From IMG/VR virus record IMGVR_UViG_3300020202_000104, positions 1 through 46,921 of that record: a stretch of DNA of 46,921 nucleotides; one strand, written 5' to 3'. Positions 1-46,921 of the stretch are shown here, piece by piece (the stretch's first letter is position 1; each line of letters starts with the position of its first letter). The DNA is from a virus. The translations under genes were made by a program, and so were the position numbers. The notes under the pieces are model-generated. The model had not been told where the DNA came from and did no database searches. It saw only the letters and a program-made list of their open reading frames with translations.

Positions 1-2
1 GC

Positions 3-161
3 GGCTCGCGGGCACGGCGCCATCGCATCACCGGCGAGGTGCAGTTCGTGCTCTGGAATGCCGGGGAGCGTGGCCACGCCGAGGACTACTGGCACCGGAT
101 GGATGAATCGCATTGGCCCGGATTCCAGCCCGCCCCCACCGACGGCGAGGGGAAGCGGTGA
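3..161 (+). CDS. 3' end of a small hypothetical early protein (partial)
   Basis: An open frame enters from the left edge and ends at TGA 159-161. The 52 visible residues include the stretch VLWNAGERGHAEDYW and are rich in Trp, His and acidic residues, like many small phage accessory proteins. The next gene starts with GTG at 158, giving a GTGA overlap, which supports this frame. The right-edge partial gene (46824) is similar in style, but joining the two ends directly does not keep the frame, so either bases are missing at the junction or they are different genes. Function unknown. Confidence 0.55.
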   Translation, partial: GSRARRHRITGEVQFVLWNAGERGHAEDYWHRMDESHWPGFQPAPTDGEGKR

Positions 162-250
162 GCGATCCCGCCATCATCAACTTTCTGAGCGGCCTTGTCG
201 GGCTCGCCTTCATCGCTCTCGCCATCTCTGGCATGAGGAGACGTAAATGA
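158..250 (+). CDS. 30-residue single-span membrane peptide
   Basis: A GTG start overlaps the previous stop as GTGA, and the stop TGA 248-250 overlaps the next ATG at 247 as ATGA. The 30-residue product has a short polar N-terminus, one hydrophobic stretch (about residues 7-25, LSGLVGLAFIALAISGM) and a basic MRRRK tail, the layout of a small inner-membrane protein with its C-terminus in the cytoplasm. It is supported by overlaps on both sides and by the membrane pattern, not by homology. Role unknown. Confidence 0.6.
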   Translation: MSDPAIINFLSGLVGLAFIALAISGMRRRK

Positions 251-456
251 CTGACCCCCACCACGCCGAGACCGCGAGCGGGCTGCTGCCGAAACCGTCT
301 AAGCCGGTTCGCATGCTGCGCGCCTGCCGAGAAGCCGTGCACAACACCCTGACGCCGGTGGCTGGTCCTGAGCTACTGGCCCAGAATCCCACACTGGCGC
401 TTGATATCGCCGATGAGGTGCTGACCGCCTACTTCAAGGTCGAGGAGGAAGGATGA
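247..456 (+). CDS. small hypothetical early protein
   Basis: This 69-residue protein has ATGA overlaps at both ends (with the gene ending at 250 and the gene starting at 453), so it is translationally coupled. The N-terminus is Pro/Ser-rich. The second half reads like a short helical domain (LALDIADEVLTAYFKVEEEG). I recognise no family. Confidence 0.65.
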   Translation: MTDPHHAETASGLLPKPSKPVRMLRACREAVHNTLTPVAGPELLAQNPTLALDIADEVLTAYFKVEEEG

Positions 457-1625
457 CCACAGACATCAGCACCCCCGCCGTGCGTAGCGGCGAGGTCCGT
501 GAGAAGCTCCACCGCTGGGCCTTCGCGCATGAATACTACGCCAACGCCTACGTCGATCCCGCAGCGCCGTTCCCTGACCTGAAGCCGGCACACGACGATT
601 GCATTCGCGCGCTGCAAGAGGGTGCGCTCCTGATCATCCAGTACCTCAACGGCGAAGTGCGTAGCGGCGAGGTCGATGCGCGGGGGCTGGAGGCGGCGAA
701 GGACTTGGTCATCGCTACGGCACGGAGGATCAACAGCGGCCCCTACGAGGACGTGCGGATGACCGGCGCGCTCGCTGCGCTGGATGCTGCCCTGACCGCC
801 ACCGACGGCGGGGATGGGGATTCCAACGGCAACCAGAAAGCAGAGGATGTAAGCCATGGCGCTATTCTTCCGGTGCAAGTGCGGGTCGCTCAACATCCAG
901 ACGCGGAAGGAATGCACCAGTTGCGGCAAGCCGAGGCCGCGCAAGCCGAAGCTAGTCAGCGTGAGGATCAACACGATCCGGACAGGGCGGCAAAGGAAGT
1001 AGCGAGCCCCGACACCGCGGGCGGGGATGGGGTGGAGATCACGGAGGAGATGGTCGAGACAGCGGCGATGACCTACGACACGACGCCGATAGATCCCAAC
1101 GAGCGACACGGGCAGGGGCACCGTCGCGCCATGCGTAGCGCCTTGGCAGCAGCCCTGCGGCACGCGCGGAGGACTGAGCGGGACCAGGCATGGACCGCTA
1201 CCTGCCTCCGTCGCCTCATGGAGGCCGCTGGCGAATCGTGGGCCGACTGGTGTGACGCCGACATCGGGGAGATGGTCGCGCACGTTGAGGGACTGGCTCA
1301 AGCGAGCGAGGAAGCCGAGCGGCTGCGGTCGATCATCCAGCGAGCAGCCGATGAGATCAGCGAGGCTCTGGCGTGGGCGTGGGATGCTCGGCCCGAGACG
1401 TTGGTCGGCTGGTGCAAGCAACTGGCCGCAGACCGGAGGCACGCGCGGGGGGTGGGGGATGCGCCCGAGATCGGCCCCGCTCATGCACTACTCAAGCGCA
1501 TCGCCCAGGCTTCGTACCGAGACGAGACAGGCGCGATGGTGGTGGCGCTCGACGAGATCGAGGGCGACATCGTGCTCCTGGAGACAGCACTGAGGGCGCG
1601 CGGGGGGGTGGGGGAGAAGTCGTGA
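453..1625 (+). CDS. 390-residue composite early protein, probable in-frame fusion
   Basis: The frame starts at ATG 453, coupled to the previous gene, and stays open to TGA 1623-1625. It reads as two unlike parts. Residues 1 to about 128 form a helical protein (KLHRWAFAHEYYANAYV). Residues about 194-390 begin at a possible internal GTG (1032) with VEITEEMVETAAM and continue through RRAMRSALAAAL and coiled-coil-like helices, resembling stand-alone small phage proteins. The linker, about residues 129-190, is low in structure because the same DNA encodes a zinc ribbon in another frame (856-1002). In the +1 frame a TAA lies at 850-852, just before that gene, so an ancestral stop may have been lost by a frameshift. 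An 18-base repeat (480-497 and 657-674) lies in the first part. Function unknown. Confidence 0.5.
   Translation: MTTDISTPAVRSGEVREKLHRWAFAHEYYANAYVDPAAPFPDLKPAHDDCIRALQEGALLIIQYLNGEVRSGEVDARGLEAAKDLVIATARRINSGPYEDVRMTGALAALDAALTATDGGDGDSNGNQKAEDVSHGAILPVQVRVAQHPDAEGMHQLRQAEAAQAEASQREDQHDPDRAAKEVASPDTAGGDGVEITEEMVETAAMTYDTTPIDPNERHGQGHRRAMRSALAAALRHARRTERDQAWTATCLRRLMEAAGESWADWCDADIGEMVAHVEGLAQASEEAERLRSIIQRAADEISEALAWAWDARPETLVGWCKQLAADRRHARGVGDAPEIGPAHALLKRIAQASYRDETGAMVVALDEIEGDIVLLETALRARGGVGEKS
856..1002 (+). CDS. 48-residue zinc-ribbon protein nested in another frame
   Basis: ATG 856 follows an AGAGGA ribosome-binding site, and the frame ends at TAG 1000-1002. The product begins MALFFRCKCGSLN and has two Cys pairs (C7-x-C9 and C20-x2-C23, CTSCGK) followed by a very basic tail, a clear minimal zinc ribbon. 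It lies wholly inside the 453-1625 frame in a different phase. The protein-like content here and the non-protein-like linker in the longer frame suggest this is the real gene of the stretch. It probably binds nucleic acid or protein; no specific role can be named. Confidence 0.7.
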   Translation: MALFFRCKCGSLNIQTRKECTSCGKPRPRKPKLVSVRINTIRTGRQRK

Positions 1626-1813
1626 GCGGACTCTCCGCCTGCAAGCGCAAGCAGCGCTACGCCGACCAGCCGAGCGCGATCAACGCCGCCGCCAAGATCC
1701 TACGCTCGGGCAACGCCACGTACCTGCGCGCCTACCGCTGCACCTACTGCGGCTGCTACCACCTCACCAACACCAAGCCGGCGACGTCGCCGAAGGATGC
1801 CGCCCATGCCTGA
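1622..1813 (+). CDS. small Cys-pair zinc-binding-type phage protein
   Basis: GTG 1622 overlaps the previous stop as GTGA, giving 63 residues. The pattern (CKRKQRY, then AINAAAKILRSGN, then LRAYRCTYCGCYHLT) matches a very common small phage and prophage protein in which a basic N-terminal helix is followed by a C-x2-C-x-C-x-H knuckle. Function is not established for the family; nucleic-acid binding is likely. A longer upstream reading of this frame (from 1373) overlaps the previous gene out of phase and was rejected. Confidence 0.75.
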   Translation: MSGLSACKRKQRYADQPSAINAAAKILRSGNATYLRAYRCTYCGCYHLTNTKPATSPKDAAHA

Positions 1814-2084
1814 GCCCTGGACCTGTCCGGAGTGGATGCGCAGGTATGCCCCCTGCTTCACGATGATCGAGGATCCGACCGTCGCCGAGATCGAACGGCA
1901 CATGAACATGCCGGACAAGCTGGAGACGGCGGTCGCCGTCAAGGTGGTGACCGTCGCCGCTCAGGTCGCACTGCTCAAGCGCCTCATGCTCGACGGCCTG
2001 CTGCTGATTGAGAACCCCGAGGCGCCGCCGAAGCCGAAGGCCAAGCGGGTCAAGCCGGCGAAGAAGAAGCGCCGCCGGCGCTAG
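1806..2084 (+). CDS. last gene of the rightward operon, basic-tailed hypothetical
   Basis: ATG 1806 was chosen because an AAGGA motif lies about eight bases upstream; another ATG at 1797 is adjacent to that motif. The 92-residue protein has an N-terminal CPEWMRRYAPC segment, a predicted helical middle (VVTVAAQVALLKRLMLDGLLLIE) and a Lys/Arg-rich tail ending KKKRRRR. It may bind nucleic acid. Its TAG (2082-2084) shares the palindrome CTAG with the stop of the giant late gene on the other strand, so the two operons meet with no spacer. Confidence 0.65.
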   Translation: MPEPWTCPEWMRRYAPCFTMIEDPTVAEIERHMNMPDKLETAVAVKVVTVAAQVALLKRLMLDGLLLIENPEAPPKPKAKRVKPAKKKRRRR

Positions 2085-5000
2085 TCGTCGGCCTTCGCCA
2101 CCTCGGGGAAGCTCTGATTGATGCCGTCGAGGAACTGCCGCGCCAGCTTGCCGACCTCTTCGCGCGACATGCCCGCGCGCTTCGCCTTGGCCACGCGCTG
2201 GCTGGCGCGATCGAGGGCGCGCGCCCGGCCGAGCACCGTGGCGTTGGCCGCGGCGAACTGCTGCCGCGCCGGGCCTTCGAGCCGCTCGAGCGCCGCCTGC
2301 AGCTGGTTGGCCGCCGACGTCGCGCGGTCGAAGACCATGAGCGGGTCGACACCGTTGGCGTAGTCGCGCATGGCCTTGGCCAGCGCCTCGCGCTCCGTGC
2401 CGCTGCGCGCCTGCCAGTAGCTGCGCGACATCTCCCCGATCTGCTGCGCCGGCTTGCCCTGCGGGCGGCCCTCGCGCTTCTCCTCGGCGAGGAAGCGCTG
2501 GACGTCCGCCTGGTCGGAGCCGGCCCCCTCGCGGACGATGCCGACCAGCGACTGGCCCAGGCGCTTGGCCGCGCCCGGCCGGTCCTCGCGCGGCAGGTCC
2601 GACGCCTGCATAGCCAGGGAGCCAGCGATGCCGAGGTGCCCGCGGATGAGGTGATCGACCACCCGGGCGTCGGCGCCGGTGATCCACTGCCCCACCTGGC
2701 CCAGGCCGCTGGCGTTCTTGGTGCCCTTGCGCTGCTCGACCGGGAGCTCCCGCTCGTAGTGCGGGACGATGTCGCGGTTGGTGAAGGTGCTGCGGTTGAG
2801 GGCGATCTCGACCTCGGTCTTGAGTGGGCCGACCAGCGCCGCGTCGTCGACCGGCAGCAGCGCGCGCGCCAGACTGCCGGCGTGGCCCTCGAACGCCTGA
2901 GCCGTGGCCTCCGAGGCGCTCTTGCCGTCGCGGACCATCAGCACCGTGGCGTCCACCGCGCGCTCGGCGCTGGCCGCGGCGACGCCGTAGGTGAACGGCT
3001 TGGGGATCGAGAGCCAGATGCCGGCCGCCACCTTGATGTTCCAGAAGAAGTCGCGCCGCCACGCCGGCAGGTTGCGGTACTCCTCCTCCTCGTCCTTGCC
3101 GCCCATCGCCGCCAGCAGGTAGCACGCCAGCGACGGCGCGAGGGCGTAGGCGCCCCAGCGCGCCGCAGTGCGCCCCGGCGCCCGGCCGACCGCCCGCGCC
3201 TCGGCCGCGAGGCCCTGGATGCTGGCGTTGAGGAAGGGCACGAACTGGTTGATGACGCGGATGGCGTTCCCGGCCACGGCGAAGTCGATCAGCTGGCGCG
3301 AGCGCAGCGCGGCGATCAGGCGCGCATTGTACTCGTCGAGCCCCTTGCCCCGGGCCTCGCGGTACGCCGCGTTGAACTCGTCGACCCGTCCGCGGAGCTC
3401 GCTGCCACGGATCCACCGGCCGTACGCGCCGCCGGCCTTCGCCAGGCTGGTGATGACCACGCTGCGGTCCTGCGCGAGCTCCTTGGTGCGCTTGGCGAGC
3501 TCGCGGTGCCAGTCCTTCGGGCCGCTCAGGTAGTGCCCGGCGAACGCGCCGCCGGCCATCATGGCGAGCGCGCGGTCCTGGTCGGTCTGCCCGCTCAGGC
3601 CCGGCAGCTGCTGGCGCAGACGGCGCGCCGCGCCGGCGAGGCCACCATCCCGCACCTGCGACACGATCAGGCGCGAGATGGAGTCGCGGATTCGGTTGCG
3701 GATCGCAAAGGGCGGGGTGTTGACGATCAGGTTGCGCAGCACCCGGCCGGGGATGGTCAGCGCGTTGAGGAACGGGCCCAGCTTGGTCACCTGGCCCCAA
3801 CCCTTGAGCGCCTTGAGGACGTGCTCCTCGAACAGCCAGTGCTCGGCCTGGCCGTCGCGGAAGACGGCGATGGCGTCCTTGGTGCCCTCGCGCACCTTCT
3901 GCCCGATGCCGGCGAGGAGCGGCTGCTCGCCGCTGTGCATGCCGCGGCGCACCTCGAGCAGGTCGACGAACGAGCGCAGCGCCTCGTTCCGGTCGGCCTC
4001 ATAGAGGACCTTGGCCGTCTGGTCGAGCAGGTTGGCGAAGGGGTTTTCCAGGAAGCGGGTCGATCCCTTGAATGCCTTGACCGGGTCCTTGGGCGAGCCG
4101 ATCCGGCGGCCGGTCGAACGCAGCCCGTCGAGGCCCTCCTCGGCGGCGCGGTGCATCGCCACATAGTACTCGTTCTTGGCCTTGATCGCCTCGTAGTGAT
4201 CGGGCGCGAGCCGGCCCTTCTCCACCGCGTAGCGCAGCACGGCGTCCGCCCAGGCGCGGTAGCGCTTGGCCCCCTCCTCCATGCGCGCGTGGCGCACCGG
4301 ATCCGACGCGATCGCCGCGAGGGCCTCCTGCGCCTGCTCGGTGTCGGAGAACACCCCGCCGCCGGTGCCGGCCAGCCGGCCCTTGATCGCCTCGGCCGCC
4401 CGGCGCATGCGCGCCGAGCCGCGCGCGAGGATCATCATGCGCGCGGTGTAGCGCTTCCGCGCCGTCTCGCGCAGCCGCTCGACGTCCTTGGCCAGGTCCT
4501 CGCCTAGGCCCTGCTGCGCCTGGTCGACGCGCTCGAGCACGGCCACCAGGTCCTTGGCCAGGGCGTCGCCGCGCTTGGCCAGCGCCTCGCGGGCGGTGGA
4601 GATCCGATCGCCCACCGCCTTGCGGCTGCCCTCGGCGAGCTCGTCGACCCGAGCCAGGTCCTTGTCGCCCTTGGCGATGGTGCCCTCGGCGCGCTCCTGG
4701 ACGTCCCCGACTGCGTCCACGGCCTTGCCGGTGCGCCGGCTCTGGCGGGCCAGCCGGGCGCGGTTGGCCGCCTCGGCGGCGTCGGCGGCGTTCTGCTCCG
4801 CGGCGTAGGCGGCGGCGATCTCCTGGGCGCGCTTGGCCAGGCTCTCGGCGACCGTGGCGTCCAGCTGCGCGGCGCGCTCGACCACGCGCTGGTTGACCAT
4901 GTAGTGCCCGAGGTCCGCCAGGTCCTTGGCGACCGTGGCCTTGGACCGCGCATCCACCCAGCCGGTCAGCCAGTCGATGCCGCCCTCGACGCCCTCGGCG

Positions 5001-8000
5001 CGCTCGAGGCGCGCGTCGACCATGCCACGGTCGATGATCGCCTGCTGCTTGTCGTAGATGCCGCCCAGGAGGCGGATGAGCACCTCGGGGTCGCGCTCCG
5101 GCGGGAGCTCGGGATCGCCGCCCAGGCGGGCGCGCTCGCCCTTGGCGAAGCGGATGCCCTTGATGACCGGCGCCAGCGCGTCGAGCGTCTCGGCCTTGAG
5201 CCGGTCCCACGCCGTCACCCGGAAGCCGTCGGCCCCGGCCATCAGGTCCTTCACGCCGCGGGAGAACGTCTCCAGCGGCCCCGGGCCGGTGTCGCCCAGG
5301 TCGCGGATGTTGGCCTTGCCGCGCTCCTCGGCCGGAAGCCCGGCCCAGCGGCGCACCTCGTCGCCGAAGTCGCGCAGCTTGGCGCGCACGTCCTCCGGCA
5401 GCAGCGCCTGGACGTGGGCGGTCAGCAGCGGCGCCGCGCGCTCGGTGGCCTCCGGGTTGAACATCCACGCGCGCAGGTACTCGGCCATGCCCTCGGCACG
5501 CCGGTAGTTCTGCGCCTGCGCCTCGGTCATGCCCAGCCGTGGCGAGGAGCCGAACGGCCAGAACTTCACGAGCTCGCCGTCGAACAGCGACGCGCGGCGC
5601 TCCACCACGGGGTTGAGGGCGCCACTCCCATCGGGGAGGTCGGCGCTCTGGAAGTCCGCCAGCAGGCCGTTGGCGTCGTCCGTCCAGTGCGCGAGCTCGT
5701 GCGCCGCCACGTCGAGGTCGCCCGACTGGCGGATGATCAGGCCGCCGGACTTGGGATCGTAGTAGCCGCCGGCTCCGCGCGGGGTCTTGGCGCGACGCAC
5801 CTGTGCGCCCAGCCACTCGCCGGCGTCGCGGATGATGTCCGGCAGCTTGCGGTCGGCGGAGCCGCCCGGGAGCGGCGCCACCGGCAGGCGCCCCAGGGCC
5901 ACCTGGTAGCGGTCGAGCGTGCGCTGGACGGTGGCCTGCACCCCGTCGCCCGGCTCCTCGGGGCGCACAGCGTCACCCTGCCGATCCTTCCCCTCGGAAG
6001 TGGGTGGGGTAGGCTCAGCGGTGCCCGTGCTCTGGGGGAGCCGTCCCGGGGCCTCGCTGCTGGCCGCGCCTGTAGTACGGCCGGCAGGGGCACCCTTCTT
6101 GGTGAACGCGGTGAGCAGCCAGGTCTTGGCCGTTCCGTTCCACTCCAGGCGCACCGCCGCGCGGTAGGTGCCGTCGTCCAGCTGGATGCGGTTCGCGGTG
6201 CGGCGCACCACCGGCAGGCGGCCGACGATCTCCTGCAGGTTCTCGACCACCTCGGGGTGGTGCGCCTCGAGCTTGGCCAGGCCGTAGCCGGTGTCGTCGT
6301 CCTGGCCGGGCTCGCCGTAGACCAGGTCGATGTCGCCGAGCTCGGGATGGTGCAGCGCGGCGATCGCCTCGCCCGAGCGCTGCTTGCGCAGCGCCGCGAC
6401 CGCGCCCTTGGCATCGTGGCGGTGCTGGCGCAGCAGCGGGCCGCCGTCGACCAGCGAGCGCTCGGCCTCGCCGGGGACACGCTCCGGGGACGCCTGGGCG
6501 TCGCCACCGGCGGACGGTTCACGGCCCAGGCGCCGGATGCGCGCGAACGGCACGTCATCCCACGGCGCCGCCGCTTCGCGCTTCGACGGGCCGCCCTGCG
6601 TCTCGGGGGCCGCCTCCTCCTGGATCGCCTCGCGCTCGACGATGTCCGCGCTGGCGTCGCGGTCGCGCCGCGCCTCCTCCAGAATCGCCTGGCCGCGCCG
6701 GCGCAGGAACTCGCCAGCGGCACCGCGCGGCGCCCGGCCCTCGCGCAGCGCCTTGGCGGCGCCCTGGACGGCGCTGGTGCTGCCGCCGGCCTTGGTGAAC
6801 TCCTCGAGCCACGGCGAGGTCCCCAGGCGCTTCCGGTAGCGGAAGGGCATGCCCATGTCGCCGATGGTGCGCTGCGTCGGCCGGATGCCGCCAACCTCGT
6901 CGACCGCGCCGAGGCCGCCCTCGAGCGCGTCGGCGAGCTCCGTCCGGTCCTCGGGGGTCAGCGCGTCGAGCGACCACGACCGCGGCGCTCCCGCGCCAGC
7001 AGCCACTCGATCTCCCGCCGGAGCTCCGGCATCGCCAGCAGGTTGGTCGCCACCTGTCGCCAACGGGTCGGCCGCCGGCGCAGGCGCGCCAACGGCTGGC
7101 CGCTCGCCAGCGCCGGCTGCGGGTGGTGCTCCTTGGTCGGCTGGGCCACGGCTGGGCTCCTGGGGCTGGATGCGGAGGGCCTCGCGCAGGCGCGGGCTGG
7201 TCGGCACCGGCTGGTCGTCGGCGATCGCCTCCATGGCCACGCCGTAGCGGCGCTGCCGCTCGGCCGCCGCCGCCTGGCGCAGGCTCGCCGCCTGCGGCTT
7301 GCCGATCGCGCCGCCGGCGCGCTGCGCCTCGATGGCCTCGAGCGCCTCGCGGTACTCGGCCTCGATCGCCTGGCGCGCCTCCTGGGTGCGGGCGAAGCGC
7401 GCGCGCTCGGCAAGATCGGGCACAGCTTTTGGCGCCAGATTATTACGCGGATTTATATCGTCCTGCCTGGACTCGACTTCCGGAGGCTGGCCGGATTCAT
7501 TTCCGACAGCCTCGGTAATCGGCGGCGCCGGCTCCGGCAGCCCGTCGGTGGCGAGCAGGCCGCGCAGAACCCGCGCCTCCTCGGCGGTCAGCCGCTCGAC
7601 GGCTGCGGCGATCTCCGCCTGGCGGTCCTCGGCAGGCGGCGCGCCGGTGTCGGGACGGCTCAGCGGGTAGGCGCGGCGGAACTCGTCCTGCACCTGCGCC
7701 GCGGCGATCTCCCGCGCTCCCACGTGGCGCGGTCCTGGGCCGGCGGCGGGATCGTCCACCGGCAGCGTCTCCGCCGGCCGCGAGGGATCGACGACCATCT
7801 CGCCCGCCATCTCCGGCGAGCCGAGGCGCGCCGCGGCGGCGCCGGCCGCCTGCTCGAGCTCCGCGCGCTCAGCCCGCGCCTGCTGGACGCGTCCAGCCGC
7901 CACGTTGCCGGCGTCGGTGGCGCCAGCCGCGCCCATGGTCAGCAGCGTCTGCACGGTGGTGTCGCGGGTCAGGGCGTAGAGCGCCTCCGGGGTCAGCGCC

Positions 8001-8806
8001 TCCGGGTCGATGCCGCCCACCTTGCGGTTGATGGCGTGGAGGAGCTCGGTCGGGAGCTCCTCGAGCGCGAGCTCGTGCCCGGTGCGCTTGGCGATCTCCT
8101 TGAGACCATCCCGCAAGCCAGCGCCGAACACCGGCGCCTGTGACTCGAAGCCGCCCAGGCCGACGCGCTGCATGATCGCCGCCAGGAGGCCCTCGATGGC
8201 CGCTGCGCGCGTTGCGTGTCCGGCAACCTCCATCCCCTGCAGGCCGGCGTCCCGTGCCTCGGTGATGCCTTCGTTGCCCTCCATGACCATCGGTGCGGCG
8301 ATCATGCCGGCCGCGCCTGCCGGCGAGGCCAGAGCGGCGGTGATCAGGGAGCGGGTGGCCCCCTGGACGCCGCGCGCCAGCGTGGGCGGGGCGCCCATCT
8401 CGGTGGCGGCGCGCTCGACGCCGGCGGCATAGAGCGCCGCCTCGCGCTTGGTGCGGTCGGCCGCGGCGTCCTCGCCGATGATCCGCTGGCCCAGGGCGGT
8501 CAGATCCGAGCCCGCGAGGGCCACGCCGCCATGGACCGGCGCCACGATGGCGCTGGCCGGCTGCCGGTCGGCGATCGCCTGCACCACCGCCTCCCGGCTG
8601 GGCAACGGGCGCTCGCCAAGGGCGTGCGCGAGCAGCGCTTCATCATCATAGAGCGATGGATGGACGTAGACCGTCGGGTCGGCCTCCGGCGCGTCCGGGA
8701 CCAGGTCGTCGAGCAGACCAGCCGGGCGCACCGGGAGCGCCGGCGGCGCTGCGTCCTCGGCCGCCAAGCGCTCGTCCGGCACCAGGTCATCGAACAGGCC
8801 GGGCAT
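2081..8806 (-). CDS. 2241-residue large polyvalent virion protein (nuclease + zincin + LPD38-like)
   Basis: This is the last and longest gene of the late operon. Residues 3-11 and 30-38 are near copies of GLFDDLVPD, a motif I associate with large phage ejection proteins. Residues about 800-900 (IDLVYGEPGQ, YGLAKLEAHHPEV, NRIQLDDGTYRAAVRLEW, WLLTAF) match the phage BECR-fold (Barnase/EndoU/ColicinE5-RelE-like) nuclease family. HELAHW at 1036-1041 is an HExxH zincin motif. A long Ala/Glu/Arg helical region spans about 1330-1490. Residues about 1750-1990, with KPFTYG near 1930, resemble large polyvalent-protein domain LPD38. Position after three internal-virion-like genes suggests it is packaged and ejected into the host, analogous to T7 gp16 (inference). 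Peptidase and nuclease activity are predicted from motifs only. Confidence 0.8.
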   Translation of the reverse strand: MPGLFDDLVPDERLAAEDAAPPALPVRPAGLLDDLVPDAPEADPTVYVHPSLYDDEALLAHALGERPLPSREAVVQAIADRQPASAIVAPVHGGVALAGSDLTALGQRIIGEDAAADRTKREAALYAAGVERAATEMGAPPTLARGVQGATRSLITAALASPAGAAGMIAAPMVMEGNEGITEARDAGLQGMEVAGHATRAAAIEGLLAAIMQRVGLGGFESQAPVFGAGLRDGLKEIAKRTGHELALEELPTELLHAINRKVGGIDPEALTPEALYALTRDTTVQTLLTMGAAGATDAGNVAAGRVQQARAERAELEQAAGAAAARLGSPEMAGEMVVDPSRPAETLPVDDPAAGPGPRHVGAREIAAAQVQDEFRRAYPLSRPDTGAPPAEDRQAEIAAAVERLTAEEARVLRGLLATDGLPEPAPPITEAVGNESGQPPEVESRQDDINPRNNLAPKAVPDLAERARFARTQEARQAIEAEYREALEAIEAQRAGGAIGKPQAASLRQAAAAERQRRYGVAMEAIADDQPVPTSPRLREALRIQPQEPSRGPADQGAPPAAGAGERPAVGAPAPAADPLATGGDQPAGDAGAPAGDRVAAGAGAPRSWSLDALTPEDRTELADALEGGLGAVDEVGGIRPTQRTIGDMGMPFRYRKRLGTSPWLEEFTKAGGSTSAVQGAAKALREGRAPRGAAGEFLRRRGQAILEEARRDRDASADIVEREAIQEEAAPETQGGPSKREAAAPWDDVPFARIRRLGREPSAGGDAQASPERVPGEAERSLVDGGPLLRQHRHDAKGAVAALRKQRSGEAIAALHHPELGDIDLVYGEPGQDDDTGYGLAKLEAHHPEVVENLQEIVGRLPVVRRTANRIQLDDGTYRAAVRLEWNGTAKTWLLTAFTKKGAPAGRTTGAASSEAPGRLPQSTGTAEPTPPTSEGKDRQGDAVRPEEPGDGVQATVQRTLDRYQVALGRLPVAPLPGGSADRKLPDIIRDAGEWLGAQVRRAKTPRGAGGYYDPKSGGLIIRQSGDLDVAAHELAHWTDDANGLLADFQSADLPDGSGALNPVVERRASLFDGELVKFWPFGSSPRLGMTEAQAQNYRRAEGMAEYLRAWMFNPEATERAAPLLTAHVQALLPEDVRAKLRDFGDEVRRWAGLPAEERGKANIRDLGDTGPGPLETFSRGVKDLMAGADGFRVTAWDRLKAETLDALAPVIKGIRFAKGERARLGGDPELPPERDPEVLIRLLGGIYDKQQAIIDRGMVDARLERAEGVEGGIDWLTGWVDARSKATVAKDLADLGHYMVNQRVVERAAQLDATVAESLAKRAQEIAAAYAAEQNAADAAEAANRARLARQSRRTGKAVDAVGDVQERAEGTIAKGDKDLARVDELAEGSRKAVGDRISTAREALAKRGDALAKDLVAVLERVDQAQQGLGEDLAKDVERLRETARKRYTARMMILARGSARMRRAAEAIKGRLAGTGGGVFSDTEQAQEALAAIASDPVRHARMEEGAKRYRAWADAVLRYAVEKGRLAPDHYEAIKAKNEYYVAMHRAAEEGLDGLRSTGRRIGSPKDPVKAFKGSTRFLENPFANLLDQTAKVLYEADRNEALRSFVDLLEVRRGMHSGEQPLLAGIGQKVREGTKDAIAVFRDGQAEHWLFEEHVLKALKGWGQVTKLGPFLNALTIPGRVLRNLIVNTPPFAIRNRIRDSISRLIVSQVRDGGLAGAARRLRQQLPGLSGQTDQDRALAMMAGGAFAGHYLSGPKDWHRELAKRTKELAQDRSVVITSLAKAGGAYGRWIRGSELRGRVDEFNAAYREARGKGLDEYNARLIAALRSRQLIDFAVAGNAIRVINQFVPFLNASIQGLAAEARAVGRAPGRTAARWGAYALAPSLACYLLAAMGGKDEEEEYRNLPAWRRDFFWNIKVAAGIWLSIPKPFTYGVAAASAERAVDATVLMVRDGKSASEATAQAFEGHAGSLARALLPVDDAALVGPLKTEVEIALNRSTFTNRDIVPHYERELPVEQRKGTKNASGLGQVGQWITGADARVVDHLIRGHLGIAGSLAMQASDLPREDRPGAAKRLGQSLVGIVREGAGSDQADVQRFLAEEKREGRPQGKPAQQIGEMSRSYWQARSGTEREALAKAMRDYANGVDPLMVFDRATSAANQLQAALERLEGPARQQFAAANATVLGRARALDRASQRVAKAKRAGMSREEVGKLARQFLDGINQSFPEVAKADD

Positions 8807-9711
8807 CAGCGCCGTCCGGCGACCGGGCTGGCCGCGGTGCGGATGCGGTTGACCGCCTCCTGCAGGCGCTGGGTGGTCGCCGCGCGCTGGCTGGCCAGCT
8901 GCGGGTCGGCGTTCGGGCTGTTGGCCGCGACGTACTCGCTGAGCAGGATCTGGAACTTGCGCAGGGTCTTGGCCTGCTCCGGATCACGGGCTGCCTGCGT
9001 CTGCATATGCTGCACGTAGCTCGTCCCCTCCTCCCCCAGGTAGTCCGAGAGCGGCTGGCCGGCGATGTCGGTCTGCAGGTCGATGGCGGGCGCCGGGCGC
9101 GCGCCGCCGGGCGGGGCGTGGATGGCGCTGACGGCTTCCTGGACGGTGGCCGCGGGCGGAGCGTCCGGCGCCGCCTGCGCCGCCTGGCGTGCCTGTGCGA
9201 ACGGATCGGCGAGCGCCGCCTCCAGTGCGGCGGCGTCGGCGCCAGCCGGGACGCCGGCCGGGCGCGGTGCCGGGGCGGCGACGGGCAGGCGGTCCCGCAC
9301 CTGCGGCGGCAGGCCGCCGAGCGCCGCCTCGAGCTCGCGCGCCTGCAGGTCCTGGTCGAGCAGGCCGGTGACCGGGTTGCGCGCCGCGGTGTTGGCGTTG
9401 TGGCGCATGTCCGCCTGCACCCGGGCGATCGCCAGCGCCGTCTCGAGCTCCTGCTCCTCCTTGCTGCGGGCGAGCTCGGCGCGCTTGTGGCCCATCTCGA
9501 ACAGGTCGCGCGCGCCGCGCCGGGTGTGCTCCATCTCCTCCCGCTCGTCGTGCCGCGCCTCGCGCGCGCGCCGGCGCTCCGTCTCCCGGCGTGCGTGCGG
9601 CGCCCGGACCAGTGCCTCGGTCAGCGCGGCCAGGCCGTCGATGACACCACCGGGCACCATGGCGGAGCGCGAGGAGATGCCGGCGACGGCGGACGGGTCG
9701 GGGATGGGCAT
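8806..9711 (-). CDS. internal virion-type protein, charged coiled coil
   Basis: This 301-residue protein ends with TGA sharing one base with the ATG of the giant gene (TGATG). Residues about 40-110 are a highly charged Arg/Glu helical stretch (RRETERRRAREARHDEREE), followed by an Ala/Pro-rich linker and a helical C-terminus (QRLQEAVNRIRTA). No enzyme motif is seen. Its place between small structural genes and the giant polyvalent protein matches the internal core proteins of T7-like phages, so I infer an ejection-complex component. Confidence 0.6.
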   Translation of the reverse strand: MPIPDPSAVAGISSRSAMVPGGVIDGLAALTEALVRAPHARRETERRRAREARHDEREEMEHTRRGARDLFEMGHKRAELARSKEEQELETALAIARVQADMRHNANTAARNPVTGLLDQDLQARELEAALGGLPPQVRDRLPVAAPAPRPAGVPAGADAAALEAALADPFAQARQAAQAAPDAPPAATVQEAVSAIHAPPGGARPAPAIDLQTDIAGQPLSDYLGEEGTSYVQHMQTQAARDPEQAKTLRKFQILLSEYVAANSPNADPQLASQRAATTQRLQEAVNRIRTAASPVAGRR

Positions 9712-9720
9712 GGCGTCTCC

Positions 9721-10392
9721 TCAGCGATACGCGCGGTACGAATCGATGCCGGTGCCGGCGGTCTGCATCAGCTGCGAGAGCATCTGCGCATTGTAGAAGC
9801 CGTTGGACGGCCCCGTGTAGCGGAAGCGCTGGGCGTCCTCCGCCAGACCACGGTCGTAGAACGCTTGCAGCAGGCTGGCGTAGCGGTCGGCCTCGGCGGA
9901 GCGGCGCCCGACGTCCACCTGGCGCTCGGCGAGCGTCGCCAGCGCGCGGTCGTCGTGGTCGCTCATGCCCTGCTGCGCCGCGCCTTCGAGCACGCGCTCG
10001 CGCCGGGCAGCGATCACCGGCTCATGGAAGGCTCGCGACGCGCCGGCCCAGCGGGTCGCCATCGGGCCGCTCACCCGGGGGGCGGACTTCCCGCGGGCCA
10101 CCAGGGAAGCGCCGTCGATGCGGCCAGCGCGCTCGGTGCGCGCCCTGCCGCCGGCAGCGGTGCGCTGCGGCCCCTTCAGTGCGTCGGCGAGCGCCTCCAG
10201 GTCGATGTAGCGCTCGGCCGACAACGCGCCCTGCCGGCCGATCTGCCGCGTCTCGTTCTCCTGCGACCGCGCGCCGTAGTGGCGAAAGGCCAGGTCGTAG
10301 CGCCCCAGGTTGCGGTTCTGCTCGCGGCTTTCCCCGGCGGCGGCTTGCCCGCCGATGAGCGCTCCGCCCGCAGCAATGGCGGTTCCCCACAT
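9721..10392 (-). CDS. internal virion protein, gp14-like
   Basis: The 223-residue protein starts with a glycine/alanine-rich hydrophobic segment (AIAAGGALIGGQAAAG, residues 5-20), followed by a long helical region of Arg, Gln and Glu, the layout of T7 gp14-type ejection proteins that enter the outer membrane. It lies three bases downstream of the 283-residue gene and nine bases upstream of the 301-residue gene, in the three-gene core cluster. Assignment rests on layout and position, not on a specific motif. Confidence 0.55.
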   Translation of the reverse strand: MWGTAIAAGGALIGGQAAAGESREQNRNLGRYDLAFRHYGARSQENETRQIGRQGALSAERYIDLEALADALKGPQRTAAGGRARTERAGRIDGASLVARGKSAPRVSGPMATRWAGASRAFHEPVIAARRERVLEGAAQQGMSDHDDRALATLAERQVDVGRRSAEADRYASLLQAFYDRGLAEDAQRFRYTGPSNGFYNAQMLSQLMQTAGTGIDSYRAYR

Positions 10393-10395
10393 GCA

Positions 10396-11247
10396 TCACC
10401 CCCAGGAGTAGAGGCCACGGTAGCCCTGGCCCTTGGCGTCTTGGTCGATCTCGAAGCTCCGCGCGCCCGAGCGCAGGGCGCCACCATAGGCGCGGCTCCA
10501 GTTGTCGGCGCGCTGGCCACGGATCCCGGCGTACGCATCGGTGAAGCCCACCGCCGTGTCCGCGCGCCGCGCGCCGGCGGCGTTGGAGCTCGCTAGCGCC
10601 GCGTACTGCGCCGCCTGCTGCGGGTCGCCGACCAGGTAGGCGCGGCGCAGGGTGCTCAGCTGGTTGGCGTCCGCACGTCGCCCGGCTTCGAGCCGCTGCG
10701 CCGCCTGGTCCGCGGCCGACGCGGCGCCCGTCTCGTAGGCGAGTCCCAGGCCGGTCTGCTTCTCGGCGTCGACCGATCCGCCCTTGAGGCCCTTGCGTGC
10801 CAGGGCGATGCCGAGATCGCGCTGGCCGGTGGTGTACTGGTGGTCGAGGGTGGCGAGCGCGTCGGCGAGCTCCGCGCCGTAGTCGCGTTCCCGCGCGACT
10901 TCGCGCTGGCCATCACCGAATGCCAGGCCGAGCGCTGACAGCGCGCGCCCGCGGTTGGTATCCTCCTCGCCTTGCATCCTGGTCAGGCGGCCGGCGTAGA
11001 CACGGTCCCGCGCGTCGCGCGCGTTCTCGTCCTCCCAATCCTGGCGCGCCTCGAACGCCTGGCGCGCCTTCTTGTACGACTTCTTGGCGTTGAAGGCGCG
11101 GATGATGCCGCCGATCGGGTCGGCGAAGTTCATGAAGCCGTAGCCGGTGTCCGAGCCGAAGGCGTTCTCGCGGATGTGGTCCGACTCCGACATCCCGTCG
11201 GTGTAGACGTACCCCTGGTTGGGGGACCGCTCGTCGTAGTACGCCAT
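10396..11247 (-). CDS. internal virion-type protein, helical
   Basis: The 283-residue protein has a Tyr/Asp-rich start (MAYYDERSPNQGYVYTDG), a short DPIGGIIRAFNAKK segment and a long Ala/Arg/Gln helical body with repeats of AL and AA pairs. It is the first of three helical genes between the collar fibre and the giant polyvalent protein. A 53-base gap upstream separates it from the fibre gene and contains a GGAGG-type ribosome site. I infer an internal core or ejection role; sequence motifs alone do not prove it. Confidence 0.5.
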   Translation of the reverse strand: MAYYDERSPNQGYVYTDGMSESDHIRENAFGSDTGYGFMNFADPIGGIIRAFNAKKSYKKARQAFEARQDWEDENARDARDRVYAGRLTRMQGEEDTNRGRALSALGLAFGDGQREVARERDYGAELADALATLDHQYTTGQRDLGIALARKGLKGGSVDAEKQTGLGLAYETGAASAADQAAQRLEAGRRADANQLSTLRRAYLVGDPQQAAQYAALASSNAAGARRADTAVGFTDAYAGIRGQRADNWSRAYGGALRSGARSFEIDQDAKGQGYRGLYSWG

Positions 11248-11300
11248 GCCTCCTCCTATCGCTCAGTGCCAGCCGTTCAGCAGAAGCCCGGAAAACCCTG

Positions 11301-12863
11301 TCAATACTTGATGCCGATCCGCACCACCGCCGAGGGCTGGACGACATTAAAGGCGTCGCCGCCGTCGATGTTGGTGTTGGTGTCGCCGTTGTCGTTCGTG
11401 CCGTTCGTACCCTCCAGCGCACCGTTGGCACCCGCGCCGTAGGCCGCCAAGCGGGTGGCCTTGTGGGTGTGCCGGCCGACCTCGGCCGCGGTCTGGAAGT
11501 GCGCCTCCTCACCTACGTAGCCGCCCAGCGTCCGGGCGGTCAGCGCCAGCGAGGCGGTCGCCGTGGCGCCGGTGCCGCCGCCGCCCGAGATCGTCACCGT
11601 CGGCGCCGAGGTGTAGCCCGAGCCGCGGTTGGTGATGATGATCTTGGTCACCGCCCCGCCGCTGATGACGGCGGTTGCCGTGGCCGTGACGCCGGACGAG
11701 GGCGCCGCGATGGTCACCGTCGGCGCCGAGGTGTAGCCCGAGCCACCGGCGTTGACGGTGATGGTCTGGACTGACGGCATGGTGCCGGTGCCGGCGCCAA
11801 TCAGCGTCTTCCCGCGCAGGTCGGGGACGTTGAACGTGGTCGCGCCATCGCCAGCGCCCCAGGAGGTGCCGAGGTACGCGAACAGCGCGGCGTAGGTGGT
11901 GCGCGAGACGGCCGAGCCATCGCACTCCAGCCAGCCGGTCTGCACCGCAGCGCCGAAATTCTTGAACGAGCCGACCGGATCGGAAAGCGAGGCCGTCGAG
12001 GCAGCGATCGCCGCGTCCAGCTGCGCCTTGTTCACCGCGTCACCGACGGCGGTGCCGGCGCCCAGGCCGGTGATCTTGTTCCCGCCCATGGCGATGTTGC
12101 CGGCCATGGTGCCGCCGACGAGCGCCAGGTACGTGGCGTTGAGGGTCGCCGACAGCGCCGAGAGCAGCGCCGCGCCGGTGATGTCCGCCATGCGCGCCGC
12201 GTCGTTCGATCCCGCGGTGCCCGCCGCCAGCCCGGTGATCTTGTTCGACCCCATGGCAATAGCGCCGGTCATCGTCCCGCCCGACTTGAGCAGGTACCCA
12301 GACAGCACCAGCAGGGACTCCAGGTAGCTCTTGCCCGCCGCGCCGGAGATAAGGCCGAGGATTTCCTGGATGACGCCCTCGACGGTGGTCTGGCTGGTCA
12401 GGCCGCCGGCGTCCTCGATGCCGACCAGCGAGGCGCCCTGGCCGTTGGAGGTCGAGCCCAGCTGCGAGGTGCCGCGGCCAGGCGAGCGGATGACGATCAC
12501 CACCTTGGTGCCCAGCGTCTGTGCCGGCAGCGTCACCACGGTCGTGGAGGTCTTGGTGCAGAGCGACGGCAGGATCAGCAGGCCGGCGCTATATGCCTCG
12601 ACCAGGTCGTGCGTGGTATTGTAGGCGTTGTCCATCGTGAACGCCGTTTGGCCGGCGGTCGCGGTGAACTCCTTGCGGTCGACCACGTCGTAGCGCAGCG
12701 ACCCCGAGAGGGTCAGCACCTCACGCAGGGTGTCGACGATGCGGTTGATGGCTTCGATCTTGTCCTGCTGCTCGCCGTCGAGCGCCGCGTAATCCGGATC
12801 CTCCCCGTTGGCATCGGCCCGGGCGAACCACTTGCGCTTGAAGACCTTGAGGAGCGAGGGCAT
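11301..12863 (-). CDS. tail fibre with phage collar domain
   Basis: This 520-residue fibre has an N-terminal helical part (residues 1-60), a beta-rich shaft with two repeats of G-T-M-x-G-x-I-A-M-G-x-N-K-I-T-G-L (about 195 and 250), and a C-terminal phage tail collar-type domain from about residue 296 ([37 protein letters not shown]) to the end. The collar domain is interrupted at about 365-435 by two copies of [12 protein letters not shown], a Gly/Thr-rich beta repeat. The conserved HTH near 470 ([11 protein letters not shown]) and [14 protein letters not shown] end follow the insertion. It probably binds the host surface. The gene follows the spike gene by one base. Confidence 0.85.
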
Positions 12864-12864
12864 G

Positions 12865-14679
12865 TTAGAATCCCCACTTGGTGCGGAGGTAGTGGTTTAT
12901 CTGGTCGATCTCGGCGTCGGAGCGCGCGCCGTTGAACAGGATGAGCTCGCCGATCTTGCCATCGAGGCCGCGGGTAACGGCGTCGCTGTCGTTGCCGATC
13001 CAGAAGGCGCCATCAGATGGATTGAGGCCGGTGACGCTGGCGGTGACGGGATCGCCGGCGACGCCGTTGACCCACAGCTTGAGCTGGGTCCCGCTCGGAT
13101 TGAACCGGCCGACGACGTAGCGGGCGACGCCGAGCGCCTCGGCGAGCGTGCCCTGCCCGAACGCCTCGTAGCCCACGACGTTGTAATTGCCGGCGTTGAT
13201 GGCCGCGCCTTTTGGATCGCTGGTCGGGCCGCACGCCGACGCGCCGATGTTGAAGCGCCCGCTCGATAGCGCCTGCTGCTGCCAGAGACGCGACGGCTCG
13301 GTGTTGCGCCTGGTGTCGGCCAGGAAGACCGCGGCGAAGGTGAAACCGGTATCATCGTCGAACGCCGGCGGCGAGCTCACCACCAGGCGATCGGCGGCGG
13401 CGGCCAGGAAGTCGATGCCGGGCATTCCGTTGATCGCGTTGAGGTTGATCTCTGGGCGGGTGCTGACGTTGCTGGGAACGGCGTGCCGGCCATTGCCGCT
13501 CAGGTCGTTCCACTGCGTCACCTCGGAACCATCGAGGGCGTAGTTCGCCGCATCGCTGGCATCGAACCACATGGCGAGGTTCGCGAAGTCGTCCGGCTCG
13601 GCGGTGATCGTGAGCACCAGCGTCTCGCTGTCGGCCCCGTAAGCGTTGTGCGCCTTGATCGTGACGGAGGTCGTGGCGCCGGTGGTCGGCGTGCCGCTGA
13701 TGACGCCGGTCGTGCGGTTGATCGAGAGCCCGGCCGGCAGCCCGGTGGCAGTGTAGTAGAGCGCGCCGCCGGTCGCGGTGACCGTGTAGGTGAACGCGGT
13801 ACCGACTTCGCCGGAGGCGGTGAGCGACGACGTGATCACCGGCGCCGAGCCGGTCATCCCGACCAGGCCGTGCGCGCCGGCGATGATGATGTACTGGCTG
13901 TTGGTGTAGATGCCGGCCGACGCCGGCCACCACTCGGCGAAGCCGAGCAGGCTCGGCGGCGTGTCGGTGGTGATGATCGAGGCGTCTTCGAGGACGCCGG
14001 CCAGGTCGTAGTCGTAGCGGGTGGTGGACGTCACCTCGACATCGTCGGGGGTGGCGATCGAGAAGCGCACCACGCTGTTGCGGTAGCGGCAGGCCACGCG
14101 CAGGTCGTTGCCGCTGATGTAGCCGCCGAGGATGTCCTGCAGCTGCGACGGCGCTTCCAGGAAGCGGTCGAGGTAGGTGAGCGATCCGTCGGCGTTGATC
14201 CGCACCGCCGCGCCGCGCCCGCGGCCGTCGAACACGTAGAGGTAGCCGGCGCTGGCGATCGCCCAGGCGATGCGGCCGGTGACGACGCTATCGAGCTCGG
14301 CGACGATGGTGCCGCTGCTGTTGAGCGACACGACCCCGCCGGCCGGGCCGGGGGCGATGACGAAGTCCCCGCTCGCCGCGATCCAATGGTCGGTGTCCGC
14401 GTCCACATCCACGGTGGCGGTCACCGCCGGCGTGTCGCCAGCCGAGAGCTTGCGCACCTGGCCGTCGTCGCAGACGCACCACAGGGCCGAGAGCGCGTAG
14501 ACCACGGCGCCGGGGACCGCGTCCAGGACCGCGCTGACGCCGGCGACCACGCCGCCGGCGATGTTCAGCATGCCGATGCGCCGGGTATCCCGGGCGGCGA
14601 CCGCGACGCGCGACGACGAGACGCCGGCGACGTAGCGGGCCCCCTGCAGCCGGGCGTCGCGGATCTGGACGGCCGCCAC
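12865..14679 (-). CDS. tail spike with Ig-like and LamG/ConA-like domains
   Basis: GTG 14679 was chosen because it lies just after the upstream stop (14682-14684) with an AGGGGAT ribosome site. The longer frame upstream only shadows the previous gene. The 604-residue protein has a beta-rich, propeller-like N-terminal half and a putative Ig domain around residues 265-345 ([20 protein letters not shown], the He_PIG pattern). A concanavalin-A/LamG-like C-terminal domain covers about 350-604 ([34 protein letters not shown]). Such domains bind cell-surface glycans, so I infer a receptor-binding appendage attached to the tail tube. No depolymerase active site is evident. Confidence 0.75.
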
Positions 14680-14681
14680 GG

Positions 14682-16100
14682 CTACATCCCCTGCACGTCG
14701 AACTCGACCGACAGCCCCTCGAGGCGCCAGTCGGCGGTGGTGGTGACGCGGAAAGCGATCTGGCGCCCCTCGCCGTTGAAGGGGATACGCAGCGCCTTGG
14801 GCGAGCAGGCCGGCACGTTCTTGGCCGTCATCGCCTGGCCATCGACGATCAGCTGCCACGACGCCGCGGCGGTCTGGCGGATCACCAGGTAATGGACGGT
14901 CTTGAACTTGCCCGGAGCGCCGAGCGCCAGTGGCCGCGTCTCAATCGTGCCGGTGATGGCGGCGCCGCCGGTGTCCTGGCTCTCGGTGTCGTCGAGCCGG
15001 TATAGGGTGTTGCCGCCGCGCAGGTAGAGCGCGCCCTCGTTCTCCACCAGGTAGTCCGCCGCCACCGGCAGCGTCCAGGTCGTCCACTCGGCCATCTTCT
15101 CGCCGGGGATGAGCGTGAGGACGTAGACGGTGGTTCCGATCGCGCAGAGGAACTGCGAGCGCGTCTGCGACCACACCCGCGCCGCCGGCGTGGTGGTGCC
15201 GATGAGGTCGGTGAGCGTGCGGATCTTGGAGCCGATGTCGTTCTCGGCCGCCTCGCCGGTCACCGTCGCCGAGCTCAAGGTGCGGAAGCCGCCGCGGCTC
15301 AGGTAGATCACGTCGCCCAGGACGTTGGCCACGGAGCCGGCCAGGATGGCGCCGGGGCCGTTGAGCACCTGCTCGAGCGCATGGAGCTCAGGGTCGGGAT
15401 CGACGTTCCACAGCTGCACCGCGTCCGGGAAGAAGACCGCCAGCCGGCCGCGGTAGTGGGTGAGCGCGACCATGTCGCGCGCGCCCGAGACGTGCGACTG
15501 CGCCGGCAGCGCGCCGGCGTCGCCGACCAGCGACCAGTCGCTGGGGCCGACCGACGACGCCGAGAACGGCACCGTGCCGTCGACCGGCGACGGCGCCCAC
15601 ATCTTCTCGGCCAGCTTGAGGAGCGCCTCTCCGGCGATGAACGGTAGGTCCACCTTGGTGGAGACGGCGGTTGCCGCCGACACCGGCGGCTCCTTGATCC
15701 AGTGGTGCTCGATGGCGCCGTTGGTGCGCTTCACCGCCACGTAGCCATGCGGGCCAAAGACGTGGTGCGTCCCGTAGCTCTCCGCATCGACCAGGCGCGA
15801 GAGTACGCCGAGCGGGTAGGCAGTGCCGTCGCCGATCGGGTCGTAGGTGACCTCCGTTGGCCCGGTCCCCTGCAAGGATTGGCCGCCCGGCACCACCGAG
15901 CGCAGCCGGCCGCCGCGGGCATAGAGGCCGACCGACTCCGAGCTCAGCGACGCGACGGTGCGCAGCGCCGGGCGCCGGCTGATCGCACCGCCGCTCTTGA
16001 GTGCGACGTTGGACGCGGTCACCAGGGCGGGGTAGTCCTCGCCGTAGCGCCCCGGCCGGGTGTCGAGCCCGAGGAAGCGATCGATGGTGAAGGTCCTCAC
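14682..16100 (-). CDS. tail tubular protein B-like (gp12-type nozzle)
   Basis: The 472-residue protein starts at GTG 16100, adjacent to the upstream TAG. It opens with FLGLDTRPGRYGEDYPALVT followed by SNVALKSGGAISRRPALR, the start pattern of podovirus nozzle/stabilisation proteins. The rest is beta-rich with repeated short strands (YGTHHVFGPHGYVAVK, GNTLYRLDD). It directly follows the tail tubular A-like gene, the T7 gp11-gp12 order. It would form the distal tail tube through which DNA leaves. Confidence 0.75.
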   Translation of the reverse strand: MRTFTIDRFLGLDTRPGRYGEDYPALVTASNVALKSGGAISRRPALRTVASLSSESVGLYARGGRLRSVVPGGQSLQGTGPTEVTYDPIGDGTAYPLGVLSRLVDAESYGTHHVFGPHGYVAVKRTNGAIEHHWIKEPPVSAATAVSTKVDLPFIAGEALLKLAEKMWAPSPVDGTVPFSASSVGPSDWSLVGDAGALPAQSHVSGARDMVALTHYRGRLAVFFPDAVQLWNVDPDPELHALEQVLNGPGAILAGSVANVLGDVIYLSRGGFRTLSSATVTGEAAENDIGSKIRTLTDLIGTTTPAARVWSQTRSQFLCAIGTTVYVLTLIPGEKMAEWTTWTLPVAADYLVENEGALYLRGGNTLYRLDDTESQDTGGAAITGTIETRPLALGAPGKFKTVHYLVIRQTAAASWQLIVDGQAMTAKNVPACSPKALRIPFNGEGRQIAFRVTTTADWRLEGLSVEFDVQGM

Positions 16101-16829
16101 CTACGGCCTCCGGTTCGCCTGCCACCAGGGGCGGCTGCGGCGCGAGGTCGGCGGCTTGTCCATCGGGTCCACGTAGCCGGTGCCCAGGCTCATGGGCGAG
16201 GAGATGGCCTCGCCGGCGTCGAGGTCGGCGACGTAGCCCTCGAACAGGTCCGCCCTCTCGGCGCGGGCCTCGGCCGTGGTGAGCATCTTCTTCTGCTTCT
16301 TGAGCTCGATGACGGCGTAGCGGATGCACGCCTCGTCATCGACGGACGGGCGGTCCTCCTCGGCTTCGAGCCGTCCGGGTGCCAGCCAGCCCTCGACGAT
16401 GAGCTCCGCGATGTCCGCCGCCGGGGCGTCGAGCACCTCGAGGATGCCGTCGGTGACGGTCCAGCGGGACGGCTCGTCTCCCGTCTCCGCGGAGGTGAGT
16501 GCGGCGTCGGTGCGGTCCTCCGGGCTGATGCCGGGGATGAGCGGCCACTCGCGGCCGTCGTCGTCCTTGGCGATGACGCGGTCGATGGACCCCGGCTCGA
16601 AGCCGTCCGGGATGTCATACTGCGTCTGGTCCTCGATGGCGGTAATCGACTGGCGGGTGCGCAGGCGCAGCCACCGGCACTTGGTCCAGAGCTCGCGCTG
16701 CGCCTGGCGCAGGTAGCCCTTGATCTGCGGGTGCAGGTCGCTGTTGAGCTCGCCCATCTGCCCGAGCGCGCAGCGGATCAGCACCTCGGACACCATCTCG
16801 GGCAGCGTGCGATACTGGTCGAGGGCCAT
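16101..16829 (-). CDS. tail tubular protein A-like (gp11-type adaptor)
   Basis: The 242-residue protein has a helical N-terminus (LPEMVSEVLIRCALGQMGELN), then LRQAQRELWTKCRWLRLRTRQ and a beta part QYDIPDGFEPGSIDRVI, the pattern of the adaptor/tube-A family in short-tailed phages. Its end is charged and Pro-rich. The gene lies between the glycan-binding-like protein and the nozzle gene. It would form the ring linking portal to nozzle. Confidence 0.75.
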   Translation of the reverse strand: MALDQYRTLPEMVSEVLIRCALGQMGELNSDLHPQIKGYLRQAQRELWTKCRWLRLRTRQSITAIEDQTQYDIPDGFEPGSIDRVIAKDDDGREWPLIPGISPEDRTDAALTSAETGDEPSRWTVTDGILEVLDAPAADIAELIVEGWLAPGRLEAEEDRPSVDDEACIRYAVIELKKQKKMLTTAEARAERADLFEGYVADLDAGEAISSPMSLGTGYVDPMDKPPTSRRSRPWWQANRRP

Positions 16830-16870
16830 GGGTGCTCCTGTCGGCGCTGGTCGACCGGCTTCGACGCTGC

Positions 16871-16901
16871 GACCCTCCCCGGCACCACGCCGAGGAGGGT
16901 C
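16871..16901 (-). terminator. strong hairpin between late genes
   Basis: On the minus strand, arms GACCCTCC...GGAGGGTC with inner CGGC/GCCG and a short loop form a near-perfect stem. It lies in the 95-base gap after the gene ending at 16925. No T-run follows, so it may slow rather than stop transcription or may protect the upstream mRNA. Confidence 0.5.
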
Positions 16902-16924
16902 CAGCGACCGCTAGACGATCCGGA

Positions 16925-17767
16925 CTAGGCGCCGATGCGCGCGTCCGCGGTGACCGCCACCGCCGCCTCGGCGTTGTGGGTCAGCGACATGCCGTCCACC
17001 GTCGCGGTGTCGGCCGTCGCCGCGCCAGCCGCCACGGTCGGCGCCGCGCGCATCTGCGTCGGGAATCCGACGTGGAAGGCCGCGTTCTGCGCCTGCACCG
17101 AAGCCGCCCAGTAGTAGCGGTCGAGATACCGCTTCTCGAGCGTCTTGGGACGCCGCTTGCTGGTGTCGCGGCTGCCGCCGCGCACCAGGCGCACGTTGGC
17201 CAGGTCGTACTGGAACGTGGTCGCCAGCGGGCTGCGGAACTCGATCGCCAGGTGGCTGGTGTTCGCGGTGGTGCCCAGGGTCTTACCGACGACGGTCGGA
17301 AGGCGGAAGGTCACCGAGAACGGCTTCCACTGCGCGGTGCTGTTGCTGTCGACGGTGTTGGGCAGGGACACCTCGTCACCCGACACGTCGGCACTCGGCG
17401 AGCCGCCCGCGCCGAAGTCCTGGCGGTAGCGCACACCGATGGCGATGTTGGAGCGGTAGTAGCCCTGCAGGGTCACGAGCTCGCCCGCGAATGTGCGGAC
17501 GTCCTCGATGGCGTTGAGCAGAGTCGGCTTGGTCGAGGTGCCGCCGGTGGTCTGCGCGAAGCGCAGGAAATACTCCGGGTTCTCAGGCACGGTGACCTGG
17601 CCGAAGTCGAACGCCTGGCGGCTGACGGTACCAACGCCATCGGTGCCGAGGTCGTGCAGGCGCCACGAGACGCCGATGTAGCCGGCCGCGGTGATCGAGG
17701 CGTCGGCGTCATCGGGGACGTGGTCGAAGTAGCCGTTGAGCAGGGGATTCTCGTCGATGTCGAGCAC
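16925..17767 (-). CDS. beta-sandwich, glycan-binding-like structural protein
   Basis: GTG 17767 was chosen for its AAAGGA ribosome site six bases upstream. The longer frame shadows the 214-residue gene. The 280-residue protein has strands such as FDFGQVTVPENPEYFLRFAQ, then QYDLANVRLVRGG and RRPKTLEKRYLDRYYW. This closing pattern is seen in jelly-roll carbohydrate-binding modules of phage spikes and fibres (…F-x-R-R-P-x-x-x-E-L-x-x-C-x-R-Y-Y-Y). Position just after capsid genes is unusual for a spike, so it could be a head decoration or a neck fibre. The upstream gap holds a small CCGGCC/GGCCGG hairpin (17810-17825). Confidence 0.65.
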   Translation of the reverse strand: MLDIDENPLLNGYFDHVPDDADASITAAGYIGVSWRLHDLGTDGVGTVSRQAFDFGQVTVPENPEYFLRFAQTTGGTSTKPTLLNAIEDVRTFAGELVTLQGYYRSNIAIGVRYRQDFGAGGSPSADVSGDEVSLPNTVDSNSTAQWKPFSVTFRLPTVVGKTLGTTANTSHLAIEFRSPLATTFQYDLANVRLVRGGSRDTSKRRPKTLEKRYLDRYYWAASVQAQNAAFHVGFPTQMRAAPTVAAGAATADTATVDGMSLTHNAEAAVAVTADARIGA

Positions 17768-17840
17768 GGGGTGTCCTTTCGGGGACGGTTGGGGTGTGGA
17801 ACGAAGACGCCGGCCACACGGCCGGAAAGAGCGGGAGAGA

Positions 17841-18485
17841 TCAGGGCGCGGGCGGCTGGTTCCCGGTGACGCGCTGGGAGAGCTTCGAGCCACGCTTGGG
17901 AGTGGCGGCCCGGGCAGGAGCCGGCGCGGCGGCAGGCGGCGCAGCGGCAGCGGCCGGAGCCGCGAGCGCGCCGACCAGGTCCTGCTCGTCCTCGTCGTCC
18001 GAGCCGTGCGCAGCCACGGGAGCCGCGGCGGGAGCCGGAGCGGCCGGCGACTGGCTGCGCGCGTGCATGGCGCGGTCGAGGAGGTCGGCCGTCTGCTTGG
18101 CCTCCTCCGCCTTGACGGCCGCTGCCTCCTCGCGCGCCCGACGCTCGCGCTCGATGAGCCAGGGGTTATCGGCGCGCACCTGTTCATTGAACATCTGGCG
18201 GAAGTCGTGCTCGCGCGAGAGCGGGTAGACCGCCTCCCAGGTCTTCTTGCCGTGGAGCTCCTTGAGGCGCTCCATCTCGGCTGAGACGTCGCCGACCTTG
18301 CGGAACGGGTCGTGCTCGCCGTCGAGCGGCATGGGGGCCATCGACCACTTGTCGCGGGCAACGACGCGCTTGTTGCCGTCCCACTTGGCGCGGACGAGCA
18401 GGAGCTCGTGCTCGCAGCACTTGAACACCAGGTCGGTTCCGCTGGTGACCGGGATGTGGACGTCGTAGATGCGGGCAAAGCCCAT
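17841..18485 (-). CDS. structural-region hypothetical with Ala/Pro-rich tail
   Basis: The 214-residue protein has a compact N-terminal domain (IYDVHIPVTSGTDLVFKCCE, residues 6-25), a charged helical middle (ERERRAREEAAAVKAEEAKQ) and a long Ala/Pro-rich tail with an acidic patch (DDEDEQD). It follows the major capsid gene after a strong hairpin. Possible roles are head completion or decoration; no family was recognised. Confidence 0.55.
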   Translation of the reverse strand: MGFARIYDVHIPVTSGTDLVFKCCEHELLLVRAKWDGNKRVVARDKWSMAPMPLDGEHDPFRKVGDVSAEMERLKELHGKKTWEAVYPLSREHDFRQMFNEQVRADNPWLIERERRAREEAAAVKAEEAKQTADLLDRAMHARSQSPAAPAPAAAPVAAHGSDDEDEQDLVGALAAPAAAAAPPAAAPAPARAATPKRGSKLSQRVTGNQPPAP

Positions 18486-18558
18486 GGGAATGTCTCCGGA
18501 GGGGTTTCGGTGGAGGGTTCGGTGGTCGGAGGTTGTGGGATGCCAGGGAAAGACCGCC

Positions 18559-18604
18559 GCGCCGCCGCCAGTCGAAACCTCCGGGGAACTCCCGGCGGCG
18601 GCGC
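18559..18604 (-). terminator. GC-rich hairpin after the major capsid gene
   Basis: Eleven-base perfect arms (GCGCCGCCGCC at 18559-18569 and GGCGGCGGCGC at 18594-18604) enclose a 24-base loop, then GGCGGTCTTTCCC follows on the minus strand. It lies in the 131-base gap after the capsid stop. It is probably an attenuating terminator or 3' stabiliser that lets capsid protein be made in excess. Confidence 0.6.
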
Positions 18605-18616
18605 GTGGTCAGATCA

Positions 18617-19699
18617 CTAGGCGATCGCCGTGTAGGCGTTCGACGCCGGCGCCTTGTTCGCCAGCACGTAGGTGCCGTCGAGGTCCTGGCGGGTCAGGCG
18701 CTTGTTGGGCGGATCCTGCGGCGAGCTCGCGTGCTTGTTCAGCCCGTGCTCGTGCATGAACTCCCAGGTCTTGCTGTTCAAGTGGAACGCCGACTTGGTC
18801 AGCGTCGGGCTGAACGTCTCGAGGCCGTCGAGCGTCTCGAGCGTCGGGTCGTGCACGACCAGGCGGCCGTCCACGTACACGGCGCTATCCGGGATCGTCG
18901 GGTCGATCTTGCGGATGCCGGCCACGTCCGCGTTGACCGACAGGCCGTTGGCCCGGCAGAACGCCTTGTGACCCTCGATCCACCCCTCGCCGCCAAAGAC
19001 GCGGTCGATCTCGCCCGGGACGCCGTTGGACCCGCTGTACAGGTCCGCCCGGCGGTGGGCGCGCTCGACCAGGTTGGCGAAGGTGCCGGCCGCGGTGACG
19101 GTCAGGCCGGTGGACACCTGGTGCCGCAGCGCGGTGTAGTCGGCGCGCGCCTTGCCGCCGACGTTGCCGGTGCTGGCCGACTGGCCGGTGATGCCGAGCA
19201 GGCCGGGCTGGGCGTTGGTGGCCTGCGCGCCGGTGCGGTGCAGGAGCAGGTCGAGACGGCGGTCGTAAGCGTCGTGCGCCTCGAAGATGAGCTCCTTGAG
19301 GTACTTGATCAGCTTGAGGCCGTCGTTCTTCGACATCGCCCGGTCCTCGAGCTTGCCCTCGCCGTTGGGCAGGATCGTGTAGCCGAGCCGCTTGAGCTTG
19401 TCGTGCAGGATCTTGATGGCGACGTTGAAGTTGAAGTAGCCGTAGGCGAGCGGCAGCTGGAAGTCGGGCTCGCTGGCCTCGATCTCGTCGTCACCGACCC
19501 ACAGGTTCTCCTCGAGGCCGGACTCGATGGTGCACTCGACCTTGATCTCGCCGCCGGTCAGGTCGGTGGCGCTGACCATGGCCATGAGCCAGGCCAGGAG
19601 CGGCCGGCGCTTGGAATTGATGCGGGTGACGGTCTTCATCACCTTGGTGTGCACCGCGTTCTGGACGCGCTGCAGGTGGGTGCTGGTAAGGGCGGGCAT
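18617..19699 (-). CDS. major capsid protein (putative)
   Basis: The 360-residue protein follows the scaffold-type gene, has a good GGAG ribosome site and is followed by a strong hairpin, as expected for the most highly made gene. It starts MPALTSTHLQRVQNAVHTKV, with a long helix (DGLKLIKYLKELIFEAHDAYD) like the spine helix of HK97-fold capsids, then beta-rich parts (VYVDGRLVVHDPTLETL). No specific family motif was recognised. The call rests on position, size and fold-like pattern. Confidence 0.75.
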   Translation of the reverse strand: MPALTSTHLQRVQNAVHTKVMKTVTRINSKRRPLLAWLMAMVSATDLTGGEIKVECTIESGLEENLWVGDDEIEASEPDFQLPLAYGYFNFNVAIKILHDKLKRLGYTILPNGEGKLEDRAMSKNDGLKLIKYLKELIFEAHDAYDRRLDLLLHRTGAQATNAQPGLLGITGQSASTGNVGGKARADYTALRHQVSTGLTVTAAGTFANLVERAHRRADLYSGSNGVPGEIDRVFGGEGWIEGHKAFCRANGLSVNADVAGIRKIDPTIPDSAVYVDGRLVVHDPTLETLDGLETFSPTLTKSAFHLNSKTWEFMHEHGLNKHASSPQDPPNKRLTRQDLDGTYVLANKAPASNAYTAIA

Positions 19700-19771
19700 G
19701 ATTCACTCCAGGCCGCTGTTGTGCGGCAAAGCGAGTGGTGGTCGGAAGGATGGAAAGGAACGCCGGTGCGG

Positions 19772-21043
19772 TCACCGCGGGTTGATGGTCAGGTCGAGCA
19801 GGTCGTCGTCCGTCATCTCCTCGCCCTTCTTGGCGGGCGGCGCCTGCGTCGGCCCCGGTGACCGCGGTGGGGCTTTCGTCGGCGTGACGCGCTTGGCGAT
19901 GACGATCTCGATGGAGTCGCGCACCAGCTGTGCATAGGCCCGGGGATGGACGTCGGGCGCGAGCTTGGTGACTCGCGCGACCACCTCCTTGGAGAACCGC
20001 TTCCAGTCCTGCGGGTACTTCGCAGCTGCCTTGCGGTACTCGGCCATCGCAGCATCGAGCCCCTTCTGGTGCTCATCCGCCGAGAACCAGGTCTTGGCCT
20101 GGTCCTGCTCCTTGGCTGGCTTCTCCGGGGCCTTCTCCGCCTCCTTGGCTGCCCCTGGCTGCTTGGCCTTCGCCTTCTCGGCTCGGGCTCGCGCCAGCTG
20201 CTTGGCCTCGTCGGCGTCGAGCGTCCCCGCATCGACCGCGTCCTGGAGCTCGGCGGGCAGGGTGATCACCTCGGGTTCGGGAGCCGGCGGTGCCGGCGCG
20301 ATCCGATCGGCCATCTCCCGCAGCAGGCGTGCGCGCTCGGCGGCCGGGAGGGCTTTCGCCTTCTCGGGACCGCCAGCGCGGACGTTGATCACGAGCTCGG
20401 CCAGGTGCATCGCCGCCTCGTCAGGAGGCGCCGTGTTCACCTTTCCGCCGGTCTCGAGCCAGTGGCGCAGAGCGTGGCCGTCGAGCTTGGGCTCCGCGCC
20501 CTCCTCGCCCGGCTCGACGAACCCGTTCTTGACCGCCGCCGTGGCCACGAGCTCCCCGAATCGGGCGGGGTGTCGCAGTTCCAGCAGCTTGTCGAGCCGC
20601 TTGTTCGCCGTCTTGCTCAGTGCCCGGCGCTCAGCGTCGGTCGGCACGAGCTCGGAGTAGGGCTCGTCGGGCTTGTCGCCCTTCTCGCCGTCGTCCTCGC
20701 CCTTGTCGTCCTCGGCCTTCTCCGCCTCGGGCTTCTCGCCCTTGGCATCGTCGCCGTCCTGGTCGTCCTGCTGCTCCTCGGGCTTCTCGTCCCCGGCGTC
20801 GGCGTCCGGCTTCGCCACTTCCCCGTCAGGGGCCATGGCCACAGCCAGCGCGTCTTCGAGGGAGTCCTCGCCGTCGGATGCGGATGCGTCGGGGTCGGTG
20901 CGCTTCGCTGGATCGCGGCTATCGCCGCCTGCAGCGTGGTCCGGATCGCCTGAGCCGCCCCCCTCGGCGCTCGAGCCTGCGGTGTCGACGTCCGGATCGC
21001 GGTCGGAACCGCCTGCGGTGTCGTCGAGGTCTTCGTCTGACAT
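19772..21043 (-). CDS. scaffolding protein (putative)
   Basis: ATG 21043 was chosen: it has a GGGAG ribosome site about eight bases upstream, while the longer frame begins at a TTG without one. The 423-residue protein has a strongly acidic, low-complexity N-terminal third (MSDEDLDDTAGGSDRDPD), alternating Lys/Glu helices in the middle and a helical C-terminus (DSIEIVIAKRVTPT). This charge pattern and the place between portal and capsid genes are typical of phage scaffolds. The ORF is unrelated to capsid protease fusions; no protease motif is visible. Confidence 0.75.
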   Translation of the reverse strand: MSDEDLDDTAGGSDRDPDVDTAGSSAEGGGSGDPDHAAGGDSRDPAKRTDPDASASDGEDSLEDALAVAMAPDGEVAKPDADAGDEKPEEQQDDQDGDDAKGEKPEAEKAEDDKGEDDGEKGDKPDEPYSELVPTDAERRALSKTANKRLDKLLELRHPARFGELVATAAVKNGFVEPGEEGAEPKLDGHALRHWLETGGKVNTAPPDEAAMHLAELVINVRAGGPEKAKALPAAERARLLREMADRIAPAPPAPEPEVITLPAELQDAVDAGTLDADEAKQLARARAEKAKAKQPGAAKEAEKAPEKPAKEQDQAKTWFSADEHQKGLDAAMAEYRKAAAKYPQDWKRFSKEVVARVTKLAPDVHPRAYAQLVRDSIEIVIAKRVTPTKAPPRSPGPTQAPPAKKGEEMTDDDLLDLTINPR

Positions 21044-21076
21044 ACTGGATTCTCCCGGAGGTTGCAAGGTTTCTGG

Positions 21077-23293
21077 TTACGTTCCCTGTGGCGCGGGCGG
21101 CGCCGCCACGGGGCGATCGGCGATGCCGGCGCCACCAGGCGGCGGTGCGGCGACGGGCGGCTGGCCCGGCGCGGGCTGGCCTGCCATCGGCGGCGGGACG
21201 GCCGTGCCGCCGGTGCCACCGACCGGCGCATTGGGCGAGGTCGGCGCCAGCGGGATGCGGCGGATGAGGTAGCGCTCGGCCGGCGTGCGGATGTTGAGCG
21301 TGTCGAGCAAGTCCTTCCAGACCTGCGGACCGTTCGTCTCCCACTGCGAGGTTGGGCCGCCGATGCCGAGCTTCTGGTGGATCTCGGCCACCTGGCCCAG
21401 GAGTCCGAGCCGCTTGGCCGCATCCGGCTTGCCGGTGCTGCCCGCCTGGATCGTCACCTGCAGGTAGGACCAGAGCGCCTCGCGGTCCATGAGCGGCCAC
21501 ACCGCGCCGGGACCGGCCTTGGCCTTCGCCTCGGCCTCCGGCAGCACCTGCACCAGCACCTCGGCCATGTAGCTGGCGAGGTCGCGCAGGAGCTCCTCGA
21601 GCGCGCCGCGGTAGCGGTCGGTCTGCTGGTCCATGACCTGGTTGGCGATCTGGTCGCTGGTCGCGAACTTGGTCGCCGCGGTGTTGCCGCGCGCGCTGCT
21701 CGGGATGTTGGCCGCCTCGTCGAGCGCCATACGCACCTTGGAGGTGTCGTAGAGCTCCGGCGTGTAGTTCTTCCCCACCACGATGGAGAGGTACTTCGCC
21801 ACCTCGCGGGCCTTCTTGAGCTCGACCACGCCCTCCGGCGGGCAGCTTTCGAGCTTGGCCTTCTCCTCCTCGGACAGCGAGTTCTTGGCGACGATGTACT
21901 TGTTGTACGCCGCGCGCCGGCCCTGCCGGTCGTGGGTGCGCAGCAGGTTGTACTCGTCATTGAGCGGGCGCTGCAGCTTTGCGTCCGAGAGCGGCATGAA
22001 CCGCCCGGTGACTCGGTTCCAGTAGAGCAGGAAGAAGGGATAGAATCGCTTGGTGACGACGCTGGGGATGTCGTTGACCAGGAACTTGCGCGCGCCCTGG
22101 ATCCACACGTAACGCCGGCCGGTGAACTTCTCCCAGCGCTCCCACACGCAGCGCGCGCCGTTGACTTCCTGTTTCTCGGGCTCGGCGCGGTCCTCGGGGT
22201 CCTCGGCGTTGCTCGCCTTCTGCTCGGTCTGCTGGCCGTCGTCGGACCGGCCGCCCATGCAGTCGCGGATGTCGTCGAGGCTGACGCCGAAGGTGTCGGC
22301 GATCTCCGCGTCGGTCATGAACACACGGTGATCGAGATGCCGGCAATCGAGGTACTCCTCCGGCCGCGAGATGGACCAGTCCCGGCGCAGGTCGGCCGGG
22401 TTGATCGCGCGGATGCGGAAGCCGCGATGGCGGGGGAGCTCGGCGATGCCCTGGGCCGATGGCCGCTCGCCCGTCTCCCAGCTGATTTCCCGGGGATCGG
22501 TGCCCGGCAGGTAGTTCTCGGCCACCCAGCGCTCACCCATGATCTGCTTGCGGATCGTGTCCGCGCAGTCCATCAACTCCTTGTAGCGCGCATCGTTCTT
22601 GTCGAACTCGTCAGCCTCCAGCTGAGCCGACAGCGTCGACAGGCGCTTGATCGTGTCCTGGAAGTCGTTGGCACGCGGCACGCCGAGCGGGTCGCGGCCC
22701 ATGTTCTCCTGCCACGTCACCTTGAGCCACAGGAGGCCGTCGGTCTGCGTGTCCTGGATACCGCCGTTGAGGATCTTCCCGAGGCTGCCGTCATCCTGGA
22801 AGCGCTTGACCAGGATCTCGATCGTCTTCCCGAAGAGCTCCAGCACCTTGAGGAACTGGCGGAACTGCATGCGCAGCTGCTCGGTTCCGGCTGGGTCGAC
22901 CAGGTCGAGCTCGGGCGGGATCTCCGGCTCCAGCAGCTTCACCGGCTCCACGGTGAGGTCCGGGTCGCGGGCGTAGGTCTGCGCCTGGCGGATGTACTGG
23001 TTGCGGATGATCAGGTTTTCGGCCACGCCGTTGGTGACGCTGGGCGTCATCACGTCGGTGTGGACGTACTTCCGGAGCTCGTCGATCTCCTCGATGATCT
23101 TGCGCTCGTGCTCGGGGAGCTTGGCCTCTTCCTCGAAGCGGGCGATGAGCGCCGCCTCGGCCTCCTCGTTCTTGGTTTTCTCGGCGTCGGGGCTGGCCAC
23201 GGCCGCCTCGTCGGGCGACATCACCTCCGCGAGGGCGGCTTGGACCCCCTCGGGCAGCGGATCGTTGGCGACGGGCGGCGCGGCGGGGTTCAT
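21077..23293 (-). CDS. portal protein
   Basis: ATG 23293 was chosen because it overlaps the upstream stop (TGATG); the longer frame is a shadow. The 738-residue protein has a charged N-terminus (EERKIIEEIDELRKYV-type helices), a conserved core (RWEKFTGRRYVWIQGARKFL, PFFLLYWNRVTGRFMPLSD, LNDEYNLLRTHDRQGRR) and a Pro/Ala-rich C-terminal tail. The core matches podovirus portals, and its length is nearer to P22-type portals (about 725) than to T7-type (about 536). It forms the dodecameric DNA gate and binds terminase. It lies directly upstream of the scaffold gene. Confidence 0.85.
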   Translation of the reverse strand: MNPAAPPVANDPLPEGVQAALAEVMSPDEAAVASPDAEKTKNEEAEAALIARFEEEAKLPEHERKIIEEIDELRKYVHTDVMTPSVTNGVAENLIIRNQYIRQAQTYARDPDLTVEPVKLLEPEIPPELDLVDPAGTEQLRMQFRQFLKVLELFGKTIEILVKRFQDDGSLGKILNGGIQDTQTDGLLWLKVTWQENMGRDPLGVPRANDFQDTIKRLSTLSAQLEADEFDKNDARYKELMDCADTIRKQIMGERWVAENYLPGTDPREISWETGERPSAQGIAELPRHRGFRIRAINPADLRRDWSISRPEEYLDCRHLDHRVFMTDAEIADTFGVSLDDIRDCMGGRSDDGQQTEQKASNAEDPEDRAEPEKQEVNGARCVWERWEKFTGRRYVWIQGARKFLVNDIPSVVTKRFYPFFLLYWNRVTGRFMPLSDAKLQRPLNDEYNLLRTHDRQGRRAAYNKYIVAKNSLSEEEKAKLESCPPEGVVELKKAREVAKYLSIVVGKNYTPELYDTSKVRMALDEAANIPSSARGNTAATKFATSDQIANQVMDQQTDRYRGALEELLRDLASYMAEVLVQVLPEAEAKAKAGPGAVWPLMDREALWSYLQVTIQAGSTGKPDAAKRLGLLGQVAEIHQKLGIGGPTSQWETNGPQVWKDLLDTLNIRTPAERYLIRRIPLAPTSPNAPVGGTGGTAVPPPMAGQPAPGQPPVAAPPPGGAGIADRPVAAPPAPQGT

Positions 23294-23763
23294 CAGATCG
23301 CCTTGGCCTCGATCGCCGCGGCGACCGCCTGCTTGACGGCGTCGGGCATCTTGCGCGCCGCCTTGTCCTTGAGGTCCGCCAGCTTGCCGTCGTCGGGCAC
23401 CTGCTCGATCAGGTCGACGAGGAACTTGAAGCCCTCGGCCTGGATCTTCCGCGCCGCCTCCGCCTCGCGGGTCTGACGGTCGGCGAGGATCTTGTGCGCC
23501 ACGCCGAGGATCATCCCGCCAGCGCCAGGCACGAAGCGGCCGATGGCCGTGATCACCGTCAAGCCGCCGAGGATCCACCCGGCCCAGCCGATCCCCTCCT
23601 TGAGGCTGATGAGCGCCTGGGCCAGGGCGATCACCGCGGCCAGCGCCTGGTCAGGGTTGCTTGCCCAATCCGCGGCGGTGGCGGCGGGCTTCGCCGGCTC
23701 GGCGGCGAACACCATCGCCGAGAAGCTCGCCAGCCAGAGAAGGACGAAGGTGGTCCAGCGCAT
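23293..23763 (-). CDS. exported membrane protein, lysis-region candidate
   Basis: ATG 23763 has an AAGGAG ribosome site. The 156-residue protein has a signal-peptide-like start (MRWTTFVLLWLASFSAMVFAA, cut expected after AA near residue 21), a second hydrophobic segment (about residues 55-90, GWAGWILGGLTVITAIGRFV, then GAGGMILGVA) and a charged helical tail. It is the last of three consecutive small membrane genes upstream of portal. It could be a holin-like or other lysis-associated protein; no catalytic residues were seen. Confidence 0.55.
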   Translation of the reverse strand: MRWTTFVLLWLASFSAMVFAAEPAKPAATAADWASNPDQALAAVIALAQALISLKEGIGWAGWILGGLTVITAIGRFVPGAGGMILGVAHKILADRQTREAEAARKIQAEGFKFLVDLIEQVPDDGKLADLKDKAARKMPDAVKQAVAAAIEAKAI

Positions 23764-23765
23764 GG

Positions 23766-24284
23766 TCACTCCTTGGGCGCGTCGAGCGCCTTGAGATGGG
23801 CAGCGGCCGGCGCGTACTCGCGGTCGGTCGCGTGGATGATCGCGGCCGACGCCGCCTTGATGGCCGCGGCCGGCTTCGCCGGCGGCACGCCCTGCTCGAT
23901 CGCCTCGGCCGCCTCGAAGGACGACGCCGCGAGATCGGCGATCAGCTGGTCGCGCTTCTGGCTGCAGCCGACGAGTGGAAGCAGCAGAAAAAGCGCCAGC
24001 ACCGGGAGCCGGCGGTCGATGAGGTCGCACAGGCGGTTGTAGCCCTCGGTGTTCTTGTCGATCGCCGCGGTCGACTTCTGGCACTCGCCTTGGAGCACGC
24101 CGACCAGCTTGGCCGTCGTCTCGGCGTTGCGCTTCTCGCACGCCTCCTCGCGCTTGTTGCTGCTCTTGAGGAGGAACCAGATCAGGACGGCGATGCCGAC
24201 AATGAGCCCGCCGAGCAGGACGTTGATCTGCGTCCAGTTGAGGGTCAGGAATTGCACGGCGGTCTGCGCGGCAGCGGGTTCCAT
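23766..24284 (-). CDS. spanin-like membrane protein with internal lipobox
   Basis: ATG 24284 overlaps the upstream stop (TGATG). The 172-residue product has an N-terminal membrane span (about residues 20-40, INVLLGGLIVGIAVLIWFLL), then a charged helical part, an i-spanin-like layout. In the middle lies a second hydrophobic run with a perfect lipobox (LVGC, Cys107, in LFLLLPLVGCSQ), then a short helical tail. An in-frame GTG at 24002 would give a 78-residue peptide beginning just before the lipobox, though without a clear ribosome site. It may therefore be a fused or nested spanin pair. Alternatively the second run is just another membrane span. Confidence 0.5.
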   Translation of the reverse strand: MEPAAAQTAVQFLTLNWTQINVLLGGLIVGIAVLIWFLLKSSNKREEACEKRNAETTAKLVGVLQGECQKSTAAIDKNTEGYNRLCDLIDRRLPVLALFLLLPLVGCSQKRDQLIADLAASSFEAAEAIEQGVPPAKPAAAIKAASAAIIHATDREYAPAAAHLKALDAPKE

Positions 24285-24577
24285 CACGGACTCCGGAGCA
24301 GGAGGTACGGCACGAAGATCAGGGCGAGGAGACCCCAGCCGCCGACGAGCGTGGCCACGGCGTCCCAGGGATCGGAGGTGTGGCCGGGCCAGCGGCGATC
24401 GAGCGCCTCTTTCCCAACCCCAGCCGCCAGGACGACCAGTGCGACCGCGCCGCCCAGCCACGGCAGGCCGGCGTGCCCGTAGGCGAGCGCCACCACCGGG
24501 CCGAGCACGACGAGCAGCACCGCAGCGAGTGCGGCGCCGGTCAGCGCGTGCGCCAGCTTGTCGGCGGGGATCGGCAC
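24284..24577 (-). CDS. three-span small membrane protein, holin candidate
   Basis: The 97-residue protein has three hydrophobic segments (about residues 10-32, 36-52 and 73-94) with conserved polar points DKLAHALTG near the start and GKEALDR in the second loop. The size and topology are like class I holins. The D-K-x-x-H and K-E-x-x-D pattern also recalls a family of small periplasm-facing membrane proteins of unknown role (VanZ-like or YfiM-like). Neighbours on both sides are membrane genes. Confidence 0.5.
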   Translation of the reverse strand: MPIPADKLAHALTGAALAAVLLVVLGPVVALAYGHAGLPWLGGAVALVVLAAGVGKEALDRRWPGHTSDPWDAVATLVGGWGLLALIFVPYLLLRSP

Positions 24578-24579
24578 GG

Positions 24580-24924
24580 TTACTCGCCCGCCTCCGCCGC
24601 AGCCTCGGCGGCTTTGCGATCCTCGTAGAGCTCGAGCGTGGCGGCGATCAGCTCCGGGAGCGTGGTGGCGTCGGTTTCGGTGATCAGGTTGGCCAGGTTC
24701 ATTATCTCCGGCACCAGGCGCGCGATCTCGGCGACGCTAGCTGCCGACCTGCGCGCCTCCCAGCCGGTCGCCTCGCGGAGCAGCTTCCCGTCGGCGTCGT
24801 AGTCGGCGACGGCGCGGAACCACTCGACCACCGGCACCGCGCCCGGCGCCGTCTCGATCTGGATGCGGCGGATGCGATCCTTGCTGGCGGCGGGAGCGGC
24901 GGGAGTGGGGATGTCGCGGGCCAT
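24580..24924 (-). CDS. hypothetical virion-region protein
   Basis: The 114-residue protein has a Pro/Ala N-terminus, one compact beta-like part (RRIQIETAPGAVPVVEWFRA) and a helical, acidic C-terminus. It lies between a fibre-like gene and the membrane-gene cluster. It could be a small chaperone or assembly protein for the fibre, but no motif supports that. Confidence 0.5.
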   Translation of the reverse strand: MARDIPTPAAPAASKDRIRRIQIETAPGAVPVVEWFRAVADYDADGKLLREATGWEARRSAASVAEIARLVPEIMNLANLITETDATTLPELIAATLELYEDRKAAEAAAEAGE

Positions 24925-24933
24925 GGGGTTTCC

Positions 24934-26595
24934 TTAGACGAGAACGGGGACGCGGTAGGTGACGCCGGCCGCGTCTTGCAGGGTGACGGTTCCGGTTGCG
25001 GCTCCGGGGGCGCCGGCGACGTAGGTATTGTCGAGGCGCAGCGGACGGTTGAGGATGATCGGTCCGCCCGCTACGCGCATGATCTGCAGCGCGAAATCGA
25101 TAAAGGAGTTGTCGTCCGCATAGCATCCGATCGCGCCGTTTGACCCTGCGTTGGCACCGCTTTCGGCGGTTCCGTCGCAGATGAGCGCGATTCGGCGGCT
25201 GCCGCCCGTGGTGAAGGCTACCTGTCGGAACGACCCCGCTGCGTCGTTGATGGCGAGTACGGCGTTCAGCCCGCTGAGCGCCGCCGCCTCGACGTAGGCG
25301 CTGGCGGTGATGTTCGCCTTGAAGGTCGTCGTGGTGAGCAGCCCGGTAACCGCGGCTCCGGTGGTGGTCACGCTCAGCGGGGTCGTCCACGTGACCGCGT
25401 TGCCGGCCGTGCCGCTCGCGGCGACGCGCAGCGCGATGGTGCTGCCGTTGAAGTAGATACTGGAGGTGGCGTCGGTGGCGCGGTAGTTGGCGCCGCCGCC
25501 CGCGGTCGGTGTGATGTTGTACCCGATCTGGGGGTAGGAGCCGGTGGAATTGCCAATGACGAACTTGCCGCTCAGCGACGTGAAGGTCGCGTTGGCGTTG
25601 ACGTCGAGCGTACTCGACAGACTCGCCGCGCCGTTGATGGCCACGCCGGTAGCGCCGCGCAGGAACAGCCGATTGGGCGTCCAGACCACCGCATCATAGG
25701 CCGCCGAGCCGGTGAAGAACCCGCCGGCCGAGTTGGATTCGGTTCCGACGTAGACGTCACCGCTGGTGTTGGTGATGCGCAGGTACTTCGCGTTGGTCGT
25801 CCCTGTCGGGGCGTCGAAGACTGCTCCGGTGCTCGTCGAGGTGTACGTGCTGGCCGCGGAGACCGTGCTGCCGAAGAAGGCGGCTCCTGCGTTGCCAAAC
25901 CCGCCGGCGTTGACCAGGCTTCCGGTAGTGGTGCTAGTCGCGGCGGTGGTCGGCGTGATCGCCAGGCGCGTGCGGCTGAAGGAATGGACCTCGACGCCCG
26001 CGGCGTCGAAGGCGATGCCGACGCTGGTGACGCCGTTGGATCCGTCGCCGGTCGTGGCGATCGCCGCCGCGGTGGTCAGCGCGCCACTGCCGCGCGTCAG
26101 GTCGATGGCGAAGCGCACCGCGGCGGCGGTGTTGTCCGAGCGGTTGACCTGGAAGCGCTCTTGGGCGTAGACCAAGCCGGCAACCGTCAGGGTGCTCGAC
26201 ATGGTCTGCGCCGCGCTGAAGGTCTGCGCCACTGCCAGACCGGCGAGGACGGTGGTCGCGTCCGGCAGAGTGTACGTACGCGACGCACCCAGGGTCGCCG
26301 TGGTGATGCTGGCGAGGTAGGTGTTCGACCCACCGCCGCGCGGCACCAGGGCGATGCCGTCGCGCGTCCCGGCCTGGGCGACGATCAGGACATCGCTACC
26401 CGAGCGCCGGAACTGCGCGCCGTCGATCGCGCCGACGACGACGGAGAGCCGCTCCGCGCTGCCGGTGGTGTCGGCATAGAGGCCGATGCGCGCCGCTCCC
26501 GCGGTCGTCGTCCCGACGGCGAGCGCCAGCACCGACGCCGTTCCGGCGGAGGCGATGCGCAGCCCGAGACGAGCGAGGAGGGCGCGAGCAGCCAT
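24934..26595 (-). CDS. Thr/Ala/Ser-rich fibre-like structural protein
   Basis: ATG 26595 was chosen because it follows the upstream stop by one base; the longer frame has a shadow start. The 553-residue protein is rich in Thr, Ser, Ala and Gly, with repeating short strands (TLDVNANATFTSLSGKFVIG, TTGAAVTGLLTTTTFKANIT), a pattern of trimeric beta-stranded fibres. The end (VTLQDAAGVTYRVPVLV) looks like a compact terminal strand set. It lies upstream of portal, away from the other fibres, so a head or neck fibre is possible. Confidence 0.65.
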   Translation of the reverse strand: MAARALLARLGLRIASAGTASVLALAVGTTTAGAARIGLYADTTGSAERLSVVVGAIDGAQFRRSGSDVLIVAQAGTRDGIALVPRGGGSNTYLASITTATLGASRTYTLPDATTVLAGLAVAQTFSAAQTMSSTLTVAGLVYAQERFQVNRSDNTAAAVRFAIDLTRGSGALTTAAAIATTGDGSNGVTSVGIAFDAAGVEVHSFSRTRLAITPTTAATSTTTGSLVNAGGFGNAGAAFFGSTVSAASTYTSTSTGAVFDAPTGTTNAKYLRITNTSGDVYVGTESNSAGGFFTGSAAYDAVVWTPNRLFLRGATGVAINGAASLSSTLDVNANATFTSLSGKFVIGNSTGSYPQIGYNITPTAGGGANYRATDATSSIYFNGSTIALRVAASGTAGNAVTWTTPLSVTTTGAAVTGLLTTTTFKANITASAYVEAAALSGLNAVLAINDAAGSFRQVAFTTGGSRRIALICDGTAESGANAGSNGAIGCYADDNSFIDFALQIMRVAGGPIILNRPLRLDNTYVAGAPGAATGTVTLQDAAGVTYRVPVLV

Positions 26596-26596
26596 A

Positions 26597-26986
26597 TCAG
26601 TCCCCGATGACCCCGAGCTCGGTGAGCAGGGCCTCGACATGCTCCGTGGGCGAGAACGACCCGGCGTCCACGAAGTGCCGCACGCACGCCTTGGCCAGGT
26701 CGCGGTCGCGCTCGCCGAGGGTGATCGGGTGCGCCACCGCCAGCCACTCGTCCCGCTCCTCCTCGCTCATGCCCTCCGGGACCACGAGCTTGGGCAGGCG
26801 CTTGCCGAGTTTGATCGCGCGGCGCAGCTGCTTGTCGCCCTTCGCCCAGCCGGGCATGCGGACGATGTCGCGGAGCACGACGACCGCGCCGCGGCTGAGC
26901 GCGAGCGGGTGCTGCTTCTCGCCATCGACCACGGCCGGCATCTCCGGCGGCTTGGCTGCGGTGGTGGGGGCTTCGGAGGTTTCCAT
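26597..26986 (-). CDS. hypothetical small virion-region protein
   Basis: ATG 26986 was chosen because GGAG lies six bases upstream; an earlier ATG at 26998 overlaps the previous gene. The 129-residue protein has a Pro/Thr-rich start and a helical, charged body (LRRAIKLGKRLPKLVVPEG, EEERDEWLAVAHPITLGERD). It is the second of several small genes between terminase and the fibre. No family was recognised. Confidence 0.5.
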   Translation of the reverse strand: METSEAPTTAAKPPEMPAVVDGEKQHPLALSRGAVVVLRDIVRMPGWAKGDKQLRRAIKLGKRLPKLVVPEGMSEEERDEWLAVAHPITLGERDRDLAKACVRHFVDAGSFSPTEHVEALLTELGVIGD

Positions 26987-26987
26987 G

Positions 26988-27416
26988 TCAGGCTCCATCG
27001 AGGAAGTCGGAGGCGGCATAGGCCGACCAGTTGACCTCGGCCGCGGTGACGCGCAGGCGGAACGAGCCGGAGGACACGTCCACCTCCAGGCTGCCGGTCC
27101 AATTGCCCTGGTCGTCCTCGCCGTACTCGGTCCAGTCGGCGCCGGTGCCGGCGGCGTCGAGGCATGCTTCCACGCGCAGGGTGACGCGGGTGCCGTCGGT
27201 CTTCAGCAGCTGCAGGCGCCAGGCGACCGTGCCCTTGGTGGTGGCGACGCTGTCGACGGTGACCGCCGAGCCGTTGGTCAGGGCAATGGCCCCGACCGTC
27301 AGGCTCTCCAGGAGCACGCGCGAGTCGGCGGCATCGATCCAGTCCTTGTGGATCTTGCCGTCGCTCTCGGCCTTCGGCACCGCGTTGGCGGTCGGTGTTG
27401 CGGTGGCGATCGTCAT
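26988..27416 (-). CDS. small beta-rich hypothetical structural protein
   Basis: The 142-residue protein has a short Thr/Ala N-terminus and then alternating hydrophobic strands (VLLESLTVGAIALTNGSAVT, VAWRLQLLKTDGTRVTLRVE, GSLEVDVSSGSFRLRVTAAE), an all-beta pattern typical of small virion proteins. Its start overlaps the upstream stop as ATGA (27413-27416). No specific family is seen. Confidence 0.6.
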   Translation of the reverse strand: MTIATATPTANAVPKAESDGKIHKDWIDAADSRVLLESLTVGAIALTNGSAVTVDSVATTKGTVAWRLQLLKTDGTRVTLRVEACLDAAGTGADWTEYGEDDQGNWTGSLEVDVSSGSFRLRVTAAEVNWSAYAASDFLDGA

Positions 27417-27700
27417 GCGACCAGCACCTGCTCAGGCAGCCCGGTGGCGAAGTCCACGACCGGTGTGCCGTTGTCGGCGTCCCACACCGCGCCGGCGTCG
27501 AGCCGGGTGTAGCGCAGGTCGTTCTCGGTGTCGGTGCGCTGCTCCGCGTCGTCCTCCTCTATCTCCTCCTCGGCCGCCTCGACGCGCTCCTCGAGCGCCG
27601 TGAGCGCGGCCGCGCTGGCGTACTGCGGGTGCGGGTCGGGATCGCGCAGATGCGGCTTGAGGATCCGAGCAGCCAGCGGGTCCGAGGGGATGTGGACCAC
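27413..27700 (-). CDS. short coiled-coil virion-region protein
   Basis: GTG 27700 was chosen because it starts just after the stop of the upstream gene (27703-27705); the longer frame is a shadow. The 95-residue protein has a Pro/His segment (DPDPHPQY), an acidic coiled coil (ALEERVEAAEEEIEEDDAEQ) and a compact end (VWDADNGTPVVDF). The DPHPQY motif with a following coiled coil is common at the base of phage fibres, so a fibre-linker role is possible. Confidence 0.55.
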   Translation of the reverse strand: MVHIPSDPLAARILKPHLRDPDPHPQYASAAALTALEERVEAAEEEIEEDDAEQRTDTENDLRYTRLDAGAVWDADNGTPVVDFATGLPEQVLVA

Positions 27701-27702
27701 GC

Positions 27703-27918
27703 CTAGGCCGCCTTGTGGGGCTTGGGCTGGTAGACGCCGCGCACGGCGGAGCGCTCGAGCAGGCCGCGCCGCAGCGCGTACTGGATGGCGTTGTGCGCCG
27801 CGCGCAGGTTGAGCCCGAGCTCGACGCGCAGGAAGCCGGCGGTGATGGAGTGCCCGCGGGCGGCCATCCACTCCGCGGCGCGCTTTAGGCTTCCATCACG
27901 GTGTCCGGGGCCCCGCAT
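27703..27918 (-). CDS. small winged-helix-like DNA-binding protein
   Basis: The ATG at 27918 is used; a TTG at 27954 would add 12 residues but lacks a ribosome site. The 71-residue protein has the pattern AAEWMAARGHSITAGFLRVE, then LNLRAAHNAIQYALRRGLLE, ending in RGVYQPKP, a small winged-helix fold in which the last strand pair forms the wing. It could regulate late genes from inside the operon. The start is the uncertain part. Confidence 0.55.
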   Translation of the reverse strand: MRGPGHRDGSLKRAAEWMAARGHSITAGFLRVELGLNLRAAHNAIQYALRRGLLERSAVRGVYQPKPHKAA

Positions 27919-27940
27919 TCCCGGGAAATAGGAGCCTTGT

Positions 27941-27968
27941 TGTATCCCTGCCAAATAAAAATGGACAA
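27941..27968 (-). promoter_or_regulatory. AT-rich promoter candidate inside the late operon
   Basis: On the minus strand TTGTCC (27963-27968) is followed after 16 bases by GATACA (27941-27946). Both match sigma-70 boxes only partly. The stretch (ATTTTTATTTGG) stands out in a very GC-rich genome, and it lies in one of the few real gaps of the late block, upstream of the gene set 24934-27918. Confidence 0.35.
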
Positions 27969-27973
27969 GGTGT

Positions 27974-28393
27974 CTAAGCCGGCGGGCGCTCCACCGGCGT
28001 CTCCGGGCCGACGATCGACTCGACGGCAGCGCGCTCGCCGTTCACGCCCACCGAGCGGTCGACGCCGAGCACGGGCAGCACCAGGCCATCGGGTAGGTCG
28101 CGGGGCTCGATCCACGTCCCGCCGAGCTTCCAGATGCGCCGATTGTTGCGCACCGGGATGCCGCCCGGGAACTCGAGCACCACGCCCAGCGCCTCGCGCC
28201 GGCGGTTGGGCAGGCGCAGCACCTGCTGGTAGGCGCCGTCCCACACGTCGTGCGCCACGTGCAGCGACCGCGGCGGCACGCCCAGCGCCTTCGAGGATTC
28301 GGCGATGTGCCAGCGCAGCTTGTCGAGCGGCAGGTCGGGGATGCCCGTCGTGCGCTGGCGGTGCTGGAAGTGGATGAGCTTCTCGTCAGGCAT
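27974..28393 (-). CDS. hypothetical protein downstream of terminase
   Basis: ATG 28393 has an AAGGAG site and overlaps the end of the upstream gene by eight bases. The 139-residue protein mixes a basic start (LIHFQHRQRTTG), a helical part (KLRWHIAESSKALGVPPRSL) and strands (ALGVVLEFPGGIPVRNN, RRIWKLGGTWIEPRDLP). No family or catalytic motif was recognised, and it does not look like an endolysin. Confidence 0.55.
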   Translation of the reverse strand: MPDEKLIHFQHRQRTTGIPDLPLDKLRWHIAESSKALGVPPRSLHVAHDVWDGAYQQVLRLPNRRREALGVVLEFPGGIPVRNNRRIWKLGGTWIEPRDLPDGLVLPVLGVDRSVGVNGERAAVESIVGPETPVERPPA

Positions 28394-28616
28394 GAGGGTT
28401 CTCCTTGAGTATCGAGTCGACGCGGTCAGCGATCGCTCGCAGGGCGGCCGGGAGCTCGGCGACATCGAGCGGGAGGCTCGACCAGAGGTACGGCGGCACC
28501 GCCTGTCCGTCAGCGGCTAACCGGATGAGGTCGACGTGGTAGTGCCGCGGCTGGCCCTGGGGAAGGTCGTAAGGCGCGGTGACCATGAACTCGTAGTTGT
28601 AGCCTGGCACTTTCAT
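28386..28616 (-). CDS. small hypothetical after terminase large subunit
   Basis: The 76-residue protein begins at ATG 28616, overlapping the terminase stop (ATGA). The first part is beta-like (YNYEFMVTAPYDLPQG, HYHVDLIRLAADG) and the end helical (LPAALRAIADRVDSILKEN). The tight coupling to terminase suggests a packaging or structural role; no family is known to me. Confidence 0.55.
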   Translation of the reverse strand: MKVPGYNYEFMVTAPYDLPQGQPRHYHVDLIRLAADGQAVPPYLWSSLPLDVAELPAALRAIADRVDSILKENPHA

Positions 28617-30232
28617 TCGTCTCTCCCTCTAAACAGCTGGTGTTCGTTCCGCGGCTTGACCGGTCGGCGGCGCTGCCGGATCTCGGCGCGGCGCTTCTTC
28701 TCGATCTTGAGGCGCGGATCGCCGGGCTCTTTGGGCTCGTCCGGCCGCGTCATTTCCTGCAGCATGATCGCCATCCACGCCAGGCCGTCGATTTCGTCCC
28801 AATCGCCGTCCTCGGTCGAGGCGCCGAAGGACAGGAGCGACGGGATCCACACCTCGTGCGTGATCGGCACGTCGGGGAACCACACCTTCCCCGCCTGCAG
28901 CATCGCGCGCAGCGCCGCTGCGTGGGTCAGCTTGTCGCGCGACGGCACGAACTCCCAGGGGTTGAACTCGACGTCGAGCTCGTCGGCCTCCTCCTCCATG
29001 AACCCCTTGAGCGAGTGCCCGATCAGCGTCTTGTCGTAGGCCACCATCTGCACGTCGTACTCGCGGTACAGGCGCAGGAGCTCGCGCACGCTCTGCGGCC
29101 CGGGGCTGCCGCGCTCCCGGTAGAGCTCCTCCCGGACGTAGAGGTGGCCGTTCGTCGCGCGGCCGGCGATCGGGAAGGCGGTGTAGTGCGCTTGCCGCTT
29201 CTCGCCGATGGCGAAGTCCGTGCCCATGTAGTGCAGCAGCTGCTTGGGCAGGTCGCTGGGCTTGTAGAGCTTGATCCACTCGCGCTTGAAGAAGGAGCCC
29301 GCGTCGTCGGTCGGCCGCTGCTGATAGATCGCATTCCAGTTGGCTTCCAGGCCAGCCGCGAGGAGCTCGCCGCGGCGCATCTGCCATTCCTCCAGCGTGT
29401 GGCGCTGGGGGTGGATCGCCTCGCCCTTCTTGCGCAGCAGCCGGCCGTCCAGCTGGGAATACTCGTCGGCCTCGGCGATCGCCGGGTACGCGAAGCGGTT
29501 CCAGGTGAAATGCGCGTGCCCGGCCTTCTTCGCCTCGCGCTCGGCCTTGCGCAGCTTGCCGCCCAGGTCGTTCACGTTCCACCGCGTCATGGTCAGGAAG
29601 ATGCCGCCGCCGGGCTGCAGGCGCGTGGTCGCCACGTCGGTGTACCACTGCAGCGTGCGCTGTTGGTACGTCTCGCTGTTGGCGTCCTCGCGGTTCTTGA
29701 CCGGGTCGTCGATGGAGAAGATGTGCGCCGGGCGGCCAGTGGCGGCCGAGCCGGCGGCAACCGCGGTGTACGACCCGCCGCGCTGCAGCGTCAGGCGGTC
29801 GACGCGCTCGGAGCCGCCGTCTTCCGAGCCGAGCACGCCCAGCGCCGCCTGGGGGAAGATGCAGCGGTAGCGCGGGGACATCATGATGCGCCGCACGTCG
29901 CGGCCGAACTCGTTGGCGAACTCCTGGCCATAGCAGCCGGTGATCCAGTGCCAGTCGGGATGCCGGCCCAGCGTCCAGGCGGGCCAGCAGCGCGAAATGA
30001 TCTGGCTCTTGCCGGTCTGCGGTGGCTGGTCCCACTCGGCGTGCGGGTTGCCGTGCTCCTCGACGGCGAGCACGAACTCCTCGCAGACGGCGCAGAGCTC
30101 CTCGTGCACCCACCCGGCGGTGTAGTGCGGCGAGAACAGCTGGACGAAGGCCAGCAGCGAGTCGCGAGCTTCCTGGTCCTCGATCTCGGCGAGCTCAAGC
30201 TCTGCTAGTTGGAGCTCGGGGGAAAGGATCAT
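28613..30232 (-). CDS. terL: terminase large subunit
   Basis: ATG 30232 overlaps the upstream stop (ATGA). The 539-residue protein has an ATPase half with a Walker A variant (PPQTGKS, about residues 70-76), a Walker B of the form IFSIDDP (171-177, acidic pair DD) and a coupling TMTRW motif (about 214-218). The nuclease half has acidic centres in MGTDFAIG (Asp339), YDKTLIGHS and DWDEIDGLAWM. This is the motor that cuts and pumps DNA through the portal. Length is normal. The small subunit lies upstream with seven genes between, an unusually long gap. Confidence 0.92.
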   Translation of the reverse strand: MILSPELQLAELELAEIEDQEARDSLLAFVQLFSPHYTAGWVHEELCAVCEEFVLAVEEHGNPHAEWDQPPQTGKSQIISRCWPAWTLGRHPDWHWITGCYGQEFANEFGRDVRRIMMSPRYRCIFPQAALGVLGSEDGGSERVDRLTLQRGGSYTAVAAGSAATGRPAHIFSIDDPVKNREDANSETYQQRTLQWYTDVATTRLQPGGGIFLTMTRWNVNDLGGKLRKAEREAKKAGHAHFTWNRFAYPAIAEADEYSQLDGRLLRKKGEAIHPQRHTLEEWQMRRGELLAAGLEANWNAIYQQRPTDDAGSFFKREWIKLYKPSDLPKQLLHYMGTDFAIGEKRQAHYTAFPIAGRATNGHLYVREELYRERGSPGPQSVRELLRLYREYDVQMVAYDKTLIGHSLKGFMEEEADELDVEFNPWEFVPSRDKLTHAAALRAMLQAGKVWFPDVPITHEVWIPSLLSFGASTEDGDWDEIDGLAWMAIMLQEMTRPDEPKEPGDPRLKIEKKRRAEIRQRRRPVKPRNEHQLFRGRDE

Positions 30233-30363
30233 AGCCGCGCCGCCGGCTTCTCTCCCCGCATGGAGCGCAGGAGGTTCGCCCGGTGCCACGCCTTGCGGTC
30301 GTGACGCGACATCGTCGCCCAGGCCCTGCGTGGCCGCCGGCTCCAGCCGCCGAGGGACGGCAT
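30229..30363 (-). CDS. 44-residue basic peptide upstream of terL
   Basis: ATG 30363 and the stop (30229-30231) overlap both neighbours (TGATG and ATGA), which supports a real coupled gene too short to be obvious. The product is strongly basic (SRRPRRAWATMSRHDRKAWH, then ANLLRSMRGEKP) and likely helical; it may bind DNA or RNA. A longer frame from 30450 is a shadow of the upstream gene. Confidence 0.5.
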   Translation of the reverse strand: MPSLGGWSRRPRRAWATMSRHDRKAWHRANLLRSMRGEKPAARL

Positions 30364-30635
30364 CACCGCCTCCGCACGTAGCGCGCGAGCATACGCCGCC
30401 GCGACCACGGGCCGCGCTTCGGGTAGCGGATGCGCATTCCCGTCGGGCACGGGATGACCTCGTACCAGGTGGCGTAGTGGAGGCGCAGCGCGCCATCGGG
30501 GTCCCGGCGAAGCTCGCTGCTGTTACGGAGGCCCACCTTGCACCGGCAGCGCTCGCAGCGCCGTTCGTAATACGCCACCCGGTGCCCGATCGCCTGGCAG
30601 GTGCGCCCCGTGCGGATCGATCGCCGGCTACCCAC
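30363..30635 (-). CDS. Cys-containing basic protein, first of a duplicated pair
   Basis: The 90-residue protein starts MGSRRSIRTGRTCQAIGH, nearly the same as the start of its upstream neighbour (30628-30975), and has a zinc-knuckle-like stretch CERCRCK at about residues 27-33. The C-terminus is very basic (RGPWSRRRMLARYVRRR). It overlaps the neighbour by eight bases. It is probably a nucleic-acid-binding protein. The two genes look like a tandem duplication that has diverged after the first 20 residues. Confidence 0.6.
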   Translation of the reverse strand: MGSRRSIRTGRTCQAIGHRVAYYERRCERCRCKVGLRNSSELRRDPDGALRLHYATWYEVIPCPTGMRIRYPKRGPWSRRRMLARYVRRR

Positions 30636-30975
30636 GGTCGGGCGCCTCCATGTGCACCACGCGGCCGTGGCCCAGCAGGCTGCCGCCCTCCATGCAGTAG
30701 GCGACGCGCAGCAGCTGCTGGGTGGCCTCCGGCATGGGCTTCTCGCCCTGCACCTCGATGCCGGCCGCCTGCAGGATGTCGAGATCGTCCCGCGTCGAGG
30801 AGACGAACCGGCGATGAAGCGTCTGCCAGTCGCAGCCGCAGCGAGTGCACTCGAACTGGTTGAACCTGATGGGCTTGCCGGTGCTACGGCTGCGCGCCCA
30901 GCGTCGTCTGGCGACGAGGATGTGCCCGAGGCGCTGGCACGTCCGGCCGGTGCGGATGGAGCGGCGGGATGCCAT
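30628..30975 (-). CDS. Cys-containing protein, second of a duplicated pair
   Basis: ATG 30975 was chosen since it overlaps the upstream stop (TGATG). The 115-residue protein starts MASRRSIRTGRTCQRLGH, shared with the downstream paralogue, has a metal-knuckle-like motif CTRCGCDW (about residues 43-50) and ends in a helical part (ATQQLLRVAYCMEGGSLLG). It is probably nucleic-acid binding; no role in packaging is shown. Confidence 0.6.
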   Translation of the reverse strand: MASRRSIRTGRTCQRLGHILVARRRWARSRSTGKPIRFNQFECTRCGCDWQTLHRRFVSSTRDDLDILQAAGIEVQGEKPMPEATQQLLRVAYCMEGGSLLGHGRVVHMEAPDRG

Positions 30976-31187
30976 CAGTCGATTTCCTCTGCCGGCCGAT
31001 CGGGTAGCGCATCGATGGCATCCTCCACGATCCCCATGGCGGCGGCGTGCGCTTCCTCCTCGGTGGCGAATCCACCTCCATCCCAGGTGACGTGCGGGCT
31101 GTCGTCGAGGCTGGTCACTTCCGCCCAATACTCACTGCCCCGCTTGCTGACCTGCACGCGCAGGTTCATGGTTTTAATCCAGGACAT
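30975..31187 (-). CDS. small hypothetical, HicB-like beta pattern
   Basis: The 70-residue protein has a beta-beta-alpha pattern (LRVQVSKRGSEYWAEVTSLD, then GGGFATEEEAHAAAMGIVED), resembling the small partial RNase-H fold of HicB-type antitoxins and related phage proteins (T-x-E-E-A hinge). No partner toxin gene (HicA) is visible beside it. Both ends overlap neighbouring genes. Confidence 0.5.
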   Translation of the reverse strand: MSWIKTMNLRVQVSKRGSEYWAEVTSLDDSPHVTWDGGGFATEEEAHAAAMGIVEDAIDALPDRPAEEID

Positions 31188-31363
31188 CAGCCACCCGCCT
31201 TCGCCACCGCCTGCGCGAGCCGCTGGTGGTTCATGTACGCCGCCTCCCAGGCCGCGCGCTTCGCCAGCTTGGCCATGATCGGCACCAGGAAGCGCGGGCG
31301 GGCGTCCCCGATCTCGGCGAGCGCCTCGCCCTCGGCCAGGGCGGCAAGGGGTCCGGTCATCAT
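31187..31363 (-). CDS. 58-residue helical hypothetical
   Basis: ATG 31363 overlaps the upstream stop, and its own stop touches the next start, consistent with a coupled gene. The product is helical (PLAALAEGEALAEIGDARPR, then MAKLAKRAAWEAAYMNHQRL). No family was recognised. The longer frame running from 31603 is a shadow of the upstream gene. Confidence 0.45.
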   Translation of the reverse strand: MMTGPLAALAEGEALAEIGDARPRFLVPIMAKLAKRAAWEAAYMNHQRLAQAVAKAGG

Positions 31364-32379
31364 CGCGGCACCCGCTGCGCTATCTCGGCGTCCATGTACG
31401 CCTTCACGCCCAGCGCGATGGCGTCGGCGACGATCTCCGACCCGCCGGCGCTGTACTCGTGCTGCAGCCGTCGCTTCGCTGCCTCGCGCGCGTGGTAGAC
31501 GGGGACGGTCTGCGTCGGGTCCGGCTGGCTCTGCATTTCGCGGAAGCGCTGCACCACCACGTCCACGACGGTCGTCAGGTCGCCAGGCTGGGCGTCCTCC
31601 CACTTGAACACCAGGCCCGCCAGCCGATCCCGCGCCTCGCGGATCTCCGACGCCAGCAGCTGCGCCGAGCGCTCGGCCTTCTGCGCTGCCTGCTGTACGT
31701 GCGTGTCGCGGAGGTCGTAGCCCGGGACATATCCCTGGCGAATCGCCTCCTGCAGCAGCCCGGCCTTGTGCTGGCTGGCCTTCTTGAACTCCTCGCGCTC
31801 CCGCTCGATCTCCTTGAAGGTCTTGGCCACGTCCCCCGCCACCTCGTCGATCGGCCGACCCTGGCAGCCGACCAGGCCCTCCAGGGTTTCGCGCGCGATG
31901 CGGGCAAGCTCCAGCGAACGCGCGGCGTCGCTAGCCACCGTCAGTGGTTCGGACGGCATGGTGTCGCTGTAGAGGCGCCGGGCGAGCATGTCGCGCATTG
32001 CCAACGGCAAGCGCGCCATGCGCTGGGCCTCGGCGCGGGCCTCGTCGCGCTCGGCGAGCGCCCTCCTGTTGGCCCTGTCGATCTCGCCGAGGGCGGCGTC
32101 GTGGCACTTGCGCTCCTCCTCGGCCTGCGCGATGAACGTCCGCGCCCGGCGCAGCGCCGTCGACAGCACCACGTCGGGGTCGCTGGGCTGCACTGGGATG
32201 CACATGCGCCACTGCTTCCGGCCGGCGCACAGGTCGCCGACCAGGTCGATGGCGGCGTTGAGCTCGGCCTCGAGCGCCTTGGGGTCGATGGGCTGCGGTG
32301 ACGCATTGGCCTTCCGCGCCTGTTGATCGTACGCCTCCTCATTCGGCGATGGGCGGCCCTGGTTGCGGGTATCGTTCAC
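31360..32379 (-). CDS. large helical hypothetical next to terminase small subunit
   Basis: GTG 32379 overlaps the upstream stop as GTGA and follows a GGAG site; the longer frame is a shadow of the small terminase gene. The 339-residue protein is mostly charged helix (QAEEERKCHDAALGEIDRAN, KTFKEIEREREEFKKASQHK), with a C-terminal part RLQHEYSAGGSEIVADAIALG. It may act in packaging or as an early helper protein. No family is seen. Confidence 0.55.
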   Translation of the reverse strand: MNDTRNQGRPSPNEEAYDQQARKANASPQPIDPKALEAELNAAIDLVGDLCAGRKQWRMCIPVQPSDPDVVLSTALRRARTFIAQAEEERKCHDAALGEIDRANRRALAERDEARAEAQRMARLPLAMRDMLARRLYSDTMPSEPLTVASDAARSLELARIARETLEGLVGCQGRPIDEVAGDVAKTFKEIEREREEFKKASQHKAGLLQEAIRQGYVPGYDLRDTHVQQAAQKAERSAQLLASEIREARDRLAGLVFKWEDAQPGDLTTVVDVVVQRFREMQSQPDPTQTVPVYHAREAAKRRLQHEYSAGGSEIVADAIALGVKAYMDAEIAQRVPR

Positions 32380-33167
32380 GGTTTCTCCGGAGGTTTCGAC
32401 TTGAGCAGGGCCTGGAGCTCGGCCTTCCGGCGCGCGCGCTCCTCGGGCGTCATTTCGGCGACGGGCTTCTCGCCGAGGTGCACGTGGAGGTCGCCGCCCT
32501 TGACCAGGCCCTTGTACTTGCCGAGGAAATCGAGCGCCCACTCCTTGGAGTAGGTCTTCACCTCGAGCCCGTCCTTCGTGCGCTTGACGCCGGCGAAGAT
32601 CCCGACCGCGTCGGGCGGCAACTGGCGCGTGTCGGCGACGCGCACCTTGCCCTCGCCCTCGCCCTTGCACTCGGGGCAATCCGGATTCGGCGCGCGCGTG
32701 CAATCGAAGCCGGGGCCGCCGAGCACCTTGAAGGGCTTGGGCTCGAACTTCTCGCCGCAGATCGCGGCGTGGGCCTTGCGGTCGGCCTCGTGCTCGACGT
32801 GCTGCTCCTGGGCGCCGCGGAACTCGCCATCGGTGCGCTGGTAGTTGTGGTCCTTGCCCCAGCAGTGCCGGCAGTTCACGCGCCGGTACTCGCTCAGGCT
32901 GCGCGCGTCGCCGAACGCGATCTTCGCCACCTCAGCGATGATGCGGTCGGCCGTCACCTGCTCGCGCTCCATGGCGGCGGCGACGGCGGCGGCGCGGCGA
33001 GTGCTCAATTCTTGCGCAACCTCAGCCTTTCTCACGAGCTCGGAGGCTCTGGACTCGGCGGCGCGCTGGGTCCTCGCCTTGAAGCCAGCAGCGCGGTAGG
33101 CGTCGGCCTGGCTCTTGCCGGCGAGGATGCCCTCGACGAAGCGCAGATGCCGGGCGGAGAGGGCCAT
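32376..33167 (-). CDS. terS: terminase small subunit
   Basis: The 263-residue protein starts with a helix-turn-helix domain (SARHLRFVEGILAGKSQADA, YRAAGFKARTQRAAESRASE), the Terminase_2-type DNA-binding start. Residues about 97-175 hold Cys/His pairs (NCRHCWGKDHNYQ, then PDCPECKGEGEGK), a zinc-finger insertion seen in some phage small terminases. The C-terminus is charged. It recognises the packaging site and feeds the large subunit. It is the first gene of the leftward late block. Confidence 0.85.
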   Translation of the reverse strand: MALSARHLRFVEGILAGKSQADAYRAAGFKARTQRAAESRASELVRKAEVAQELSTRRAAAVAAAMEREQVTADRIIAEVAKIAFGDARSLSEYRRVNCRHCWGKDHNYQRTDGEFRGAQEQHVEHEADRKAHAAICGEKFEPKPFKVLGGPGFDCTRAPNPDCPECKGEGEGKVRVADTRQLPPDAVGIFAGVKRTKDGLEVKTYSKEWALDFLGKYKGLVKGGDLHVHLGEKPVAEMTPEERARRKAELQALLKSKPPEKP

Positions 33168-33175
33168 TGGCCCAA

Positions 33176-33204
33176 ACAGAAAGAGTTTCTATTTCAGCTT
33201 CAAC
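33176..33204 (-). promoter_or_regulatory. weak candidate late promoter upstream of terS
   Basis: On the minus strand TTGAAG (33199-33204) and TCTGTT (33176-33181) are separated by 17 bases, in an AT-richer stretch (AAATAGAAACTCTTTCTG) just before terS. The -10 match is poor. It is the natural place for the promoter of the 31 kb late block, perhaps needing an activator. Confidence 0.3.
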
Positions 33205-33249
33205 ATGAGCGGGCGAATTTCCGCACACTCCCCGGGGGTAGCCTCCGGC

Positions 33250-33477
33250 ATGCCCACCGACGTCGACCTGGTCCTCGGGATGCTGCGCGCGAGCAGCGGC
33301 AGCCTGGTGCTCGCGCTCCAGCGCCTCACCGAGCGCGGTGGCCCCGCCCGCTCCATCGAGCACGCCAGCCAGCTGCTCGAGCAGTGGGAGCGGGCGGGGC
33401 TCATCACCCGCAGCCCCGGACGCCTGGCACCCGGGCCGGCGCTGCCCGGAAACGAGCACGCCCCACGCGGTGCGTAG
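33250..33477 (+). CDS. small winged-helix-like protein near the attachment site
   Basis: The 75-residue frame starts at ATG 33250 (an ATG at 33205 is possible). It has helices VLGMLRASSGSLVLALQRLT and ASQLLEQWERAGLITRSPGR, then a Pro/Gly tail, like a small winged helix. It is the only rightward gene between the late block and the integrase. Its place 180 bases from the attachment repeats makes an excisionase or late-gene regulator plausible, but no motif proves this. Confidence 0.4.
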   Translation: MPTDVDLVLGMLRASSGSLVLALQRLTERGGPARSIEHASQLLEQWERAGLITRSPGRLAPGPALPGNEHAPRGA

Positions 33478-33654
33478 GGCGGTCGTGATTGCGGCTCCTC
33501 TGCGTGCCCGAAGGCCGAGGACCAGGGCGAGCGTGAGCTACGCCACCGCCATCTCCTGCATGCAGGGCCGAAGGACCGAGCGCAAAGGCCCGGGGATCGG
33601 CGCGTCCAACCGTCGCTGGACGTCGCGCACCGTAGGCTCCTGGATCCCTTCCGC

Positions 33655-33681
33655 CAGAGTGCAGCCAGAGTGCAGAGTGCA
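33655..33681 (+). repeat. left arm-type integrase repeats (3 x CAGAGTGCA)
   Basis: Three copies of CAGAGTGCA occur at 33655-33663, 33666-33674 and 33673-33681, the last two overlapping by two bases. The shared GAGTGCA core occurs again on the far side of the tRNA half (33918 and 33929). This flanking arrangement is that expected for arm-type integrase sites. Confidence 0.6.
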
Positions 33682-33698
33682 CCAGGAAGCGCCGGCCG

Positions 33699-33790
33699 CT
33701 GCCCATCACTGCCCAATTCGCGGGGGTCGGTTCGTCCTAAGTCCCTTTGTTTCCGTGACTGCTTCCCGCTGCTGCCCACCACTTCCCATG
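33699..33790 (+). repeat. direct repeat pair GCTGCCCA(T/C)CACT(G/T)CCCA
   Basis: The two copies at 33699-33718 and 33771-33790 are near-identical and lie between the arm-type repeats and the tRNA half-site. They could bind an excisionase or a host factor. Confidence 0.4.
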
Positions 33791-33805
33791 CCTGCCTGAT
33801 GGGCG

Positions 33806-33849
33806 GCGGATTTTGAATCCGCTACGTCTGCCAATTCCGTCACTCGGCC
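33806..33849 (-). other. attP core: 5' half of a tRNA-Leu(CAA) gene
   Basis: Read on the minus strand from 33849, the 44 bases give acceptor GGCCGAG, T8 G9, D-arm (stem ACG/CGT), base 26 and the complete anticodon arm (stem GCGGA/TCCGC, loop TTCAAAA, anticodon CAA at 33815-33813). After 33806 no variable arm, T-arm or acceptor 3' strand follows, so it is a half tRNA, not a gene. A compensatory D-stem pair shows it derives from a real tRNA. It starts 13 bases after the integrase stop, in the same direction. Confidence 0.8.
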
Positions 33850-33862
33850 GTTCCGTTGTAAG

Positions 33863-35095
33863 CTACCTGATGGCGACCAGTTGCGACTGCCTTTCTGGTT
33901 GGGATTCGGCGGGCTCGGAGTGCATAGGGAGTGCAGGGTTCGCGGCGGGCGCTGCGGCGACTGCCGGCGCGCCGCGCGCCGCCACGAGCTTGTCGAGCGC
34001 CTCGCGCGTGCGCTCGAGGTTGGTGCGGAAGTAGCGCTCCACCTGGCTGACCGTCTTGTGGCCGGTGATCTCGGCGATGGTCTTCGGGTCGACGCCGGCG
34101 GCGCGTAGCCGGGTGATGCCCAGGCGCTTCAGCGCGTAGGAGCCGCCCCAGCGCGAATCCGGCGCCGTCGGCGGCCGGCGGTCGCGGTGGCGGATCTCTC
34201 CGGGCTTCGGCGGCTTCTCCGGCAGCAGGCGCTGCGGCTGCAGCTTCCAGCGGTAGAACGTGGTGAACGGCGTGGCCTTGCCCCGCTTGTCGAGCCACGG
34301 CTCCTTGGTGGTCGGGCGCACGAAGATCGGCGCGTCCGGCGCCAGGCCCTTCACCAGCTTGGCGAAGCGCGTGGTGTGCTCCGGCGTCAGGGCGTGCACC
34401 AGCGGGTTGGCCCGGCGCTTCACCCTCAGCGTCATCGTGCCCGCCGGGTTGAAGTCGCGGGCGATTAGGCGCGCAGCGGTGATCGAGCGCCAGCCGTACG
34501 TCGCCAGGCACTCGCTCAGGAGCGCGACGTTCTCGCCGAAGGCGCGGGCGCGCGCGTGCACGCCGGCCTCGACCTCGTCCGGCATCAGTTCCACCGGGTT
34601 CTCCCGCGATGGTGGTGGGCGCATGGTGATGAACGACCGGCGGTCGAACGGCTGGTTATACTTCTCGGACGCCCACAGGTAGACGCTGCGCAGGTAGGAG
34701 AGCGGGCGCGCCGTCCCCCTCCCGCGACGCAGCGCCACCCAGGCGGTGACGCCGGCGGTGTTGACGTGGCCGGTGGTCGGCCAATTGAGCTCGTCCTCGC
34801 CGGTGATGCGCAGGATCGTCCGCTTGTACTCGTCGACCGACGCCTGGGTGATGCGACGGTCGGCCAGGCGCGAGGCGGCCCAGGCGTCGACCACCTCCGC
34901 CCAGGGCAGCGCTACGCCGGGGAGCGGGCCGTTCTTCCGGCGGCGCTTGCGCGGCGGGTGCTGCTTCTCGATCGCCTCGAGCGCGCTGGTCGCCTGCGCC
35001 TTCGAGGCGTACGGCCCCTGCGCCGGCACGGTGCCGTCGTGCAGGCGCCAGCGGATGAACCAGCGCTTGGGGCCGCGGGGTTCGAGCCAGGCCAT
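33863..35095 (-). CDS. int: tyrosine-type site-specific integrase
   Basis: The 410-residue protein has an N-terminal arm-binding region (PRGPKRWFIRWRLHDGTVPA), a SAM-like core-binding region (about residues 65-150, DAWAASRLADRRITQASVDE) and a C-terminal catalytic domain. Visible catalytic residues are Arg203 (TYGWRSITA), His346 (ITGHKTV) and Tyr355 (VERYFRT). The usual HxLR box reads YALK (320-323), so the second His and Arg are not seen. A Pro/Ala-rich tail follows. Its stop lies 13 bases before the tRNA-Leu half. It integrates and, with a partner, excises the phage genome. Confidence 0.88.
   Translation of the reverse strand: MAWLEPRGPKRWFIRWRLHDGTVPAQGPYASKAQATSALEAIEKQHPPRKRRRKNGPLPGVALPWAEVVDAWAASRLADRRITQASVDEYKRTILRITGEDELNWPTTGHVNTAGVTAWVALRRGRGTARPLSYLRSVYLWASEKYNQPFDRRSFITMRPPPSRENPVELMPDEVEAGVHARARAFGENVALLSECLATYGWRSITAARLIARDFNPAGTMTLRVKRRANPLVHALTPEHTTRFAKLVKGLAPDAPIFVRPTTKEPWLDKRGKATPFTTFYRWKLQPQRLLPEKPPKPGEIRHRDRRPPTAPDSRWGGSYALKRLGITRLRAAGVDPKTIAEITGHKTVSQVERYFRTNLERTREALDKLVAARGAPAVAAAPAANPALPMHSEPAESQPERQSQLVAIR
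33916..33935 (+). repeat. right arm-type repeats (2 x GAGTGCA)
   Basis: GAGTGCA is found at 33918-33924 and 33929-33935, eleven bases apart, inside the 3' end of the integrase gene. With the three left copies (33655-33681) they flank the tRNA half-site in the same orientation. Confidence 0.5.
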
Positions 35096-35098
35096 CGG

Positions 35099-35437
35099 CT
35101 ACTTCCAGGCGATCACGACGCCCTCGGTGATCGTCTCGTCGATGGTCCGCACCGGACCGCGGTCGGTGGCGGTGCCGACCACGCGCATGATCACGGCGTC
35201 GCCGCCCATCCGTCGCGCCTTCTGGCGCAGCTTGTCGGTGACGTAGCCGACATCGTCCGGCTCCGCCTGTATCCGGGTGAGGCCGATCTCTACGTAGGGC
35301 CGGCTGGGCTTCTCGGTGAGCACCTCGATGGGGGCGCTGTCAGGCTTTGCCTGACGTTCGATGAAGACGGCGTCGCGCTTCCCGCAGCCGAGGGTTGCGA
35401 AGGAAAGCACTGCCAGGGCGATGGTTAGAAACCGCAT
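35099..35437 (-). CDS. lipoprotein next to integrase (candidate exclusion or moron protein)
   Basis: ATG 35437 was chosen since the product then begins MRFLTIALAVLSFATLGC, a lipoprotein signal with Cys18 and a slightly non-standard lipobox (ATLGC). The 112-residue protein has a compact domain with KLRQKARRMGGDAVI, a pattern shared with small bacterial envelope lipoproteins that have a G-x-D-A-V-I strand. The gene ends three bases before integrase and is expected to be in the same transcript, so it would be made in lysogens. A role in changing the cell surface or blocking superinfection is an inference. Confidence 0.6.
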   Translation of the reverse strand: MRFLTIALAVLSFATLGCGKRDAVFIERQAKPDSAPIEVLTEKPSRPYVEIGLTRIQAEPDDVGYVTDKLRQKARRMGGDAVIMRVVGTATDRGPVRTIDETITEGVVIAWK

Positions 35438-35573
35438 GGGGTCTTTTCTTGTTGAAGGTTGTGGGTTTTGTGTTGACTGGCCAGACCTCGGATACCTGTG
35501 CCTGTCGCTAGTCTCCACGATCTCACAGAACGCATTGCCCGGGTCGAGCGCGACCACGGCCGGTACCTCTCCG

Positions 35574-36065
35574 TCATCGCGCACCTCCGCTTGAAGGCGG
35601 CCCTACGGGACCAGGAGATTTCCTCGCTTCGAGCGCGGCTATGCGCTCTTGAAGCTGATGCATCACCGCCTGGCGCTGCCGGTCATCCTGCATGAGCTTG
35701 GCGATCTCGTCGCGCAGCTGCTGATTTTCTAATTCTTTCCGCGCCAGAGCGCGCTCAAGGCGCGCCGTCTCGGATTCGCCCGATGAGGTTACGACGCCGG
35801 CGGCGCCTTCATGCTCCGCGTCCTCGTCTGCCTCGACCCCCTCCGGCTTCCACCAACGGGGCGGCTTGCCCGTGCCGGACATCAGCCATCCGACGCTGCA
35901 ATGCAGTTCCTCGGCGATCCGCCGGAAGTGGCGCGAGCGCTTCACCTCGCCGATGAGGATGCGCTGGAGGTTCTGCGGCGACATGCCGACGCGACGCGCG
36001 AGCTCGGCCTGGGAGATGATCCCCAGCGCTTCTATACCAGCGCGAATCCTGTCCCCCGTGGCCAC
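35574..36065 (-). CDS. CI-like repressor with coiled-coil end
   Basis: GTG 36065 is the only start in frame. The 163-residue protein has an XRE-type helix-turn-helix domain at residues 1-70 (SQAELARRVGMSPQNLQRIL, HCSVGWLMSG) and, in place of the usual S24/LexA-like protease domain, an acidic linker and a leucine-zipper-like coiled coil (LERALARKELENQQLRDEIA, HQLQERIAALEA). It thus lacks RecA-dependent self-cleavage, and induction must work another way. It faces the Cro-like gene across a 74-base operator. Confidence 0.8.
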   Translation of the reverse strand: MATGDRIRAGIEALGIISQAELARRVGMSPQNLQRILIGEVKRSRHFRRIAEELHCSVGWLMSGTGKPPRWWKPEGVEADEDAEHEGAAGVVTSSGESETARLERALARKELENQQLRDEIAKLMQDDRQRQAVMHQLQERIAALEARKSPGPVGPPSSGGAR

Positions 36066-36078
36066 AACTGGTTACGTG

Positions 36079-36140
36079 TAGCCATTGCATAGCCAAAGTT
36101 CCATTTGATTTACTGAGTAGGTTTGGCTATGTTCTGGCTA
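36079..36140. promoter_or_regulatory. divergent operator with four TAGCCA half-sites and early promoter
   Basis: Half-sites TAGCCA at 36079 and 36090 and TGGCTA at 36124 and 36135 are 11 bases (one helical turn) apart within each pair and mirror each other. The inner pair extends to a perfect 10-base inverted repeat (CATAGCCAAA 36088-36097, TTTGGCTATG 36122-36131). Rightward boxes TTGATT (36105-36110) and TATGTT (36128-36133) have 17-base spacing, so transcription should begin at or near the ATG at 36140. This is a compact lysis-lysogeny switch. Confidence 0.75.
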
Positions 36141-36355
36141 TGGACCACCCCATCGACCCCAAGACGGCGCGCGAGCGCAAGGGCCTGAGCCGCGAGCAGG
36201 TCGCGGTCAACGCCAGCATCGCCTACCACACGGTGTGCCGGTGCGAGCAGTCGGGCAAGTTCCCGGCCCGCCCGCTCTGCCGGCGTCGCTACCTCTCCGC
36301 CCTGGGGCTTACAGAGGCGGACATCACGCCCAAGCCGGTGCGGGGTGCCCGGTGA
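36140..36355 (+). CDS. Cro-like regulator
   Basis: The 71-residue protein has an XRE-type helix-turn-helix (KTARERKGLSREQVAVNASI, YHTVCRCEQSGKFP). The ATG overlaps the last operator half-site and there is no ribosome-binding site before it, consistent with a leaderless message from the promoter at 36105-36133. It would oppose the repressor encoded on the other strand. Confidence 0.75.
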   Translation: MDHPIDPKTARERKGLSREQVAVNASIAYHTVCRCEQSGKFPARPLCRRRYLSALGLTEADITPKPVRGAR

Positions 36356-36570
36356 ACGTCCGCCCCTCGATCGCCGCCCGCGCCCTGCGCGTCAGCCGCC
36401 GCACGATCTACACCTGGACCGCGACCGGCCACATCCCCCGCGACTGCGTCGAGTTCATCGGCGGTCGCGCGCGCTACTCGCTCACGCGGTTGGCGGCGCA
36501 TGGCTTCGATCTCGACCAGCGGGTCGTCGCCGAGTTCACCGGCGCGCAGCCGGCCGGGAGCGCGGCATGA
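36352..36570 (+). CDS. CII-type helix-turn-helix protein
   Basis: GTG 36352 overlaps the previous stop as GTGA. The 72-residue protein contains a helix-turn-helix near its start (PSIAARALRVSRRTIYTWTA, then GHIPRDCVEFIGGRARYSLT), a pattern shared with MerR/excisionase-like small DNA binders. Place after the Cro-like gene suits a CII-like activator or excisionase; the sequence alone cannot choose. Confidence 0.6.
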   Translation: MNVRPSIAARALRVSRRTIYTWTATGHIPRDCVEFIGGRARYSLTRLAAHGFDLDQRVVAEFTGAQPAGSAA

Positions 36571-36857
36571 GGCCCGCCCTGGATGAGATGACGATCCGGA
36601 TCACGGCGGCGCGCCCGCTGCCGGTGACCACTGCGGCGGGCGTGCGCGCGTACCAGCGCCGTGCCACCGCGCAGACGGATCGCCTGCCGGTCGCCGTGCC
36701 GCGCAGGCGTGGCGCCAACGTCATCGACGGAACGCGGTTCCTCGTCGCCCTGGGCGAGAAGCTCGACGCGCAGCGCGATCCCGTCGTCGGCTGGCTGGTG
36801 CGCGGCGCACTCGTCGTCTCTGCGCTCGCTGTCGCCGTGTCCTGGTTGATTCCCTGA
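36567..36857 (+). CDS. small membrane-anchored early protein
   Basis: ATG 36567 overlaps the previous stop as ATGA. The 96-residue protein has a basic, Thr/Ala-rich N-terminal half (MTIRITAARPLPVTTAAGVR) and one C-terminal membrane span (about residues 77-94, GALVVSALAVAVSWL). It is early and coupled to regulatory genes, so a role in host-takeover or exclusion is possible. No family was recognised. Confidence 0.5.
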   Translation: MRPALDEMTIRITAARPLPVTTAAGVRAYQRRATAQTDRLPVAVPRRRGANVIDGTRFLVALGEKLDAQRDPVVGWLVRGALVVSALAVAVSWLIP

Positions 36858-36865
36858 AACGAACG

Positions 36866-36894
36866 AACCCCGCGGCGCGCAAACGCCCGGGGTT
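36866..36894 (+). terminator. hairpin after the early regulator genes
   Basis: AACCCCG (36866-36872) pairs with CGGGGTT (36888-36894) around a GC-rich loop with further pairing (GGCG/CGCC). No T-run follows. It lies between the regulator trio and the recombination genes and probably works as an attenuator or antitermination target. Confidence 0.5.
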
Positions 36895-36922
36895 CATGAC
36901 CGAAAGCCCTCTGGAGGCTCCG

Positions 36923-37240
36923 ATGGACAAGAACCTACCCAAGAACGCGGGAGCGGCAACGAATGCCGGGGAAATCTCGCACACTCCGGCGCCGTGGTTC
37001 TTCGACCGCGATTCCGGCCGCATTCTCGACGGCGCTGGGTGCGTGGTTGCGACGCTCCGCGTACGCGCCCTGCCGGTCGGCCGCCATCCGATGGATGCAG
37101 CTGACGGCCAGGTGCTCGCTCCCGCGCCCAAGCTCCTGGCGGCGCTGCGCGCCTGCCTGTCGGTCCTGCCCTACGGCAACGAGTCCATCGACCTCATGGC
37201 GTTTGCCGCGATCGCCCAGGCCGAAGGGCGCGCGCCATGA
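36923..37240 (+). CDS. conserved small phage protein (HTPAPW type)
   Basis: ATG 36923 has a GGAGG site six bases upstream and was preferred over 36896. The 105-residue protein has HTPAPWFFDRDSGRILDGAG at its start and ALAPAPKLLAALRACL-like helices later (DGQVLAPAPKLLAALRACLS). Related proteins are common in early regions of many phages; their function is not known. Confidence 0.7.
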   Translation: MDKNLPKNAGAATNAGEISHTPAPWFFDRDSGRILDGAGCVVATLRVRALPVGRHPMDAADGQVLAPAPKLLAALRACLSVLPYGNESIDLMAFAAIAQAEGRAP

Positions 37241-37512
37241 GCTACGACCCCCTGGCCGCCTTCGCGGCGCCGATCCAAGCCGTGTACGCCGCGATGGAGC
37301 GCGGCCCCGTCGAGGACGACGAGCCGCTGCACCACGAGCAGATGGACCATAGCTGCCGCGCCTGCGGCGGCTCCGGCGGCGGCGACGAGTCTCACCTGCA
37401 CTGCGGCTCCTGCCGCGGGACAGGCATCGACCCCGCCGCGAAGCGTGCCCGCGATGAGGCCCGCGCCGAAACCCTCGCCGAACAGCGCGCCGAGCGCCGC
37501 TGGAAGGACTGA
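37237..37512 (+). CDS. DnaJ-like zinc-knuckle protein
   Basis: The start overlaps the previous stop (ATGA). The 91-residue protein carries two knuckles, CRACGGSGGG and CGSCRGTG (C-x2-C-x-G-x-G type), as in the zinc domain of DnaJ, then an acidic-basic helical tail (RARDEARAETLAEQRAERRW). It probably binds a protein or nucleic-acid partner of the following recombination genes. No J-domain is present. Confidence 0.65.
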   Translation: MSYDPLAAFAAPIQAVYAAMERGPVEDDEPLHHEQMDHSCRACGGSGGGDESHLHCGSCRGTGIDPAAKRARDEARAETLAEQRAERRWKD

Positions 37513-37517
37513 TCCCC

Positions 37518-38693
37518 ATGAACCTCCCCGCCATCGCCACGGGCGACGTTTCCCCCTACACCGCCGACGCCGTCCTGCGCCAGGTCGCGCTGATCCAAGA
37601 AATCGCCACCAAGGTGATGAAGGACGGCGAGCACTTCGGCGTGATCCCCGGGTGCGGCGACAAGCCCGCGCTCCTCAAGGCCGGCGCCGAGAAGCTCCTG
37701 TTCACCTTCCGGCTGCGCGCCGAGCTTGAGGTGCAGCAGGCCGACTTCGAGAACGGCCACCGCGAGTACCGCATCACCGCGATCATCAAGGCCGCCGACG
37801 GCACCGTGGTCGGTCACGGCGTCGGCATCTGTTCGACGCTGGAGGCCAAGTACCGCTGGCGGAAGACCGAGCGGATCTGCCCCGAGTGCGGCAAGGCCAC
37901 GATCATCAAGGGCAAGAAGGAGTACGGCGGCGGCTGGCTGTGCTTCGCCAAGAAGGGCGGTTGCAACGCCAAGTGGCCGGACGGTGCCGAGGAGATCGAG
38001 GCGCAGGTCGCTGGCCGCACCGAGAACCCGGACATCGCCGACACCTACAACACGGTGCTCAAGATGGCCAAGAAGCGGGCGCTGGTCGACGGCGCGATCA
38101 CCGCGTGCGCGGCGTCCGACTTCTTCACCCAGGACATCGAGGAGCTCCAGGGCCAGATCGACGAGGGCCAGCGCCAGCAGCAGGCCAAGGCCGACGGCCA
38201 GGCGCACGCCGAGCAGTCGGCGGCGGCGCGCCCTACCGCAGCGGCGGCGGCAACCCCGGCCGTCGCCAATGGCACCCCGGCCACCTCGCCGGCCCAGCCG
38301 AAACCTACGGCGACGACCACGGCGACCGCTGACCGCGTCATCACCAAGCAGGAGGTCGAGGAGGTCTACTTCGCGGTGTTCGGCCCCGAGGGGTCGATCG
38401 GCAGTCAGTACGAGGAGATCGGCCGCGTGCTGTGGGAGTCGGTCAAGGCGCCGCAGACCATGGCCGACCGCCTCGCCCTGCTGCAGCAGGTCCGGGACGA
38501 CGTCGCCGAGGTGGTGAAGCGCCTGGGCGCCGCGGGCACCAAGATGGTCCGCGAGCTCTGCGCCGAGCCGCTCTACGGCGCCGGCAACCGCCCGACGCGC
38601 GAGCAGGCCCGGAAGTGGGCCGAAGCGCTCCACGAGATGGTCACCAGCGGCGTGGTCCCGGCCACGGCCGACGACGACCGCGCTCCCGTCTGA
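37518..38693 (+). CDS. annealing/recombination-type protein with zinc ribbon
   Basis: The 391-residue protein has a conserved core (HFGVIPGCGDKPALLKAGAE, KLLFTFRLRAELEVQ, GVGICSTLEAKYRWRK) and a four-Cys zinc ribbon (CPECG, residues about 117-121, with CFAKKGGCNAKW later), then an Ala/Gln linker and a helical C-terminus. This core is found in phage and mobile-element recombination clusters. I infer single-strand DNA binding or annealing because of the exonuclease and helper genes next to it. The biochemical activity is not known to me with certainty. Confidence 0.6.
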   Translation: MNLPAIATGDVSPYTADAVLRQVALIQEIATKVMKDGEHFGVIPGCGDKPALLKAGAEKLLFTFRLRAELEVQQADFENGHREYRITAIIKAADGTVVGHGVGICSTLEAKYRWRKTERICPECGKATIIKGKKEYGGGWLCFAKKGGCNAKWPDGAEEIEAQVAGRTENPDIADTYNTVLKMAKKRALVDGAITACAASDFFTQDIEELQGQIDEGQRQQQAKADGQAHAEQSAAARPTAAAAATPAVANGTPATSPAQPKPTATTTATADRVITKQEVEEVYFAVFGPEGSIGSQYEEIGRVLWESVKAPQTMADRLALLQQVRDDVAEVVKRLGAAGTKMVRELCAEPLYGAGNRPTREQARKWAEALHEMVTSGVVPATADDDRAPV

Positions 38694-38722
38694 ACCTCCA
38701 CCCCTGACCCTGCGAGATCCCC

Positions 38723-39445
38723 ATGGCTGGCATCACCATCAAGAACCCCCTCCCCGCCGAGCTCGTCGCCCTCTCCGAGGAGACGATCGAGAAGCGCGAC
38801 AGCCTGCTGGAAGCCAGCGTCGCCGCGCGGCGCGCGATCACCGACGAGGCGAGCTACCGCTCAGCCAACGCGGTGTACAAGGACCTGCACGCCTTCGGCC
38901 GCGCCGTCGAGGCCGGACGCAAGGATCTCAAGCGTCCGATCCTCGACATCGGTGCCGCCCTCGATGCCGCCGCGCATGAGGCCATGGAACCGATCGACGC
39001 GGAGAAGCAGGCGCTCGGCCGGGCGATCGCCGACTACGAGCGCATCGAGAACGCGCGCCGCGAGGAAGAGCGCAAGAAGGCCGAGGCGGAGGCGCGCGCC
39101 CGCGAGGAGGCGGAGCGCAAGCGGCTCGAGGAGGAGGCCCGCCAGCGCGCCGAAATGGACGCGCCCCCCGGCGCCCCGGTGCAGGAGCCGGACTTCGGCG
39201 CGATCCCGACGGTGCGGCCGATCGCCCCGGCCCCCACGCCGGCGCCGCTCAAGGGCGCGGTGCGGACCAGCGTGCGTAAGAAGGTCGTCATCACCGACGC
39301 TAGCAAGGTGCCGTTCGAGATGAACGGCCTGCGGCTCTGGAAGGAGCCGGACCCCAGGGCCATCGAGATGCTCCAGAAGCAGGGCGTCACGGTGCCGGGA
39401 TGTGAATACGTCGATGACGTCGTGATCGGCGCCAAGGGCCGCTGA
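38723..39445 (+). CDS. coiled-coil recombination partner (DUF1351-like)
   Basis: The 240-residue protein is a long charged coiled coil in the middle (RIENARREEERKKAEAEARA, REEAERKRLEEEARQRAEM), followed by a conserved C-terminal part (VVITDASKVPFEMNGLRLWK, TVPGCEYVDDVVIG). A similar architecture accompanies annealing proteins in many phages. It would bridge the annealing protein and exonuclease; that is inference from its position between them. Confidence 0.65.
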   Translation: MAGITIKNPLPAELVALSEETIEKRDSLLEASVAARRAITDEASYRSANAVYKDLHAFGRAVEAGRKDLKRPILDIGAALDAAAHEAMEPIDAEKQALGRAIADYERIENARREEERKKAEAEARAREEAERKRLEEEARQRAEMDAPPGAPVQEPDFGAIPTVRPIAPAPTPAPLKGAVRTSVRKKVVITDASKVPFEMNGLRLWKEPDPRAIEMLQKQGVTVPGCEYVDDVVIGAKGR

Positions 39446-39476
39446 CCTACCCCTGCCACCCCTACCGAAAGCCGCC

Positions 39477-40265
39477 ATGCGCCTGTTCACGTTCGACACC
39501 GAGACTACCGGCCTGGAGCCGGGAAGCCGCCTCCTGGAGCTCCACTCGTGCCTCCTGGCCGAGGATGGATCCACCGCGGCCGAGTTCACCGCCATGGTGA
39601 ATCCGGGGATGCCGATCCCGCCCGACGTCACGGCCATCAACCACATCACCGATGCCATGGTGACGGGGTGCGACGACGCGCGCGCCGTGCTGCACCGCTG
39701 GCTGGACTGGCTCGACGAGCATGAGGCGCGGGTCGGGGTCGCCCACTTCGCGCCTTACGACGTCGGAATCCTCGGGTGGGAGCTTGGTCGTGCTGGGCTG
39801 CGCCAGCCGGACATCGACATCATCTGCACCAAGTCGATGGCGGCGGCGATCAAGGCCACGCCCAAGAATAACCTGCAGGTGCTGGTCGAGCACTACAGCA
39901 TCAAGCGCCTGGGCGACGCCCACCGCGCTCAGTCGGACGCCGACGCCTGCCGGCAATACTTCCTGCTCGCGCGCGACATCGTCGCCGCCAGTGACCACCG
40001 GTCGCGCTGGGCGCCCGAGTACGGCTACCCCACGCAGCTGCCGCCGGCGCTGGCGGGCATCGACAAGGCTATCGCCGATGGCAGGGAGTTCGCCTTCGGC
40101 TACGTGGACGCCAAGGGCGTGCGCACCGATCGGGCGATCATCCCCTACGGCTACGCGCAGACCGCCAACGGCATCGCCTTCCATGGCCTGTGCCTGATGC
40201 GCAAGGAGCGGCGGACGTTCCTGGCCGATCGGGTGCAGAATGCCGCGGCTGCGGGCGCGGGCTGA
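39477..40265 (+). CDS. DnaQ-type 3'-5' exonuclease fused to WYL-like domain
   Basis: The 262-residue protein has a DEDDh exonuclease domain with Asp7 and Glu9 (FDTETTG), Asp95 (HFAPYDVGIL) and His149/Asp154 (DAHRAQSDADA). Residues about 194-253 (FAFGYVDAKGVRTDRAIIPY, GIAFHGLCLMRKERRTFLAD) match the core of the WYL-like ligand or nucleic-acid sensing fold. The exonuclease would work with the annealing protein and coiled-coil gene upstream. The fusion suggests sensing of a nucleotide or single-stranded DNA. The exonuclease call is firm, the WYL call less so. Confidence 0.8.
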   Translation: MRLFTFDTETTGLEPGSRLLELHSCLLAEDGSTAAEFTAMVNPGMPIPPDVTAINHITDAMVTGCDDARAVLHRWLDWLDEHEARVGVAHFAPYDVGILGWELGRAGLRQPDIDIICTKSMAAAIKATPKNNLQVLVEHYSIKRLGDAHRAQSDADACRQYFLLARDIVAASDHRSRWAPEYGYPTQLPPALAGIDKAIADGREFAFGYVDAKGVRTDRAIIPYGYAQTANGIAFHGLCLMRKERRTFLADRVQNAAAAGAG

Positions 40266-40267
40266 TC

Positions 40268-40492
40268 ATGCCCACCGACACCGCCCAGGCCGAGGCGCTG
40301 CGCAACCAGTTCGCAGCTGCTGCCCTCCAAGGGATGCTCTCCAATTCGACCCACCTGGAGGCCATGGCTCGCGAAGCCATCGCCGAGCACGGGAAGGTCG
40401 AGGCGCCGGGGGTCGTCCGGCGAAAGCTGGTCGAGACGTCCTTCAAGCTGGCAGATTTGGCGGTCTCTGAGGCCGAGAAGGCGCGGGGTTGA
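40268..40492 (+). CDS. small conserved early phage protein
   Basis: ATG 40268 starts three bases after the previous stop. The 74-residue protein reads RNQFAAAALQGMLSNSTHLE, then FKLADLAVSEAEKARG, as in short phage proteins with the R-x-x-F-A-A-x-A-L-Q-G motif. Its function is unknown; it is widespread in early regions. Confidence 0.65.
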   Translation: MPTDTAQAEALRNQFAAAALQGMLSNSTHLEAMAREAIAEHGKVEAPGVVRRKLVETSFKLADLAVSEAEKARG

Positions 40493-40494
40493 CC

Positions 40495-40749
40495 ATGGGC
40501 ATTCGCGACGTCAGCCGCACCGAGTACGCCGTCCACGGCATCCCCACCCACGACGAAATCAAGATGGGATGCCTGCAGCGGATCGCAGATGCCACCGAGA
40601 CGATGGCCAAGAGCTACACCGCCTTGGTTGCGGATCGCGACCGCCTGCAGCGCTGGTACAACGACGAGCGGGCGAGCAACGACCGGCTGCGGCGACGCCT
40701 GGCCGCCTTGCGCGGCGTCATCACCCGCCAGAAGCGGGGCCGCCGGTGA
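40495..40749 (+). CDS. small helical early protein
   Basis: ATG 40495 lies two bases after the previous stop. The 84-residue protein has a central acidic and helical part (DEIKMGCLQRIADATETMAK) and a basic helical end (NDRLRRRLAALRGVITRQKR). It may bind nucleic acid or a partner protein. No family is known to me. Confidence 0.55.
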   Translation: MGIRDVSRTEYAVHGIPTHDEIKMGCLQRIADATETMAKSYTALVADRDRLQRWYNDERASNDRLRRRLAALRGVITRQKRGRR

Positions 40750-41042
40750 GCGACGCCACCCAGCGCCCAATCCGCGGCAGCGGTGACCGTGGCCTCATCC
40801 TCGCCGAGGCCCTGCGCCTGCGCAACGTGGCCACCGAGGTGGAGCGCTCGCTCGCCGACTGGCAGCCGCCGAAGGGCGGCGAGGCCACCGCCGACCACGT
40901 CCGCGAGGAGACACGTGCGCGCATCCGGCGCTGGCGCGAGGAGGCCAAGGCGCTCGAGGACCACGTCGCTGCGTACGACCGGAATCGGTCGGCGCTGACG
41001 CCGGGCGAGATCGATAGCGGCATCCGAGGGACAACACCGTGA
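40746..41042 (+). CDS. helical early protein
   Basis: GTG 40746 overlaps the previous stop (GTGA). The 98-residue protein is mostly alpha-helical and charged (ATEVERSLADWQPPKGGEAT, RRWREEAKALEDHVAAYDRN), without a recognised motif. It is followed at once by the ASCH-type gene (GTGA overlap at 41039). Confidence 0.55.
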   Translation: MSDATQRPIRGSGDRGLILAEALRLRNVATEVERSLADWQPPKGGEATADHVREETRARIRRWREEAKALEDHVAAYDRNRSALTPGEIDSGIRGTTP

Positions 41043-41683
41043 CCGACCGCCCGATCCTGTTCAGCGGGTCGATGGTCCGCGCGCTGCTCGCCGGCACCAA
41101 GACCCAGACGCGGCGGATCATGAAGCCGCAGCCGACCCGCGAGTGGGCGCCGAGCGGCGGCTGGATGGAGATCCACGGCCGCGACAAGCACGGCGAGCTC
41201 GACCCAGACCGCGTGCTCGGCCACGGCTACTGCAGCGACGACGGCGAGGAGGGCTACGCGAGCCCGTACGGTGTGCCCGGCGATCGCCTGTGGGTGCGCG
41301 AGACGCTGCGGCGCTCCGACTTCGGCTGGTACTACGGCGCCGACGTCGAGCCGCTGAAACTGGCCCCGGAACTTCGCGCGGTTGCGACGTCCTGGGCGCA
41401 TCACAAGGAAGGCGACGTCTGCGTCTCCATCCACATGCCGCGCTGGGCCTCGCGGATCACGCTGGAGATCACCGGCGTGCGCGTCGAGCGACTGCAGGAC
41501 ATCAGCGAGGACGACGCGGTGGCCGAGGGCTTGGCGCGGATCGCCGTCACCAGCGACACCACCGGCACGCGCGAAGCCTACCGGCAGCTGTGGAACGAGA
41601 TCAACGGCGCCGGCGCATGGTACGCCAACCCCTGGGTGTGGGTCGTCGGGTTCAAGCGGGCGGAGGGCTTCGCCCGTGACTGA
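41039..41683 (+). CDS. ASCH-domain-type phage protein
   Basis: GTG 41039 is coupled to the previous stop. The 214-residue protein opens ILFSGSMVRALLAGTKTQTR, the hallmark of a common phage family with an ASCH/PUA-like RNA-binding fold, and continues with VPGDRLWVRETL and RITLEITGVRVERLQDISED. It is thought to act on RNA or modified nucleotides, but no activity is known. Length is normal for this family. Confidence 0.75.
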   Translation: MTDRPILFSGSMVRALLAGTKTQTRRIMKPQPTREWAPSGGWMEIHGRDKHGELDPDRVLGHGYCSDDGEEGYASPYGVPGDRLWVRETLRRSDFGWYYGADVEPLKLAPELRAVATSWAHHKEGDVCVSIHMPRWASRITLEITGVRVERLQDISEDDAVAEGLARIAVTSDTTGTREAYRQLWNEINGAGAWYANPWVWVVGFKRAEGFARD

Positions 41684-42140
41684 GCGCTCCCTCCCCCACC
41701 TGCGCAGCCACCAGCGCGGGCGCTCCGGCGAGCAGGCTGCCGCCGAGTGGCTGCGCTACATGGGGCTGCAGCACGTCGTCAGCATCGAAACGGGTATGCG
41801 GAAGATCGGCGGCGAGTGGCGCCACGCGCGCCCGGTCGCCGGCGACATCCGCGCCGTGATCCCCGGCAGCGGGCGCAGCGTGCTCGCCGAGGTCAAGGCC
41901 CGCCAGAACGCGCTGGTCTGGAGCGATCTGGCCGTGCACCAGCCGGTCAACCTGGACGAGCACGCGCGCGCCGGTGGCGTCTCGCTCCTCATCTGGCGCC
42001 ACCGCAGCGGCGTGGCGGTGATGCTCTGGCGTCCGCCGGGGTTCGGCCCCGGGCAGCGCATGACCGTTCCCCAGGCCGAGGCGCTGAGCCTCCCGCGCTT
42101 CTTCTGGCAGGGCGAGATCCCCCAGCCTCCGGCAAAATGA
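41676..42140 (+). CDS. PD-(D/E)XK nuclease, Holliday-junction-resolvase-like
   Basis: GTG 41676 overlaps the ASCH gene by eight bases. The 154-residue protein has the core AGDIRAVIPGSGRSVLAEVK, in which Asp, then Glu-x-Lys after about 15 residues, forms the PD-(D/E)XK active site. It continues DLAVHQPVNLDEHARAGGVS, resembling RecU-type resolvases. It would cleave recombination intermediates formed by the upstream recombination genes. Confidence 0.65.
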   Translation: MTERSLPHLRSHQRGRSGEQAAAEWLRYMGLQHVVSIETGMRKIGGEWRHARPVAGDIRAVIPGSGRSVLAEVKARQNALVWSDLAVHQPVNLDEHARAGGVSLLIWRHRSGVAVMLWRPPGFGPGQRMTVPQAEALSLPRFFWQGEIPQPPAK

Positions 42141-42295
42141 CCGATTCCGCCATGCCCGCACCATCCAACCGCAACAGCTGCAACAGCGAGGACGACGTGG
42201 ACGGATTCGGCTTCTTCCGTGCGCTGGTCGTGGCGCTGCCGATCGGCGCCGCCGTATGGGGTGCGATCGTCGCTCTGGTGGCAGTGCTGCGATGA
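42137..42295 (+). CDS. 52-residue single-span membrane protein
   Basis: ATG 42137 overlaps the nuclease stop (ATGA), and its own stop overlaps the next ATG (ATGA). The peptide has a polar N-terminal half (SNRNSCNSEDDVDG) and one C-terminal membrane span (RALVVALPIGAAVWGAIVAL). It could be a small host-membrane modulator; no homologue is known to me. Confidence 0.6.
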   Translation: MTDSAMPAPSNRNSCNSEDDVDGFGFFRALVVALPIGAAVWGAIVALVAVLR

Positions 42296-42540
42296 GCGCC
42301 GCCGAGCAGGAGACGATCGACTACCACGCCCAGGGCTGGACGGCGAAGCTCGGCCGCGTGCCGGCTGATGAGCAGGGCCGCTGCTCCTGCAAGGAGCCGC
42401 CGCACGACGCGACCTACCGCGCGCGCTGGACGCACCGCGATGGCCGCGTGCGGGATTCCATGCTCTGCCTCAACCGCGCTGCGGCCTGGGCGGCGCGCCA
42501 TGGCCTTACCTTCCCCTGTGGCACCTGGAGAGACGAGTGA
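42292..42540 (+). CDS. small Cys-containing early protein
   Basis: The 82-residue protein has a Cys pair (GRCSCKEPPHD) and a later CLNRAAAWAARHGLTFPCGTW, suggesting a small metal- or nucleic-acid-binding fold. It is tightly coupled to the membrane peptide upstream and to the methyltransferase downstream (GTGA overlap at 42537), so it may be a helper for either. Confidence 0.55.
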   Translation: MSAAEQETIDYHAQGWTAKLGRVPADEQGRCSCKEPPHDATYRARWTHRDGRVRDSMLCLNRAAAWAARHGLTFPCGTWRDE

Positions 42541-44078
42541 AGCAGCTAGGCATCCCCGGCATCGCAGGCGTCCTGCCTGGCGAGTTGATCGTCGACCTGT
42601 TCGCTGGTGGCGGAGGAGCCTCGGCCGGAATCGAGCAGGCGCTCGGGCGCCCGCCGGACATCGCCATCAACCACGACCCGCACGCCGTGCAGATGCACGA
42701 GCGGAACCACCCTGCCACGCGCCACTACTGCGAGAGCGTCTACGACGTCGACCCGCGCAAGGCGACGGGCGGACAGCCGGTCGGCCTGCTCTGGCTCTCC
42801 CCTGACTGCCGGCACTTCTCGCGAGCCAAGGGCGGCGCTCCGGTGTCGCCAGCGGTGCGCGGGCTGGCGTGGATCGGCCTGCGCTGGGCGAAGTACGCGC
42901 GCCCCCGCGTCGTCTGCCTAGAGAACGTCCCCGAGTTCCTGACCTGGGGCCCACTGCTGCCGGACAGCCGCCCGAACCCGGAGCGCGCCGGGGAGACGTT
43001 CGCGGCCTTCGTCCGCGAGTGGAAGCGCTACGGCTATACCGTCGAGTGGCGCACGCTGATCGCCGCCAACTACGGCGCGCCCACCACCCGCAAGCGCCTG
43101 TTTTTCGTCGCGCGCTGCGACGGCGAGGCCGTCCAGTGGCCGGAGCCGACCCACGGCAAGCTCGGCAAGCCCAAGCCATGGCGGGCAGCGGCTGAGTGCA
43201 TCGACTGGTCGATCCCCTGCCCGTCGATCTTCGAGCGCAAGCGCCCGCTCGCGCCGGCGACCTGCCGACGGATCGCGCGCGGCATCGTTCGCTATGTGCT
43301 GCAGGGCAAGCCGTTCCTGGTGCAGACCGCCCACGGCGACCACGCGCAGCGCCCTGGCGACCGGACGCACGACCTCGCGCAGCCGTTCGGCGTCGTCACC
43401 GGCAGCAACAACCATGCCCTGGTGGCGCCGACACTGGTGCAGACCGGATACGGCGAGCGCGAAGGGCAGGCGCCGCGCTGCCTCGACCTCCAGGCTCCAC
43501 TGGGCACCGCACCTGCGGGTGGCTGCAAGCACGGCCTGGTCGCCGCCTTCCTGGCCAAGCACAACGGCGGCCACGAGGCCACGGGGCAGGCGCTCGCCGA
43601 GCCAATCCACGCCATCACCGGCCGCGACACCAAGGCGGTGGTCGCGGCGCACCTGTCGGTGTTCCGGCAGAACAGCAACGGTCAGGGGGTCGACGAGCCG
43701 ATGCGGACGTTGACCTCGGGTGGAGGCCGCGGCGGCGGATCCATGGCGCTCGTCGCCGCGTTCCTGGTCCAGTACTACAGCCAAGGCACCCAGGACCAGG
43801 CGCTCGAGGGGCCGCTGGCCACGATCGTCACCCGGGCGCGCCACGGGCTCGTCACCGTCAGCATCGACGGCGCGGATTACGCCGTGGTCGACATCGGCAT
43901 GCGGATGCTGGAGCCGCGCGAGCTCGCCAACGCTCAGGGGTTCAGCCCGGAGTACGTGCTCACCGGCACCAAGTCCCAGCAGATCGCCCGCATCGGTAAC
44001 AGCGTCTGCCCTCCAGTCGCTGCGGCGATGGTCGGCGCAAACCTCAATCCCCGCTTCCCGCGGGCGGCGGTGGCCTAA
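42537..44078 (+). CDS. dcm: DNA cytosine-C5 methyltransferase
   Basis: GTG 42537 is coupled to the previous stop. The 513-residue protein has motif I (DLFAGGGGAS, 20-29), a catalytic loop SPDCRHFSRAKGG with Cys91 in place of the standard PCQ, the ENV motif (Glu129) and the C-terminal GNSVCPPVAAAMVG. The middle, about residues 300-440, has four related repeats (…EP-x-x-x-I-T…HALVAA-x-L…) that lie in the target-recognition region. It would protect phage DNA from host restriction. No partner restriction enzyme is nearby. Confidence 0.9.
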   Translation: MKQLGIPGIAGVLPGELIVDLFAGGGGASAGIEQALGRPPDIAINHDPHAVQMHERNHPATRHYCESVYDVDPRKATGGQPVGLLWLSPDCRHFSRAKGGAPVSPAVRGLAWIGLRWAKYARPRVVCLENVPEFLTWGPLLPDSRPNPERAGETFAAFVREWKRYGYTVEWRTLIAANYGAPTTRKRLFFVARCDGEAVQWPEPTHGKLGKPKPWRAAAECIDWSIPCPSIFERKRPLAPATCRRIARGIVRYVLQGKPFLVQTAHGDHAQRPGDRTHDLAQPFGVVTGSNNHALVAPTLVQTGYGEREGQAPRCLDLQAPLGTAPAGGCKHGLVAAFLAKHNGGHEATGQALAEPIHAITGRDTKAVVAAHLSVFRQNSNGQGVDEPMRTLTSGGGRGGGSMALVAAFLVQYYSQGTQDQALEGPLATIVTRARHGLVTVSIDGADYAVVDIGMRMLEPRELANAQGFSPEYVLTGTKSQQIARIGNSVCPPVAAAMVGANLNPRFPRAAVA

Positions 44079-44950
44079 TGGCTCGTTCTGGCTTCTTCCT
44101 GCAGTTCGATGTGGTCGACAAGCACACCGACGCCGACGACGCGGCGCTGGTGACGTGGCTGCGCTTGGCGGTGATCAGCGCCCGCGCCCTCAACGGCGGC
44201 CGGTTCGTCGCCGCCAAGACCTGGAACCCGACCGGCTGGGCTCGGGTCGCTGGCGTCATCCGCAAGGAGGTGGACGGCACCGTGGCCGCCGGCCTGGCCC
44301 GCTGGGAGGGCGAGGACCTGGTGCTCGAGCACTACGACCACCAGGGGGAGGAAACATGGCGCCGCCAGTCCGAGCGTGGCCGGATCGGGGCGGAGATGAC
44401 GAACCGCCAGAGGCGGACGCCTCTCCCGGACGCCACTCCCGTAGATAAAGCGCGCTCGCCAGAGGCGGACGCCTCTCCCGGACGCCAGAGGCGCGAGCCT
44501 GATGCGTCGCCAGGGGCGAGCGCGCACAGCACTGCATTGCAGAGCACTGGAGAGAATCCTACGCCGTCGCCGCCGGTGGATCCCGCACGCGCACCCGCGA
44601 AGACGGCGTCGAGCGGCGGCGCGACCAGGGTTCAAGCCGTCGAATCCCAGGCGATCCTGGCGGCGCTGGACGCCGGGGACCTGCTGGCGCTGGTCGGGGC
44701 ATTCCGGGCCGATCCCAGCGACCGGGACGGCTGGCTGCGAGAGACGGACGGCTGGACGCTGCGGATGGTCGCGCACGTCCTGGCGTGGCGCCGGCGGCTC
44801 AGGAACGCGATCCGGCAGCCATCGGGGTTCCGACAGGCCCGGGAGCATTGGGGCAGCCAGAGCGCCGACGATCGGGCGGCGATCTGCCAGCAGAACCTCA
44901 CCGAGCTTAGGATCCCCATGCCCAAGGCGTTCCAGGCGGGGTCAGCATGA
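44078..44950 (+). CDS. replication initiator, O-like, with internal origin
   Basis: ATG 44078 overlaps the methyltransferase stop by one base. The 290-residue protein has an N-terminal region GFFLQFDVVDKHTDADDAAL and a helical winged-helix-like part (AKTWNPTGWARVAGVIRKEV), then a Pro/Ser/Ala linker (about residues 105-185) and a helical C-terminus. The linker DNA holds the iterons (44405-44518), as in lambda O, where the origin lies inside the initiator gene. No helicase or primase is present, so I infer that it recruits host helicase. Confidence 0.65.
   Translation: MARSGFFLQFDVVDKHTDADDAALVTWLRLAVISARALNGGRFVAAKTWNPTGWARVAGVIRKEVDGTVAAGLARWEGEDLVLEHYDHQGEETWRRQSERGRIGAEMTNRQRRTPLPDATPVDKARSPEADASPGRQRREPDASPGASAHSTALQSTGENPTPSPPVDPARAPAKTASSGGATRVQAVESQAILAALDAGDLLALVGAFRADPSDRDGWLRETDGWTLRMVAHVLAWRRRLRNAIRQPSGFRQAREHWGSQSADDRAAICQQNLTELRIPMPKAFQAGSA
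44405..44518 (+). repeat. iterons, probable replication origin
   Basis: CGCCAGAGGCG occurs at 44405, 44457 and 44483, and with one mismatch at 44508 (CGCCAGGGGCG). A degenerate copy sits at 44431, so the unit period is about 26 bases (52 = 2 x 26, then 26 and 25). The first two copies extend to identical 31-base blocks with an inverted repeat AGAGGCG-GA-CGCCTCT (44409-44424 and 44461-44476). This is an iteron pattern inside the replication gene. Confidence 0.7.
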
Positions 44951-45219
44951 GCCATCGACCGGTATCCGTCCGCTCCCAGCGCGCGCGTGCGCGCATCCCA
45001 GCTGTGACGGCCCGCCGCTGCCGCGAGCTCGCGTACCTCGATATGGACGGCCGCTGCCGCGAGGCCGGGCTGGTGACCCTCAAGGAGTTCGCCTTCGCCG
45101 CCGAGATGAGCATCGACGTCGCCTGGAAACGCCTGCAGCGGCTCTGCGCCGTCGGCCTCGCTGAACGCATCGGCCGCGGGATCTACCGCCTCTCCGACCC
45201 CAAGGAACCCACCCCATGA
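44947..45219 (+). CDS. winged-helix DNA-binding protein next to the initiator
   Basis: ATG 44947 overlaps the initiator stop (ATGA). The 90-residue protein has a basic N-terminus and a winged-helix pattern (LKEFAFAAEMSIDVAWKRLQ, RLCAVGLAERIGRGIYRLSD, where the final strands form the wing). It may regulate the replication genes or help load a helicase. It is too small to be a full helicase loader. Confidence 0.6.
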   Translation: MSHRPVSVRSQRARARIPAVTARRCRELAYLDMDGRCREAGLVTLKEFAFAAEMSIDVAWKRLQRLCAVGLAERIGRGIYRLSDPKEPTP

Positions 45220-45710
45220 GCGACACGTTCACCGTCACCGAGGCCGCGAAAGCCGCCGGCCTGAGCGACTCCGTCCTGCGCATGTGGGAACTGCGCTACG
45301 ACTGGCCGAAGCCGAAGCGCCAGCCGAACGGCTACCGCGCGTACACCCATGCCCAGGTCGAGCAGTTGAAGGACGTCGCCGCCGCGGTGAAGGCCGGAGC
45401 GTACGTCGGCGACCTCCTGCGAACAGGCTTCCCGATCATCCCCCGGCCGCCTAAGCCCAAGGACCAGCTGCAGGAGACGATCGAGGACCTCCATCGCCAG
45501 GTCGCGCTGCTGCGCGAGGTGGTGATGATGGACCCCGGGCGGCGGTTCAGCGACCTCGGCGAGCACCTGGTGCGCGTCGCGCTCGAGCGGTCGCGAGCCA
45601 GCCAGTCGTACCTCGACCGGCTCAAGGCCACGCTAGGCCCAGCGATGGCGATCACCCATGACGACGGCTGCGCGTGTGGCCAAGACGGAGACCATGACCA
45701 TGCCCGCTAA
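45216..45710 (+). CDS. MerR-family transcription regulator
   Basis: ATG 45216 overlaps the previous stop (ATGA). The 164-residue protein has a MerR-type domain at about residues 5-65 (FTVTEAAKAAGLSDSVLRMW, ELRYDWPKPKRQPNGYRAYT). A coiled-coil-like part follows (QLQETIEDLHRQVALLREVV). The end is rich in His, Asp and Cys (HDDGCACGQDGDHDHAR), which may bind metal. A role in late-gene activation is possible. Confidence 0.75.
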   Translation: MSDTFTVTEAAKAAGLSDSVLRMWELRYDWPKPKRQPNGYRAYTHAQVEQLKDVAAAVKAGAYVGDLLRTGFPIIPRPPKPKDQLQETIEDLHRQVALLREVVMMDPGRRFSDLGEHLVRVALERSRASQSYLDRLKATLGPAMAITHDDGCACGQDGDHDHAR

Positions 45711-46071
45711 CCGCCCCAACCCCCCGCGTCCCGCCAAGCGCCAGCGTAAGCCGGTGGAGTGCTGGGCGGTGGTCCGGCACCTGGAAGTCGTTGCGCTCTA
45801 CCCCAGAGAGATCACCCAGGAATGGGCTGACGAGCGATGGTCGGAGTGCCGCGTCGTGCGTCTCCGCGAAGTCACCGACTCCCACCCGCACGCGCCGCAG
45901 CAGCGGGAGGTGAAGCGGTTGAGGGACGCGATGGAGCACGCGAGGCGCTACGTCGTCAACGCCGAGGAGGACGTTCGCGGCTACGGGCACCGCAACACCG
46001 GCGCAGCCCTGCGAGCAGCCATCGACATCCTCGACGCAGCCCTCGCCCCGAAGGAGAAGCGCCGTGGGTGA
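45700..46071 (+). CDS. hypothetical early protein
   Basis: ATG 45700 was chosen because GGAG lies nine bases upstream; ATG 45694 is possible but only three bases from it. The 123-residue protein has a basic Pro-rich start (PRPAKRQRKPVECWAVVRHL) and a helical C-terminus (AALRAAIDILDAALAPKEK). No family was recognised. It overlaps the MerR gene by 11 bases. Confidence 0.5.
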   Translation: MPANRPNPPRPAKRQRKPVECWAVVRHLEVVALYPREITQEWADERWSECRVVRLREVTDSHPHAPQQREVKRLRDAMEHARRYVVNAEEDVRGYGHRNTGAALRAAIDILDAALAPKEKRRG

Positions 46072-46597
46072 CGACAAGCAGTACCGGCCAGGCAGCAGAG
46101 GCCACTACCTTGAGCGCGAGCGTGCACGGCTCGTCGAAGCTGTTGGGCTCCAGGGCCTAGATGACGACGAGGATACCGACGACATCGACGTGAACACCGC
46201 GCTCTACGGCACCGCTGCTGACATGATCGCCAAGCTCAGGGCCGAGCGCGACCTCGCCAAAGCCGAAGCGTCGTCCATGGATCGCCTCGCTGATGAGGCC
46301 ATGGCCGAGTGCCACAAGATGAAGGCCGACCTCGCCGCGGCGCTCCTCGACCTGGCCGACGCACGGCACGAGATGACCAGCGCCATTGAGCGCGCGGCAT
46401 CGGAGCGGCACGTCTGCGAGCAGGCGGAACGGGAGCGCGACGCGGCGGTGAAGGCGCTGCGCCTGATTGAGCGCGAGACCTTCGACGCCATGGAGGGTGC
46501 CGGTGAGCCTGAGTATGGCCACTACGCTCGGTGGTGCGCCAAAGCACACGAAGCCCTCCCCACCCCCGCCACCGGCGAGACGAAGGAGAGCAAGTGA
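46064..46597 (+). CDS. coiled-coil early protein
   Basis: GTG 46064 overlaps the previous gene by eight bases. The 177-residue protein has an acidic segment (LQGLDDDEDTDDIDVNTALY), then a long helical stretch of Ala/Glu/Arg (AKLRAERDLAKAEASSMDRL, SAIERAASERHVCEQAERER), ending in a short loop. Likely dimeric; function unknown. Confidence 0.55.
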   Translation: MGDDKQYRPGSRGHYLERERARLVEAVGLQGLDDDEDTDDIDVNTALYGTAADMIAKLRAERDLAKAEASSMDRLADEAMAECHKMKADLAAALLDLADARHEMTSAIERAASERHVCEQAERERDAAVKALRLIERETFDAMEGAGEPEYGHYARWCAKAHEALPTPATGETKESK

Positions 46598-46827
46598 GCC
46601 CGAACCTTCCGACCCTCACGAAGCGCACGCCCATGCGCCCGGTCCGCATCGATGCGCTCTGCGACTGCGGCGGGGTCTACAAGCCTGCCGGCTACAGCTT
46701 CCCGACGTTCCCAATGCTCTACGGCCACCGCTGCGACAAGTGCGGGAAGGACGCGAAGTTCCGGCGGGAGTACCCGGCGATTGAGTACGAAGAAACCCCC
46801 GCCACCGGCAGCGGAGACGGGCGATGA
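46594..46827 (+). CDS. zinc-ribbon early protein
   Basis: GTG 46594 overlaps the previous stop as GTGA and follows AAGGAG. The 77-residue protein has C-x-C (CDCGG) and C-x2-C (HRCDKCGK) pairs around a short strand-rich middle (YKPAGYSFPTFPMLYGH), a zinc ribbon. Frequent small zinc ribbons in this operon (856, 1622, 37237, 46594) suggest a shared need for nucleic-acid binding. Confidence 0.65.
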   Translation: MSPNLPTLTKRTPMRPVRIDALCDCGGVYKPAGYSFPTFPMLYGHRCDKCGKDAKFRREYPAIEYEETPATGSGDGR

Positions 46828-46921
46828 GCTACAGCGCAGACCCAAACCGTTCCGTCCACGCTGATGGGACCGGCATCTACCTCCGCGCGAAGCGGGGCGA
46901 CAAGTGGGACTCCGTCGACAT
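46824..46921 (+). CDS. 5' end of a small early protein (cut at window end)
   Basis: ATG 46824 overlaps the previous stop as ATGA. The visible 32 residues (MSYSADPNRSVHADGTGIYL, then RAKRGDKWDSVD) are polar. The frame runs off the window. Its KWDSVD end is a pattern common in tiny phage proteins. The left partial gene (3-161) may be its continuation if the genome is circular and a few bases are missing. Confidence 0.5.
   Translation, partial: MSYSADPNRSVHADGTGIYLRAKRGDKWDSVD

Follow-up and report, generated by a model that had tools for sequence, protein, structure and literature searches.

What would transcribe a host tRNA whose 5′ half is supplied by an integrating phage? Integrations that restore the 5′ part of a tRNA form a small minority, and the transcription of the rebuilt tRNA has seldom been addressed. 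The question is raised by a locus in the IMG/VR record IMGVR_UViG_3300020202_000104, whose whole length (positions 1-46,921; classed as linear, with a GC content of about 70% and no end repeats) was analysed and is called the window here. A preliminary description of the window had read 44 bases lying directly after the integrase gene (int), in the same direction and 13 bases past its stop, as the 5′ half of tRNA-Leu(CAA), with acceptor strand, D-arm and anticodon arm, and had proposed that they form the attachment core of the phage and that the rebuilt tRNA may be read from the int transcript. The elements of this locus, in the order in which they are read on the minus strand, are as follows.

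33863..35095, minus strand: tyrosine-type integrase (Int) of 410 aa (phrog_1 integrase, E 4e-17).
33850..33862, minus strand: gap from the int stop to tRNA position 1, exactly 13 nt (from the sequence and the ORF ends).
33806..33849, minus strand: 5′ half of tRNA-Leu(CAA), reaching from position 1 through the anticodon stem; candidate attP core (from the sequence and its identity to genuine tRNAs).
33806..33822, minus strand: anticodon arm GCGGA-TTCAAAA-TCCGC, symmetric (symmetry read from the sequence).
33804..33805, minus strand: two extra bases, CG, that fit most genuine tRNA-Leu(CAA) genes, after which the likeness ends (comparison with real tRNAs).

On the minus strand, the half (33849→33806, GGCCGAGTGACGGAATTGGCAGACGTAGCGGATTCAAAATCCGC) reads GGCCGAG TG ACG GAATTGGCAGA CGT A GCGGA TTCAAAA TCCGC, that is, the 7-nt acceptor 5′ strand, a D-arm whose ACG/CGT stem pairs A10-U25, C11-G24 and G12-C23, and the whole anticodon arm with CAA in its 7-nt loop. 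Searching the whole window with ARAGORN and Rfam revealed no complete tRNA, and the 3′ half is absent from the sequence 3′ of the half, where the CG is followed by neither a T-arm nor a CCA end. A degenerate-pattern search of 84,980 genomes (GTDB representatives) returned 11 sites, all 11 of which ARAGORN recognised as genuine tRNA-Leu(CAA) genes. Because these genes are identical to the half at 37-40 of its 44 positions (36 of 37 in the best cases when the acceptor strand is left out), the likeness is not due to chance. A 35-base pattern derived from the half matched the true site and had no match in 100 shuffled windows when up to 3 mismatches were allowed. These results confirm that the 44-nt stretch is a genuine 5′ half of tRNA-Leu(CAA), and the reported position also proved correct, the int ORF ending at 33863 and the gap covering 33862-33850. 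The search for bacterial tRNA-Leu(CAA) genes with this 5′ half, which had been suggested as a check, thus gave similar genes, but the exact 44-mer occurred in none of the 84,980 genomes. An 11-base near-repeat, CTGCCTGATGG (33792-33802) and CTACCTGATGG (33863-33873), 71 bases apart, also brackets the half and may be a product of chance.

The half sits between int and the gene for the terminase small subunit (terS), and CI-like, Cro-like and excisionase (Xis)-like genes adjoin int, making up a complete lysogeny module. The surrounding features are the following.

35099..35440, minus strand: small lipoprotein-like protein with the lipobox TLGC (translation MRFLTIALAVLSFATLGC).
35574..36065, minus strand: CI-like repressor (HTH_3, E 6e-6; phrog_4 transcriptional repressor, E 3e-12), the first gene of the row that reads toward int and the tRNA half.
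36140..36355, plus strand: Cro-like HTH protein, divergent (HTH_31, E 2e-4, under the Pfam cut-off; divergent position).
36235..36570, plus strand: excisionase/MerR-like HTH_17 protein (HTH_17, E 4e-6; phrog_66 excisionase, E 3e-4), whose true start probably lies further downstream than listed.
32376..33167, minus strand: terS, the first packaging gene past attP (Terminase_2, E 1e-12; phrog_51, E 2e-24).
33168..33803, no strand assigned: largely non-coding DNA that separates the core from terS and contains the second arm pair (from the sequence).
33657..33681, plus strand: three GAGTGCA copies, at 33657, 33668 and 33675, terS-side candidates for arm-type integrase sites (repeat search).
33918..33935, plus strand: two GAGTGCA copies, at 33918 and 33929, candidate arm-type sites inside the C-terminal codons of int (repeat search).

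The lipoprotein-like ORF precedes int at a distance of 3 nt, and its product matched no family among the Pfam and PHROG profiles. TAGCCA/TGGCTA repeats between the divergent CI-like and Cro-like genes (36060-36180) are likely operator half-sites. GAGTGCA occurs 10 times in the record, and five of the copies, all in the same direction, fall inside 279 bases around the core. The pairs on the two sides of the core share an 11-bp step (33657/33668 and 33918/33929), and their centres lie at -154/-143 and +107/+118 from the anticodon loop; with the third copy, the terS side covers 136-154 bp. Arm-type integrase sites are usually placed in this way. The cluster is the strongest local 7-mer cluster of the record, tied with AGAGGCG near 44.4 kb, and its log10 P of -9.6 compares with best values of -5.2 to -9.0 in 12 simulated genomes, one of which came close. 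We therefore regard the GAGTGCA pairs as candidate arm-type sites, to which the integrase would bind. The AGAGGCG cluster (44409-44493) consists of inverted pairs at 44409/44418 and 44461/44470 plus a copy at 44487, and is operator- or iteron-like.

The tRNA half is very probably the attP of a tyrosine integrase that uses the 5′-half type of tRNA site. Considering that an anticodon-loop class of tRNA attachment sites is known (PMC8371274), we place the crossover in the 7-bp anticodon loop, and 33806..33822 may be viewed as two core-type integrase sites that flank a 7-bp overlap (33811-33817). The proposal of a 44-bp core needs amending in this respect: the tRNA half is real, but the likeness to real tRNA-Leu(CAA) spans 46 nt, i.e., the 44 plus CG (33805-33804), and crossover would probably be confined to the loop at 33817-33811. 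In the mechanism that we propose, the phage tyrosine integrase would target the anticodon loop of a host tRNA-Leu(CAA) gene, and crossover within 33811-33817 would join the phage 5′ half to the host 3′ half. The int-bearing prophage end would then consist of int, 13 nt and a complete tRNA-Leu(CAA), int staying whole, while the opposite end would carry the host promoter and an orphan 5′ half, aimed through 33803-33168 at terS. Because the host promoter would stay with the orphan half, the rebuilt tRNA would need a phage promoter. Its most likely source would be a transcript of the repressor–lipoprotein–int row, or of the lipoprotein–int part alone, that runs on into the tRNA, and RNase P would free the tRNA from this transcript. 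A matching host gene would start with GGCCGAGTGACGGAATTGG and finish with CTCGGCC-N-CCA. Taken as a whole, a temperate tailed phage with an attP that recombines in the anticodon loop of tRNA-Leu(CAA), with the transcription source worded only as the likeliest one, is the best explanation of the locus, and we consider it reasonably likely.

No promoter that scored above shuffled sequences was found in the window upstream of the tRNA half, the best score being 1.7 against a shuffle mean of 2.2, under an E. coli-like sigma-70 model that may overlook those of a host with 70% GC. The minus strand of 33000-37000, both from the repressor to the half and from the half to terS, contains no intrinsic-terminator-like sites. 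Given the 13-nt gap and a best promoter score under the shuffle mean, read-through from the int row is the simplest reading for the window, although the 3′ end of int might harbour a promoter that is weak or non-canonical. Provided that the half is attP, the chance that the rebuilt tRNA is transcribed by read-through from the phage row is in our view about even. In archaeal pTN3-like elements the rebuilt tRNA is "expressed from the integrase promoter", a situation seldom met in bacteria (PMC8371274). Since TTG accounts for just 11 of the 554 Leu codons in 12 phage ORFs, a weak supply of tRNA-Leu(CAA) might be enough if the codon use of the host is alike. A more far-reaching version, which we put forward tentatively and hold to be rather unlikely, is a promoter swap at integration, by which the host tRNA-Leu(CAA) would be tied to prophage repressor–lipoprotein–int transcription while the host tRNA promoter, with its orphan half, would point into terS and the large subunit gene terL. 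If this were true, lysogeny maintenance and a host tRNA would be coupled.

The same attP and the same integration could also be combined with a local source of transcription, either a small promoter in the end of int or a promoter read by a host sigma factor outside the E. coli model. This is a real possibility, though short of an even prospect, and the evidence that bears on it includes that from the cyanopodovirus P-SSP7. Integration of P-SSP7 into tRNA-Leu has been shown by PCR, that of the related S-TIP37 has been tested by int and attP deletions, and the attP motifs of both match the first half of a tRNA-Leu gene directly downstream of int (PMC8776855). As in the window, int is followed by a same-strand tRNA-Leu 5′ half that runs into the anticodon arm, without a complete tRNA, and the parallel with P-SSP7 drawn in the preliminary description is thus exact in its geometry, which speaks for the attP reading of the window. 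By contrast, the P-SSP7 class uses tRNA-Leu(UAA) with an int-tRNA gap of 91-105 nt, whereas the window has tRNA-Leu(CAA) and 13 nt; the P-SSP7 match stops at the anticodon loop, whereas the window keeps the whole anticodon arm; and the class consists of autographiviruses, for which lysogeny is not known, whereas the window carries CI/Cro/Xis-like genes. Scanning IMG/VR with the P-SSP7 attP yielded 65 contigs in which the site closely follows an integrase-like ORF of the same strand, at a gap of 91-105 nt. When the upstream stretches were collapsed at 85% identity, 24 remained (IMG/VR loci L139 onward, plus P-SSP7 at L013:5768-5905), and in all 24, which are related sites and not independent cases, a TANNNT -10 box ends 19-21 nt before the tRNA (16 at 19, 7 at 20 and 1 at 21), often accompanied by a -35-like box. 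Based on this conserved box, P-SSP7-type phages appear to have a tRNA promoter of their own, placed between int and attP, a feature unmentioned in PMC8776855, whose text was searched for "promoter", and read-through is therefore not the rule of the class. The P-SSP7-type gaps differ in this from the window, which has no recognised promoter. A local promoter in the window would also find a counterpart in another locus (L072:9213-10650), where a tyrosine integrase gene is separated by 9 nt from a complete tRNA-Leu(CAA) and TATAAT lies over the int stop, 8 nt ahead of the tRNA; the window has a weak TAGCTT that overlaps the int stop and precedes the tRNA half by 10 nt. Against it stand the window score below the shuffle mean and the gap of just 13 nt. 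The idea that the tRNA is read from the int transcript is thus not supported as a general rule, but is tenable for the window itself.

It is improbable that the tRNA half is a relic, Int being inactive or using another site and the fragment having gone out of use. This alternative draws on the integrase itself, in which four members of the catalytic R-K-H-R-H-Y set can be placed, with candidate residues the first R in GWRS (201-204), K in VKRR (225-228), the last H in ITGHK (343-347) and Y in VERYF (352-356), while SYALKR (319-324), i.e., YALK (YxxK), stands at the place of HxxR. However, the integrase of the pelagiphage HTVC011P aligns with Y-A-x-K at the same place, and YALK may therefore be a natural variant of the predicted enzyme. 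Int did not match Pfam, and relatives were found neither in IMG/VR, INPHARED (phages) and PLSDB (plasmids) nor, in genome searches run without a positive control, in 247 genomes of the L003 phylum and 144 of the L007 phylum; judged from its sequence, the window Int is very divergent. A single-sequence AlphaFold model of Int, built with no alignment, was too poor to be used (pLDDT 43) and was set aside, and a sub-threshold Rfam match to M23 in the int 3′ end was taken as chance. The terminase large subunit likewise has no relatives in IMG/VR and only distant ones (about 30-34%) in INPHARED. Elsewhere in the window (2081-8806, minus strand), a 2241-aa protein combines LPD38 and PBECR1 domains, i.e., a large polyvalent protein with a nuclease-like domain.

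The outcome of the host search, which like the atypical active site and the missing integrase relatives weighs against the favoured explanation, is also in keeping with a relic. Apart from the missing exact 44-mer, a search that tolerated as many as 3 mismatches gave no copy of the half in 396 genomes belonging to the phylum of L003, a Bryobacterales match, a 32-mer of the half had no match in IMG/VR, and no prophage junction of the window phage emerged from the genome searches, which included no positive control. The nearest tRNA genes in genomes match the half at 39-40 of 44 positions, and its GG start recalls Bryobacterales tRNA genes, a resemblance that we take as a lead only. On the other hand, the tRNA half is still regular over its full 44 bases, its D and anticodon stems remain paired, and both the repeat pairs beside it and the entire lysogeny module are preserved intact, which argues against a fragment out of use.

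Considering that the record is linear and comes from a virus-contig collection, and that several other IMG/VR matches resemble prophage ends, the fragment might instead be attL or attR, at the end of an integrated prophage, or a point at which the assembly joined phage to host DNA. We rejected this very unlikely reading because the fragment is flanked by phage genes, with int, repressor and Cro to one side and terS and terL to the other; moreover, there is no composition break, and arm-like repeats occur on both sides. It is extremely improbable that the half is a regulatory small RNA resembling a 5′ tRNA half: from its position downstream of int on the same strand, it would be transcribed before integration too, but its folding is no more stable than that of shuffled sequences (z -0.35), it has no Rfam match, and the attP role explains it fully.

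An attP made of a 5′ tRNA half after int is a rare yet known arrangement, of which the window is an unusually tight version. That tRNA targeting usually involves the 3′ part, as had been remarked, agrees with the Islander survey, in which 159 of 3919 islands have 5′ tDNA fragments and 3760 have 3′ fragments (PMC4383910); the 5′-fragment islands, likened to the window by class count only, share with it that the element restores the 5′ part of the tRNA. Archaeal pTN3 carries 41 bp of the 5′ half of tRNA-Leu(CAA), and its int is split (PMC5495485, PMC8371274). The pTN3-like integrases thus resemble the window in isoacceptor, in the half concerned and in a rebuilt tRNA parted from its own promoter, but their attP lies inside int, which is split by integration, whereas the window attP lies past the int stop and leaves int whole. 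In the tRNA-dependent lysogeny of mycobacteriophages, which have a tyrosine integrase, paired arm-type sites and an attB in a tRNA gene as proposed for the window, only about 10 bp are shared with attB and a complete replacement tRNA is carried (PMC10865867); the window shares 44 bp with the tRNA and is without a complete phage tRNA. What is new here is the contrast between the conserved -10 box of the P-SSP7-type gaps and the 13-nt, promoterless-looking gap of the window, that is, between a layout with its own promoter and one with none visible. The window also extends the 5′-half layout to a phage of 70% GC whose lysogeny module is CI/Cro-like.

Related anatomies were seen at other loci, two of them 5′-half cases from IMG/VR. 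In a T7-like phage (L030/L124), int, a tRNA-Leu(CAA) 5′ half and an RNA polymerase gene stand in a row, with a gap of 102, and L117 is a further 5′-half case with a gap of 286. Three loci considered as int followed by a whole tRNA-Leu (L028, L130 and L033) were discarded, as a too loose motif filter had passed upstream ORFs that are not integrase-like, and their tRNAs stand beside other phage tRNAs. At L072, the complete tRNA is followed by GTGCCA repeats and by a second, short GACTCAAAATC core, an arrangement that looks like tRNA-dependent lysogeny. HTVC011P (L015:5561-5800) matches this anatomy outside the Actinobacteria, with a complete tRNA-Leu(UAG) just past int and a second, short copy of the anticodon arm, GTCTTAGGAACT, about 190 bases on. 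The anatomy of these two loci could have arisen from a 5′-half attP by sloppy excision.
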